Shown here piece by piece: positions 1 through 53,125 of a stretch of 53,125 nt of DNA. Source of the stretch: Stenomitos frigidus ULC18 (GTDB lineage: Bacteria > Cyanobacteriota > Cyanobacteriia > Leptolyngbyales > Leptolyngbyaceae); the NCBI RefSeq assembly GCF_003003795.1, contig NZ_PVWK01000132.1:1-53125 (forward strand), in the 5' to 3' direction. Made by a program: the position numbers and the translations under genes. Under the pieces are notes generated by a model. It had not been told where the DNA came from, did no database searches, and worked only from the letters and a program-made list of their open reading frames with translations. Each line of letters starts with the position of its first letter. The stretch's first letter is position 1.

Positions 1-66
1 ACCGTTCCACAAGCCCTCAGAGCTTGGGCTAATCAACTGCATCAGGTCTTTCATTTCCTTGTATGA
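1..66 (+). CDS. C-terminal tail of an unidentified upstream protein (partial)
   Basis: The first frame is open from the window edge to a TGA at 64-66 and encodes about 21 residues ending ...HQVFHFLV. The tail is too short to assign a family. A perfect hairpin follows it directly, which fits a gene end. A second frame is also open here and runs on to about 120, so the choice of frame is uncertain. Confidence 0.3.
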   Translation, partial: TVPQALRAWANQLHQVFHFLV

Positions 67-68
67 AA

Positions 69-156
69 CCACCCTGCGAGTTCCTACCGCAGGGTGGGCT
101 GTGGAATCATTACAGTGATTATGACGATCGCCCGTGGGACTTAACTGGGCGATCGT
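69..156 (+). terminator. Two consecutive perfect hairpins, possible terminator region
   Basis: The first inverted repeat has 10-bp arms CCACCCTGCG (69-78) and CGCAGGGTGG (88-97). The second has 10-bp arms ACGATCGCCC (124-133) and GGGCGATCGT (147-156) and embeds a HIP1-like core. Neither is followed by a strong T tract, so intrinsic termination is only a suggestion. Both lie between the upstream gene tail and the GTG start of the trehalose synthase. Confidence 0.4.
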
Positions 157-220
157 TCCTACCTTTGCAAGATGACGATCGCAACTATTTCCGCTAACTT
201 GTTTACGGACTCAGACGTCA

Positions 221-3200
221 GTGGATGGACTAACTTTGAAGAACGACTCCTTGTGGTTTAAGAACGCCATTATCTACGAAGTGCCTGTTCGCGCCTTTGC
301 AGACAGCAATGGGGATGGTATTGGCGATTTTCGAGGACTCACTGAAAAGCTAGACTATCTACAAGATTTGGGCGTCACTGCCATCTGGCTCTTACCGTTC
401 TTTCCATCGCCACTGCGGGATGACGGGTACGATATTGCCGATTACGTGAACGTTAACCCCATTTATGGGACATTGGATGATTTCAAAGCACTGATGCAAG
501 CCGCGCATCAGCGGGGCATTCGGGTCATTATTGAACTCATCGTCAATCACACGTCTGATCAGCACCCCTGGTTTCAACGTGCGCGCAAAGCGCCTAAAGG
601 TAGCACCGAACGCGACTTCTATGTCTGGAGCGATACGCCTGAAAAATATCAAGAAGCGCGGATTATCTTTCAAGATTTTGAATCTTCTAACTGGGCGTGG
701 GACCCTGTAGCAAAGGCGTATTTCTGGCATCGCTTCTATTCCCATCAGCCAGATTTAAACTATGACAATCACGCTGTGCGTCAGGCCGTGTTTGACGTGA
801 TGGATTTTTGGCTGGCGATGGGTGTGGATGGGCTGCGAATGGATGCAGTGCCCTATTTATATGAGCGCGATGGCACGAACTGTGAGAACTTGCCTGAAAC
901 CCATGCGTTTTTGAAGCAACTGCGCCAGCACGTAGACGATAAATTTCCGAACCGGATGCTCCTGGCAGAAGCGAACCAGTGGCCCGAAGATGCTGCCGCT
1001 TATTTTGGGGATGGCGATGAGTGTCACATGAACTTCCACTTCCCGCTGATGCCTCGGCTGTTTATGGCACTGCGGATGGAAGACAGCTTTCCGATCGCCG
1101 ACATCCTCCAACAAACGCCCGCCATTCCTGATAACTGCCAGTGGGGCTTGTTTCTGCGCAACCACGATGAATTGACGCTGGAAATGGTGACGGATGAAGA
1201 CCGGGATTTCATGTATCGTGTCTATGCCCAAGATCCAGAGATGCGCGTGAATCTCGGTATTCGTCGGCGTTTGGCTCCCTTGCTGGGGAACGATCGCCGC
1301 CAGATTGAGCTACTCAATGGCCTACTGTTGTCGCTACCCGGTACACCCGTGCTGTATTACGGCGATGAAATTGGCATGGGCGATAACATCTATGTGGGCG
1401 ATCGCAATGGGGTTCGCACACCCATGCAATGGAACTTTGACCGTAACGCCGGGTTCAGTCACGCCAGTCCTCAAAAGCTCTATTTGCCTCTGATTGTGGA
1501 AGCGGAATACCACTACGCCACGGTGAATGTTGAGGCACAACGGGCAAACCCCAACTCGCTCCTTAATGCGACCAAGCGGCTCATTGCCATGCGTAAACGC
1601 TTTCAGGCCTTGGGCAGCGGTGATTTGCAGATTCTCCATCCCGATAACCGCAAAGTCCTGGCCTTCACACGCACCTATGAGGATGAACAAATCCTGGTCG
1701 TGGCGAATTTATCGCGCTTTGTGCAAACGGTGGAGCTAGATTTAGCCGCCTTTCAGGAGCGGGTGCCCGTTGAGATCTTTGGGCGCACCGAGTTTCCCCC
1801 GATCGAGGGCTCCTCCTACTTTCTCAGCTTGGGCCCCTACGCCATTTACTGGTTCACACTCAAGCGGCAACCCAGCTCCCTGCAAACCGCAAAGCCACAA
1901 GTTGAGTTGCCGATGCTGGTGATGACCAGTACCTGGCAAACCGCGTTCTCTCAGTTGCAGTCTGCGCAGACGCGTAGTTTTACAGCGGCATTAGAATCGC
2001 TGCTGCCAGAGTATCTAGCCAGTCATCGCTGGTTTGGTGGCAGAACGCGCACCGTACAGTCCGCTCGCATTGCAGACGCGATCGCCATTCCCTACAAAGA
2101 CAGCCACGCGCAGATGATCGCCCTGCACGTAGACTACATTCAGGGCAACCCCCAAACCTATCTTCTGTTTCTGGCCTGTGCTACAGGCGATCAGGCACTA
2201 CAGTTGCTTACCGAAAACCCGCAAGCCGTGTTTGCACGACTCCGATCGCAAAGCAGTGATGCGGTCGCCGTGTTGTTTGACGCGATCGTTGACAAGCAAT
2301 TTTTAACCGCTCTGTTGGATAGCATGGCTCAGAAGCAGCGCTACAAAAATGCGGCTGGTGAACTGGTTGCCCTGTCAACAAAGCTCTTTGCTGAACGGAG
2401 CGGTGGCAATCTTGACTTCGACGCTGCCTTGCTGAAAGGCATCCACAACAATACGTCGATCATGTATAGCGATGTGAGTGGCAGTGGGGTTGTGGCTCAA
2501 AATCGTTTGATTCTAAAACTCTTCCAAAAAGTGGAGGAAGGCATTCAACCCGATTTGGAAGTGCGCCGTTTTCTGGATGAACAACAGCGCTTTGCGTTTA
2601 TCCCGTCGATCGCAGGTACCCTGGAATACCACCGTCCTAATGCGGAACCGATGACAGTTGGCATTCTGCAAGAGTTCATCCAAGATACACGTAACGCCTG
2701 GGACTACACGCTGGACAATCTGCGCGACTACTTTGAACTGGTGGTGATGCAACCATCAGACATCGCCGAAGCACCCATGCCATCGGGCTCCTTGCTAGAA
2801 TTGCTGACTGCGATCGAAACCGAGACTGCAACCACCAGCACCGACGCGACGGCGGTCTTCTTTCCGTTGCCGTCCTGTCCAGTCGATTTTTCGCCCTCCC
2901 AAATTCCTGCCTGCAAAGCGATCAATAATTACCTGGCAAACATGCAGCTCCTGGGACAACGTACGGCAGAACTGCATCTCGCCCTGGCATCGGCTCCAGA
3001 CCAGCCTGCTTTTACTCCAGAGCCCTTTACCTCGCTGTATCAGCGATCGATCTATCAATACAGCCGCAATCTATCCGGGCATGTCTTCCTACTCTTAAAG
3101 AATCGGTTGACGTCCCTATCACCTGAGACACAGCGCCTAGCGAACCAAGTGCTGCATCAGCATGATGCCTGTCTACAACGGTTCCAATTGGTCTTGAACC

Positions 3201-3715
3201 ATAAAATCAACACCTTGCGCACTCGCTATCACGGCGATTACCACCTGGGGCAGGTGCTTTTTACAGGCAAAGATTTCTACATTATTGATTTTGAAGGTGA
3301 TCCGGCTCGAAGCCTTAGCGAACGCCGCATGAAGCGATCGCCCCTGCGAGACGTAGCAGGCATGCTGCAATCCTTCTACTACGCTGCCAATGTGGCACTC
3401 GATAACGAAATGGAAAGCGGCATGATCCAGTCTGAACCGCTACAGCAGTGGGCAACCTTCTGGGATCGTTGGGTCAGCGCCACCTTTCTCAAAGCCTATT
3501 TGACCACTGCTAATCAAGGTAGTTTCCTGCCCAAGACCCACCAGGAATTACAGGTGCTGTTGGACTACTACTTGATTGAGCAAGCCATCTATGACCTGGG
3601 ACGCGAACTAACTAACCATTCCGAGCAAGTTCACATTCCACTGCGACGGATTCTGCAACTGCTGGCGATCGCTGATGAAGCAGGCGGAGCAGTTGTAGCC
3701 ACCGAAACGGTTTGA
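221..3715 (+). CDS. treS: Trehalose synthase / maltokinase fusion protein
   Basis: This is a cytoplasmic two-domain enzyme. The N-terminal GH13 domain (about residues 10-560) interconverts maltose and trehalose, and the C-terminal maltokinase-like domain (about 620-1140) phosphorylates maltose. Visible GH13 residues are the nucleophile D208 in GLRMDAVP, the acid/base E250 in LLAEANQW and D316 in FLRNHDE. The kinase half shows the RWFGG start motif near residue 625, then HGDYHLGQ and a DFEGDP metal-binding motif. Length (1164 aa) fits a full TreS-Mak fusion. The start is GTG at 221, the first start codon before the conserved NDSLWFKNAIIYE block. A hairpin follows the stop. In the known pathway, maltose 1-phosphate feeds GlgE, but no GlgE gene is in the window. 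Confidence 0.93.
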   Translation: MDGLTLKNDSLWFKNAIIYEVPVRAFADSNGDGIGDFRGLTEKLDYLQDLGVTAIWLLPFFPSPLRDDGYDIADYVNVNPIYGTLDDFKALMQAAHQRGIRVIIELIVNHTSDQHPWFQRARKAPKGSTERDFYVWSDTPEKYQEARIIFQDFESSNWAWDPVAKAYFWHRFYSHQPDLNYDNHAVRQAVFDVMDFWLAMGVDGLRMDAVPYLYERDGTNCENLPETHAFLKQLRQHVDDKFPNRMLLAEANQWPEDAAAYFGDGDECHMNFHFPLMPRLFMALRMEDSFPIADILQQTPAIPDNCQWGLFLRNHDELTLEMVTDEDRDFMYRVYAQDPEMRVNLGIRRRLAPLLGNDRRQIELLNGLLLSLPGTPVLYYGDEIGMGDNIYVGDRNGVRTPMQWNFDRNAGFSHASPQKLYLPLIVEAEYHYATVNVEAQRANPNSLLNATKRLIAMRKRFQALGSGDLQILHPDNRKVLAFTRTYEDEQILVVANLSRFVQTVELDLAAFQERVPVEIFGRTEFPPIEGSSYFLSLGPYAIYWFTLKRQPSSLQTAKPQVELPMLVMTSTWQTAFSQLQSAQTRSFTAALESLLPEYLASHRWFGGRTRTVQSARIADAIAIPYKDSHAQMIALHVDYIQGNPQTYLLFLACATGDQALQLLTENPQAVFARLRSQSSDAVAVLFDAIVDKQFLTALLDSMAQKQRYKNAAGELVALSTKLFAERSGGNLDFDAALLKGIHNNTSIMYSDVSGSGVVAQNRLILKLFQKVEEGIQPDLEVRRFLDEQQRFAFIPSIAGTLEYHRPNAEPMTVGILQEFIQDTRNAWDYTLDNLRDYFELVVMQPSDIAEAPMPSGSLLELLTAIETETATTSTDATAVFFPLPSCPVDFSPSQIPACKAINNYLANMQLLGQRTAELHLALASAPDQPAFTPEPFTSLYQRSIYQYSRNLSGHVFLLLKNRLTSLSPETQRLANQVLHQHDACLQRFQLVLNHKINTLRTRYHGDYHLGQVLFTGKDFYIIDFEGDPARSLSERRMKRSPLRDVAGMLQSFYYAANVALDNEMESGMIQSEPLQQWATFWDRWVSATFLKAYLTTANQGSFLPKTHQELQVLLDYYLIEQAIYDLGRELTNHSEQVHIPLRRILQLLAIADEAGGAVVATETV

Positions 3716-3719
3716 AGCT

Positions 3720-3746
3720 AAGGGGCTTTCGTGACTTAGCCCCTTT
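3720..3746 (+). terminator. Terminator of the trehalose synthase gene
   Basis: An inverted repeat AAGGGGCT (3720-3727) / AGCCCCTT (3738-3745) begins 5 bases after the stop codon and ends in TTT. Its short loop and position support intrinsic termination. Confidence 0.6.
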
Positions 3747-3887
3747 CGGTAGCACCTTCGCAACAGCATCCATTGCTACCCAAACCCCAAAATCCAGAGA
3801 GTTTGGAATCCAGAGATGTTACATCTGATGCTCTACTTATAGATGATCTGTGTGAACAATTGGCGGCATACATTCTAGCAAGTTTCT

Positions 3888-4886
3888 TTACAGCCCTTTA
3901 TTCCCCCACTTTAGAAAGACGCTGTTTTGTAGGGAATCTAGTAATAGGTAGGGTGGATCTGCATCCGGTTTGCATTGAATCGCTCGTCGCACTCTCCATA
4001 AAGCAAAACTCAATGACCAGGCAAGATCGGCTAAGGCGGCATATAGAAAACCGTGATTCTTCACGAAATAGCGTCGGCGAGAATCAAAGAGATACTGTGG
4101 CAATCGTTTAGGAGTGTCATCTCTGGTTGTTACCCCTGTACTTGCTCCTGCGATATGCATGACGCGACCTTCAGGGACATACCAGCAAGACCAACCGCTC
4201 CGTCTAGCTTGGAGACAGAAATCTGTCTCTTCGTAATAGAGGAAATATCCTTCATCCATTAAACCTGCTGATTCAAACACTTGCCGACGGATCATCATAC
4301 TTGCCCCAGGCAACCAGTCTACCTGCTGTGGCTCGTTGGTCATTGTTTGGGGAACAATCCATTTAGCTAAGAGTTTTGACACAATTCCTAATCGCACACC
4401 ATTCTCTAGCTCGCTCAATATAGAGGGAAAGCGAAACGCTGTAGACCAGGTTGTGCCATCTGGATTTTCAAGACCGCTGCCGACAATGCCGACATCTAGG
4501 TGCTGCTCCATAAAGCCTGTGAGTGCCTTGAATAGACCGGGACGCACCTGCGTATCTGAATTGAGTAGTAGGAAATACGAGGGTGGATTGGGGGACTGAA
4601 GTGCGGGGCGAATTGCCAGATTATTGCCATAAGCAAAACCGCCATTATGGTCTGAGGGCAAGACTGAAGCCCAATTTCCCCAACCATTGGTTGTAATGGC
4701 TAAATCAATTGCTTCTGCGGAGTGATCTCCAGATGCATTATCAACCACGACAACACAAGTGTCTGGACGTGATCTCACTTCATCTTCAAGAGAGCGCAAA
4801 CAGTCAATGGTCAGCGAGGACGTGCGGTAGTTGACGATGACAACCATTAAAGAACATGGATCCGTGTTTTGATTAGTCATATCCAT
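3888..4886 (-). CDS. GT2-family glycosyltransferase (rhamnosyltransferase-like)
   Basis: The 332-residue protein has a GT-A fold start (VVIVNYRTSSLTIDCLRSL, about residues 15-33), VVVVDNASGD near 45-55, a LLLNSDTQV metal/nucleotide motif near 107-115, a WLPGASMMIRR segment and a YYEETDFCLQARR acceptor-side motif near 215-227. These are features of inverting GT2 enzymes of the WbbL type that add a deoxyhexose to an acceptor. It starts 39 bases after the stop of the NRPS-like gene on the same strand, so the two are probably co-transcribed, and it may glycosylate the product of that enzyme. Cell-envelope polysaccharide synthesis is the alternative. The donor sugar cannot be read from the sequence. 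ATG codons at 4886 and 4880 are both possible starts. Confidence 0.8.
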   Translation of the reverse strand: MDMTNQNTDPCSLMVVIVNYRTSSLTIDCLRSLEDEVRSRPDTCVVVVDNASGDHSAEAIDLAITTNGWGNWASVLPSDHNGGFAYGNNLAIRPALQSPNPPSYFLLLNSDTQVRPGLFKALTGFMEQHLDVGIVGSGLENPDGTTWSTAFRFPSILSELENGVRLGIVSKLLAKWIVPQTMTNEPQQVDWLPGASMMIRRQVFESAGLMDEGYFLYYEETDFCLQARRSGWSCWYVPEGRVMHIAGASTGVTTRDDTPKRLPQYLFDSRRRYFVKNHGFLYAALADLAWSLSFALWRVRRAIQCKPDADPPYLLLDSLQNSVFLKWGNKGL

Positions 4887-4925
4887 AGGGTAAAGATTCA
4901 GTTCACTCGGTTTTAGCTGTCTGGT

Positions 4926-7900
4926 TTAGCAGTCTCTAGAAGACGGCTCTAGAAGCAAAGATGTTTCTGATTGTTGTGCCACAAGGCTCGGCGACGGTTG
5001 GTCTTTGGCTACATCGGCGATCGCCGCATCAATGTAAGCTTGCATCTGTTTAGCCATGATCTGCACATTGGGTGCTTGCAACATACTGGAATGCCCACCA
5101 GGGTTGGTATGAACTTTGATTCCTCCTGTTGCCCTGTTGCCCCATCCCAACAGCGAATCACTGTAAATGTCAGCGTAGGGGGTATCGTCAATGGGGGTAC
5201 CGTCAATGAGAGTACCGTCAAAGCGATTACTTTTTTGAGTTGCCAGGACAAGAAGCAGTTCTCCTTCATAGGGAGCCTGCGGAACATATTCTCGTTCGGC
5301 AAATTTCAAGACGAGCCGAACGGGAAGATTGTACAGAAAGGGTGGGATGGGTCGGTCTTGATCCAGGCAATACCGGAACAGCTTGATCTTGGTCTGGTTT
5401 TGAACTTTCTTAAGCTTTGTCTGGATCTCGTAGCTGATCAGGTTGTAAATCTTCTGACTGGCTTTCTTCAAAATCGAGAGTAACGGCGGCGGGTTCCCTT
5501 CTCCCCCTTGACTTAAGGATTGCGAAAAACTGCTCAACCGTTTATTGGCAATCAAACCACTTCGCACCGTTGCTTCCACATCCGCTGTGTCAATCAGCGC
5601 GACCATGGCAACAGTTTGACCCTGCATTTGCAGTTGGCGAGCGATTTCAAACGCTAGAAAGCCACCGACACATAAACCGCCCAGTAAGTAAGGTCCGTCT
5701 GGTTGAACGGTGCGGATTTGTTCGATATGGTGGGCTGCCATCTCTGCAATGCGAGTGTGTAGGATAGGATGGCGCTCCTGGCTATGGGGTTGGATGCCAT
5801 AGACGGGATGCTCCGGCTTCAGGCAGTAGGCCAGATTTCGGTAGAGTAAGGTTTCGCCCTCGCCATCATGAATGAAGAACACTGGGGGTTGGGTGCCGCC
5901 CTCCTTAAGTAAAACGAGCGAGCTACGTTGATCTAATTGCCCTGGCTGATTGAGTAATGCTGCCAATTGCGCGATCGTTGGCGCAGTCAGAAGCGCGCTG
6001 AGGGGAAGCATTTTACCAAACACAGCTTCGATTTGAGCCATAAGGGATACAGCCAGTAGGGAATGCCCTCCGACCTCAAAGAAATTGTCATGGATACCAA
6101 TGGGACTGATGCCAAGTGTGTCTTCCCAAATAGCCGTCAACTGCTGCTCCCATGCATCGCGTGGGGCAACAAACGCTTTGAACCCAGCCATGTTTTCAGG
6201 CGTCGGCAGCGGCAAGGCTCGGCGATCGACCTTTTGGTTGATATTGACTGGCATGGCGTCTAACACCACAAACGCAGCTGGAACCATGTAGTCCGGTAAT
6301 TTCTCTTGCAGTACGCTACGGATGCTTTCAATCAACGGCGTTTGAGCCTGATCGAGCACTACATAAGCGACCAAACTTTTTTCGCCCTGACCCGCTTCAC
6401 GAGCACCCAGTTCGCGTGCCATGACGATGCCCTCGCGTACACCGGGGATCTGACGCAGAGTGGCTTCAATTTCGCCTAACTCAATGCGCATACCGCGCAG
6501 TTTAATCTGAAAATCAGTGCGACCCAGCATTTCCAGATTGCCATCCGCGTCGAGCCGACCTAAGTCACCTGTACGATAGAAGCGCTGACCATCGAGCGTG
6601 ACAAATTTTTCCTGGGTCAAGGCTTCTCGTTGCAAATAGCCCTTCGTCACACCATCGCCACCGATATAAATTTCACCCGGAATGCCGATCGGCACCAGGT
6701 TTTGATGGGCATCATACAGGCGCACAGAAACATTTGAAAACGGCTTGCCAACCCGGCTTTTGGTGATCTGCTGATCTCTAACAACTGGATAGGTACAGCC
6801 CATACAGCTCACTTCACTACAGCCATAAATCACATAGACTTCTGCTTGCTGAAACACCTTCTTCATGGTGTCCAGCAACGCGGCAGGCACCATATCACCG
6901 CCTGTAGAAACGTGTTTGAGCGCTTGGAAGGGCTTGAGGTCTAAATGATTGTCTTGAATATAAGCTAAGAGCTTTTGCAGCAAACTCGGTGAGGTATGAA
7001 TCACGGTCAACTGTGACAGAGTTTGCGTCAGGCGCTTGAAATCTAAAATATGATCCCGTTCTAGAATCATGAGCGTGCCACCTGCAACCAGCGGTGACAA
7101 AAGCTCAAACATGGTGATACTAAAGGTGAAACGAGCGATCGCGGGCATCACATCGTGGCAGTCAAAACCAAAGCGCTCTTGAGCCACCAAAATGTAATTC
7201 ACCAGATTGCCGTGGCTGGTTACAACACCCTTGGGCTTACCCGTCGTTCCAGAGGTATAAACTAAATGAGACGTTTGATCGAGGCGAATCTCAACTTCAG
7301 GGTTATGCGTGGGGAACGGCTGCACCAATGCCCAATCTCGGTCAAGACAAAGAAGATGGTCTGCAAGTGCGGGTAAGCGCTCCGCAAGGTGAGACTGAGT
7401 TAATAAGACTTTGGGTTGAGCTTCTTCCAGAATGGTGGTCAAACGTTCTGCCGGATGGGTTGGATCAAGCGGCACATAAACACCACCCGCCTTGAAAATA
7501 CCCAGCAAACTCACTGCAATGTCTAACGATGGTTCAACACAGACTGCCACCCGTACCTCTGCACTAACGCCAGCAGACCTTAAGTAATGAGCCAGTTGGT
7601 TAGCGCGTTGATTGAGTTCTGCGTAGGTGAGCTGCTGATCCTTAAACGTCAGAGCGATCGCATCGGGCCGTTGAACGGCATGAGCCTCGATATAGCGATA
7701 AATCGGCGCTTGTGGATACTGAGCGGGGGTACTTTGCCACGTCACTAACAGTTGCTGTGTTTCCGCCTGCGTCAATAATGGCAGTTGAGCGATCGAGCCA
7801 TCCCGATCGGCCATAAGACCCTCTAGCAGTACTTGAAAGTGACCTGCCAAACGATTGATGGTCTCTGGCTGAAACAGGTTGGCATTGTATCGAAGCACGC

Positions 7901-8633
7901 CTGAAAGGTTGTGTGGCTGCTGCAGCATAATCAGATGCAAATCAGGGCTGTCAGAGCGCCCAGGCGTTTGCAGTTGAAAGTCTGCTAGCCACTGCTCCTT
8001 CCCTTCAATGCGAAAGAAGTCTGTAATAAAGGTGACAGCAACTGGTAAAGATAGGCGTTGATGGCTTGGCTGACCTGTCTGGGTTCGATCCAGCAACGTG
8101 TTTGCAGGTGCTTGAATTGCTTTTAACGTTTCTGAAAGTTGGTCAATTAAGGCACGAGCACTTAATTCACCGTCGATCGGAGTACAAATTTCGACTATGC
8201 AAGCCTGGTTTGTTGCGTCACCTGGAAGCTTCAGTTCCAGATCAATGCTTTCCTGCTGCGTATACCGATAAAGGAGCGCATTGAATGCGGCTAGTATGAG
8301 CGATCGCTCATCAATCTCATCCTGTTGAGCCTGCGTCTGCAGAGACTCAACCAGGCGATCGGGCAAGGTAAGTGCGCAGTACTTGGGCTGATACGTTGTC
8401 GTGGGTGTTTTAAGAAAATCGCTTGGTAATTGCAAAACCGATCGGTCTGGGTCTACCGTCTGTTCTAGCGCTATTTTTTGAGGGGAAAGCGCTCGTTGAT
8501 TATCCGTCTTCATTAGAGTCGACGTTTGAGTTAACAAGTTTGCTTTTGCCAAACCTACAGGTTCTGGCGCTGGTTCAGGGTTGATGGCTGAGTTTTCGGT
8601 TGAAGAAAACGTTTTTTGATTAGTGGCAACCAT
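4926..8633 (-). CDS. One-module NRPS-like synthetase (partial C-A-T-TE), atypical substrate pocket
   Basis: The protein has 1235 residues. Residues about 70-305 resemble only the C-terminal part of a condensation domain; no HHxxxDG catalytic motif is present. An adenylation domain spans about 310-805 (A3 core VYTSGTTGKPKG from residue 458, RTGD near 687, Lys801 in NQKVDR). A carrier domain has the phosphopantetheine Ser858 in GGHSL. A thioesterase domain spans about 915-1205. By hand alignment to GrsA, the position of the amine-binding Asp235 is Ser505, and the pocket reads roughly S-I-F-H-S-G-I-C-M-K. This implies a substrate without an alpha-amino group, such as a keto, hydroxy or aryl acid. 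The TE nucleophile motif is GLCVGG, so Cys988 replaces the usual Ser; D1015 and H1181 complete a possible triad. It diverges from the HPPD/TyrA genes and is followed by a glycosyltransferase gene. Family assignment is firm; the substrate is inference. Confidence 0.9.
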   Translation of the reverse strand: MVATNQKTFSSTENSAINPEPAPEPVGLAKANLLTQTSTLMKTDNQRALSPQKIALEQTVDPDRSVLQLPSDFLKTPTTTYQPKYCALTLPDRLVESLQTQAQQDEIDERSLILAAFNALLYRYTQQESIDLELKLPGDATNQACIVEICTPIDGELSARALIDQLSETLKAIQAPANTLLDRTQTGQPSHQRLSLPVAVTFITDFFRIEGKEQWLADFQLQTPGRSDSPDLHLIMLQQPHNLSGVLRYNANLFQPETINRLAGHFQVLLEGLMADRDGSIAQLPLLTQAETQQLLVTWQSTPAQYPQAPIYRYIEAHAVQRPDAIALTFKDQQLTYAELNQRANQLAHYLRSAGVSAEVRVAVCVEPSLDIAVSLLGIFKAGGVYVPLDPTHPAERLTTILEEAQPKVLLTQSHLAERLPALADHLLCLDRDWALVQPFPTHNPEVEIRLDQTSHLVYTSGTTGKPKGVVTSHGNLVNYILVAQERFGFDCHDVMPAIARFTFSITMFELLSPLVAGGTLMILERDHILDFKRLTQTLSQLTVIHTSPSLLQKLLAYIQDNHLDLKPFQALKHVSTGGDMVPAALLDTMKKVFQQAEVYVIYGCSEVSCMGCTYPVVRDQQITKSRVGKPFSNVSVRLYDAHQNLVPIGIPGEIYIGGDGVTKGYLQREALTQEKFVTLDGQRFYRTGDLGRLDADGNLEMLGRTDFQIKLRGMRIELGEIEATLRQIPGVREGIVMARELGAREAGQGEKSLVAYVVLDQAQTPLIESIRSVLQEKLPDYMVPAAFVVLDAMPVNINQKVDRRALPLPTPENMAGFKAFVAPRDAWEQQLTAIWEDTLGISPIGIHDNFFEVGGHSLLAVSLMAQIEAVFGKMLPLSALLTAPTIAQLAALLNQPGQLDQRSSLVLLKEGGTQPPVFFIHDGEGETLLYRNLAYCLKPEHPVYGIQPHSQERHPILHTRIAEMAAHHIEQIRTVQPDGPYLLGGLCVGGFLAFEIARQLQMQGQTVAMVALIDTADVEATVRSGLIANKRLSSFSQSLSQGGEGNPPPLLSILKKASQKIYNLISYEIQTKLKKVQNQTKIKLFRYCLDQDRPIPPFLYNLPVRLVLKFAEREYVPQAPYEGELLLVLATQKSNRFDGTLIDGTPIDDTPYADIYSDSLLGWGNRATGGIKVHTNPGGHSSMLQAPNVQIMAKQMQAYIDAAIADVAKDQPSPSLVAQQSETSLLLEPSSRDC

Positions 8634-9537
8634 AACAAAACTCCTAAATTTTCATAGCAAATTTTTTCAAACGTGCTTACACGAATGAAGAACCATTACC
8701 AAGGGTTTTAACGATCACAAACTGCAGACTTAGTTAAAACGATGAGTCGGCAGGCTTAAAGAGTGATCACCAAAGGCCCGTGAAGTAGAATGCAAGATCA
8801 ATTACAACTGTCAGCTACGGTAATCCTGAGTTATTTGATCATTAAAGCCCCAAAGCATTGGGAAACCCGGTAAAAATGCTGATATGTATGAAGCACTCAT
8901 CGCTGGGACATCAGCATCTGAGCCTTAACATCAACGTTTATGTGCAGCAAGAAAAAACCATTGGCTAATTGCCGTTGAAGGTTCAGTCTTAACAGGGAAT
9001 GGACAGCAAGCGCAGCGACAGTCATTCATGCAAGCGAAGGTTGTCGAGCAAAACTTGGCTGAGTAGATGAGTCTGAGGGGCCTCAATCACAATTTATGCG
9101 AGACTAACACGGCTTTATTTGGAGCAACCACTGTTCTCCAAAAAGTTCATCAAGAGAATACAAGCTACTCACCCTATGATGAGCAACGCGAACTAAAGAA
9201 TAGCGATGATTAGAGATGCCATGAGGCTTCTACGGGATTACCAGTCGAAGCACGTAGGCAATTGGATTTAAACTTCCCGTAAATTCTCGGTCAAAAACGG
9301 CTGCATTGAGAAGGTTACGCTTTATGGCTTTCTTCCAATCGACCTTGAAAGACCACCAGGCATAGCTTCCGAGCAATCTTTACGAAGTCAGACTTTTTAA
9401 TGAAGACTGCGTAATTCCACTAGGCATTTCTTCTAGAGAGCAAATAGAGTTAACCAATCAAGTCGATAAAACTCCTAACGAGTCCTGAGGCTTGGTTGGT
9501 GTGAAGCCTTTTCTTGTCATCTTTAAGAGAAATTACT
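8634..9537. promoter_or_regulatory. Long divergent intergenic region of the putative biosynthetic cluster
   Basis: About 900 bases separate the divergent NRPS-like and dioxygenase genes. No open frame with family character was recognised. It contains an inverted repeat ATGCTGAT (8876-8883) / ATCAGCAT (8910-8917) and several AT-rich stretches near the NRPS start. It must hold the promoters of both transcription units, but no convincing -10/-35 pair or known operator was found by eye. It could also contain decayed coding sequence. Confidence 0.4.
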
Positions 9538-10623
9538 ATGAACGACAACTGCCCTATCAAAGGACTTGACCATCTGGAGTTTTATGTTGGCAACGCTAAG
9601 CAAGCTGCACTTGTTTACTCTAAATGTTTTGGCTTTACCACCACTGCTTATCGAGGTTTAGAAACTGGCGATCGCAAAGTGACATCCTATCTCTTGCAAC
9701 AGGGAGAGATACGATTCGTTTTGAGTTCAGCATTAAATTCAGAGTATGCCATCGCACAGAGCGTTCTAAAGCATAGCGATACCATTGCCGTCATTGCGTT
9801 AGAAGTCTCCGATGCAGCAGTCGCCTATAAGCAAGCAGTTGATCGAGGCGCGATCGGAGCAATTCCACCGACTAATCATGAAGACGAGTATGGTGTCTTA
9901 CGTTATGCGGCCATCCGTACGTTTGGTGACGTTTTGGTGAAATTTATCGATCGTAGCCACTACGTGAATAACTTTGCACCAGGTTTCGTCTCGCGATCGT
10001 CGGCATCCACCAATGAAGCCGGGTTGAAGCGGGTTGATCATATCGTTGGCAATGTTGAATACGGCGCGATGGATCAATGGGTTGACTTTTTTGTCAAGAC
10101 GATGGGCTTTGATGTGCGCATGCATTTTGATGACCATGCGATCTCAACTGAATATTCAGCCCTGATGTCAAAAGTGCTGGAAAACGGTAGCAAAACAATT
10201 ATTAATATTAATGAGCCAGCACCGGGACGACGTAAATCTCAAATTCAAGAGTATCTGGATTTTCATAACGGCCCTGGAATTCAACATATTGGTCTGGCAA
10301 CCGATGATATCGTTCAAACGGTCGTTTATTTGAAGCAGGCTGGGGTTGAATTTCTACCCATTCCCCAAACCTATTACGACAATCTGGAAGACTGGGTCAA
10401 GGAGCTTGATATTCCAGTGAAGCAACTGGCAGAGCTAGGGATTTTGGTCGATCGCGATGACGATGGCTATCTCTTGCAACTATTCACAAAGCCAGTGGGC
10501 GATCGACCAACACTGTTTTTTGAAATTATTGAACGACATGGTTCACGCGGCTTTGGAGCGGGCAATTTCAAATCTCTCTTTGTCGCCCTAGAACGCGAAC
10601 AGGCCGCACGGGGAAATCTCTGA
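9538..10623 (+). CDS. hppD: 4-hydroxyphenylpyruvate dioxygenase (HPPD)
   Basis: This 361-residue Fe(II) enzyme of the vicinal-oxygen-chelate fold is expected to convert 4-hydroxyphenylpyruvate to homogentisate. The three metal ligands are visible: H168 in RVDHIVGNV, H250 in GIQHIGLATDDI and E329 in LFFEIIERHG. The C-terminal helix carries GFGAGNFKSLF (Phe344), the form seen in HPPD; hydroxymandelate synthases, as I recall them, have Ile here (SSNI). The ATG at 9538 is preferred because AAGAGA lies 7 bases upstream; the frame also opens at a TTG at 9514. It heads the plus-strand arm of the cluster, with the bifunctional TyrA following 58 bases after its stop. It may serve the cluster or tocopherol/plastoquinone-type metabolism. 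Confidence 0.88.
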   Translation: MNDNCPIKGLDHLEFYVGNAKQAALVYSKCFGFTTTAYRGLETGDRKVTSYLLQQGEIRFVLSSALNSEYAIAQSVLKHSDTIAVIALEVSDAAVAYKQAVDRGAIGAIPPTNHEDEYGVLRYAAIRTFGDVLVKFIDRSHYVNNFAPGFVSRSSASTNEAGLKRVDHIVGNVEYGAMDQWVDFFVKTMGFDVRMHFDDHAISTEYSALMSKVLENGSKTIININEPAPGRRKSQIQEYLDFHNGPGIQHIGLATDDIVQTVVYLKQAGVEFLPIPQTYYDNLEDWVKELDIPVKQLAELGILVDRDDDGYLLQLFTKPVGDRPTLFFEIIERHGSRGFGAGNFKSLFVALEREQAARGNL

Positions 10624-10681
10624 ACCAACAAACAAGACTGTCGTGAGTGCATGCAACAATTCTCTCCCTTTGGTAGTGATT

Positions 10682-11785
10682 ATGAACACCTCTGAAACGC
10701 TCCGACAACTTGATCAAACGTTAATTGCACTTCTCAGCGATCGCATCTCACTCCTGGCAACACTAGAAACGCCTTCAAGGCAGGAACAGCTAGCCAATTA
10801 CCAATCACAGCTGACCCAAGCGGGCGTTCCAGCCTACCTTTGGGATAGCATCGTCACCCATTGCATGGCAGCGTTAGCGAATGCACCATCACGTCACACG
10901 ATTGTTGAGCCACGTAATATCACTGTGGTTGGTGGACGTGGTTTGATGGGATGCTTTTTTGTCGATCGACTGTCTGCAGGCGGTCACAACGTGAGTGTTT
11001 TGGAATATGACGGTTGGGAACATGCTGACAGACTGCTGGGAGGTGCCGATTTGGTGCTTCTTTGTGTACCGCTAAAGGCCACAGTAGCCGTAGTTCGGAG
11101 GGTCGCCCCATACCTTTCGCCAACGACAACACTGGCAGACATTGCCAGTACCAAGGTTTCCATTATGCAAACCATGATGGAATGCCATTCAGGTCCTGTC
11201 ATGGGTCTTCATCCCATGTTTGGTCCGGGGCCTAGCTCCTTTTTGGGGCAAAAAGTGGTGACTTGCCCAGGGCGAGACCCCGAAGCGAGCCAGTGGTTGC
11301 TGGATTTAATTGAAGCGGATGGTGGCAAACTCATTAGTTGCACGCCCGATGAGCACGATCGCATGATGGTTGCAGTGCAGGCCATTCGCTTCTTTGCTAA
11401 CTTCACGCTAGGGGCTTTTCTGGCAGAAGAGGGGATTGATATCGAACGCAGCCTTGAATTTGCTAGCCCGCTCTATCGCATCGAAATTAACACCGTTAGC
11501 CGTCTACTGGCACAAAGCGCCGCTCTCTATATTGATATTCTGCTAGCGTCAGACGAACGTTGTGAGGCGATTAAGCGCTTAGTCAAAACCTCCGATCGGT
11601 TAGCGAAGCTCCTGGCACAAGGTAACCGCGCCGCCTTAATCGAAGAGTTTGAAACCGCTCACAAGGCGTTTGGGGATTCACCACGAGCGCTCGAAGAAAG
11701 CAATCATGTCATCAGTCATCTGAGCACCTTTCTGGCTGCTAACGCAATGAAGACGAGAGCCAAGGTGGAACCAATCTACAGTTAA
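10682..11785 (+). CDS. tyrA: Bifunctional chorismate mutase / prephenate dehydrogenase (T-protein type)
   Basis: The N-terminal helical segment (about residues 1-85, LRQLDQTLIALLSDRISLL) matches AroQ-type chorismate mutase. It is followed by a Rossmann motif (NITVVGGRGLMG) and a TyrA dehydrogenase domain with GLHPMFGPG and the EHDRMM motif. The order and length match the E. coli T-protein rather than the short cyanobacterial arogenate dehydrogenase, which is encoded separately at 26221. It should turn chorismate into 4-hydroxyphenylpyruvate, the substrate of the preceding dioxygenase. The frame extends to a GTG at 10643, but the ATG at 10682 opens directly on the mutase helix. A palindromic repeat lies just after the stop. 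Such T-protein genes are known in cyanobacterial scytonemin clusters, but no scyA, scyB or scyC is present here. Confidence 0.88.
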   Translation: MNTSETLRQLDQTLIALLSDRISLLATLETPSRQEQLANYQSQLTQAGVPAYLWDSIVTHCMAALANAPSRHTIVEPRNITVVGGRGLMGCFFVDRLSAGGHNVSVLEYDGWEHADRLLGGADLVLLCVPLKATVAVVRRVAPYLSPTTTLADIASTKVSIMQTMMECHSGPVMGLHPMFGPGPSSFLGQKVVTCPGRDPEASQWLLDLIEADGGKLISCTPDEHDRMMVAVQAIRFFANFTLGAFLAEEGIDIERSLEFASPLYRIEINTVSRLLAQSAALYIDILLASDERCEAIKRLVKTSDRLAKLLAQGNRAALIEEFETAHKAFGDSPRALEESNHVISHLSTFLAANAMKTRAKVEPIYS

Positions 11786-12103
11786 TTAAGCCCATAAGGA
11801 CGCAAGGCCCTGCGCCCCTACGAGGATAAGAGGTTTCTCAGCGATCGCCTTCAATCCAACAGGGTTGAAGGCACGACATACCAAGCTCGCTGCGCGACTC
11901 CAGATCAGCTGATCGGTACGATTTTTTGTAAGATGGGGTATGTAGTGCTAGTTCACGCAAGCGGCTTGGGTTCTCTGCCGTAATTCAACGTGCAAGCAGC
12001 TTGAATGCTTGTCAGCAGCTTGAATTTACTCACACCCATACTTCCTGTTGATCGTAATTGACAAACAACTGCTAAGGTTCTTCATTGAACTATTGACACC
12101 CAC
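11786..12103 (+). repeat. Intergenic region with palindromic repeat (copy at 11798-11821)
   Basis: The 318 bases between tyrA and the DAHP synthase gene contain a near-palindrome, GGACGCAAGGCCCTGCGCCC plus CTAC, at 11798-11821. Related copies occur at 29946 and 49266. A partial direct repeat of GCAGCTTGAAT lies near 11990-12030. No gene was seen. The repeat could act as a terminator for tyrA, in which case aroG has its own promoter. Confidence 0.55.
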
Positions 12104-13186
12104 ATGCCTAAGACCTCCGATCTCCACGTCATTGAGACTCGCCCGCTGCTAAGTCCAGCTTTTATTCACAGCGAGTTACCCATTACCGAGAAAGCGTCGG
12201 TCTTGGTGACCGAAACCCGCGATCGCATCCGTAATATTCTGCGGAGTGAAGACAGACGATTGCTGGTGATCGTCGGTCCCTGTTCAATTCACGATGTTGA
12301 TGCTGCTTACGCCTATGGCGAAAAGTTAGCAGTTTTGCGCCAAGAATTAGACGATCAGCTGGAAATTGTGATGCGGGTGTACTTTGAAAAACCTCGCACA
12401 ACGATCGGCTGGAAAGGGCTGATTAATGATCCTCATCTAGACGGCAGCTTTGACATCAACACAGGACTACGACGGGCGCGGCGGCTCTTGCTAGACCTGG
12501 CTCATTTAGGGCTTCCCGCTGCTACCGAGCTGCTTGATCCGATTATTCCTCAATATATTGCTGACGTCATTTCCTGGACGGCGATCGGAGCTCGTACAAC
12601 CGAAAGTCAAACGCACCGCGAAATGGCGTCTGGACTATCGATGCCCGTAGGCTTCAAAAACGGGACTGATGGTGGATTTGGCATCGCTGTAAATGCAATG
12701 CTGTCCGCCAGTCAACCGCATCGCTTTTTGGGGATCAATTTTCATGGTTTAGCGAGCATCGTCACCACCACAGGCACACCAGATACACATCTGGTGCTCC
12801 GAGGGGGTAAACATGGGCCAAACTATGACGCCGTTAATGTCGAAAAGGCAGTCGCGGAAATAACGAAACATGGGCTAAACCCGCGAGTGATGGTGGATTG
12901 TAGCCATGACAATGCAGCCAAGGACTACACAAACCAGCCAATCGCCCTCCAAAACATTGCCGATCAAATCACAGCAGGCTCTCACCACCTGATGGGAGTA
13001 ATGATTGAAAGTCACCTGGTGGCAGGCAATCAAAAGCTTGCCAAAGATCTAACCAAACTGGTTTATGGACAAAGCATCACTGATGCCTGTGTGGACTTTG
13101 CAACCACTGCCGACATGCTGCGATCGCTAGCGAACTGTCTTGCCAGAGCCAACCCTGAACAGAGAGCAGTGGTCGCTGTTGACTAA
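12104..13186 (+). CDS. aroG: 3-deoxy-7-phosphoheptulonate (DAHP) synthase, AroG/AroF class
   Basis: This 360-residue enzyme condenses phosphoenolpyruvate with erythrose 4-phosphate at the entry of the shikimate pathway. Motifs of the E. coli-type class I alpha enzymes are clear: IVGPCSIHD near residue 60 (with the metal Cys), EKPRTTIGWKGLINDP, GARTTESQTHR, GFKNGTDG, NFHGLAS with its metal-ligand His, and VDCSHDN. No extra regulatory domain is seen beyond the N-terminal extension typical of this class. It lies on the same strand as the dioxygenase and T-protein but 318 bases away. Its presence supports dedicated precursor supply to the cluster. Confidence 0.93.
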   Translation: MPKTSDLHVIETRPLLSPAFIHSELPITEKASVLVTETRDRIRNILRSEDRRLLVIVGPCSIHDVDAAYAYGEKLAVLRQELDDQLEIVMRVYFEKPRTTIGWKGLINDPHLDGSFDINTGLRRARRLLLDLAHLGLPAATELLDPIIPQYIADVISWTAIGARTTESQTHREMASGLSMPVGFKNGTDGGFGIAVNAMLSASQPHRFLGINFHGLASIVTTTGTPDTHLVLRGGKHGPNYDAVNVEKAVAEITKHGLNPRVMVDCSHDNAAKDYTNQPIALQNIADQITAGSHHLMGVMIESHLVAGNQKLAKDLTKLVYGQSITDACVDFATTADMLRSLANCLARANPEQRAVVAVD

Positions 13187-13238
13187 GGGATGTTGGCCAG
13201 GGGATTGAGAAGAAAGAGCGTCGGGTTATGTAGCAATC

Positions 13239-13324
13239 AGCAGTCAGCGGCCAGCTTTCGGCTCACTGCTGACTGCTGCTAACAGAATGTCTTTTACGAT
13301 TTAAATCTGGCGATTTAAATCTGG
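13239..13324. repeat. Inverted repeat and short tandem duplication after aroG
   Basis: Arms AGCAGTCAGC (13239-13248) and GCTGACTGCT (13268-13277) could form a hairpin 50 bases after the aroG stop and act as a terminator. They are also built from the CAGTCAG-type units common in cyanobacterial intergenic repeats. Immediately after, the 14-base unit CGATTTAAATCTGG is duplicated in tandem at 13297-13310 and 13311-13324. Confidence 0.55.
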
Positions 13325-13392
13325 GATCGCTATCGTTAGAAGGCATCATTGCGAAGGCATTCGTTTTGCTTGTGCGCCATGAGACCGTTGCG

Positions 13393-14520
13393 ATGACACC
13401 GCTATCGATGCAGCGTTTAATCCAATTTGCTTTGCTGGTTGTGCTTTTGAGTCTGGTGGCGATCGGCGACATTGGCCTCCAGAGGAACGCGACCGTGGGC
13501 TTATCAATCGGCGATCGGACAGCCGAGGAGGGGCAGGAGCGTACGCGCTTGACGCGGATCAGTGCTGGCAGCACCGAAGACGTTTGGACGTTACCGATCG
13601 TTCAACTGGCAGCAACGGCAAGTAAAGTCCCTCAGTACACGACGTGGGCAAACGTTGAGGCGTTGATGATCGCGCGGGTCAATCTGATGACCGATCGCGC
13701 TTCAGCCGGAAAGCCTGTTCAGGTGCTGGAAGCGGGTCAGCAACGAGCGACAGGAGCCCTGCAACATTCCTCCAGCGAGGCTTCAAAGGCTCAAGACCCA
13801 GTGTTGCTAGCGGCGACTTGGGAAACGCAGAAGGACACCCAAACGATTGATGCTGAAAAGCGTGACCGTGATGGGTGGCATCGACTGCGCCAGCAATTGG
13901 ATACCGCTATCCGTTATGGGTACTTTGTCAAGCTACCGCAGGGCTACGAAACAGACGCACTCCAACGCTGGCCTGTCATTTACTACTTACATGGTTCTGG
14001 CGGCGGTGATCGTGACGCCTGGTCAGGGACAAAAGAAAACGATGGGCCGCAATATTTTGCTCGCACTAAGAACAACTTTCCGTTTATCGTTGTCTCTCTC
14101 CGCAGTCCTGGCGGTTGGCATCCACCAGCAGTAAAAGATGTGATGGATGAGGTTGAACGCAGGTATCGCATTGATCCAACACGTGTCTATCTCACTGGCT
14201 TCAGTATGGGTGGCGTCGGCACATGGAGCGTTGCGTATGACCAACCCGATCGGTTTGCGGCGATCGCCCCAGTCGGCGGTTTAAAGGGCGATCCATCACG
14301 AGCCGCTCAGTTAAAGTCTATTGGCGTTTGGGTCTTTAATGGAGCCAACGATCATGTGACACCAGCAGCAGACGCACGAGTCGCGGTCAAAGCGCTACGA
14401 ACTGCTGGAGTGTCAGTCAAGTACACCGAGATTCCCAATGCTGGACATGTCGAGTCGCTAGACATCGCCTACCGCAACCCAGAGCTGTATACCTGGTTCC
14501 TCAAACATCATCGTCCTTGA
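13393..14520 (+). CDS. Exported alpha/beta-hydrolase, esterase/phospholipase-like
   Basis: The N-terminus has a hydrophobic signal-like segment (QRLIQFALLVVLLSLVAIG), so the enzyme is probably exported or membrane-anchored. The C-terminal 220 residues form an alpha/beta-hydrolase: oxyanion-hole motif YYLHGSGGG, nucleophile elbow GFSMGGVG, Asp in FNGANDHVTP and His in PNAGHVES. This arrangement resembles carboxylesterase/PHB-depolymerase-like families acting on esters. About 150 residues between signal and catalytic domain have no recognisable family. ATGs at 13393 and 13408 both suit the signal peptide; the frame also opens at a TTG at 13366. It follows the aromatic cluster, but nothing ties it to that cluster. 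Confidence 0.75.
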   Translation: MTPLSMQRLIQFALLVVLLSLVAIGDIGLQRNATVGLSIGDRTAEEGQERTRLTRISAGSTEDVWTLPIVQLAATASKVPQYTTWANVEALMIARVNLMTDRASAGKPVQVLEAGQQRATGALQHSSSEASKAQDPVLLAATWETQKDTQTIDAEKRDRDGWHRLRQQLDTAIRYGYFVKLPQGYETDALQRWPVIYYLHGSGGGDRDAWSGTKENDGPQYFARTKNNFPFIVVSLRSPGGWHPPAVKDVMDEVERRYRIDPTRVYLTGFSMGGVGTWSVAYDQPDRFAAIAPVGGLKGDPSRAAQLKSIGVWVFNGANDHVTPAADARVAVKALRTAGVSVKYTEIPNAGHVESLDIAYRNPELYTWFLKHHRP

Positions 14521-14901
14521 AGCTTGGACAAGGCTTGGAGCTTACGTAGCGGCACTTGTGCTCAAACGGTTGCTCACACCCTGACAAAAGCACCTGACTA
14601 TTAGTATTGACGTAGCGCTATCAAGCGCACGGACACCGATCGAGGTCTCAATTACCTGATCGGGAAAGCCCGCGATCGAGAGCTGATTCGTTCGGCTCAG
14701 AGCCTAAGGTCTCCCAGGTTATTGCGAAAATAGCACAGTTATTGATAATCTTCTCTGTGTCTTCTGGCTTAAGAAGTGTAATGTGATTACCATATCTATT
14801 AAGTACAAGAAGTTTATGAGAGACTTCGTGACATTAGTCTTGATGTTGCATGGTGAGTAGTACGTTTGGTGATTTAGCCCTCGATCGCCAAGGAGAATCG
14901 C
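14521..14901 (+). promoter_or_regulatory. Leader/promoter region of the oxidase operon
   Basis: This 381-base gap contains an inverted, diverged copy of a dispersed element (GTAGCGGCACTTGTGCTCAA, 14546-14565), then AT-rich sequence from about 14715. A strong ribosome binding site, AAGGAG, lies just before the DUF2231 start at 14902. No gene was recognised, and specific promoter boxes were not assigned. Confidence 0.4.
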
Positions 14902-15402
14902 ATGTTTGAGTATCTTCCGCCTCTCAATGACCACAACCTTCCCTACCCCGATACCATTCACCCGATCGTCGTTCACTTTGTGATTGCGATGGTGCTGTTT
15001 GGCGTGTTTTGTGACATTTTAGGCTCACTGACGCGCAATCCCCGCTTGTTTGAAGTGGGTTGGTGGAATCTATTTTTTGCCACGCTTTCGATTTTCATTG
15101 CCGTGCTGTTTGGGCAAGTCGAAGCGGGTTTATCAGAACCGTATGCAGCGGCGCGATCGGCACTGAATATCCACACCTTACTGGGTTGGTCACTCTCGGC
15201 AATTTTGGCTGGCATTACGGCATGGCGTTTCATCATTCGCTCCCGTGATCCGCAAACGCTACCCAAAGCGTTTCTGGGTGTCGGTGTACTACTGAGTGCG
15301 CTCGTGTTTTACCAGGTGTATTTGGGCGACAAGCTGGTCTGGGTGTATGGGCTGCATACAGTGCCAGTGGTAGAAGCAATTAGAGATGGGGCGCTGCGAT
15401 GA
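14902..15402 (+). CDS. DUF2231 membrane protein (first of pair)
   Basis: The 166-residue polytopic protein has about four hydrophobic segments and belongs to the DUF2231 family of unknown function. Conserved-looking histidines sit in membrane segments: TIHPIVVHFV near residue 20, NIHTLLGW near 93 and YGLHTVPV near 153. It is preceded by a good Shine-Dalgarno (AAGGAG) and its stop overlaps the start of the next DUF2231 gene (ATGA). It opens the oxidase operon. Histidine pairs in helices could bind haem, which is inference only. Confidence 0.85.
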   Translation: MFEYLPPLNDHNLPYPDTIHPIVVHFVIAMVLFGVFCDILGSLTRNPRLFEVGWWNLFFATLSIFIAVLFGQVEAGLSEPYAAARSALNIHTLLGWSLSAILAGITAWRFIIRSRDPQTLPKAFLGVGVLLSALVFYQVYLGDKLVWVYGLHTVPVVEAIRDGALR

Positions 15403-16034
15403 ATCCAGAACTCATTCAACAGGTAAGCGATCAGCTCGGTGCAAACGGCCTACCTTACACCATCCCCATTCATCCGAATCTGGTTCATATTACACTCGGT
15501 CTTTTCATCATCGCGATCGCTTTCGATATTGCGGGCGTCCTGTTTCCACTGGAAAAATCCATTCTCAAGTTTCTGTCGATCGATGCGGTGCGATCGAATT
15601 TTTTTGATGTGGGTTGGTACAACATGGTGGCAGCAGCCGTTGTCACCTTTTTTACGGTAGCAGCAGGCTTTTACGAAATTATGCTGGCAACCCCGCCCGC
15701 AAATGTGAAAAGCGCCTGGGGCTTACAGGCAATGGAGACAATGCTGTGGCATGGCGTTGGCGGTGTGTTGCTGCTGGCGTTGATTGTCGGCATGGCCGTC
15801 TGGAGAGGCTTTCAACGGTTTGTCTGGCGCAAAGATACGGCCAGACAGGTGCAGTGGAGCTACGTGCTAGCAGGCGTTTTCATCCTTGGCATTATGTTTG
15901 TACATGGCACACTAGGAGCGCATTTGGCAGGGGAGTTTGGTGTACACAATACAGCCGATCGCCTATTAAGGGCGGGTGAAGACCCCAATATTGTGCTGCA
16001 ACAGTCTGGAAAAAGCCCGTCAACAGGAACGTGA
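15399..16034 (+). CDS. DUF2231 membrane protein (second of pair)
   Basis: A second DUF2231 protein of 211 residues with four or so membrane segments. Histidines in IHPNLVHITLG, MLWHGVGGV and VHGTLGAHL resemble those of its neighbour. It overlaps the upstream gene by 4 bases and ends 5 bases before subunit II of the oxidase, so tight translational coupling is likely. Function is unknown; context suggests a membrane electron-transfer or assembly partner of the oxidase. Confidence 0.85.
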   Translation: MNPELIQQVSDQLGANGLPYTIPIHPNLVHITLGLFIIAIAFDIAGVLFPLEKSILKFLSIDAVRSNFFDVGWYNMVAAAVVTFFTVAAGFYEIMLATPPANVKSAWGLQAMETMLWHGVGGVLLLALIVGMAVWRGFQRFVWRKDTARQVQWSYVLAGVFILGIMFVHGTLGAHLAGEFGVHNTADRLLRAGEDPNIVLQQSGKSPSTGT

Positions 16035-16038
16035 CGTC

Positions 16039-16999
16039 ATGAAAGCCGTAAGTTATTTGCCGTGGGTGGTGTATGCAGGGTTTGTCATCCTGGTCAGCTT
16101 GTGGATGGGACAGCAATCGCATGGCTGGTTACCCCCGCAAGCCACTGCCGAATCAGTCTTGATTGACGACCTGTTCGGCTTCCTGGTGACATTGGGGACG
16201 ATCATTTTTTTGGGCGTGTTTGGCGTGTTGGCGACTGCGATTCTCACCAGCCAGGTCAGTCGGTTTGATCTTGACGATGGCCCGCCGATCGAGGGCAATG
16301 TCACGTTGGAAATCGTCTGGACAGTGATCCCCGTGCTGCTGGTCACTTGGATTGCGGCAACCAGTTTCAATGTCTACAACCAGATGAGTATCCAGGGCCC
16401 AATGGAGGTGGTGCATCTGCATCATTTGGGGATGGAACCTGCCTATGCGGCTACGCTGGACGAAACGGGACAGCCGATCGAAGACATCGAAGTGAACGCA
16501 AAGCAGTGGGTGTGGACGTTCCACTATCCGAAGCAGAATGTTACCAGCACGGAATTACATGTGCCCGTCGATCGGCGTGTTCGTCTCGCTCTGTATTCTG
16601 AAGACGTACTACATGGCTTTTTCGTCCCTGCGTTTCGCCTGAAGCAGGATATTTTGCCCAAACGCACGATCGACTTAGAATTCACGCCCATCCTGGAAGG
16701 CAAATATCGGCTCGAAGATTCCCAGTTCAGTGGCACTTACTTTGCCGCTATGCAGGCAGATGTCCTGGTCGAGTCGGCTGCTACGTATCAAGACTGGCTC
16801 AAACGCGCCGCTGCTGCAAAACCAACCCCAGCGTTCAATCAAGCGTATTCAGAGTACTATCGCGGCGAACCCGACAAACCCGTCGAAGTGGGCTGGGCAT
16901 CGGTGCCACCGGCAAAGCCACCAATGGTCAACCAGCCCACACCACAGGGGATTGACAAGGAAGTGCCGGATAAGAAAGGGATTGAGAAAGACATGGAGC

Positions 17000-17016
<17 letters not shown>
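16039..17016 (+). CDS. ctaC: Haem-copper oxidase subunit II lacking the CuA site (ARTO type)
   Basis: Two N-terminal transmembrane segments are followed by a cupredoxin domain facing the periplasm or lumen. His192 (VLHGFFVPAF) of the CuA region is kept, and Met238 too. The CxxxC/H motif is changed to D227-S-Q-F-S231-G-T-Y-F235, so both Cys ligands and the second His are gone. Loss of CuA is known in quinol oxidases and in the cyanobacterial alternative respiratory terminal oxidase, so electrons probably come from quinol rather than cytochrome c. The ATG at 16039 with AGGA upstream is chosen over an earlier in-frame GTG at 15976. The last residues (EQGNGE) are encoded by a G-rich intergenic repeat that has run into the gene. 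Confidence 0.9.
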
Positions 17017-17093
<77 letters not shown>

Positions 17094-17136
17094 AGTTGCC
17101 AAAAACTAACAACCAATAACCAACCACTTCTTCCTC

Positions 17137-18816
17137 ATGACAAACATTTCAGTCGAGAACCTGGGCGGCAGTGAGGCAGAGCCTCGAAGCAAACCGCCGG
17201 AATGGCGACGCTACTTTTCCTTTAGCCGCGATCACAAAGTGATTGGGATTCAATACCTCGTCACTTCCTTTGTGTTCTTTTTAATCGGCGGGTTTCTCGC
17301 CATGATTATCCGCGCTGAGTTGATTACGCCCAAGTCAGACGTGGTTGATCGTGCGCTCTACAACGGCATGTTCACCATGCATGGCTCGATCATGATCTTT
17401 TTGTGGATCTTTCCGACCTTGCTGGGTCTAGCCAATTACCTGGTGCCGCTCATGATTGGCGCGCGCGATATGGCATTCCCAACCCTGAATGCGGTGGCGT
17501 TTTGGATGGTGCCTGTCTTTGGCATTTTGCTGTTGAGCAGCTTTTTTCTGCCGGATGGCACTGCACAGGCAGGCTGGTGGTCGTATCCGCCCGTGAGTCT
17601 GCAAAATCCAGGTGGGCACCTGATCAATGGGCAGTTCATCTGGATTCTGGCAGTCGCCATTTCAGGTGTGTCATCCATTATGGGTGCGGTCAACTTTGTG
17701 ACGACGATCGTGCGAATGCGCGCACCAGGCATGACCTACTTTCGGATGCCCATCTTTGTGTGGACGGTGTTGAGTGCTCAGATGATTCAACTCGCGGGGT
17801 TGCCGGTGTTGACTGCGGGAGCTGTCATGCTGTTGTTTGACCTCACACTGGGGACCACCTTTTTTGATGCCGAAAAAGGTGGCAATCCAGTACTGTATCA
17901 ACACTTTTTCTGGTTCTACTCCCATCCTGCCGTCTACGTAATGGTGCTGCCGATTTTTGGTGTACTCTCTGAGATTTTTCCTGTCTACTCGCGCAAGCCC
18001 CTGTTCGGCTATAAAGTCGTGGCAGTTTCTTCGTTAGCCATCACAGGTTTGAGTGTGCTGGTCTGGGTGCATCATATGTATGCCAGCGGTACACCTGGCT
18101 GGATGCGGATGTTCTTCATGTTTACGACGATGTGCATTGCTGTGCCCACAGGCGTGAAGATCTTCGCCTGGACGGCAACCGTCTGGAAAGGCAAGCTGCG
18201 GCTAGATACCCCGATGCTGTTTGCCTTGGGTGCGCTGGTGATGTTTTTGTTTGCGGGCATTACAGGCGTAATGCTGGGTTCCGTTCCGATCGACATTCAC
18301 GTCAACAACACCTACTTTGTGGTTGGGCACTTCCATTACGTCGTCTACGGCACGATCGCAATGGGCATGTTTGCCGCCATCTACCACTGGTTCCCCAAAA
18401 TGACCGGGCGGATGTATTACGAAGGCTTGGGCAAACTGCACTTCTGGCTAGCGTTTATCGGCACCAACCTCTGCTTTCTGCCGATGCACCCATTAGGCTT
18501 ACAGGGAATGCTGCGTCGCGTCTCTTCCTATGACGACCAATACGCCTTCTGGAACGTGCTTGCCAGTCTGGGCGGCTTTCTGTTGGGGATGTCTACGCTG
18601 CCCTTTATTTTGAATATCGTGGGCTCCTGGGTACAGGGCAAGAAAGCCCCCGATAACCCTTGGCGTGCGATCGGGCTGGAATGGATGATCCCTTCTCCAC
18701 CACCAGAAGAAAATTTCGAGGAAATTCCGATCGTCGTCTCCGGCCCCTACGGCTACGGCATGAATGAACCGTTGACTGCAACCGAATCACCTGAAGAAGT
18801 GGCGGCAACGCAGTGA
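17137..18816 (+). CDS. ctaD: Haem-copper oxidase subunit I (A2-type motif)
   Basis: This is the catalytic subunit of a proton-pumping terminal oxidase, 559 residues with twelve or so membrane helices. Visible ligands are H82 for low-spin haem, H263 with Y267 (HPAVY), H312-H313 for CuB, and H398/H400 for the haems. The D-channel glutamate position reads Y261-S262-H-P-A instead of a Glu-containing motif, the YS signature of A2-type oxidases. It sits between subunits II and III, so the set is complete. With the CuA-less subunit II, the enzyme is best read as a quinol-oxidising ARTO complex of the cytoplasmic or thylakoid membrane. Confidence 0.95.
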   Translation: MTNISVENLGGSEAEPRSKPPEWRRYFSFSRDHKVIGIQYLVTSFVFFLIGGFLAMIIRAELITPKSDVVDRALYNGMFTMHGSIMIFLWIFPTLLGLANYLVPLMIGARDMAFPTLNAVAFWMVPVFGILLLSSFFLPDGTAQAGWWSYPPVSLQNPGGHLINGQFIWILAVAISGVSSIMGAVNFVTTIVRMRAPGMTYFRMPIFVWTVLSAQMIQLAGLPVLTAGAVMLLFDLTLGTTFFDAEKGGNPVLYQHFFWFYSHPAVYVMVLPIFGVLSEIFPVYSRKPLFGYKVVAVSSLAITGLSVLVWVHHMYASGTPGWMRMFFMFTTMCIAVPTGVKIFAWTATVWKGKLRLDTPMLFALGALVMFLFAGITGVMLGSVPIDIHVNNTYFVVGHFHYVVYGTIAMGMFAAIYHWFPKMTGRMYYEGLGKLHFWLAFIGTNLCFLPMHPLGLQGMLRRVSSYDDQYAFWNVLASLGGFLLGMSTLPFILNIVGSWVQGKKAPDNPWRAIGLEWMIPSPPPEENFEEIPIVVSGPYGYGMNEPLTATESPEEVAATQ

Positions 18817-18853
18817 GGGATCGTTGTTAGTTGTTGGTTGCTGGTTGTTAGTA

Positions 18854-18946
18854 GCGGTCAGCGGTCAGCGGTCAGCTTTTCCCCTACGCCCCTCACCTCC
18901 TCACTCCCCTTGCCCCCTCTACTCCCCACTCCCTACTCCCCACCCC
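18854..18946 (+). repeat. GGTCAGC heptamers and C-rich repeat after ctaD
   Basis: Tandem GCGGTCA units at 18854-18876 precede a C-rich run with ACTCCCCACTCCCTACTCCC near 18921-18940. The composition is the reverse complement of the array at 17000-17093, so ctaD is flanked by inverted repeat clusters. Confidence 0.8.
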
Positions 18947-18950
18947 TTAC

Positions 18951-19568
18951 ATGGACACATCCCTCATCCCCAATCAGTTACAGCCGCTCCCTGAAACAAA
19001 GGACGGACATGAGCATGGTGAACATCCTGATAACCGCATGTTCGGGTTCATCGTGTTTCTGCTTTCCGAGAGCATGGTGTTTTTGGGCTTTTTCGGTGGT
19101 TACATTGCCCTAAAGCTCACGACATCAGACTGGCTACCGCCTGGAGTAGATGGGTTGGAAACCTTTGATCCAGCAATCAATACGGCCGTGCTGGTTTCCA
19201 GTAGTTTTGTGATTTACTTTGGGGAACTAGCGTTAGAGCGTAACAAGCTAAACGTCTTTCGCTTATTTTTGTTCGCCACGGCGGCGATGGGGACGTATTT
19301 TTTGGTCGGGCAGGCGATCGAGTGGAACGGTCTGAGCTTCGGTCTGACGAGCGGCTTGTATGGTGGTACATTCTATTTGCTGACAGGCTTCCACGGGCTG
19401 CACGTTCTCGTTGGCATTCTGCTTCAACTGGGTGTGTTGATTCGATCGTTCACACCCAAGCACGCGACGCCTGAAAATCACTACGGCTTTGCCGCGACAT
19501 CGTTGTTCTGGCACTTTGTCGATGTCATTTGGATTATTTTGTTCAGCTTGATTTATCTCTGGCAGTGA
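18951..19568 (+). CDS. ctaE: Haem-copper oxidase subunit III
   Basis: The 205-residue polytopic membrane protein has five transmembrane stretches and subunit III motifs (FIVFLLSESMVFLGFFGGY, GFHGLHVLVG, FWHFVDVIWIILF). It stabilises the subunit I/II core of the oxidase. It starts just after a C-rich repeat and ends 9 bases before the GMC oxidoreductase gene. An N-terminal DGHEHGEHPDNR stretch is His/acidic-rich. Confidence 0.93.
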   Translation: MDTSLIPNQLQPLPETKDGHEHGEHPDNRMFGFIVFLLSESMVFLGFFGGYIALKLTTSDWLPPGVDGLETFDPAINTAVLVSSSFVIYFGELALERNKLNVFRLFLFATAAMGTYFLVGQAIEWNGLSFGLTSGLYGGTFYLLTGFHGLHVLVGILLQLGVLIRSFTPKHATPENHYGFAATSLFWHFVDVIWIILFSLIYLWQ

Positions 19569-19577
19569 GGACTACCA

Positions 19578-21098
19578 ATGATTGTTGACGATCAGTATTA
19601 CGACGTAATTATTATTGGTACGGGTGCAGGCGGCGGCACACTGGCATACAAGCTGGCACCCACCGGGAAGAAAATTCTCATTCTGGAGCGGGGCGGTTTC
19701 ATGCCCCTGGAGGAGCAGAACCGCAGCAATGTAGATGTGTTCCGCAAGGAGCGCTACCATGCACCAGAGCAGTGGTACGACATTTCAGGGGAACCCTTTT
19801 CACCGCAGACCAATTATGCCGTTGGTGGCAACACAAAAATCTATGGGTCTGCACTGCTGCGCATGCGAGAGCGGGATTTTGAAGCCGTAGAGCATCCAGA
19901 CGGCCTTTCGCCAGAGTGGGGGCTGAAATACAGCGACTTTGAACCCTATTACACGGAGGCAGAGCAGCTCTATAAAGTGCATGGGCAGATGGCTGAAGAC
20001 CCCACTGAGCCACCGCACAGTGCGGAGTATCCGTATCCTGCCGTTGCCCACGAACCCCAAATTCAGGCGGTTGTAGAGGCGATCGCCCAGCAAGGTTTGC
20101 ACCCAACCGCCATTCCCCTCGGTCTCACGCTTCAGGACGACGACCCAACCAACGATTCTGAAGTCAGCGGGATTGCGCCAGCACTGAAGTTTCCTAATGT
20201 GACGTTAAAGACTGACGCCAAGGTCTTGTATCTGCATACTAATGAATCCGGCAAAGTCGTGAAAGCGGTACAGGCCGATGTAAACGGTAAACCTCATTTG
20301 TTTTTGGGCGATCTAGTCGTGGTGGCTTGTGGCGCGATCAATTCGGCGGCGTTGCTATTGCGATCGGCTAACGAAGCGCACCCCAAGGGTATTGCCAATA
20401 GTTCTGACCTGGTGGGTCGCAACCTCATGAAGCACCAGATCTCGTCAGTTGTGCAGTTGAGCGCACCGAACTCTGGTAAATTTCAGCGCAGCGTGAGCGT
20501 CAATGATTTTTACTGGGGCGAAAAGGATTTTCCCTACCCGATGGGTCATATTCAAAACACCGGTGGTTTACTACAAGACGTGATTTTTGCCGAATCGCCG
20601 CCCATGCTCTCGGTCTTTGCCAAAGTGCTGCCCAACTTTGGACTGCAACAGTTAGCGACACGCTCGATCGGCTGGTGGGTGCAGACTGAAGATTTGCCCG
20701 ATCCCAATAACCGTGTGCGAGTAAATGGTGAAAAGCTGTACGTCGATTACATCGCCAACAATACCGAGACGCATGCGCGGTTAGTGTACCGCTGGACAGA
20801 AGTGTTGAAGACCACTGAAAAAACTGTGAAACAGTCTGTCCTACAGCGTAGCGGGATGCATCCTCACGGCGAAGTGCCGCTGCAAGTGGTGGCGAACCAA
20901 TGTGGCACCTGTCGCTTTGGCACTGACCCAACGACGTCTGTACTGGATCTGAACTGTCGCACTCATGAGGTCGATAATCTCTACGTGGTCGATGGCAGCT
21001 TCTTTCCATCTAATGCTGGGGTGAGTCCAGCGCTGACGATTATTGCCAATGCGCTACGGGTGGGTGATCATCTGGTCGATCGCTTAAAAACAAGCTAA
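19578..21098 (+). CDS. GMC-family FAD oxidoreductase
   Basis: A flavoprotein dehydrogenase/oxidase of the glucose-methanol-choline family, 506 residues. It has the FAD-binding motif IIIGTGAGGGTLAYKLA at the N-terminus, YAVGGNTKIYGSALLRMRERDF (the GMC signature region), NQCGTCRFGTDP and the C-terminal VVDGSFFPSNAGVSPALTI active-site block. It lacks a signal peptide. The gene lies 9 bases after ctaE, as the last gene of the oxidase operon, suggesting that it feeds electrons to the quinone pool or oxidase. The substrate cannot be told. The stretch around residues 180-195 (LQDDDPTNDSE) lacks the cysteine-rich insert I would expect from related proteins. Confidence 0.88.
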   Translation: MIVDDQYYDVIIIGTGAGGGTLAYKLAPTGKKILILERGGFMPLEEQNRSNVDVFRKERYHAPEQWYDISGEPFSPQTNYAVGGNTKIYGSALLRMRERDFEAVEHPDGLSPEWGLKYSDFEPYYTEAEQLYKVHGQMAEDPTEPPHSAEYPYPAVAHEPQIQAVVEAIAQQGLHPTAIPLGLTLQDDDPTNDSEVSGIAPALKFPNVTLKTDAKVLYLHTNESGKVVKAVQADVNGKPHLFLGDLVVVACGAINSAALLLRSANEAHPKGIANSSDLVGRNLMKHQISSVVQLSAPNSGKFQRSVSVNDFYWGEKDFPYPMGHIQNTGGLLQDVIFAESPPMLSVFAKVLPNFGLQQLATRSIGWWVQTEDLPDPNNRVRVNGEKLYVDYIANNTETHARLVYRWTEVLKTTEKTVKQSVLQRSGMHPHGEVPLQVVANQCGTCRFGTDPTTSVLDLNCRTHEVDNLYVVDGSFFPSNAGVSPALTIIANALRVGDHLVDRLKTS

Positions 21099-21182
21099 TT
21101 AAGAGCGTGCAGCCTTTGCAAACGTCGCCCTGCAATTAATCACGGGCGGGTGACGCCATGAACGAGGACGTTTGAAACTCTC

Positions 21183-21226
21183 GCTCAAAACAATTGCCCC
21201 GTTGCTTAACGTTGCAAGGGGGCAAT
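21183..21226 (-). terminator. Terminator of the apcABC operon
   Basis: Arms ATTGCCCC (21193-21200) and GGGGCAAT (21219-21226) form a hairpin. On the minus strand the stem is followed by TTGTTTTGAG, a modest T tract, 120 bases beyond the apcC stop. It also separates the operon from the convergent GMC oxidoreductase gene. Confidence 0.65.
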
Positions 21227-21341
21227 GAGAGTAGATAAGCTCAGGCGATCGGGTAAAGCGTGTGTCTTTAATGCTCGATCGCGGTGACCAAATGAAGTGT
21301 TGGCATCACCGCTGCGAAACATTATCAACCCATACCAAGCT

Positions 21342-21548
21342 TCAGGAAATGCCTGTGTTTGTTCCGGGCTTACCCGTTGCCAACTCAACTTTAATAATTT
21401 TGCCACCCATTTTCATAATGCGTTGCTGTTCGCGGAACCAGTTATCGTAAGGAACCAGTTTTGTAAAATAGGTATTCTGCAGTTCCCGCTGTGTCCGAAT
21501 ACGAGTTTGGCTAGGAACGCAGGCAGTCACCTTAAACATACGCGCCAT
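21342..21548 (-). CDS. apcC: Phycobilisome small core linker Lc7.8
   Basis: The 68-residue protein is nearly identical to known 7.8-kDa allophycocyanin linkers (RMFKVTACVPSQTRIRTQRE, then NTYFTKLVPYDNWFREQQRI). It caps core cylinders of the phycobilisome. It is the third gene of apcABC, with a GGAGAG ribosome site upstream. A long stem-loop in the apcB-apcC gap probably sets its separate abundant transcript. Confidence 0.96.
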   Translation of the reverse strand: MARMFKVTACVPSQTRIRTQRELQNTYFTKLVPYDNWFREQQRIMKMGGKIIKVELATGKPGTNTGIS

Positions 21549-21676
21549 AAGGGTTATCTCTCCTGGATGGGTTAAGCAATTTTTGATTTGAAGGGAAGTC
21601 GAGAATGGTTTTGATTGATTCAGTGCGTTTTGAAGCAGAGGATCTTATCAAAGAGGCTGCAACCGAACGGAGGACA

Positions 21677-21775
21677 AGGGCTGGAAGTCGAAAATCAATA
21701 TTAGACCGCTAAAGCAAGCCTACCAGATAGAAGGAGCCTTTGACGAGCTAACACTCATCTCAGACTTCCAGCCCT
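21677..21775 (-). promoter_or_regulatory. Long stem-loop between apcB and apcC
   Basis: Perfect 13-bp arms AGGGCTGGAAGTC (21677-21689) and GACTTCCAGCCCT (21763-21775) enclose 73 bases. The hairpin sits between apcB and apcC and could act as a processing site or partial terminator balancing apcAB against apcC transcripts, as reported for apc operons. The role here is inferred from position. Confidence 0.6.
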
Positions 21776-21817
21776 CACACCAAAGCGATTAGCAATGAGC
21801 TAACAGCTCAGGAAAGG

Positions 21818-22306
21818 CTAGCTTAAGCCAGAGGAGATGTAGTCGAGGTAAACACCCAACTCTTTGCCAGCGTCAGAACCCACTAGACCAGCGGCAACTT
21901 CTTTGATCGCTTGGATTGCTTGAATGGTCGAAGAAACTGGAACGCCTAAGGAGTTATAGGTTTCTTTCAAACCGTTGAGCACGCGCTCATCCAGGATGGA
22001 AGGATCGCCAGCCAGCATCGCATAGGTTGCATAGCGGAGGTAGTAGTCGAGGTCGCGAATGCAAGCAGCATAGCGACGGGTGGTGTACATGTTGCCACCG
22101 GGACGAGTGACATCAGAGTACAGCAGGGACTTTGCCACAGCTTCTTTGACGATCGCAGCTGCATTAGCACTAACAGTGCCTGCTGCCCGAACCCGTAGTT
22201 CACCTGTGTTGAAGTATGCCTTCAGCTTTTCCAGAGCGCTGCTGTCCAGATATTTGCCCTGAACATCGGCGGAATTAATTACAGAAGTGATTGCGTCTTG
22301 TGCCAT
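21818..22306 (-). CDS. apcB: Allophycocyanin beta subunit
   Basis: A phycobiliprotein of 162 residues forming the phycobilisome core with ApcA. The phycocyanobilin-binding Cys82 lies in [16 protein letters not shown], and Asn72 (the site of methylation in beta subunits) precedes it in GGNMYTTRR. Length and sequence are standard. It is the second gene of apcABC, 60 bases after apcA. Confidence 0.98.
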
Positions 22307-22366
22307 GATTTTGGGTCCTCAGAGTTTCGTAATTTTCAAATACTTAGCAATGTGCAGAAACAATGA

Positions 22367-22852
22367 TTACTGCAAAGCGCCAATGACGTAGTCGAAATAA
22401 GCACCAGCTTCAGCCGCATCTTCACCAGAAAGGAGAGAGGTAGCAACACTCTTAAGGCCACGAACACCTTCGCCAACCGCTGCGATCGGGGTTCCCAGAG
22501 AAGAGTACATTTCACGCACGCCCACGATGCCGATTTCTTCGATCGGGGTTACATCACCAGCGACAATACCGTAGGTCACAAGACGCAGGTAGTAGTCGAG
22601 GTCACGCAAGCAGGTTGCAGTCATTTCTTCGCCATAAGCGTTGCCACCAGGAGAGACAACGTCAGGACGCTTTTGGAATAGCTGATCGCCAGCTTGCTTG
22701 ATGATGCGTTCGCGAGATTCGGTCAGCGTTTGAGCGATCCGCAGTCTCCGTTCGCCAGTGGTGACAAAGCTCTTGATGCGATCTAGTTCGCCAGGGCCAA
22801 GGTAGCGAGCTTCAGCATCTGCATTCACGATCGATTTCGTGACAATACTCAT
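22367..22852 (-). CDS. apcA: Allophycocyanin alpha subunit
   Basis: The 161-residue alpha subunit of allophycocyanin; the chromophore-binding Cys81 is in [19 protein letters not shown] strong ribosome site (TGGAGGAATCC) precedes the ATG. It is the first gene of apcABC. The core-membrane linker apcE, which precedes apcA in many cyanobacteria, is not next to it: the upstream neighbour is the divergent cobalamin gene. Confidence 0.98.
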
Positions 22853-23326
22853 TGATGGATTCCTCCAGAAGAATGTAACCGATGTTGTTACGGGTCGTGT
22901 ATTAAAGGGGAAATACCCAAGCAGGCTCTGAGTCTCCCTGAAACTGATTGGAGAGGGTGGGCGCGATCGTGCGTCAACCTACTCACGCTTGCCAGAGCTT
23001 ACAAACAGTTGTGACTGCTTCGCTCAAACCCTGGCAAGGCTTTAAATCAGCTTCAGCTGGGCTGCCGAGGCATAACGCTTTGTGGCAGTTTTACCCTGTA
23101 CTTCCGAAGCGTTCAAGCGGTCTGGAATTCCAGATGCTTTGAAATCTTGGATCGTACAGGCGCTTCAGACTCAGCTCCCTTCCGTAGTTAATTTTGCGGC
23201 ATCACGTTCCCTGTCCCTGATGGAGCGTAATAGATTGTAATATTATCCTCATGTTTAAAGGGGCACTGCGATCGTCTGTTCAATACCACACTTTATGGAT
23301 CAACGGCTGTTTTAGTCTTCGCAGCA
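22853..23326. promoter_or_regulatory. Divergent promoter region apcA / cbiB
   Basis: About 470 bases between the highly expressed apcABC operon and the divergent cbiB gene. The minus-strand leader near 22890-22905 contains TTTAATAC, a possible -10-like element, but no matching -35 was found. The AT-rich sequence at 23230-23260 may serve the cbiB side. No gene was recognised. Confidence 0.4.
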
Positions 23327-24268
23327 GTGTTGGATTATTGGCTGGGTGACCCTCGCGGTTGGTGGCATCCAGTACAAGGAATGGGGTGGGTGATCACTCA
23401 TGTCTCACGCTTGGCATTCCGTTTTTTGCAAACACCCGTCGCCTTACGATGGGCTGGAGTCTTTCTAGGCAGCAGTTTGATTGTGGGCAGTGGCTTGGTG
23501 GGATGGCTGCTGGTAGCGATCGCCCACCACACTCACCCCCTGTTGGGAACGATGACGGCGAGTGTGCTGCTGGCAAGCTGTTTAGCGGGTAGAAGCCTTA
23601 GGGACGCTGCAAATGACGTCCTGAGTGCCCTCAGCACGGGAGATTTGGTCAACGCTCGCCGTCGCTTGAGCCAGTACGTTGGTCGCGATACGGACGGCTT
23701 GTCCGAAACAGAGATCTTGCGCGCAGTGTTCGAGACGGTTACAGAGAATGCCACTGACGGGGTACTTGCGCCTCTTTTCTATGCTCTTGTAGGAGCCCTC
23801 CTACCGGGCGGCAGCGTCCCGCTAGCACTAGCCTATAAAGCCGCCAGTACGCTCGATTCGATGGTCGGCTACCGTGATGCACCTTATACCGATTTGGGTT
23901 GGTTTAGCGCCAAAACAGAGGATGTGTTGACCTGGCTTCCCTGTCGGTTGACCGTACTGACGATCGCCCTACTGTCGCGAAGACCACTGCACGTCTGGCG
24001 ACTTTGCCTGCGTGATGCACCGCAAGACCCCAGCCCCAATTCTGGCTGGAGTGAATGTGCCTACGCCGCCGCTTTGGATGTGCAAGTCGGCGGTATCAAC
24101 TGGTATCGGGGAGCAGCCAAGCACAAACCCTTGTTAGGCGATGCCCTTCAACCCATGACCGCAAGCGCCGTCGATCACGCGCTCCGACTCACTCGCTGGA
24201 GTATGCTGCTCTGGCTAGCAGTCTTTTTAAGCGCCCTTTACGTGAGGAGCGTTTTGAGTTTTGAGTAG
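23327..24268 (+). CDS. cobD: Adenosylcobinamide-phosphate synthase (CobD/CbiB)
   Basis: An integral membrane enzyme that attaches aminopropanol to adenosylcobyric acid in late cobalamin synthesis. Family motifs are LDYWLGDPRGWWHPVQ at the start, YVGRDTDGLSETEI, TVTENATDGVLAPLFY, and AYKAASTLDSMVGYRDAPY. The 313-residue frame starts at a GTG, and translation upstream in the same frame gives the usual hydrophobic lead (TAVLVFAAV), so the true N-terminus may be earlier. An ATG at 23295 is out of frame by a single base. The last residues are encoded by a GAGTTTT-type repeat. Confidence 0.88.
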   Translation: MLDYWLGDPRGWWHPVQGMGWVITHVSRLAFRFLQTPVALRWAGVFLGSSLIVGSGLVGWLLVAIAHHTHPLLGTMTASVLLASCLAGRSLRDAANDVLSALSTGDLVNARRRLSQYVGRDTDGLSETEILRAVFETVTENATDGVLAPLFYALVGALLPGGSVPLALAYKAASTLDSMVGYRDAPYTDLGWFSAKTEDVLTWLPCRLTVLTIALLSRRPLHVWRLCLRDAPQDPSPNSGWSECAYAAALDVQVGGINWYRGAAKHKPLLGDALQPMTASAVDHALRLTRWSMLLWLAVFLSALYVRSVLSFE

Positions 24269-24300
24269 CACTTTGTGCCGCTACGCTAGAGAGTTTTGAG
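24246..24300 (+). repeat. GAGTTTT repeats and GTAGC-type palindromic element
   Basis: GAGTTTT-like units overlap the cobD end and are followed by GTAGCACTTTGTGCCGCTAC (24265-24284) GCTAGAG and another TTTTGAG. The same composite element occurs at 42202-42235 (GTAGCGCTTTGCGCCGCTAC) and, inverted and diverged, at 14546. The element can fold back on itself. Confidence 0.7.
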
Positions 24301-24367
24301 CTTTCAGTTTGGAAGCGAGGAGTCATGGGTTAGAAAGTGACAAGTGACGAATGCCCACTCCTCCTGC

Positions 24368-25930
24368 CTACTCAGCGCGATGAAAACCCTGGATGAAATT
24401 GACTAGCTCCGTTAACGGCGGAAGATGGTTAGACGAGGACTGAGGTGCGATCGCGATTACGGTGGGATCAAGCTTTGCCATCATTCGTTTGCCAAAAAGC
24501 GGATGGCAATGCAGCGTCAAACTGTGATTACTAGAGTTAATCAGCATAGTTTTGGTCGGAGCGTGGAAGAATGAGATTTTGCTCAGCGTTTGCAGAGAAG
24601 CTTCTGACAGCTTGAACTCGTTGACCTGAGTCAGCGTCTGTGTCAAGGCCGCTTTGAGCGGTTGAAACCACTCCAGCACGCCAAATCGAATCTCTATCTC
24701 TGCCGACAGCAGCAGTTTTACAAGGGCGATCGTGCGCTGCTGAACCTCGATCGCATCCTTAAACGGAAACAGGGCAACGCAGCAAATAGCAAAGAGTTGA
24801 TCATCGCGATTCAGCTCAAACGTCAGCGTAGTACGACGACGACCCACCTGGATATTGGGTGGGCTAAACGCCAGGTGGTAATGTTGCGCCATCTGACGGT
24901 AAGTCACTGCAAGAGCATAATGGGCGTCCTGATCGAAAATATCGTCAATCATCAGACGTACAGTTGGCGGTGCCGCATGAAAAAACCCGGTCTCATCGCC
25001 AGAGAAACGGTAAATCTTGCTCTGGTCGCCGATCGGACTCAGATCAACCCACTCACAAATAATGCCATCCGTTTTCACACCAAAGTGTGGCACGTCGTAG
25101 AGCTTGGCTCCTGTGAGAGTCGCACCACTCAAGTCTGCGCCAGCCCAGTCTGCACTAATCAAGTTAGCTCGTGTGAGATCGACGTGCACGAGCGTCGTGC
25201 CGATGAGGTTCGCGTTGCTGAGGTTAGCACCTGTCATGTTTGCACCACTCAGCTTGGCACCACTCAGGTCTGCACCACTCAGGTCTGCGCCACTCAGGTC
25301 TGCCCAGCGTAGGTTTGTGCCGCTCAGGTTAACCCCTCGCAGGTTTGTGCGGCTTAAATTTGATTGCCGTAATTCTGTGTTGCTGAGGTCGGCACCGCTG
25401 CAGTCTGCGCTGCTCATATCGGTGCCGTGGAGGTTTGCTTCAGCTAAATTAGCGCCCGTCAACACCGTCCATTTGAGATCGGCGCGGCTTAGATTGGCAT
25501 TTGTGAGGTTGGCATTGCGGAGTTTGGCATCTTTAAGGTCAGCACCGCTCAAATTAGCGCGACTGAGGTTGGCGTTGCTCAGGTCTGCCCGGCTCAGTTC
25601 CGCTCTCACAAGCGAGGCTTGACTCAAATCAGCACCCGTCAAATCAGCAAGCGTCAGATTGGCAACGTTGAGAATGGCTTCACTCAGGTTGGCTTTGGCC
25701 AAGTTTGCGCCACTGAGTTTCGCAACATTCAGTTTGGCTCGACTCAAGTTGGTTTCACTCAAGTTCGCCCCGCTGAGATTTGCCACGCTCAAATTACCGC
25801 CACTCAGATCTGAGCGGCTCAAGTCAGCACCACTTAGATTAGCTTCATTTAAGTTGATGCCAGCAAACGTACGTTCACCCGCTACATAGCGTTTGAGAAC
25901 ATCCTCAGCTTTCATTCCCTCAGCTTTCAT
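24368..25930 (-). CDS. Pentapeptide-repeat protein with unknown C-terminal domain
   Basis: About 50 tandem A(D/N)LXX pentapeptides occupy residues 21-275 and should fold as a right-handed quadrilateral beta-helix. The remaining 240 residues have no repeats and include FDQDAHYALAVTYRQMAQHYH; I do not recognise this part. No signal peptide or membrane segment is seen, so it is probably cytoplasmic. The start region is duplicated (MKAEG then MKAED), giving two possible starts, at 25930 and 25915. Pentapeptide proteins are abundant in cyanobacteria, and most have unknown roles. Confidence 0.85.
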   Translation of the reverse strand: MKAEGMKAEDVLKRYVAGERTFAGINLNEANLSGADLSRSDLSGGNLSVANLSGANLSETNLSRAKLNVAKLSGANLAKANLSEAILNVANLTLADLTGADLSQASLVRAELSRADLSNANLSRANLSGADLKDAKLRNANLTNANLSRADLKWTVLTGANLAEANLHGTDMSSADCSGADLSNTELRQSNLSRTNLRGVNLSGTNLRWADLSGADLSGADLSGAKLSGANMTGANLSNANLIGTTLVHVDLTRANLISADWAGADLSGATLTGAKLYDVPHFGVKTDGIICEWVDLSPIGDQSKIYRFSGDETGFFHAAPPTVRLMIDDIFDQDAHYALAVTYRQMAQHYHLAFSPPNIQVGRRRTTLTFELNRDDQLFAICCVALFPFKDAIEVQQRTIALVKLLLSAEIEIRFGVLEWFQPLKAALTQTLTQVNEFKLSEASLQTLSKISFFHAPTKTMLINSSNHSLTLHCHPLFGKRMMAKLDPTVIAIAPQSSSNHLPPLTELVNFIQGFHRAE

Positions 25931-26220
25931 TCAGATTTACCTTTACAACGAACTCAGGCCGCTTTAGAGCCAGCGCTTCGATCACTGAACACGCTTTAGT
26001 GTGCCTATAAAAATTATCAACGAAAATTCTCAATGAGATCGTTATGACGAAGCCCGATGCTACGGCACAGTCCAATGCTAAGGTGCCCGCATTGAGCTCA
26101 AAAATTAGCCTGCGCTCGATCGAAGGTTTGGGTTAACAACAGTGGATGATAGACATAAAGGCTTTAGTAATGGGGCTTTGGCACACCTCAGGCTAAAGAT
26201 TAAACATGATGGAAGGTGGC

Positions 26221-27057
26221 ATGAAGATTGGCATGATCGGGTTGGGGCTCATTGGCGGTTCGCTAGGGCTGGCTTTGCGATCGCATGGGCACACAGTTTT
26301 GGGCGTTAGCCGTCAGGCACTCACCTGCCAGCGCGCGATCGCGCGCGGGGCCGTTGATGATGCCAGCCTTAGCCTCAGCCTGATGCAAACCGTTGATGTC
26401 GTCTTTCTCTGTACGCCTTTGGCAGCGATGCAGGCGACTGTGATCGAATTGGTGCCCCATTTAGCAGCCGACACTGTACTCACTGATGTTGGATCAGTGA
26501 AAGGTTGGGTGGTGGAGACGATCGCGCCCCTCTGGTCAAACTTTGTCGGTGGACATCCGATGGCGGGGACTGCCGAAAGCGGCATTGAAGCGGCACAGCA
26601 GGATTTGTTCATCAACGCTCCTTATGTCTTAACGCCGACTGAAACCACGCCAGCACGGGCAGTACAACTCATCGAAGACCTGGTGCGACCGCTACAAACC
26701 CGACTCTATCATTGTCATCCAGACGATCACGATCTTGCCGTTGCCTGGATCTCGCATTTACCCGTCATGACCAGCGCCAGTCTGATTGCCGCTTGTCTTG
26801 ATGAAGCCGATCCAGCCGTTTTAGGGCTGGCACACGCACTCGCCAGTTCTGGCTTTCGGGATACCAGTCGAGTTGGTGGTGGCAACCCTGAACTGGGTGT
26901 CATGATGGCGCAGTACAATCAAGCCGCCCTGAGGCGATCGCTGCACGCCTACCGCGATCGCCTCGACCAGATCATTACCCAAATTGAGCAATCAGACTGG
27001 CAATCGCTAGAAGCCTTACTCAAGGAGACGCAACAGTCGCGATCGGAGTTTTTGTAG
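26221..27057 (+). CDS. tyrA: Prephenate/arogenate dehydrogenase, housekeeping type
   Basis: A short TyrA of about 279 residues without a mutase domain. The Rossmann motif is IGLGLIGGSLGLALRS, and GGHPMAGTAESG and HDLAVAWISHLPV are characteristic of the cyanobacterial enzyme, which generally uses arogenate with NADP. It makes tyrosine for general metabolism. The ATG at 26221 follows GGAAGGTGG; a start at 26206 is also open. It is a second, distinct dehydrogenase in addition to the T-protein at 10682. A GGGGAAG tandem repeat begins right at the stop codon. Confidence 0.9.
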   Translation: MKIGMIGLGLIGGSLGLALRSHGHTVLGVSRQALTCQRAIARGAVDDASLSLSLMQTVDVVFLCTPLAAMQATVIELVPHLAADTVLTDVGSVKGWVVETIAPLWSNFVGGHPMAGTAESGIEAAQQDLFINAPYVLTPTETTPARAVQLIEDLVRPLQTRLYHCHPDDHDLAVAWISHLPVMTSASLIAACLDEADPAVLGLAHALASSGFRDTSRVGGGNPELGVMMAQYNQAALRRSLHAYRDRLDQIITQIEQSDWQSLEALLKETQQSRSEFL

Positions 27058-27190
27058 AAGGGGGAAGGGGGAAGGGGGAAGGGGGAAGGGGGAAGGGTGA
27101 GGGGAGGCAGAGGAAGAAGTTTTGAGTTTTGAGTTGCAAGAGAGAAAGCTTGAGTTTCCCTACTCCTCACCCCCCACTCCCCACTCCCTC
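27057..27190 (+). repeat. GGGGGAA heptamer array and C-rich counterpart
   Basis: Six copies of a GAAGGGG heptamer run from 27057 to about 27098. A C-rich stretch (CCCCCCACTCCCCACTCCC) follows near 27169-27187. The array lies between convergent tyrA and the lipoprotein esterase gene and could form a terminator-like fold. Confidence 0.75.
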
Positions 27191-28151
27191 ACCCCTGGCC
27201 CAGTCGATGTCGCTGAAAGAAGCTCCAGATTTCCTCGCTGCCGTTCAGCAATGACGCTGATCCAGAACCACCTCTGGGCCATACATGTCCAACTCCTTTC
27301 AGCGTCACCAGTTCGACTTCTGAGCCGCCCTGACAGTTGGGATAGCGGGCAATTTCAACCCGATCACCCGTTAGCTGCTTGACGTGTGGTGATGGTGGGC
27401 AGTTGTTGCGGCGTTGCCAAAAGTCGATCGTGCCTGGCACCGATAAAATCGAGCCATAGCCCAAATTTCCGCCCTGCCAGGGGACTTTACGATCGTCAGT
27501 ACCGTTAATCATCAGGATGGGTACAGGCGTTTGAGGGTTGCAGGAGCCTTGTAGCTGGCTGGGAAGGGTTGCTACGACGGACGCAAAGGCCGCAATTTGA
27601 GACGACGACTTGCAGGCAAGCCGCTGTACCAAAAAGCCACCATTCGATACACCTGCTGCATACACTCGACGGGGATCGATCGCCCGCACCTGCTTAATAT
27701 GGGCAATTAAAGCAGGCACAAAGCCAACGTCATCGACACCCGTCAGAAGTTTGTTCAGCGGATTCCAACGACGATCGATGCCGTCAGGGTAGACCACTAC
27801 AAAGCCTTTCTGCTCCGCTGTTTGGTTGAAGCCAGAACCGTTTGCCAGATCTTTACCCTGAGAGCCGTAGCCATGAAAGGCCAGTACTAGGGGTACAGGG
27901 CGATCGGGCTGATATGTTTTCGGCGTGTAAAGGTGATACGTCCGCCGTTGACCTTCATAGACCAACTCGCCTGTCGCGTCTCCCAACTGCAGCGGTTGAG
28001 CCGCAGAGGCCGCATCTGAGTGCGGCGACGCCTCACGTTTCCCTGACGGTAGCCGGCAGGCCGTTAGCCCGATCGCGATTGCCATTGGCAGTGGAACCAG
28101 CCGAACCACACGCCACCAACCCACAACTCTGTTCATCACAGCAGGCTCCAT
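27189..28151 (-). CDS. Lipoprotein esterase of the PHB-depolymerase/LpqC family
   Basis: A 320-residue alpha/beta-hydrolase with an N-terminal lipoprotein signal (VPLPMAIAIGLTAC, lipobox LTAC), so it is probably anchored outside the cytoplasmic membrane. Motifs are LAFHGYGSQGKD (oxyanion hole), GVSNGGFL (nucleophile Ser), NGTDDRKVPW (Asp) and GVGHVWPRG (His). The closest families are polyhydroxybutyrate depolymerase-like and feruloyl-esterase-like enzymes; the natural ester is unknown. Starts at 28151 and 28136 are both possible. Confidence 0.82.
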   Translation of the reverse strand: MEPAVMNRVVGWWRVVRLVPLPMAIAIGLTACRLPSGKREASPHSDAASAAQPLQLGDATGELVYEGQRRTYHLYTPKTYQPDRPVPLVLAFHGYGSQGKDLANGSGFNQTAEQKGFVVVYPDGIDRRWNPLNKLLTGVDDVGFVPALIAHIKQVRAIDPRRVYAAGVSNGGFLVQRLACKSSSQIAAFASVVATLPSQLQGSCNPQTPVPILMINGTDDRKVPWQGGNLGYGSILSVPGTIDFWQRRNNCPPSPHVKQLTGDRVEIARYPNCQGGSEVELVTLKGVGHVWPRGGSGSASLLNGSEEIWSFFQRHRLGQG

Positions 28152-28583
28152 TTAGCGTCGAGAACTCACTGCTGTCATGCGGTAAAGCCACCGTAACAAG
28201 CAGCTTTTGTGAACAACCCGTATCGTTAAGTCGGCAAGCTTAACAAAAATTCATGAGTAAGAAGTCTGTCTCTAGATTGATTATCTTGCTCCAATCACAT
28301 GGTCTTGCCCTAGATCAACCGACTTATTTTGGTACAATTGTACCAATGCGGTAAAGTAGAGCCGCTTTATTTAAGAAACGATCGGGTTTAGCGATCAATT
28401 CAGCTGACTCCTGACCACTAACCAGTCTGCACTTGAACGGAGCTACGTGTCAGTTATCTCATTAGGGTATGCAAGCCGTTCATCTCTGGATACAATGTGC
28501 CAACACGGCAAGGCGGGAAGGTCACTCAGAGCATACAGGCTCTAGTATTGCTGTTGTTTTAAACTCATGAGGCAGAGCGCAGA
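28152..28583. promoter_or_regulatory. Divergent intergenic region with perfect 18-bp palindrome
   Basis: The gap between the lipoprotein esterase and the TIR-like gene contains TTGGTACAATTGTACCAA at 28329-28346, a perfect palindrome of the size of a dimeric repressor operator. It is about 240 bases upstream of the TIR-like start and 185 upstream of the esterase start. It does not match the NtcA site spacing. The regulator is unknown. Confidence 0.45.
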
Positions 28584-29351
28584 ATGGCTATTATTGCCCT
28601 CAAAGCCTGGTATCTCCAGGAATATGAGCCGATTAAAGAATTAGAAAAACGTCCCCACGATCTGCGCCTGAGCAAAAATAGTTTGCTGAAGTCAGGACTA
28701 AGAGCAGACTTTTTAGAAGACAGCGCCGAAGTAAAGCAAGCCGTTTGGTTTCAGCGCTATTTAGAGGGTGAAGCCGTCGAGTTTTACATTGAAGGTAGCG
28801 GTGGGTATGCGATTGCCAACATTGACCTCCAAAGCCACGAAATTTACTTTTCCAAGCAAGATGCCCTGACGCATCTGGAGCCAACGATCTTTCTCTGCTA
28901 TCAAACCGAGTACGCTGAGTCCAGCGATTTACTACGCGAAGAGTTGCAGACCTTCATTGAGAAAATCAACCCACGATCGCGCCTGCCCTTAACGCTCGTC
29001 GAATCCCATCGCCTAACGGATGGGCCGACCCGTTTGAGCAGCAAGATGATGCGATCGATTCGCCAAAGTTTGCTGTTTATCGCCGATGGCACCTCGATCG
29101 CCAGCATTGATGACACACCGCCTCAACTCATTCCCAGCCCTAAAGTGTGTGTCGAAGTGGGTTATGCGTTGCAGTGTAAACGCGCTGAACAAATTATTCT
29201 GACGCAGATGGAGCGCGCCGACTTGCCCGGACAGTTCCCCTTCGATCTTCCCAGTCAAAATCGCCTCGTCTTCAAAGACAAACCCCAACTCCACAAAAGC
29301 CTGCCCTCGCTGGTGCAGACGCAACTGCAGCGGTTTAATCTTTTAGCCTAG
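28584..29351 (+). CDS. Conserved protein with TIR-like C-terminal domain
   Basis: The 255-residue protein has no signal peptide or membrane segment. Residues about 95-245 resemble a TIR-like nucleotide-binding fold: a first strand and helix IFLCYQTEYAESSDLLREEL, a later strand SLLFIADGT, and KVCVEVGYALQ, where the Glu could be the NADase-type catalytic residue seen in TIR proteins. The N-terminal 90 residues are unassigned. Solitary TIR-like proteins occur in many cyanobacteria, and some take part in defence signalling. This assignment is by eye and moderate. Heptamer repeats lie after the stop. Confidence 0.5.
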   Translation: MAIIALKAWYLQEYEPIKELEKRPHDLRLSKNSLLKSGLRADFLEDSAEVKQAVWFQRYLEGEAVEFYIEGSGGYAIANIDLQSHEIYFSKQDALTHLEPTIFLCYQTEYAESSDLLREELQTFIEKINPRSRLPLTLVESHRLTDGPTRLSSKMMRSIRQSLLFIADGTSIASIDDTPPQLIPSPKVCVEVGYALQCKRAEQIILTQMERADLPGQFPFDLPSQNRLVFKDKPQLHKSLPSLVQTQLQRFNLLA

Positions 29352-29420
29352 AGTGATCGGTCGTCGGACAGCAGAAAGGACGTAGGAACGCATTTCATGT
29401 TCTTACTAAGAAGGTTAAAA

Positions 29421-29472
29421 GCTGATCGCTGATAGCTGACGGCTGATAGCTGATAGCTGATAGCTGATAGCC
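29421..29472 (+). repeat. GCTGATA heptamer array
   Basis: Seven or so GCTGAT(A/C) heptamers in tandem (29421-29472), the same class of repeat as those near 17056 and 42247. It is intergenic, with no coding frame crossing it. Confidence 0.8.
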
Positions 29473-29573
29473 ACTCACTGATAACTTCATACCTATTTCT
29501 GGGCAATGTTAATGTAATCAGCCTAACTGCACCGATAATTGGGAAGGTTCTCACGCATTTAAGGGAACGGACT

Positions 29574-29921
29574 ATGACAGGTAACTTCAACCAACCACAA
29601 CCAGGCGATGCTGTCGCTGCGGGAACGCCCAATCAGGGAGCGGCTCCGGGCGAACAACGACGCAGTAAATATGCTCGCACGCCCACTGAATATGCCGTAC
29701 ACATCTTGATTGATGGCGGGCACCGTGAAGAAGTGCGGTTTGCCACAATTCAAGAATTTCAGAAGTGGTATAGCAGTGAGCTGGTGCCCAAAGCAAGCTC
29801 CCATGACTTCATTACAGTGCCCATTAAGAATGTCCAGGGCGAGTATATGGTACTGCGTCCCTCACGAGTGCTAGGCATTCGCGTGGAGCCCGTCTTCAGC
29901 TCTAGCGTCGAGCGGTTCTAA
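29574..29921 (+). CDS. Small conserved cyanobacterial protein of unknown function
   Basis: A 115-residue soluble protein. The first 35 residues are Gly/Pro/Gln-rich and likely disordered. The rest (YAVHILIDGGHREEVRFATIQEFQKWY ... VLGIRVEPVF, split here) looks like a compact alpha/beta domain. The family has the look of a conserved cyanobacterial hypothetical; no function is known to me. A palindromic repeat 25 bases after the stop may terminate it. Confidence 0.75.
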   Translation: MTGNFNQPQPGDAVAAGTPNQGAAPGEQRRSKYARTPTEYAVHILIDGGHREEVRFATIQEFQKWYSSELVPKASSHDFITVPIKNVQGEYMVLRPSRVLGIRVEPVFSSSVERF

Positions 29922-29945
29922 GGTGGGTAAAAGGCTCTACTACTA

Positions 29946-29970
29946 TAGGGGCGCAAGGCCTTGCGCCCTA
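29946..29970 (+). repeat. Palindromic repeat, GCGCAAGGCCTTGCGC core
   Basis: A nearly perfect palindrome with core GGGCGCAAGGCCTTGCGCCC. Relatives are at 11798 and 49266, each shortly after a gene end, so the element may double as a terminator. Confidence 0.75.
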
Positions 29971-30026
29971 GCTGAGCAAGACAAGTTGTGGGTAATTTGT
30001 TTTCTGGAAGTCGCTTAAATTCAGGC

Positions 30027-31259
30027 ATGACGAGAGGGACAGTAGCGATTAACCGTTGGTTTGCGTGCTTCTGCACTGGTATCGCGCTGACGACTGCAAT
30101 GTTGCCAGCACAATCGCGCGCTGAAACGGCGATCGATCGCCCCGTCAAGCTTCCAGTTGCAGCCCCAAGCCGATCCTCTAGTGCCCTTGTGCAACTGCCA
30201 AAGCCGCCCGTCGGTGAATCAGCGACGAGCCAGCTTCTAGGCGACTTCAGCACACCTGCTGATCGTCGTTCGCTGCTAAGAGCGATCGATTACAGCCTGC
30301 GTTACTTGCAAACAGAACGGGCGATCGCCGCATATCGTCGGCCTCCAACACCTGGCATTACCCGTGAGCGGGTTGCACGTAGCTTGAGACGCTTTCGGCA
30401 GTTGCTTCTTACAATAGCCTCCGCAAAGGCTCTACAGGCAGCGATCGAGCGTGAGTTTGTGTTCTATCAAGCCACAGGTAAAGATGGTCAGGGTACGGTG
30501 GCATTCACGGGCTATTTCGAACCCGTTTATGCTGCCAGTCGTCGTCCGACCGCAGCCTTCCGCTATCCTCTTTTTCGGCTGCCGCCTGATTTGGCGAACT
30601 GGTCGAAGCCTCATCCTACTCGCCTTCAGCTAGAGGGTGCCGATGGTTTGCAGTTTCAAAATCGTTGGCTTAAGGGCTTGGAGCTTGTGTGGCTACGCGA
30701 TCGACTGGAAGCCTTTCTCGTACAGGTACAAGGCTCAGCACGGCTGCAACTGGTAGATGGCGGTGTGATGACGGTTGGACATGCTGGCACAACAGATTAT
30801 TCATACACCGGGATCGGTCGAGAGTTAGTCAAGGCAGGCAAATTTAAGCTGGAAGATCTGACGCTCCCCCTGCTGATCCAGTATCTGGCTGACCACCCCG
30901 ACGAGCGTGATGTGTACCTGCCTCGCAATAACCGCTTTGTCTTTTTTAAGCCCACGGATGGTGCAGCAGCGATCGGCAGCTTAGGCGTACCCGTGACCGC
31001 AGAACGGTCGATTGCTACTGATAAGACCCTCTTTCCACCCGGCGCGCTGGCGTTGATGCAGACACAGATTCCCTACCCGAATGCCGCTGCTCAACTAGAA
31101 AAGCGTTTCGTCAACCGCTATGTGCTGGATCAGGATACAGGTGGTGCCATCAAAGGCGCAGGGCGAGTGGATGTCTTTATAGGCACAGGTCAATTGGCAG
31201 GCGATCGGTCAGGGCTGATCAATGCTCCTGGAGCCCTTTATTACCTGCTGCTCAAGTGA
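30027..31259 (+). CDS. mltA: Membrane-bound lytic murein transglycosylase A
   Basis: An exported peptidoglycan hydrolase of about 410 residues that cleaves glycan strands with formation of 1,6-anhydro-muramic ends. It has an N-terminal signal peptide (WFACFCTGIALTTAMLPAQSRA), a MltA domain with FTGYFEPVYAASRRP and VQGSARLQLVDGG, and the C-terminal 3D domain with DQDTGGAIKGAGRVDVFIG, which contains the catalytic Asp. The ATG at 30027 gives the cleanest signal peptide; an in-frame GTG at 29988 is possible. No lipobox is visible, so membrane anchoring is uncertain. Confidence 0.9.
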   Translation: MTRGTVAINRWFACFCTGIALTTAMLPAQSRAETAIDRPVKLPVAAPSRSSSALVQLPKPPVGESATSQLLGDFSTPADRRSLLRAIDYSLRYLQTERAIAAYRRPPTPGITRERVARSLRRFRQLLLTIASAKALQAAIEREFVFYQATGKDGQGTVAFTGYFEPVYAASRRPTAAFRYPLFRLPPDLANWSKPHPTRLQLEGADGLQFQNRWLKGLELVWLRDRLEAFLVQVQGSARLQLVDGGVMTVGHAGTTDYSYTGIGRELVKAGKFKLEDLTLPLLIQYLADHPDERDVYLPRNNRFVFFKPTDGAAAIGSLGVPVTAERSIATDKTLFPPGALALMQTQIPYPNAAAQLEKRFVNRYVLDQDTGGAIKGAGRVDVFIGTGQLAGDRSGLINAPGALYYLLLK

Positions 31260-31597
31260 ACGACTCAAGCGTCGAATGAGAAGGTTTCTGTGTTGAAGCA
31301 CCAGGGTTTAGTTGACTCAAACCAAAGAAACGTGGTTTCTAGAATGAAGCCCCCTTTGCATCCCCACACCCCACACCCCATACTCTATCCAAGCGCCCTA
31401 TACTGCTTTCACCTGGGCAATGCCCACACCTTTCAACGGTGTCTGTGCTTGCTCAATCGCTCCTTGACGATCGTCAATGACTCGTGACAGTTCAGCTTCT
31501 GTCCACTGAGAAGCCAGTCTCCGTTAGACTGAGATGACTTCCAGGGCACCCTAGTCTAAACCGAAAAGGTCGTCACACCCTTGTTTAGAAAGCGCGA
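31260..31597 (+). other. Intergenic region, nothing recognised
   Basis: About 340 bases between mltA and the FHA gene. It includes a C-rich stretch near 31361-31380 like other C-rich cyanobacterial repeats. No gene, hairpin of note or promoter motif was identified. Confidence 0.4.
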
Positions 31598-32257
31598 ATG
31601 AACCCGAAACTCAGCTCATTTGAAAATCAACGACAGCCTACTGGGCAGCAACCCTCGATCGAGCATACGGAGGCTCAATTGGAACCGTTTGATCTGTTTG
31701 GCGACGGGGATGATGCGTCGTTTGCCAAAGCTGCAACGTTGATGATGGATCTGCCAGGAGGCAAGCCAGAAGCCGTCAATCTTGAAGCGCCCTCAGAACC
31801 GCCGAAGTATATTCAGGGTGTAGTGCAGGGAAAGCAGGCTTTTATCATTACGAATCTGCCTGATGAAACGCAAACCCTGGCTCAGCCTCAGATGGTCTGG
31901 ACGATCGGTCGTCATCGAGAAGCTGCGATCCCACTGAGAGATCGTGCGATGTCTCGTCGTCATGCAGTCATTCTTTACATCCAGAGCGTTGGCTTTCAGT
32001 TGGTTGATCTAAACAGCATGAACGGCTCGTTTATCAATGGCGAGCGGATTCAGCAGCGTCGTGTACTCAAAGATGGCGATCGCATCCGGGTCGGCAGCAT
32101 CCACTTTACCTTTTATGTGAGCCACCGTTCGCGCGCGCTCGATCCGATTCATCCTGAAGTGCTGGCTCGCTTCAACACGACCCAATCGCGCTCTGCAGAC
32201 TTCATTGACTATGCCGAACTTGAAGACCCCGAAGTGTTGTTTAAGATTCGAACCTGA
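31598..32257 (+). CDS. FHA-domain protein
   Basis: A 219-residue cytoplasmic protein. Residues 1-95 are acidic and probably flexible. The FHA phosphothreonine-binding domain spans about 105-185, with WTIGRHREAAIPL, SRRHAVI, LNSMNGSFINGERI and LKDGDRIRVGS. FHA proteins bind phosphorylated partners of Ser/Thr kinases. No kinase gene is adjacent, so the partner is unknown. Confidence 0.88.
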   Translation: MNPKLSSFENQRQPTGQQPSIEHTEAQLEPFDLFGDGDDASFAKAATLMMDLPGGKPEAVNLEAPSEPPKYIQGVVQGKQAFIITNLPDETQTLAQPQMVWTIGRHREAAIPLRDRAMSRRHAVILYIQSVGFQLVDLNSMNGSFINGERIQQRRVLKDGDRIRVGSIHFTFYVSHRSRALDPIHPEVLARFNTTQSRSADFIDYAELEDPEVLFKIRT

Positions 32258-32616
32258 GCAGCAAAAAGGGACACAGCACTGCTGCATCCCTCAAAGTCGT
32301 CTGGATCCAATGACCCGATCGATCACGTAGGACTTGTTAAAAAATAACTGCACCTTTTGGCTGAGCTATCAGCGTTCAGCTATCAGCGTTCAGCTATCAG
32401 CGTTCAGCGCTTGGGATCGTGGATCAATTAATCTGAACATTTCCCTTCTGTAGGGACGTTCCATGTCACGTCCCTACAGCAAGAATTACACCTTATTAAA
32501 TCTGCGTTCCTTAGAGAAAAGCTGAACGCTGACGGCTGAACGCTTAAACCCATGACGTTAGTTGCTTGGCAGCCCCGTAGGGGTTTGGCAGTGCCAAGAC
32601 CCCATCCCATCGGGGA
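32258..32616. repeat. Intergenic repeats: 14-base tandem unit and 12-bp-arm palindrome
   Basis: Three exact copies of AGCTATCAGCGTTC run from 32364 to 32405. A palindrome with arms CTGTAGGGACGT (32448-32459) and ACGTCCCTACAG (32468-32479) follows. Near 32580-32605 a further imperfect hairpin (TTGGCA/TGCCAA with flanking GGGG/CCCC) could end the minus-strand ahcY transcript. No gene was found. Confidence 0.75.
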
Positions 32617-33921
<1,305 letters not shown>

Positions 33922-34036
33922 CTAAAGCTTGAAACTGAATAAGCAGACTAGATGACTCGAAGGCTAGCATCTCAGCTAGGACGATCGCCCGTGAGCTGTA
34001 GCGACTTGTAGCCGCGATCGCAAACCCTAAAGCGTT

Positions 34037-34107
34037 GCTGCATCCCTTTAAAGAGGAAAAATGCAGCCTTAAGCTAATACAACCTTAAGACAATACAACC
34101 TTAAGCG
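34037..34107 (-). promoter_or_regulatory. Hairpin and three 16-bp iterons upstream of ahcY
   Basis: Three contiguous 16-base units lie at 34060-34075, 34076-34091 and 34092-34107; the last two begin AATACAACCTTAAG and the first AATGCAGCCTTAAG. Each carries the CTTAAG palindrome. Adjacent arms GCTGCAT (34037-34043) and ATGCAGC (34061-34067) can form a hairpin that may terminate the preceding minus-strand gene. Position suggests a regulator-binding array for ahcY. Confidence 0.5.
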
Positions 34108-34201
34108 ATGATGCGGAATTCATCAAACTTGTGAGCCGAACGATGACCTGACATGGTTCCTAATCAGCAGAGAATGGCCAACCGTGAAGAAGGAAACTGA
34201 C

Positions 34202-34570
34202 TTAAGCAAGCTGTTCGAGATGAGCCATACGGTTGGCGTAATCCTTCATCACTTGCAGCGCAAACATCGGTGTCTCCTGCACCGCAAAGAGAAACCGATA
34301 TTCATCGAGAGATGCCAGCTTGCAATTTGTTTTAGCAACGGCAGTATACCCACGGTTGAGCACCCCAACGAGGGCACCAACCCCAAACACAGAACCGTGC
34401 TGCAGCGTATCAATGACTTTACTATTGATCAGCAAATCGACTTCGCCTTCGAGAATGCCGTACATGACATCACCAGATTGCCCTTCTGCAAAAATGACTG
34501 CTCCAGCCTCAAACGCCTGCGGTTCTGGCTGTTTTTGAAAGATGGCGACGGTGTCGGCAGGGGATAGCAT
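34202..34570 (-). CDS. Small cyclic-nucleotide-binding-domain protein
   Basis: A 122-residue protein consisting of a single cNMP-binding domain (about residues 15-110) with FEAGAVIFAEGQSGDVMYGILEGEV and GSVFGVGALVGV split across the fold. No DNA-binding helix-turn-helix follows, so it is not a full Crp regulator. The Arg that contacts cyclic-nucleotide phosphate in canonical domains is not obvious, so ligand binding is doubtful. ATG at 34570 with AGGAG upstream is preferred to 34609. Confidence 0.75.
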   Translation of the reverse strand: MLSPADTVAIFQKQPEPQAFEAGAVIFAEGQSGDVMYGILEGEVDLLINSKVIDTLQHGSVFGVGALVGVLNRGYTAVAKTNCKLASLDEYRFLFAVQETPMFALQVMKDYANRMAHLEQLA

Positions 34571-34770
34571 AGAGGAAATACTCCTGATCGTAGTGTGAGG
34601 GCTGAGCACCTCCGAAATTGTCAGGGGCTAAGGTTAAGAGACGGTTACTTGAGCGATCGTGCTAACGGCTGAAGACCGAAGCAAAACTCAATGGGGCTCG
34701 ATCGTTCTGACACCGCAAACGATTAGCGATCGTGCGGCAGAGCTTTTGCTATAGTAGTTAAGCCAGATAA

Positions 34771-34852
34771 GCGGATGTGGCGGAATTGGTAGACGCGCTA
34801 GATTTAGGTTCTAGTTTCGTAAGAAGTGAAGGTTCAAGTCCTTTCATCCGCA
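34771..34852 (+). tRNA. trnL: tRNA-Leu (anticodon UAG)
   Basis: The acceptor stem pairs GCGGATG (34771-34777) with CATCCGC (34845-34851), and the discriminator is A at 34852. The D-arm contains GGCGGAATTGGTAGACGC, typical of tRNA-Leu. The anticodon loop TTTAGGT lies between CTAGA and TCTAG arms, reading UAG. A long variable arm (TTTCGTAAGAAG) and a GGTTCAAGTCC T-arm complete a class II tRNA. CCA is not encoded. Confidence 0.95.
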
Positions 34853-35017
34853 TCATCTAAAGTTCGGGTCACCGTTTTTGCTGTGCGATTGCCACTCGAT
34901 CGCGCACTATCTCCTGAATGTTGAGCGATGATGTTCATTGTTGGGGGTACTGTTTGCTGGAGGCAGCTTGTCTTGAGGGTAGCTGCTAGAGGCTAACGAA
35001 ACTCGATCGAACAGCGC

Positions 35018-35665
35018 TCAAAACTCGATGCCAGGTTGAGCTTTTACACCTTGTTCGCGGAAGGGGTGTTTGAGCAGCGTCATTTCGGTCACGAGGTCAG
35101 CACGATCGCACAACGCTTTGGGTGCCCCTCTTCCAGTCAAAATGACGTGAGAATCAACTGGCTTTTGCTCTAAGCCTGCTAGCACTTGCTCGACGCTCAG
35201 GTAGCCTAGTTTGAGCGCGATGTTGACTTCATCCAGCAAGACGAGTTTGAAGTCGGGATTTTGGATAAAAATAAGTGACTTTTCCCACGCTTCCTGGGCT
35301 TTTTGGGTATCCCGATCGCGATCCTGCGTTTCCCAGGTAAAGCCTTCGCCCATCGCATGAAATTCCAATTGTTCAGACCAGTGGCTGAAAGCAGCTTTCT
35401 CGGCGGGTTCCCAGGCTCCTTTGATGAACTGAACGATCGCTACTTTGTAACCATGACCGAGCGATCGCAGCACCATGCCCAAGGCTGCGGTGGTTTTGCC
35501 TTTGCCATTGCCCGTATTAACGATCACCAAGCCTTTTTCCTCGACCATGCCAGCAAGACGTTGCTCTTGTACGTCCTTGCGGCGCTCCATTTTCTGGCGG
35601 TGTTGATCGGCGGTCAGAGAGGAACCGCGATCAGTAGAGTCGTTTTTCGGCGATGTCACAGCCAT
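35018..35665 (-). CDS. cobO: Cob(I)yrinic acid a,c-diamide adenosyltransferase
   Basis: A 216-residue ATP:corrinoid adenosyltransferase of the CobO/BtuR family. The P-loop-like motif VNTGNGKGKTTAALGM is near residue 50, VAIVQFIKGAWE follows, and LVLLDEVNIALKLGYL and VILTGRGAPKAL lie in the C-terminal half. It adds the 5'-deoxyadenosyl group during cobalamin synthesis or salvage. The ATG at 35665 (MAVTSPKN) is preferred; the longer frame to 35731 adds an uncharacteristic hydrophobic stretch. With cobD at 23327 it shows a cobalamin pathway. Confidence 0.93.
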   Translation of the reverse strand: MAVTSPKNDSTDRGSSLTADQHRQKMERRKDVQEQRLAGMVEEKGLVIVNTGNGKGKTTAALGMVLRSLGHGYKVAIVQFIKGAWEPAEKAAFSHWSEQLEFHAMGEGFTWETQDRDRDTQKAQEAWEKSLIFIQNPDFKLVLLDEVNIALKLGYLSVEQVLAGLEQKPVDSHVILTGRGAPKALCDRADLVTEMTLLKHPFREQGVKAQPGIEF

Positions 35666-36467
35666 ACCCAGTAGTAGTGAAAGATGCCAAATAGCATAGC
35701 GAATGTAAGCAGGCAACAACAGGCTGCACAAAAGAGTTGCTTGTTGTCGCCTTAGCTACAGTCTCCGACAAACAACGGAAAAAATCATCCGTTTGGTGAA
35801 GAAGCCTCGAAACAATAGTGCTAAGTTAAGGATGCTAGTGTCTGAAGGTTGTGTAACAAGCATTGAAACTTCCTTCCTTAACTGGGTACCCTTGGAGACC
35901 GCTCTGGTACCTGGAGATGAAACTAAAGCGGAAGCGGCAATGTGACCCCGCGCTGTCCTGGGCTGATCGGTGCGAAGCGCCCAGTATGAGCTGACCGACC
36001 TGTAACTTAAGGTTCACGATCGGCAAAGAACGACCTGAATGATTTCGTAAGAATCGTTTTTCTTCTTTACTCCATCGCGAACTGGGTCGGTCAAGTTCTC
36101 TATAGGAGAATCTTTGATCTGAATACCGGATTGGTTCTGTTGTCGTGCCTGCGCTTAAGCGGGTTGAGCAACCGACGCAGGGTTTTCTAACTCGGATCCT
36201 TTGATCTGAACGCTAGTTCCGATAGTGGTCTGGGCAGACACCTTTATTCGCCAGTGCTGCGAGTCTTTTTAGTTTGTCCTTCTGGACGGGAAACCTGAAT
36301 TTAGCTGGTTGCGTTGCAGCCTGCCATTGTCGAGCATGCTTTTTAACAGTCCCACCGATCTCTGCTAGTCTTTATGCCTGCTGCGGCTGGAGTGCTAGCT
36401 GGCTTGAGGTGCTGTCTGTAAACCCTCTCACTTCTTTTATGCTGTCCACTTCTGTTGGAGTCAAAAA
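35666..36467 (+). promoter_or_regulatory. 802-bp leader region with possible structured RNA
   Basis: No gene was recognised between cobO and the deoxyhypusine-synthase-like gene. At 35906-36004 the plus strand shows a series reminiscent of cobalamin-type aptamers (GGTACC, then GGAAGCGG, GCGCTGTCC and a final GCTGACCGACCTG), but the match is loose. At 36149-36180 arms CTGCG/CGCAG enclose an inner CGGGTT/AACCG stem followed by GGTTTTCT, resembling an attenuator. The 12-base CTTTGATCTGAA is repeated at 36112 and 36199. Confidence 0.35.
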
Positions 36468-37673
36468 ATGTCGAAACTGCTTAGCCACAAAATCGCACCC
36501 TCCCCCATGCCTGCCTCGATCAGCGTCGTTGACCTGATTGACGGCTACTTTACGGCATACAACTCAGCTCGTTTGCGCGAAATCTGTCACCTGTTGAGCC
36601 GCGAAGTGATGCAACCCGGCGTCACAGTGGGCTTGAGTCTTTCTGGAGCCATGACCCCCGCAGGTTTTGGGGTATCAGTACTCGCCCCGTTAATGCGTCA
36701 CGGGTTTGTGGACTGGATCATCAGCACAGGCGCGAATCTCTATCACGATATGCACTATGGCTTGGGACTGGAACTCTACTCCAGCAGCCCCTTTTTGGAT
36801 GATGTGAAGCTGCGTCAAGAAGGTCGCATTCGCATCTACGACATTGTGTTTGACTATGACGTGCTGCTGGAAACCGATGCGTTTCTGCGCGAATTGCTCA
36901 AAGCGGAACCGTTCCAAAAACGCATGAGTACGGCAGAGTTTCACTACCTGCTAGGTAAGTATGTGAGCGAAGTGGAAAAGCAAGTGGGTGTGAAAAACTC
37001 CTGCCTGCTGGCAACTGCCTATGAGTGTGGTGTACCCATTTACACATCATCTCCTGGCGATAGCTCCATTGGTATGAATATTGCCGCGATCGCCCTCGAA
37101 GGCTCTCAACTCATCCTCGATCCATCGCTGGATGTGAATGAAACCGCCGCGATCGCCTATGCGGCTCGTGACAGCGGGATTCCTGATGTGGAAGGCAAAA
37201 GCGCTGCGCTGATCATCGGTGGTGGTAGCCCCAAGAACTTCTTGCTGCAAACACAGCCCCAACTGCATGAAGTCTTAGGTCTGGAAGAGCGGGGGCACGA
37301 CTACTTTATCCAGGTGACGGATGCGCGTCCCGACACAGGTGGACTTTCGGGTGCCACACCGAGCGAAGCTGTGAGCTGGGGCAAAGTCGATCCAGAGGAG
37401 TTGCCGAATACGGTTGTTTGCTACACCGACAGCACGATCGCGCTACCCATCATGACGGCTTACGTGATTGACCAGTGTGACGCTCGTCCTCTGAAGCGGT
37501 TGTACGATCGCCGGGAAGCGCTGTTAGCTAAACTCCAGGCAGATTACCTTGCCGCCAAGGCGAATCCCACACATTCAGTCTCGTCCCCGATACCAGCTGT
37601 GGAATCAGTAGAGCGGGAACTGGTTGCAACCTATCCCTGCGGTACACCCATCCGCAACGGACATCGTAAGTAA
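36468..37673 (+). CDS. Deoxyhypusine synthase family protein
   Basis: A 401-residue cytoplasmic protein of the deoxyhypusine/homospermidine synthase family. It has a [16 protein letters not shown] start, [24 protein letters not shown] and the NAD/Lys region [14 protein letters not shown], where the Lys aligns with the catalytic Lys of deoxyhypusine synthase. [13 protein letters not shown] ends the core. Bacteria lack eIF5A, so these enzymes probably act on polyamines (homospermidine formation from spermidine and putrescine) or an unknown substrate. A strong palindromic terminator follows. Confidence 0.9.
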
Positions 37674-37689
37674 GCGTCTAAGCGTCTAA

Positions 37690-37722
37690 AGAAACCGGGT
37701 TTCTTGAAGAAACCCGGTTTCT
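37690..37722. terminator. Bidirectional terminator, 16-bp arms
   Basis: AGAAACCGGGTTTCTT (37690-37705) and AAGAAACCCGGTTTCT (37707-37722) form a near-perfect palindrome between two convergent genes, with T-rich edges in both directions. The same GAAACCGGGTTTC motif is a dispersed repeat in many cyanobacteria. Confidence 0.75.
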
Positions 37723-37729
37723 CTTGAGC

Positions 37730-38362
37730 CTACAAGGCACAAAAGGCTTGAATTGCTTGCCAGATTTTGGTACTCACGTCGGTCAGCGCATGGTCGCTAT
37801 CCAGTTCAATCAGCTGTACCCAGGGGCGATTCTTTGCAAAGTCAAGGCTTGCTTGTAGGGGGATCACATCATCTTGCTTGCCATGCAAAATCAGGGTGGG
37901 GAGTGATCGCGCAATGGACTCCTCCCGATATTGCATCGCATCAGTCACAAAGCCATAACTGAGCGGGAGTTTTTGCGCCTCGCCATAGTGATAGACCCGG
38001 AGCTCGCCTTCTGTTTGCCACTGGTTCACCTGCATTTCACCAAGACGCTGCAGCCAGTGATCCAAAAAACCAAAGGCAGGCGCTAATAGAACGAGGCGAT
38101 CGACCTGTAAATGACGCTCACCCAACCAGGCAGCAGTGAGCCCCCCTAAGCTAGAACCAATCAGCGTCACAGGTTCTGGAGCGGGTGGAAAGAGTGCTTC
38201 AACCTGTTGAAGCTGGCGACTGAGCGTGAGATGAGTAAAGTCGTTCTGGTTGAGGTCTGGTATTACGAGGGGAATGTCGAGTTTGGCAAAGCGTTCTTTC
38301 AGTACCACTGCCTTTGTCGATCGTGGGCTGGAGGCAAACCCATGAAGATAGATGTAGTGCAT
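37730..38362 (-). CDS. YqiA/YcfP-like alpha/beta-hydrolase
   Basis: A 210-residue cytoplasmic esterase-like protein. YIYLHGFASSPRSTKA is the characteristic N-terminal motif, with nucleophile GSSLGGLTAAW, Asp in LHGKQDDVIP and His in LDSDHALTD. It belongs to the UPF0227/YqiA-type esterase family, whose substrates are poorly known. It starts 5 bases after the stop of the DUF1501 gene on the same strand and is probably the last gene of the sigma-factor operon. Confidence 0.85.
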   Translation of the reverse strand: MHYIYLHGFASSPRSTKAVVLKERFAKLDIPLVIPDLNQNDFTHLTLSRQLQQVEALFPPAPEPVTLIGSSLGGLTAAWLGERHLQVDRLVLLAPAFGFLDHWLQRLGEMQVNQWQTEGELRVYHYGEAQKLPLSYGFVTDAMQYREESIARSLPTLILHGKQDDVIPLQASLDFAKNRPWVQLIELDSDHALTDVSTKIWQAIQAFCAL

Positions 38363-38367
38363 GAAGC

Positions 38368-39594
38368 TTACACGACACTGACTGACTGACCAGGAGTATA
38401 GCCTGGAAAGACTTGAGCCAGTTTCGTCTGATTTAAGCCCATGTGTCGCGTCAGGATCGGGCTAATGACCGCACGGAAGTCTGTGGTGATAGGGACATCG
38501 CGACCCTGGTAGAGACGATCGCCGGCGAGCCCTTCCCACTGACCGTAAAGCTTGCCGCCCTTGACGTTACCGCCTAATACCCACATCACATTGCCATGTC
38601 CGTGATCGGTGCCACCATTGCCATTTTCGTGCACCGTGCGCCCAAATTCTGATAGGACGACGATCGTGGTGTTGGCGTAGGCAGCGCCCAATCCCGACTG
38701 CAACGCAGCTAACCCTTTGCCCAACTGATTGAGATTACGAGCAAGCTGTCCCTGGCTGGAGCCTTGGTTCACATGGGTATCCCAGCCACCCAGCGCCATA
38801 AACGCCAGTTCCACTTTGGGATCACGGAGCATCACATTGGCTAACCGTCGCGCGTCACTGGCAAATCCATTCGGTAACGGTGCGCCGTTGTTCGCCATTT
38901 TAGTTTCGGCATCCAGATCTTGCAGGAGCGCTTTGCGGGCAGTTCGTCCTTCCCGATAGGTTTGGCTCAAGGTGTCGTTGCGATCGTAGAGTTTGTCGAA
39001 CGCTGCAGCCACTTGGGGACGATCCAACGGGATGGCGTTGGCAGCACCACGTCCGAGCGCAATGCTTGCGACTGCCATGCGACCAGAGAGAATGCGCGGC
39101 GTGGTGGCTCCTACATTTACTGCCTGAATGGGGTTATGCCCAGACATGACTGCCAGTAAGCGATTCATCCAACCGTCCGGTGTTTTTTTCACACCGGGAG
39201 TGCCACTTTCCATATAGTCCTGGGCGTCAAAGTGCGATCGTGATGCGTCAGGAGAACCAGAGGCAGGGATAAAGGCAAGGCTCTTCTGTTGCCAGAGCGG
39301 CAAGAGATCACTCAGCGCCGGATGCAGCCCAAACTGACCATCGAGATCCAACGCACCACCGTCTTTACCCGGCTGAGGAATGGCGATTTTGGGTCGAGCG
39401 TTGTAATAAATCGCTTCTTGATAGGGCACAACCACACTGAGTCCATCCACGGCACCGCGCAGAAAAATGACGATAAGTCGTTTAGTCGTGGTGGTTTGGG
39501 CGTTAGTTCTAACAGCCCAACCGTGAGTGCCGATCGCCACCAGCGTCGAAGCCGACAAGATCCCAGCATGAGCAAGCAATTCGCGTCTGTTCAT
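38368..39594 (-). CDS. DUF1501 secreted protein with Tat-like signal
   Basis: About 408 residues. The N-terminus MNRRELLAHAGILSASTLVAIG has a twin-arginine-type motif and hydrophobic core, so export by Tat is likely. The body shows the DUF1501 hallmarks FLRGAVDGLSVVVPYQ, SHFDAQDYMESG, LGGWDTHVNQG and VLSEFGRTVHENGNGGTDHG; the family is related to sulfatase/alkaline-phosphatase folds and the His/Asp residues could bind metal. It is paired with DUF1800 upstream, a pairing common in bacteria. The true function is not established. The start at 39594 is preferred over 39612. Confidence 0.9.
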   Translation of the reverse strand: MNRRELLAHAGILSASTLVAIGTHGWAVRTNAQTTTTKRLIVIFLRGAVDGLSVVVPYQEAIYYNARPKIAIPQPGKDGGALDLDGQFGLHPALSDLLPLWQQKSLAFIPASGSPDASRSHFDAQDYMESGTPGVKKTPDGWMNRLLAVMSGHNPIQAVNVGATTPRILSGRMAVASIALGRGAANAIPLDRPQVAAAFDKLYDRNDTLSQTYREGRTARKALLQDLDAETKMANNGAPLPNGFASDARRLANVMLRDPKVELAFMALGGWDTHVNQGSSQGQLARNLNQLGKGLAALQSGLGAAYANTTIVVLSEFGRTVHENGNGGTDHGHGNVMWVLGGNVKGGKLYGQWEGLAGDRLYQGRDVPITTDFRAVISPILTRHMGLNQTKLAQVFPGYTPGQSVSVV

Positions 39595-39615
39595 ATAGGT
39601 TGAACCATACAAGGG

Positions 39616-39912
39616 TTAGAAAGCAGCAATGTCTGTTGCAGTGCGGTAGATCTCTTCCTGGATGAAGCGGATCGCAAGACAATGAACACCGAGGACAATC
39701 CGCGCGTACCAGCGCAGTTGATCGATCTGGCTTAACAACCGATCGACTAACTCCGGCTCTAAACAATGGATCACTAACGTATTGTTCGCATTGAGACAGA
39801 GGGGGCAACTGATTAGAGCACTAAAGAAAAAGGAACGAAAGCGTTGCAGTCGGTACTGCTCCAGCATGAGCAAATCATTGGTGGTGAGTTCTAAGGGCAT
39901 AGCTTTCTTCAA
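39616..39912 (-). CDS. Small protein of unknown function between DUF1800 and DUF1501
   Basis: A 98-residue frame in a tight operon (15 bases after DUF1800, 21 before DUF1501). It has a mildly hydrophobic central stretch (FFFSALISCPLC) and an acidic/Arg-rich C-terminal half, with no signal peptide. I do not recognise the family. The reading frame and tight spacing support a real gene; ATG at 39912 or 39900. Confidence 0.65.
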   Translation of the reverse strand: MKKAMPLELTTNDLLMLEQYRLQRFRSFFFSALISCPLCLNANNTLVIHCLEPELVDRLLSQIDQLRWYARIVLGVHCLAIRFIQEEIYRTATDIAAF

Positions 39913-39927
39913 AGGCTATCGTGCAGA

Positions 39928-41541
39928 TTATTTGTGCATAAACTCTGGACTACCAAGCATCAGCGCTGCGCTGAGTTGAGAGGGGTTAGTGGCGATCGCC
40001 TGTTGGGTCTTTGCAGAGAACGGATGACCGAGTGTTGCTGCCAGTTGGGTCGCATCAAGGGGCTGCACTGCCTTAGGCGTGCGCGTCAAGGCTGGCACTG
40101 GCGCGACTGAAGACATTTCGGCAAGCGGCGAGGCTGAGCTAGCGTTTGCTGTTAAGGATGGCGTTACAGACAGTGGCATAGGCGCGATCGCCTGAAGCGG
40201 CAGTCGTCCACTAGCAAGAGTCGTCGCAAAGCTGATACGGCGGGTCATGGCGTCTGGGTTTAACCACACGTCTTGCGTGTTCTTATAGCCATCTGGGGTC
40301 ACACAACCATAGAGTGGCATACCTAGCTGTTGCAGCGTATTGGTCAGTGGTTGGACATTGGTGACCTCGATTCCGGTAGCTCGCACTGCCGAAACAACGT
40401 ACTGGTAAGGTGTTTTGAACTTCACGTTGTAGTACTGAGTCTGCCAAAATTCTGGGCTCTGGAAAAGAGCCTTTAGTACTGCACGCAGATCGCCATTGGT
40501 AGAGAGATATTGCTTTGTCAGGCGATCGACCAGGAGTTTAGGGGGAGTGTCGGCGACAAAATACTGCGCCAGTTTGTAGCTGATGTGCCGTGCCGTTGCC
40601 GGACTTTTGGCAAGAATATCGAGCGCTTTCTCGCCTTCTTCGACACCACCACCTTTGATCCGGTAGCCCAGAAAGACTTTATCGCTGGCATCATGCCGTT
40701 TTGGATCAAAGTAGAAGCCTGTTGTGCGATCGGTGGGCGGCCCGTTGCGTCGAAAGCCCCAGCCCGTGAAGATTTTTGCCAGAGTGATGACATCTTGCTG
40801 ACTGTAGCCACCCTCCACACCGAGGGTATGGAGTTCCATGAGTTCGCGGGCGTAGTTCTCGTTTAAACCTGTGAATCGACCGCGAGCACCGGGACTACCA
40901 GGTGCCGTGTTTTGCCAATTGTCCAGGTAAAACAGCATCGCAGGATGATGGGCGGTGGCTCCTAATAAAGCGCGAAACCGCCCGATCGCGTAGGGGCGAA
41001 TGGCCTGCTGCTCATAAGCACCGACCAAGATGCGATCGAGCCCCTTGCCTGCAAAGACGTTGAAGTGGTTATACCAGAAGTCAACCATGACTTCTTCAAG
41101 CTGTCGTGGGCTTGCAGTGGCTCGCAGGAGTCGCGCCTGTATAGCCTGCTGCATCACCACTCTAGCTTTCTCTCGTAAAACCTTCCGTTCGTCGGGCGTG
41201 AGTTTTTGCCCGTTGGCAGCCTTGACGGGCTCATACTGTGACAGTAGCGCTGGCGGTGTAAGGTTCAGTGCCTCAAGCTGCGAGAGTTGCGTTGTGAGAG
41301 ACTGTGGTACAGGTATGGAGTCAGGCGCTAACTGCTGCTGAATGTAGCGATCGACCCCCATTTTGGCAACCATCTGTACGTCACCTGGACGTGGGCCAAA
41401 GCTCAAGCGATTGAGGACATGCAAGATTTTTGGATCAACAGGCATCGCAGCCGTTGCAGGGCTATAAAGCGAACTCCAACCGGGCATTACTCCGAACCAA
41501 AGCAGCGCTGTCAGTTTCCAGACATTTGGTTTCAGGTGCAT
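39928..41541 (-). CDS. DUF1800 secreted protein
   Basis: About 537 residues. The signal peptide MHLKPNVWKLTALLWFGV is followed by a Pro/Ala-rich cleavage region. The DUF1800 domain includes LNRLSFGPRPGDV, VDFWYNHFNVFAGKG, HPAMLFYLDNWQN, ENYARELMELHTLGV and FTGWGFRR. DUF1800 proteins are exported and usually encoded next to DUF1501; their role is unknown. Residues around 445-490 form a low-complexity Ala/Pro/Ser linker. ATG at 41541 is chosen because it starts the signal; the frame opens at 41592. Confidence 0.9.
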   Translation of the reverse strand: MHLKPNVWKLTALLWFGVMPGWSSLYSPATAAMPVDPKILHVLNRLSFGPRPGDVQMVAKMGVDRYIQQQLAPDSIPVPQSLTTQLSQLEALNLTPPALLSQYEPVKAANGQKLTPDERKVLREKARVVMQQAIQARLLRATASPRQLEEVMVDFWYNHFNVFAGKGLDRILVGAYEQQAIRPYAIGRFRALLGATAHHPAMLFYLDNWQNTAPGSPGARGRFTGLNENYARELMELHTLGVEGGYSQQDVITLAKIFTGWGFRRNGPPTDRTTGFYFDPKRHDASDKVFLGYRIKGGGVEEGEKALDILAKSPATARHISYKLAQYFVADTPPKLLVDRLTKQYLSTNGDLRAVLKALFQSPEFWQTQYYNVKFKTPYQYVVSAVRATGIEVTNVQPLTNTLQQLGMPLYGCVTPDGYKNTQDVWLNPDAMTRRISFATTLASGRLPLQAIAPMPLSVTPSLTANASSASPLAEMSSVAPVPALTRTPKAVQPLDATQLAATLGHPFSAKTQQAIATNPSQLSAALMLGSPEFMHK

Positions 41542-41608
41542 AGTGAAGAGAGCGATAGAACAATACAGATGACTAATGGAAGCGATCGTCACAGTTATGG
41601 GTCGAGCC

Positions 41609-42133
41609 TTAGCTTTGATCGGGTTGCCGACGCTCTCCTCGTTCTCGCCACTCTCGTGGTCGATCGCCCCCGTTTTGCCGCTGCTTCAGCATCTGGCTAG
41701 CAAACTTACGGCGCTGTTCCAGGTTCAGCACATTTCGTGTTGCCAACATGCTTTCAAACTGGGCATCTGCCACTTGTTGTTTGAGCGTTTTGACCTGCTT
41801 ATATTTTTCCCGAATCTGAGTTTCGGACGCGTCTCCAGCCATCAGTGTCTGCAATTCCTGCCGTGACTGTCGCACCGCCTGCCGACCCTGGCTAATTTTG
41901 TCCTTATACTGACCGCGAATAGCGCGCATTTTCTGCACCTGGTCGGCACTGAGGTTGAGCTCCTTAAGCCAGCCCGGTTCCGTTAAGTGATCGGAGTTAG
42001 CAGATGCTGTTGGGCTGGGAGAGGCCGGGGCTTGAGCCAGCGGGAAGCGCAGCGAAGAGGGGTTAGCGATCGCCACAGCACCCCCAAGGGCAACCAGCAC
42101 AGCAGCAAGGATAGAAAGACGACGGGGAGACAT
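41609..42133 (-). CDS. Spy/CpxP-like periplasmic protein
   Basis: A 174-residue exported protein: signal peptide LSILAAVLVALGGAVAIA, a Ser/Pro/Ala linker, then a helical domain with two LTxxQ-like motifs, LNLSADQVQKM and LNLEQRRKF. The C-terminus is Arg/Gly-rich. Spy/CpxP proteins are periplasmic chaperones or stress sensors. It follows an ECF sigma and anti-sigma pair, matching a role in envelope stress. Starts at 42142 and 42133 are possible; AAGGAAG precedes both. Confidence 0.82.
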   Translation of the reverse strand: MSPRRLSILAAVLVALGGAVAIANPSSLRFPLAQAPASPSPTASANSDHLTEPGWLKELNLSADQVQKMRAIRGQYKDKISQGRQAVRQSRQELQTLMAGDASETQIREKYKQVKTLKQQVADAQFESMLATRNVLNLEQRRKFASQMLKQRQNGGDRPREWRERGERRQPDQS

Positions 42134-42142
42134 GAGAACCAC

Positions 42143-42281
42143 TTCCTTGGAAGAGAGAAGAGAGAGTTTTGAGTTTTGAGTTTCGAGTTTTGAGTTTTGA
42201 AGTAGCGCTTTGCGCCGCTACGCTAGAGTTTTGAGTTAGCTCTAATCGCTGACCGCTGACCGCTGACGGCTAACCGCTAAA
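42143..42281 (-). repeat. GAGTTTT array, GTAGCGC palindrome and CGCTGAC array
   Basis: Between the anti-sigma and Spy-like genes lie GAGTTTT heptamers (42164-42200), the palindromic element GTAGCGCTTTGCGCCGCTAC (42202-42221), GCTAGAG, and CGCTGAC heptamers (42247-42273). The same composite occurs after cobD at 24246-24300. Confidence 0.78.
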
Positions 42282-42656
42282 TCAATTCGTTACATCATTA
42301 AACAGCGGTGTTTCCTCATCCGTGCTGCCGCTATTGACGGTGCCTTGCCAGTTGCTTTCAATGAACGCTTGCAAATTGGCAAGCTCGGTCGCGCTGGGCT
42401 TCGCTGGCATGAGCAGGCGATAACCAATCACGCTGACCAGTAACCCTGCTGCCAGCGTTGGCGGCACGAACCAGGCGATCGATCGTCTGACCCGCGGCTG
42501 CGATCGCCGCAATGGCGTCACATTATCCTGCTGCGGTTGTGACTCGATCGCTGCAAAGAGCCGCTCTTCTAGCACCGGATCGGCTGGGGGTGTCTGGGGA
42601 CGATGTTGCTTCAAGAAATCGACCAACTCGTGATCATCATTGGGGAGCTGACTCAT
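42282..42656 (-). CDS. Putative anti-sigma factor, one transmembrane segment
   Basis: A 124-residue protein: cytoplasmic N-terminal part (about 1-60), one hydrophobic segment at about 61-82 (IAWFVPPTLAAGLLVSVIGY) and a short external tail. There is no zinc-finger HxxxCxxC motif. Its start overlaps the ECF sigma stop (ATGA), the usual arrangement for a membrane anti-sigma factor that holds its sigma. The identification relies on context. Confidence 0.7.
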   Translation of the reverse strand: MSQLPNDDHELVDFLKQHRPQTPPADPVLEERLFAAIESQPQQDNVTPLRRSQPRVRRSIAWFVPPTLAAGLLVSVIGYRLLMPAKPSATELANLQAFIESNWQGTVNSGSTDEETPLFNDVTN

Positions 42657-43231
42657 AACTGGACTCCTTCCTTCTGGAGAAATTGGCGCATAGCAGCGCG
42701 AGCGTGGAACAAACGAGACTTAACCGTACCCACTGGAATGTCAAGCATCTCGGCGACCTCTTTTTGGGGCATTTCCTCAAGGTCATGCAGTACCAAAATG
42801 GTACGGTGGTCAAAGCTAAGCGTTTCTAACCCTCGTTTGACCACATCCTGATAGTGCAAGTGCATCACGCCAGGATCATCATGCTGGGTTGCTGTTTGGC
42901 TACTGATCACCTGGAGCCGCGTCCGCCGCTGAGCCGCTGCTCGTCGTTGATCAGAGGCCACATTCCAGGCAATCCGATAGAGCCAGGTAGAGAACTGAGC
43001 CGTTTGGCGAAACTTGGGCAACCCTTTCCAGGCACGTAGAAACACCTCTTGCACCAAATCGTCTAGCACTGATGCATCGCAAAGTTGGTAGAGAATCGAC
43101 CGTACCCGCTGCTGATGCCGACGGTAAAGCTGGCGAAAGCACTGGGTGTCTCCTTGAAGACACTGCTGCACCAGGTGGTGATCGGATTCACCCTGTGGGC
43201 GATCGCTAGAAACCGTCGGCACAACTGACAC
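42653..43231 (-). CDS. ECF-type RNA polymerase sigma factor
   Basis: A 192-residue group IV sigma factor. Region 2 includes DDLVQEVFLRAWKGLPKF and FSTWLYRIAWNVASDQRR, and region 4 includes LEEMPQKEVAEMLDIPVGTV followed by KSRLFHARAAM. It would direct transcription of an envelope-stress regulon. The gene is followed by an overlapping anti-sigma gene, a Spy/CpxP-like gene, DUF1800, DUF1501 and an esterase, with short gaps, so it likely heads that operon. Confidence 0.93.
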   Translation of the reverse strand: MSVVPTVSSDRPQGESDHHLVQQCLQGDTQCFRQLYRRHQQRVRSILYQLCDASVLDDLVQEVFLRAWKGLPKFRQTAQFSTWLYRIAWNVASDQRRAAAQRRTRLQVISSQTATQHDDPGVMHLHYQDVVKRGLETLSFDHRTILVLHDLEEMPQKEVAEMLDIPVGTVKSRLFHARAAMRQFLQKEGVQL

Positions 43232-43269
43232 CCGGAAAACTCACTGCCTCCATCTTGCCGTTATATAAG

Positions 43270-43298
43270 TTAAGACAGCGTGCTGAGCCAAAAGGTTC
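43270..43298 (-). promoter_or_regulatory. Candidate ECF-type promoter of the sigma operon
   Basis: On the minus strand GAACCTT (43292-43298) lies 15 bases before GTCTTAA (43270-43276), close to the ECF pattern of GAAC-type -35 and GTC-type -10 boxes, about 40 bases upstream of the sigma start. This would allow autoregulation. A TATAAC stretch nearby could instead be a sigma70-type -10. Confidence 0.4.
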
Positions 43299-43530
43299 AA
43301 CGAACGGGGTAAATCTGCATAGGAAAAAAGTATGGGTGTTGCAAGCAAAAGTTCAGTGGTCAGTAGTGGAAAAGGCATTACAACGATGGCTTTTAGATTG
43401 GGGAGATGATTCATTTAGCTGCAAACTACTGTGAATGATCGGCTGTGAATGATCGGCGATCGACTAATCAAAGAGCGCACCCCGATCGCATAGTAGAATT
43501 TCGCCATCCCCTTCCCCCCCCGTTTACCCC

Positions 43531-44430
43531 ATGTCCCATCTCCCTGCTGCAAATGTTGTCCTCATCACAGGTGCCTCAGCTGGAATCGGCGCGGCGCTGG
43601 CACAAGTCTTGTCAGAGCGCTTTCAGGGTATTCGGTTAGTCCTGGCAGCACGCAATAAAGCAAAGTTGGAAGCGGTCGCCGCTCACTGTCGGCATGCAGG
43701 TGCTGAGGTGCTGACTGTGGTGACCGATCTGGCACAACCCGATCAGGCGATCGACCTTGCGACCAAAGCGCTGCACCACTTCGGGCAGATCGATGTTTTG
43801 GTCAACAACGCGGGTTATGGTCAAATGGGGCCACTGGAGCTAGTGCCGATCAGCGCCTGTCACCGTCAATTTGCGGTCAACCTGTTAGGACCACTGGCAC
43901 TCACACAGGCAGTGATTCCCCACATGCGCGATCGCGGTGGTGGTCGCATCATTAATGTAAGTTCCATTGGTGGCCGACTCGCATTTCCGATCGGCGGACT
44001 CTACAGCGCCTCGAAGTTTGCCCTCGAATCGCTCAGTGATACCCTGCGGATGGAGTTGGAACCCTTTAATATCAAAGTGAGCGTGATTGAACCAGGGCCT
44101 GTGAGCACTGAGTTTATCAGCGTTGCCGGGACACAAGCCAAGCAGGTAATCCCCGATCCAGAAGCAACGCCCTACCGTGCAGCTTTCAAGAAATTGGAGC
44201 AATTAGAGCAAAAGACTGGCAATAACGCGTGGACATCGGAACGGGTCGCCCAGGTGATCATCAAAGCAATGTTGGCCGATCGCCCTCGCCCTCGCTACGT
44301 TGCGGCAACAGGCGGCGATTTTCTTCTGTTTATGATGCGACGGGTGTTGCCCACTCGTATTGTCGATCGCTTCTGGCAAAGCTTTTACGGCATTGACCTT
44401 GTGGCAAAAGAATGGAAGCAGAAGCCGTAG
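43531..44430 (+). CDS. Short-chain dehydrogenase/reductase (SDR)
   Basis: A 299-residue classical SDR: cofactor motif TGASAGIGAALA, structural NNAG (LVNNAGYGQ), catalytic Ser in INVSSIGG and the YSASK pair. Residues about 230-299 form a C-terminal extension. A basic residue after the glycine motif region (AARNKAKL) suggests NADP preference. The substrate is unknown, and no neighbour gives context. Confidence 0.9.
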   Translation: MSHLPAANVVLITGASAGIGAALAQVLSERFQGIRLVLAARNKAKLEAVAAHCRHAGAEVLTVVTDLAQPDQAIDLATKALHHFGQIDVLVNNAGYGQMGPLELVPISACHRQFAVNLLGPLALTQAVIPHMRDRGGGRIINVSSIGGRLAFPIGGLYSASKFALESLSDTLRMELEPFNIKVSVIEPGPVSTEFISVAGTQAKQVIPDPEATPYRAAFKKLEQLEQKTGNNAWTSERVAQVIIKAMLADRPRPRYVAATGGDFLLFMMRRVLPTRIVDRFWQSFYGIDLVAKEWKQKP

Positions 44431-44517
44431 CGAGTTGTTCATAATACAGACTACGGTTTGCTAGAGGGTACAGCTAGAAGATGTAGCAGTAAACGCTTCA
44501 GTGTGCGGACGAATGTT

Positions 44518-45161
44518 TTAGCGGCCATCCAGCAAGACTAACAGCTTGCCTGCTTTCAGAAGTTTTTCAGTCTGTTCCGCATGGTTTGGAAAGCCGCAGA
44601 CACGAAATTCTTCGGCAATGGCTTTCTCAATGTCGATCTCGCGATTATTGAAGCCTCTTAGCTCAATCAAGACGGGAATGCAGCTATGGTTGAAGCCACC
44701 GTTCTTACCTTTGAGTGCCTCCAAGCCTATTCGCTTGAGAAAGGTCGACTTTCCGGCTCCAGGTCCGCCCAGCACCATAAGATATTGCGTCTCGTTGGCA
44801 ACGGCTAACCCATCCTGTCTGGGGCAGTCCTTATCCCGAAAGCCGCGTCGCGTTGCCTGTCGATAGGCTTGCTCTAACGATTCAATGGATTCTGCAAGCC
44901 ACGATCGTCTAAAAAGCGTACAGCCGCGTAGATCTCTTCGAGTTTGACGGGTTCGCGCATTCCTAAGACTTTGAGGATGCCGTGGCGATCGCCGTATTTT
45001 TTAACGTACGTCTGCGATGCCTGATAAATCAGCTTTTGTGTAGCTTCATCTGTCGTCCTGCCAAACAGCCCCAAGACTTTCCCGCTGCCATCCCACACGG
45101 TTTTAATGACAACTTTGCCGATTTCAGTCGCAATGGCTGTAGAAAGTGGGTCAAGCGCCAT
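44518..45161 (-). pseudogene. Frameshifted and truncated NACHT-family ATPase gene
   Basis: The N-terminal part (45161-44874) encodes a helical segment (MALDPLSTAIATEIGKVV ... YAAVRFLDDRG) typical of cyanobacterial NACHT proteins, then stops. In another frame the same region continues as ESIESLEQAYRQATRRG into MVLGGPGAGKSTFLKRIG (Walker A) and IPVLIELRGF, and ends at LLVLLDGR (44518), just where the Walker B DxxDE motif should follow. A one-base frameshift near 44890 and a 3' truncation therefore make a non-functional remnant. NACHT ATPases act in signalling and antiphage defence. Confidence 0.75.
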
Positions 45162-45260
45162 ACTGTTTTCAGAGCGTATGCAGTGACGAACACCATTAGC
45201 CTACTTCAGCGATCGACCGATCGCCCAGACAATATCCCTTTTTCAATTCAAAACGCAATC

Positions 45261-45575
45261 GTTCCTACTTGAAGCGACACTGTTCTTGTTTCAAACAGCA
45301 GCATTCCTATTTCAAACAGCAGTATTCCTACTTCAAACAGCATTACTCCTGTTTTGAATGGCATCGTTCCTATTTCAAGCAACATCGTTCCAGGTTTAAA
45401 CAACATTTTCCTTGCTTTAGTCAGCAGTATTCCAGCTCAAACCGAGAACGTTCCTATTTTAAACCCCAAGCGCCGAGTTCTCAACTCAAAGCGTCGAGTT
45501 CCAAGCCTGGTGTTTCGAGTGCGAAACTGCAAGCATCGAGGTCAACAGTGCAAGTTTCGCGTTCGAGGCTCGGTG
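45261..45575 (+). repeat. Fifteen-unit, 21-bp degenerate minisatellite
   Basis: Fifteen consecutive 21-base units can be laid out without a gap. The best-conserved units near 45303-45344 read ATTCCTATTTCAAACAGCAG plus one base, and later units drift to a CGTCGAGTTCCAAGCC type. The 21-base register keeps an open frame on the plus strand (a 7-residue repeat like YFKQQYS) and a partly open one on the minus strand (MLFEVGI-like). No known protein family is involved. Confidence 0.8.
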
Positions 45576-45728
45576 TAGCACTTGCAGTACACTAATAATC
45601 CGGTTGAGTCGTGCGATCGTCGTCTGCTGTGTTCTCTCATATAGATGTTGTATCTTAACGAGAACGTACGTTGTCGCGGCTCCGATGCCCTGGAGAACGA
45701 TCGGCAACCCTGATTAAGGGCAGACTTC

Positions 45729-47417
45729 ATGAAACGCATCTACTCACATTTTTGGTTCATATTGAACCTGGTCTTTGCCTTTGGCTACAGCCTCATCTGG
45801 CTCAAGGTAGCGTTTGCTGCTAAATACAGTGTGCAAGCCGATGCCAGCATGTATGTGTTTTGGATGCAGCGATTTCTCGATCCAGCGTTGCTGCCCAATG
45901 ATTTAAACGTGGCGTATCACGAGTCCATTTCGCCTGTTGGCTATACGGCTCTCTTTAAAGGCATCGCCAGTCTGGGTGTGCCACCCATGTTAGCCAGCAA
46001 GCTGTTGCCGATCGTGTTAACCCTCACGACAACCGTTTACTGCTTTAATTTTTGCCTGCAACTATTGCCCATACCAGCGACTGCGTTTGTCTCTACACTG
46101 CTGTTCAACCAACACCTATGGCTAACCGATGACGTCAATTCGGCGACCCCACGGGCGTTTGTCTACCCCTTCTTTTTTGCCTTTCTCTATTATTTAAATC
46201 GCGGTGCCAATGTAAGAGCGATCGTGGCGATCGGGCTCTTGGGGCTGTTTTACCCAACGATGATGTTTGTTGCCGTTGGGGTTTTAGCGGTGCGCTTGGT
46301 GAGCTGGACGAAAGGACGGCTGTGGTTGTCGCAGCGGCGAGGCGATTACCTTTTGCTTGCGGCTGCGATCGGCATGGCTGGCTTGACGCTGCTGCCCTAC
46401 GGGTTGTTTGGTCACGCAGAGTTTGGGCCGCTGGTGACTGCTGCACAGGCAAGAGCCATGCCCGAATTTCAGGCACCGCTTGGGCGCATTTCCTTCTTCA
46501 ACCATCGCGATCCGCTGGACTTCTGGTTTGATGGGATTCATAGCGGGCTCGGCTTATCGTTAAACCCGCTGATTGTCAGCGTTGGGTTGCTGTTGCCCGT
46601 GCTGTGGTGCTATCCACGCCAGTTTCCATTAGTGCAGCAATGTCGTCCTGCGATGGCGTTGCTGCTGCAGATCCTGATCGCCGCGATCGGTTTCTTTTTG
46701 GCGGCTCATGCGCTGCTGTTTCACTTGTTTTTGCCCAGTCGCTATACCCTTCATAGTCTGCGAATGGTGGTCGCGATCGCAGGAGGCGTGGCGTTATGCA
46801 TCCTCATTGATGCGGCGGTGCGGGCGTATCAGCAGCGGTGGCAAGGCAAAACTGCGCGGCTTGTCGCATGGGGCATCGCTGTTTTGGTCGCAGTGCCCCT
46901 GCTCTTTTTTCCACAAATCTTCTGGGCGAAGCATTTTACAAGAGCAGGACTGGTGGCAGGCACGCATCCAGCCCTGTACGAGTTTTTTCAACAGCAGCCC
47001 AAAGACAGCCTGATTGCCACACTGTCTGCTGAGGCAGACAATTTACCCGTCTTTGCCCAGCGATCGGTCTTGGTGTCTGGTAAATATGCGATTCCGTACC
47101 ATCCGGCTTACTACAATCAGATTCGTCAACGCGCGATCGCTTTAATCCATGCCCAGTACAGCTTCGACGGGGCAGCAGTCCGAGAGCTAATACAGAAGTA
47201 CGGCGTTGACTTCTGGTTGGTGGAGCGAACCGCCTTCACGCCTGCTTACCTGGATAGTCGCTGGCTGAAGCTTTTTGAGCCAGCCAATACAGAAGCGCGG
47301 GCTCAGTTAGCCACAACGAAGCCTCCAGTATTGGCTCAGATGATGGATCGCTGTAAAGTCTTTGAGAGTGGGAATTTTGTTGTCTTGCAGGCAGATTGCC
47401 TCCGTAAAGAAACCTGA
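45729..47417 (+). CDS. Polytopic membrane protein, GT-C-like, unknown
   Basis: A 562-residue protein with about ten to twelve transmembrane segments and a C-terminal soluble part (about 410-562). The first luminal loop contains QADASMYVFWMQRFLDPALL, with an acidic residue, reminiscent of GT-C glycosyltransferases that use lipid-linked sugars. FYPTMMF and HLFLPSRYTLHS occur in later loops. No signature identifies the substrate. It precedes a DUF2079 membrane protein on the same strand, which may be functionally paired. Confidence 0.7.
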   Translation: MKRIYSHFWFILNLVFAFGYSLIWLKVAFAAKYSVQADASMYVFWMQRFLDPALLPNDLNVAYHESISPVGYTALFKGIASLGVPPMLASKLLPIVLTLTTTVYCFNFCLQLLPIPATAFVSTLLFNQHLWLTDDVNSATPRAFVYPFFFAFLYYLNRGANVRAIVAIGLLGLFYPTMMFVAVGVLAVRLVSWTKGRLWLSQRRGDYLLLAAAIGMAGLTLLPYGLFGHAEFGPLVTAAQARAMPEFQAPLGRISFFNHRDPLDFWFDGIHSGLGLSLNPLIVSVGLLLPVLWCYPRQFPLVQQCRPAMALLLQILIAAIGFFLAAHALLFHLFLPSRYTLHSLRMVVAIAGGVALCILIDAAVRAYQQRWQGKTARLVAWGIAVLVAVPLLFFPQIFWAKHFTRAGLVAGTHPALYEFFQQQPKDSLIATLSAEADNLPVFAQRSVLVSGKYAIPYHPAYYNQIRQRAIALIHAQYSFDGAAVRELIQKYGVDFWLVERTAFTPAYLDSRWLKLFEPANTEARAQLATTKPPVLAQMMDRCKVFESGNFVVLQADCLRKET

Positions 47418-47602
47418 TTCGACTTTGTGAAGACCCGAGCCAATGTGCGCTGCCCTAAACCCTGTGATGTTTTGCAGTCAGACCCATTTAAACTGTTGAG
47501 GCGACCCGATCCCGTAGGGTCATGGCATGCCCAGCGTCCAATCAACGGGTGTCGGGTAACGTCTTTAGATTCAGAGGGATGAGCTCCGGAGTGCGTTTAA
47601 AA

Positions 47603-49231
47603 ATGGCGATGAACCGATCGAACTTGTTGACGTTGCGGCCGTTTGCTAAGCAGCCCATCCTGGCAGTGGCAATGCTGTTTGCAGCCTGCTGCCTATTGTT
47701 GCTGACGTATCGCCACTACAGCCTCTATAGCTCTTACGATCAGGGCATTTTCAATCAACTGTTCTGGAATAGTGCTCATGGCAGGCTGTTTGAAAGCTCC
47801 TTGTCATCGGTACTATCGGCGGATGTCGTCCATCAGGGTGCGATTCCGCTGGTGTCGTATCGCCATTTAGGGCAGCACTTCAATCCGATTTTTCTGCTCT
47901 GGTTGCCTCTTTATGCGCTATTTCCGTTTCCAGCGACCCTTAGCGTCCTACAGGTTGTGCTGATTGCTGCGGCTGGGCTGGTGCTGTATGCACTGGCGCG
48001 ACAGTCTTTAGCGCCAGCGCTTTCGGGGGCGATCGGGGTCAGCTTTTACGGCGCGAATGCGGTGTTGGGGCCTACGTTGGGCAATTTTCACGACTACAAC
48101 CCACTGCCGTTACTGCTCTTTAGCCTCTTTTTGGCACTCGAAAAGCGCTGGTGGGTGCTGTTTTGGGCAATGGCGCTGCTCACTTTGAGCGTTCGAGAAG
48201 ATGCGGGTGTTACGCTCCTCAGTGTGGGGGCGTATCTAGTGATCAGCCGTCGTCAGTGGCGGGTGGGTCTGGCACTGTTTGCGATCGCGGTTACCTACAT
48301 TTTGCTGTTGACCACTGTGGTAATGCCATCGTTTTCACCCGATGTGTCGCAGCGCATGATTGTCGAACGGTTTGGGCAGTATACGGGCGGTAAAGCAGCA
48401 ACCCCTGTAGAGGCGATCGGGGCCATGCTGTTGCAGCCCGGCCAGATTCTGGCAGAGATTTTTTCGCGCTTCCCTAAAAAACTATCGTATTTGGTTGACC
48501 ACTGGCTACCGCTCGCCTTTGTGCCTGCCATTGCCGCCGATGCGTGGCTGTTGGCAGCCTTTCCCTTCTTAGAGTTACTGCTCATGCGGGGAGAAACCCC
48601 GCTATCGATCAACATTCGCTATGCCACGCTGGCCGTGCCGGGACTCTTTTACGGAGCCATTCTTTGGTGGTCTCAGCACCCAAAAGCGTTCCAAGTGCGT
48701 ATGAAACGTTTCTGGGCCGTTTGTCTGGCGCTTTCGCTGTTATTTACCGTGACCTCCAATCCCAATCGGACGCTGTCTTTTCTCATTCCCGACTCCATCC
48801 GTCCGTGGGTCTATGTGCCGCCGCTACAACAGCTTCAGCATGCTGCACAGGCACGTACCGTTATGGCACAGATTCCACCCCAGGCCAGTGTTGCAGCAAC
48901 TACCTACTTGATCTCGCCTCTATCCAGTCGGCAGGCGATCGTGCGGTTTCCAACCTCCATTCAGTTTCGGAATGAAGCTCAGCAGACTGAAAAAGTGGCG
49001 TACATCATTGTTGATTTGTGGCAATTGCAACAGTATCAGCCAGCGTTTAAGCTCGAAAGAAATTTACTGCAAAGAAGTCTAAATCTGATTGATCAGCTCC
49101 TAAAAACACAGGAATACGGCATTCAAACGTTTCAAGATGGGGTAGTACTGTTGCAGCGAAGTATCAAAACCGAGCCTGGCATCGCTGCTCAATGGCAAGC
49201 GTTTACAAAGCGAAACCTCACGACACCGTAG
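47603..49231 (+). CDS. DUF2079 membrane protein
   Basis: About 542 residues with roughly ten transmembrane segments. The DUF2079 motifs SSYDQGIFNQLFWNSAHG and HLGQHFNPIFLLWLPLYALF near residues 30-110 are clear, as are YGANAVLGPTLGNFHDYNPL and REDAGVTLLS. DUF2079 proteins resemble GT-C mannosyltransferase-like membrane enzymes but are uncharacterised. ATG at 47603 is preceded by GGAG at 11 bases; earlier in-frame starts at 47522 and 47579 exist. It is convergent with the second NRPS gene. Confidence 0.85.
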   Translation: MAMNRSNLLTLRPFAKQPILAVAMLFAACCLLLLTYRHYSLYSSYDQGIFNQLFWNSAHGRLFESSLSSVLSADVVHQGAIPLVSYRHLGQHFNPIFLLWLPLYALFPFPATLSVLQVVLIAAAGLVLYALARQSLAPALSGAIGVSFYGANAVLGPTLGNFHDYNPLPLLLFSLFLALEKRWWVLFWAMALLTLSVREDAGVTLLSVGAYLVISRRQWRVGLALFAIAVTYILLLTTVVMPSFSPDVSQRMIVERFGQYTGGKAATPVEAIGAMLLQPGQILAEIFSRFPKKLSYLVDHWLPLAFVPAIAADAWLLAAFPFLELLLMRGETPLSINIRYATLAVPGLFYGAILWWSQHPKAFQVRMKRFWAVCLALSLLFTVTSNPNRTLSFLIPDSIRPWVYVPPLQQLQHAAQARTVMAQIPPQASVAATTYLISPLSSRQAIVRFPTSIQFRNEAQQTEKVAYIIVDLWQLQQYQPAFKLERNLLQRSLNLIDQLLKTQEYGIQTFQDGVVLLQRSIKTEPGIAAQWQAFTKRNLTTP

Positions 49232-49265
49232 ATATGGGGCAGCTTCCAAGAAAGATTTACCCCTT

Positions 49266-49293
49266 GTAGAGACGCAACGCCTTGCGTCCCTAC
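49266..49293. repeat. Palindromic repeat between DUF2079 and NRPS genes
   Basis: GACGCAACGCCTTGCGTC with GTAGA/CCTAC flanks, a third member of the family at 11798 and 29946. It lies 34 bases after the DUF2079 stop, so it may be a bidirectional terminator before the convergent NRPS gene. Confidence 0.75.
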
Positions 49294-49410
49294 ATAAGAC
49301 CTGACCCTGGTTACCTGACAAAAGCCCTTGAAACTCATCCCCAATCTTTGTTGAAGTTGGCAGCTAACCGCCCAGCAAAAGGTTTTGTCAGTCGATCGAT
49401 GTCGTCTGGA

Positions 49411-52400
49411 CTAAAGTCGAGCTAAGGCTTGATCCATACACGCCCTCATCTTTTTCGCTAGAAGCTGAACATTCGGTTCTTGAAGGATGCCAAGGTGATC
49501 TCCAGAAATATCGTGAATCTCCAATCCTCCAACGGCCAGACTTTTCCAAGCTTTCAAGGTGCTAAAGTGGTTTTCATCGATCGCACGGAATAAAACAGCC
49601 TCACCTGAATACGGTTGTGGTGTGTAGCTGTTAAACGCGTAATCCCGGAATATAGTCTGAGCCTCTACATCAGAAACCCGAACACCCACATCAGAAACTG
49701 GTGCAGCGGCTGGATGAATTCCTTTCTGCATTCTCTTCCGAATATAGGGGATCCCTTGTCGTAGAATTTTTCTAGCATGAAGATGAAGTAGTTGCGTAAA
49801 CGAAAGTTTATTTTTTCCTGGGATTGCACTGTCAAACAAACCCAGCAATGCTACTTTTTCACCCTGCAGATGGAGTTGCTGCGCCATTTCAAAAGCGACC
49901 AAACCACCCAAAGATTCACCTGCAAAGAAATAAGGACCCACAGGTTGCTGTGCCCGTATTTCTTTAAGATAACGGGTAGCAAGCTCAGTAATGCTAACTA
50001 AGTTCATTGATGATTGGTCGGATTTCTCACCCTGAGCAGCATGTAATTCTTCTTCTAGATAGACTCCGTATACTGTTTGATCTGTGCCTAAATGTTTTGC
50101 CAGCTCATAGTAAAGAAAGATTCCGTAAATACAGAATAAGGGAGTCTTAGAGTCACCTTTTTGAATTGTGACTAAAGTCTGCGAAGATGATGAACAACCT
50201 TCCTTCCGTAGCGTATTAGCTAATTGCTGAACAGTAGGAGCTTGAAAAAGAATCGACAGGGGTAGCTCTTTCTTATAGGTTTTCTCAATTTCAGTAATTA
50301 AGGCTACAGCTAAGAGGGAATGCCCCCCTAATTCAAAGAAATTATCCTCCATATTGATTGGAGAAATATTCAAGACGTTCTCCCAAATCTTGAGCAGCTG
50401 AAGATCGAGATCATCCTGAGGAGCGATAGATGTTTCATGAACAGTTTCTGAAGACGGTCCTGAAACCTTTTTGCCAATTGGGCTAATGACTTCCTGACGG
50501 GTTTGATCGGGTACAGGTAAAGCTTTACGATCAACCTTCCCGTTCGGAGTCAAGGGAAGAACATCAAGAAAGACGAAGATGGAAGGCACCATATACTCCG
50601 GCACGTTCGCTCTCACTAAGCTTCGTAATTCACTCGTAGATGGTGACTGATTGTTTAGAGCAACAATGTAACCCACTAGACGTTTATCCCCGGGAGCATC
50701 TTCTCTCACAATCACCACCGCTTGCTGTACAGCAGGGTGCTCCACTAAAACGGATTCAATCTCCCCTAATTCAATGCGAAACCCACGAATTTTCACTTGA
50801 AAATCTAGACGACCGAGACATTCAATACTGCCATCGGGCAAGTAGCGAGCTAGATCACCAGTCTTATAAATGCGGGACGCTCCAGTTTCACAAAAGGGGT
50901 TTGGGATGAATTTTTCAGCCGTCAAGTCAGGACGCTTCAAATAGCCCTTGGCTAATCCTGCTCCACCGATATGCAATTCCCCTGCGACGCCGATCGGTAC
51001 TGGTTGTAAAAGAGCATCTAAGATATAGATTTCAGTGTTCGCGATCGGTTTACCAATGGAAATTCGACGCTCATTCAGTCCAACTTTATAGACTGTTGAC
51101 CAAATCGTTGTTTCGGTCGGTCCGTATAAGTTCCAAAGTTCTCCGCTTTTTGCTAACAATTCAGCCGCTAATTCTCTGGAGATTGCTTCGCCGCCAGAAA
51201 GGACTTTCATCGTCTGATTTCCTTCCCAGCCAGCTTCTAGCAATAGTCGCCAAGTTGCTGGGGTAGCTTGCATGACAGTAATTCCCAAGTTGGAGATGGT
51301 TCTTGCCAATTTCCTACCATCCATTGCGGCCTCGCGACTGAGTAACACCACTCGCGCTCCGACAATCAACGGTAAGAAAAGCTCTAGCACCGCAATATCA
51401 AAAGAAAGAGTAGTAACCGAAAGCAACCGATCGTCAGGGCTAATTCCGGGCTGCTGCTTCATGGAGTCTAAGAAGTTCACAACGCCACGATGCAAAACTT
51501 GCACACCTTTTGGTTTACCTGTTGAACCTGACGTGTAAATAACATACGCAATATTGTCTGGAGTAACGCTACTACTAGGCGTTTCCTGAGACTCCTGAGC
51601 AATATCATGCCAGTCTGCATCTAAACAAATAACAGATGCTCCCTGTGTAGGTAATTTTTCTACTAATCGCTGTTGTGTTAACAGCAATTTAACTTGAGCA
51701 TTATCGAGCATATAGTCCACTCGATCCGAAGGAAAATTGGGATCGATCGGTACGTAAGCGGCTCCAGCCTTGAGAATACCAATTAATCCCACAACCATTT
51801 CTAGGGAGCGCTCGACACAAATACCAACTAAGCCATCCGGTTGTACACCTGCTTTTTGCAGGTAATGAGCCAACTGATTCGCCCGTTCGTTCAATGCTTT
51901 ATAGGTAATTGCTTGATCTTCAAAAGCAACAGCAATTGCCTCTGGGGTACGGTCTGCTTGTTCAGCAACTAACTGATGAATGCATTTATCGTGAGGATAA
52001 TTTGTCTGAGTACCATTCCATTCCACAAGTAGCTGCTGTTTTTCTTTCGCTGTTAGCAGCGGCAACTCAGAAATAGCTCGGTCTGGCTGAGTAACAATCC
52101 CTTCTAACAAGGTCTGAAAATGTCCGTTCATCCGTTCAATAGTCTCAGCGTCAAACAAGTCAGTGTTGTATGACCAAATTCCTTCCAATCCATTAGTAGT
52201 TGGCTTTAAGAATAACGTTAAATCAAACTTCCCTTCATTATTTTCAATCACCCAGGGACTTGCAGTTGTTCTGGAAAGCTCAACTGCTTGTAAAGGAACA
52301 TTTTCCTCAAAGACAAACGTGACCTGAAACAAGGGCGCATAGCTTGAGTCTTGCTGCGGACACAGTTCATCAACTAACAAGCAATACGGTGCAGATTGGT

Positions 52401-53125
52401 GAGTTTGAGCGAGCGACGCTACTTTCTGTACCCTCCCCAATAGTTCTTGAAACTTGGGGTGACCAGACAGATCGGTGCGCAAGGGCACAGCATTAACAAA
52501 GTTTTCTGAACCAATACGGCTAACCAAAGGAGAACCGACGATGATATCTTCTGTACCTGCATGACGGTAGAGTAAAACATCAAACGCTGCTAATAACGTT
52601 GTAGAAAGGGTGACTCCTGCCTGTTTGCTCAATAAGTCGAGCGCTGCCGTTAGTTTCTGAGAAATTAAAAAGGACTGAGACTGGCCTCCGAAAGATTGCT
52701 CTGCGGGTCTTGGTCGGTCAGTTGGCAACGATAACAACGGTGGTGCGCCAGCAAGTTGTTGTTTCCAATAGACGAGGGAATCCTGGATGGGCAATTTGCG
52801 TAGCTCTGCAAGCAGGGTTTTGAAAGATGCGTCGTAAATATCTTTATTAATACATTTCAGCTTTGGGTCATAGTGCAAGATCAAGCGCAGGATGCCCAAA
52901 GCCGCAACCCACTGCCCGGCTTGTACATGTCTGATAATTTCGTAGGGTAATCGATCGATAAAAAGCTTTGTCCAAGCCCGCTCACCCTGCCTGTAAGCGG
53001 CTTCATAGTTCTTATTTCCAGTCTCTTGAATATAACTCCACTGCAAACTAAGTAGCTGAGGGTTACAAAGCTCAGGTATGTAACGGTTCATGAATGAGCC
53101 AATTTCGAGGGAAACCGAAATCGTT
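49411..53125 (-). CDS. NRPS module, partial C-A(Gly)-T-TE, with non-NRPS N-terminal segment; runs off the window
   Basis: The frame is open for 1226 residues from the ATG at 53091, and stays open 33 bases further to the window edge, so the protein may continue upstream. Residues 1-78 do not look like NRPS; they resemble the helical tail of glycosyltransferase-type proteins. The condensation domain (about 104-345) lacks its HHxxxDG half. The adenylation domain (about 370-855) has Asp565 at the amine-binding site, and hand alignment gives the pocket DILQLGLIWK, the classic glycine code. Carrier Ser925 is in GGHSL. The thioesterase has Ser1060 in GESLGG, D1087 and H1199. By eye the DNA is more AT-rich than its neighbours, suggesting transfer. 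The product is unknown; the TE could release glycine or a glycine conjugate. Confidence 0.88.
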   Translation of the reverse strand, partial: TISVSLEIGSFMNRYIPELCNPQLLSLQWSYIQETGNKNYEAAYRQGERAWTKLFIDRLPYEIIRHVQAGQWVAALGILRLILHYDPKLKCINKDIYDASFKTLLAELRKLPIQDSLVYWKQQLAGAPPLLSLPTDRPRPAEQSFGGQSQSFLISQKLTAALDLLSKQAGVTLSTTLLAAFDVLLYRHAGTEDIIVGSPLVSRIGSENFVNAVPLRTDLSGHPKFQELLGRVQKVASLAQTHQSAPYCLLVDELCPQQDSSYAPLFQVTFVFEENVPLQAVELSRTTASPWVIENNEGKFDLTLFLKPTTNGLEGIWSYNTDLFDAETIERMNGHFQTLLEGIVTQPDRAISELPLLTAKEKQQLLVEWNGTQTNYPHDKCIHQLVAEQADRTPEAIAVAFEDQAITYKALNERANQLAHYLQKAGVQPDGLVGICVERSLEMVVGLIGILKAGAAYVPIDPNFPSDRVDYMLDNAQVKLLLTQQRLVEKLPTQGASVICLDADWHDIAQESQETPSSSVTPDNIAYVIYTSGSTGKPKGVQVLHRGVVNFLDSMKQQPGISPDDRLLSVTTLSFDIAVLELFLPLIVGARVVLLSREAAMDGRKLARTISNLGITVMQATPATWRLLLEAGWEGNQTMKVLSGGEAISRELAAELLAKSGELWNLYGPTETTIWSTVYKVGLNERRISIGKPIANTEIYILDALLQPVPIGVAGELHIGGAGLAKGYLKRPDLTAEKFIPNPFCETGASRIYKTGDLARYLPDGSIECLGRLDFQVKIRGFRIELGEIESVLVEHPAVQQAVVIVREDAPGDKRLVGYIVALNNQSPSTSELRSLVRANVPEYMVPSIFVFLDVLPLTPNGKVDRKALPVPDQTRQEVISPIGKKVSGPSSETVHETSIAPQDDLDLQLLKIWENVLNISPINMEDNFFELGGHSLLAVALITEIEKTYKKELPLSILFQAPTVQQLANTLRKEGCSSSSQTLVTIQKGDSKTPLFCIYGIFLYYELAKHLGTDQTVYGVYLEEELHAAQGEKSDQSSMNLVSITELATRYLKEIRAQQPVGPYFFAGESLGGLVAFEMAQQLHLQGEKVALLGLFDSAIPGKNKLSFTQLLHLHARKILRQGIPYIRKRMQKGIHPAAAPVSDVGVRVSDVEAQTIFRDYAFNSYTPQPYSGEAVLFRAIDENHFSTLKAWKSLAVGGLEIHDISGDHLGILQEPNVQLLAKKMRACMDQALARL

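Follow-up and report, generated by a model that had tools for sequence, protein, structure and literature searches.

What does an adenylation domain activate when the residue that holds the alpha-amino group of an amino acid has been replaced, and why do genes of aromatic precursor supply lie beside it? The locus that raises these questions is part of a window of 53,125 nucleotides (the whole stretch of Stenomitos frigidus DNA that was analyzed) and combines an NRPS-like enzyme and a glycosyltransferase with three genes of aromatic metabolism. Comparison of the sequences across the class leads us to think it rather probable that the cluster makes homogentisate and that the adenylation domain, denoted here A1, uses it as an acyl building block.

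Gene layout and conservation across the class

The locus contains the following features.

3888..4886, minus strand: GT2-type glycosyltransferase, 332 aa (PF00535, 38 bits), directly downstream of the NRPS gene
4926..8633, minus strand: NRPS-like enzyme, 1235 aa (Pfam domains)
5670..5672, minus strand: Cys988 of GGLCVGG, presumed thioesterase (TE) nucleophile, TE-C type (TE alignment)
7119..7121, minus strand: Ser505, equivalent of GrsA Asp235, leaving no partner for an alpha-amino group (alignment)
8634..9537, no strand: divergent intergenic region of 904 bp, from the NRPS start to the HPPD start (coordinates)
9538..10623, plus strand: 4-hydroxyphenylpyruvate dioxygenase (HPPD), 361 aa (TIGR01263, 403 bits)
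10643..11785, plus strand: TyrA, prephenate dehydrogenase of T-protein descent (PDH_N and PDH_C matches)
12104..13186, plus strand: type I DAHP synthase of the AroF/G/H kind (TIGR00034, 483 bits)

The GT2 and NRPS genes occupy the minus strand, and the genes for HPPD, TyrA and DAHP synthase point away from them on the plus strand; all five are in place together, as originally predicted. The HPPD open reading frame as listed starts with TTG at 9514, and the gene was taken as 9538-10623. A scan for sigma-70-like sites found none in 8634..9537, which is not evidence against a promoter there. The scytonemin types scyA (ThDP) and scyB (ELFV dehydrogenase), which had been predicted to be lacking, are indeed absent among the 27 window proteins scanned with Pfam. 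A phycobilisome protein encoded at 22367-22852 makes the window read as cyanobacterial.

We searched 388 genomes of the class with A1, and 23 matched at E 1e-230 or better; G022, which has an ordinary Asp235 domain there, was excluded (G and L numbers designate genomes), so that the A1 set comprises 22 genomes with 23 A1 domains, two of them in G168. The surroundings in the 21 other A1 genomes were examined up to 20 kb or the contig end, and the open reading frames were compared with the window proteins. HPPD adjoins the NRPS divergently in 14 of the 22 genomes, across a gap of 481-1074 bp (median 792); in a 15th genome, G021, each of the two genes is close to the start of a contig, with orientations that match, and in a 16th, G036, they sit on separate contigs. 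TyrA adjoins the NRPS or the dioxygenase in 16/22 genomes, GT2 lies at most one gene from the NRPS in 12/22 (in G133, an esterase gene intervenes), and DAHP synthase falls within the examined flanks of 4/22. In two genomes, G007 and G338 (completeness 82% and 99%, respectively), A1 has the pocket of the window enzyme, SIFHSGICM, and no cluster-type HPPD is present. The existence and conservation of the gene set are confirmed, and its co-location is more than chance. The original prediction had named an absence of conserved co-location as a possible refutation, and the divergent HPPD of the 14 genomes is such a conserved arrangement.

The A1 pocket and its change with the dioxygenase

Pfam places in the NRPS-like enzyme the C-terminal part of a C domain (residues 165-296), followed by A (316-801), PCP (830-894) and TE (917-1191) domains; the C domain is a remnant in which HHxxxDG is missing. 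A scan with the whole NRPS as the query gave no orthologue among the matches listed, all of which were NRPSs at 30-42% identity. The pocket positions of A domains were assigned by hand from the core motifs. At the position of Asp235, which binds the alpha-amino group (PMC11355689, PMC12283262), Ser is present throughout the A1 domains, 19 of the 23 having the pocket SIFHSGICM and four having SIFHFGLSL. The assignment has an internal control, module 2 of the two-module enzymes described below (long forms), which gives a glycine-type code in 5/7, and an external one, the independent derivation of SIFHSGICM in Table 1 of PMC11356792. The predicted non-canonical pocket is thus borne out by Ser in place of Asp235. 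Judged from this residue, an amino acid is an unlikely substrate, which supports the predicted non-amino-acid type of A domain, yet homogentisate is not singled out. A likeness of the A1 pocket to the Hpg code was considered and dropped; the code first compared was DIFHLGLLCK, which we took to be that of Hpg. The Hpg codes given in PMC12283262, DAMHLGCTFK and DILHLGCTFK, are less like the A1 pocket, and the likeness therefore carries little weight.

Seven of the A1 domains belong to two-module enzymes and form one clade on the A1 tree. These long forms share the pocket of the window enzyme and additionally have a C domain that retains HHxxxDG, followed by another A domain, with the module 2 codes DILQLGMVW (four), DILQLGVIW (one), DIEDIGTVT (one, in G007) and DPRHCGGQL (one); DILQLGMIWK is a Gly code (PMC12283262). 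The cluster had originally been called undescribed; the A1 pocket is, however, in print for Pseudanabaena galeata CCNP1313, where module 1 of OA858_03905 has SIFHSGICM with Ser at 235 (PMC11356792). That paper deems the module 1 substrate inconclusive ("hydroxy/carboxy-acid") and, in its main text, the word "dioxygenase" is absent, so that the claim stands with respect to the substrate and the dioxygenase link, as far as that text goes.

In G024, G227 and G133, the cluster contains no HPPD but instead a protein of about 225 aa, a single-barrel HPPD relative; in G024 and G227, this protein adjoins an O-methyltransferase, and both genes run in the NRPS direction rather than divergently. At 75% identity or more, the single-barrel relative is found in 4 of the 388 genomes, the fourth being G162, with the gene close to the start of a contig. 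It matches TIGR01263 only at 156-267, the start of the catalytic half (39 bits versus the cut-off of 277); its best PDB matches are HPPDs, although weak ones (E 5e-6, two weak stretches), and HPPDs at 28-30% rank next in the class. The candidate metal ligands His9, His90 and Glu146, which we presume to serve as such, are kept in all four copies; an AlphaFold2 model from the four sequences had a pLDDT of 32.7 and was discarded.

SIFHFGLSL is found in exactly the four genomes with the single-barrel relative, and the best HPPD in these genomes is 36-64% identical to that of the window, compared with 72-78% for cluster-type copies elsewhere. The pocket is invariant inside each A1 group, and A1 identity is down to 54% among SIFHSGICM domains and is 54-70% between the two pocket groups; within-group identity thus falls as low as that between the groups, which argues that a common pocket does not reflect mere closeness. 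The four SIFHFGLSL domains form one clade on the A1 tree (100/100), so the co-change of pocket and dioxygenase represents a single evolutionary event; as read from the alignments, it is suggestive as one joint change, not as a repeated experiment. A search for further pocket switches in one family (36 genomes) produced no new case. Because the pocket co-varies with the dioxygenase, A1 most likely activates the dioxygenase product, which in this cluster would be homogentisate.

Arguably, A1 might instead activate 4-hydroxyphenylpyruvate, with an A-T-TE enzyme joining two keto acids into a furanone or quinone and HPPD draining or tuning the pool. The window enzyme does consist of one A-T-TE line that has lost Asp235, and bacterial RalA and EchA join two keto acids in the same manner as fungal quinone synthetases. 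Fungal enzymes of the A-T-TE architecture condense 4-hydroxyphenylpyruvate or phenylpyruvate (PMC9047271, PMC10316625), and RalA and EchA are named as bacterial counterparts of the fungal quinone synthetases (PMC10316625). However, the sister enzymes that combine the same pocket with an HHxxxDG C domain and a second A domain fit acylation of an amino acid; HPPD would use up 4-hydroxyphenylpyruvate; and the pocket co-varies with a dioxygenase that acts one step after this compound. Given the two-module sisters and the match between pocket and dioxygenase, this reading, first thought likely, is now less favored, and we consider it unlikely. Activation of homogentisate, the preferred reading, is pursued below.

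TyrA and DAHP synthase

The cluster TyrA passes the T-protein model NF008400 narrowly (279 bits versus 273) and matches PDH_N with 56 bits and PDH_C with 42.6 bits. The CM_2 profile (PF01817) is unmatched at E 0.001 in 10/10 cluster TyrAs tested (best 0.13) and in 6/6 TyrA relatives from other loci (best 0.051), the positive controls, E. coli TyrA and PheA, scoring 83.6 and 69.8 bits, respectively. Alignment shows that the cluster TyrAs lack the residues around E. coli VGEVKSRFGLPIYVP, and the G019 and G133 copies are without the chorismate mutase region. As far as profiles and alignment go, the cluster TyrA is a prephenate dehydrogenase with a remnant replacing the chorismate mutase domain. 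Of the predicted E. coli-type T-protein, the descent is retained and the chorismate mutase part is not; the proposal that the T-protein and AroG drive chorismate to 4-hydroxyphenylpyruvate is unsupported on the same count, and prephenate should derive from a chorismate mutase elsewhere, given that no such domain is detectable in TyrA. A second prephenate dehydrogenase, likely the housekeeping copy, is encoded at 26206-27057 of the window. The cluster DAHP synthase has no other close match in its own genome, which contains two further PF00793 genes, at C47 and C161.

A TyrA of cluster descent is present in 27 of the 388 genomes, 16 of which also carry A1. We examined the TyrA surroundings in the 11 genomes without A1, testing the neighbors with Pfam in two of these, L230 and L234. 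The neighbors in L230 are scytonemin-type ThDP, ELFV, DsbA, AroB and TrpE genes; the single neighbor tested in L234 is an ELFV dehydrogenase; in L227, TyrA adjoins a 1768-aa protein, the C-terminal part of which matches an NRPS thioesterase; and in G304, it adjoins a cluster-type HPPD. Such neighborhoods bear on the possibility that the cluster arose on the remnant of a scytonemin operon, of which TyrA and AroG would be what is left: the next TyrA relatives (49-56%) include at least one scytonemin-type operon (L230) along with the ELFV-associated copy of L234, and supernumerary and remnant scytonemin copies are on record (PMC6529634). Nevertheless, this scenario accounts for the origin of one or two genes and not for the function of the cluster, no ThDP or ELFV gene is present among the 27 window proteins scanned, and, in genomes that also carry A1, TyrA adjoins the NRPS or the dioxygenase in 16/16 cases, so that we hold it to be quite improbable.

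A separate clade of cluster HPPDs

The match of the cluster HPPD to TIGR01263 far exceeds the cut-off (403 bits versus 277) and spans profile positions 2-353 of 353. The best PDB match is 1t47 (364.6 bits), and 2r5v, listed as PCZA361.1 and taken by us to be hydroxymandelate synthase, scores 164.1 bits; by these scores, the protein is closer to HPPD than to 4-hydroxymandelate synthase. The genome encodes three HPPDs, namely, the cluster copy and those at C76 and C125. The C76 HPPD is 64-65% identical to the cluster HPPD and is surrounded by HgmA-like, FAH, thiolase, acetyl-CoA-synthetase-type and aminotransferase genes, that is, a tyrosine-catabolism set; the C125 HPPD is of a third, distant type, presumably the one for tocopherol. 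In a tree of 35 HPPDs constructed by a quick method, the 17 cluster-type copies form one clade (SH-aLRT 100), which is nearest to the catabolic copies and includes the HPPD of G304, a genome that is 68% complete and in which no A1 was found. The HPPD searches covered 58 and 13 genomes rather than all 388. It is hardly credible that the three plus-strand genes cover the usual demand for homogentisate (tocopherol or tyrosine catabolism) next to an unrelated NRPS: HPPD is widespread, with a match in 44/58 relatives, but two other HPPDs are present in this genome, the cluster HPPDs form a clade of their own, their placement is divergent in 14/22 genomes and, among the treed HPPDs, a cluster-clade copy without A1 occurs only in the incomplete G304. 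The predicted aromatic cluster with its own precursor genes is supported, with HPPD as the likely supplier.

Thioesterase, GT2 and release

The TE-C type, to which the window thioesterase belongs, was defined by the whole motif set, [GAS]G[LM]C.GG with GGH[SA]SML; the TE of G001L is of another type, yet has Cys at the nucleophile position. GT2 lies at most one gene away in 12/15 TE-C enzymes versus 0/7 enzymes with other TEs, a count that leaves out G067, where the contig ends (Fisher p 0.0007, relatedness ignored). The A1 tree requires at least five gains or losses of TE-C; in a tree-aware sign test on five independent pairs, GT2 changed in the same direction in four (median) and in the opposite direction in none (median p 0.125). 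Three TE-C enzymes, those of G031, G024 and G036, have no adjoining GT2, and in G024, there is no GT2 match genome-wide at E 1e-50, so that the pair is not obligatory. An additional GT2 match at 55-66% is present in most of the 26 genomes searched; further matches being common, GT2 is a member of a wider family, and the pair is a lead, not proof.

Among 15 further GT2 loci, a TE-C protein adjoins in five, none in nine, and the contig ends in one. In G007, G036, G067 and G030, the neighbor is a protein of about 1000 aa with the order FkbH-T-TE; FkbH was recognized with TIGR01686 in the G007 copy, and the N-terminal 600 residues elsewhere (three copies) share 58-76% identity with the G007 and G021 copies. 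In G022, GT2 adjoins a C-T-TE protein. The open-access literature yielded no paper on FkbH with a glycosyltransferase and an NRPS-like enzyme in cyanobacteria. The predicted structure of GT2 has a GT-A fold (pLDDT 73.5), and structure matches say no more than GT-A; a comparison with PDB sequences gave one match (E 0.79).

Because the TE-C type goes with GT2, release onto or with a sugar appears plausible for the short form of the enzyme; actual transfer to a sugar acceptor is a more doubtful proposition. Equally tentative is a scheme of acyl transfer with swappable loaders, in which the TE-C and GT2 pair would put varied acyl groups on a sugar, the loaders being A1 (homogentisate), A1 with a second residue, C-T or FkbH (glyceryl); in one branch, HPPD would have been exchanged for the single-barrel relative and the A1 pocket re-tuned to its product.

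Proposed pathway

In the pathway that we favor, DAHP synthase would increase entry into the shikimate pathway, prephenate would be formed by a chorismate mutase from another locus, the cluster TyrA would convert prephenate to 4-hydroxyphenylpyruvate, and the cluster HPPD would convert the latter to homogentisate (2,5-dihydroxyphenylacetate). A1, which has no Asp for an alpha-amino group, would adenylate homogentisate and load it on the PCP. In the short form, homogentisate would then be released by the TE-C thioesterase, which might work together with GT2 to pass it to an alcohol or a sugar; the long sister enzymes would first couple it to a second residue (of the glycine type in 5/7). Gene content and conservation, the pocket with its dioxygenase match, the clade of cluster HPPDs and the association of TE with GT2 are observed. 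The substrate of A1 and the order of the pathway are what we infer, and the acceptor and product more weakly so; among the products originally guessed (a glycosylated ester, a lactone, or a homogentisate or keto-acid derivative), homogentisate is the best supported.

NRPSs that activate a non-amino acid and are accompanied by dedicated supply genes are already known; what is new is the dioxygenase link and a testable substrate, along with the proposed homogentisate unit, the pairing of TE with GT2 and the swap of the dioxygenase. No NRPS adenylation domain that takes homogentisate is known to us; the titles and abstracts of the open-access literature searched contain no homogentisate-activating A domain, and neither the pocket strings nor homogentisyl compounds were found in open-access papers. 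If true, the assignment identifies the building block that has been lacking for a published enzyme family, and gives masses to seek: [M+H]+ 226.071 for homogentisyl-glycine (C10H11NO5) in strains with the long form and [M+H]+ 325.151 for homogentisyl-arginine (C14H20N4O5) in P. galeata. The replacement of HPPD by a minimal relative and the accompanying pocket change would then amount to a natural experiment, an A domain following its precursor enzyme.

Comparison with known systems

The quinone and furanone synthetases share with the window enzyme the A-T-TE line, with no amino acid expected as the substrate; they consist of A-T-TE alone, whereas the window enzyme adds a C-domain remnant (165-296) in front, and its family, unlike these synthetases, has a dedicated HPPD and includes two-module sisters in which the second A domain is ordinary. 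The homogentisate-catabolism set at C76 contains a related HPPD, but its HgmA-like, FAH, thiolase and acetyl-CoA-synthetase-type genes are lacking in the window cluster. The scytonemin operon has a TyrA of the same descent, likewise without a detectable chorismate mutase domain (L230), and carries aroG, as the cluster does (PMC6529634); in place of the scyA and scyB types, the cluster has the NRPS, HPPD and GT2, judging by the window proteins scanned. The closest counterpart in print is OA858_03905 of P. galeata, with all nine pocket residues identical to those of the window A1 and the domain order A-PCP-C-A-PCP-TE of the long forms (PMC11356792). Its module 2 code, DAEDIGTVV (called Arg in PMC11356792), resembles DIEDIGTVT of G007. 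According to the abstract of PMC11356792, mass spectrometry detected none of the products predicted there. Unlike OA858_03905 as described in that paper, the window enzyme belongs to the short form, has a thioesterase of the TE-C type and is accompanied by GT2.

Variation in neighboring genes

The 225-aa single-barrel relative of the HPPD catalytic half that replaces HPPD in some genomes was found in only 4 of the 388 genomes drawn from the class (identity of at least 75%), adjoined in two loci by an O-methyltransferase.

L133:13320-15012, L178:12642-14243, L180:7359-8024, L223:837-1517: single-barrel HPPD relative, 225 aa

The TE-C thioesterase, the type with the Cys motif set present in the window enzyme, is also found in proteins of the FkbH-T-TE type; a glycosyltransferase (GT2) like that of the window adjoins four of the five, and the remaining one lies at a contig end.

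L162:120-3125, L208:9939-13994, L211:5982-10087, L212:5988-10093, L214:5863-9921: FkbH-T-TE type proteins with TE-C thioesterase

Two esterase genes share 30% identity, over a short stretch only.

L180:13163-14179: esterase, genome G133, between NRPS and GT2
13366-14520: esterase, window, downstream of the DAHP synthase

Elsewhere in the window, a cyanobacterial gene of the deoxyhypusine synthase family (PF01916, 234 bits) occupies positions 36468-37673.

Paired enzymes and the second NRPS-like gene

In one genome (L183:2185-17804), two enzymes with the A1 adenylation domain, one short and one long, are adjacent; GT2 is near the long enzyme, and HPPD and TyrA are near the short one. At another locus (L227:9413-16049), a 1768-aa protein with an NRPS thioesterase match in its C-terminal part adjoins a TyrA that shares its descent with the cluster TyrA (52%).

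The window itself contains a second NRPS-like gene.

49411-53091, minus strand: second NRPS-like gene, reading frame open, running off the contig end

Pfam matches comprise a partial C domain, A, PCP, and TE, leaving the N-terminal 100 residues uncovered. The A domain is of the Gly type (pocket DILQLGLIW), the TE is of the Ser type (AGESLGG), and the gene product shows 46-50% identity to the second half of the long sister enzymes.
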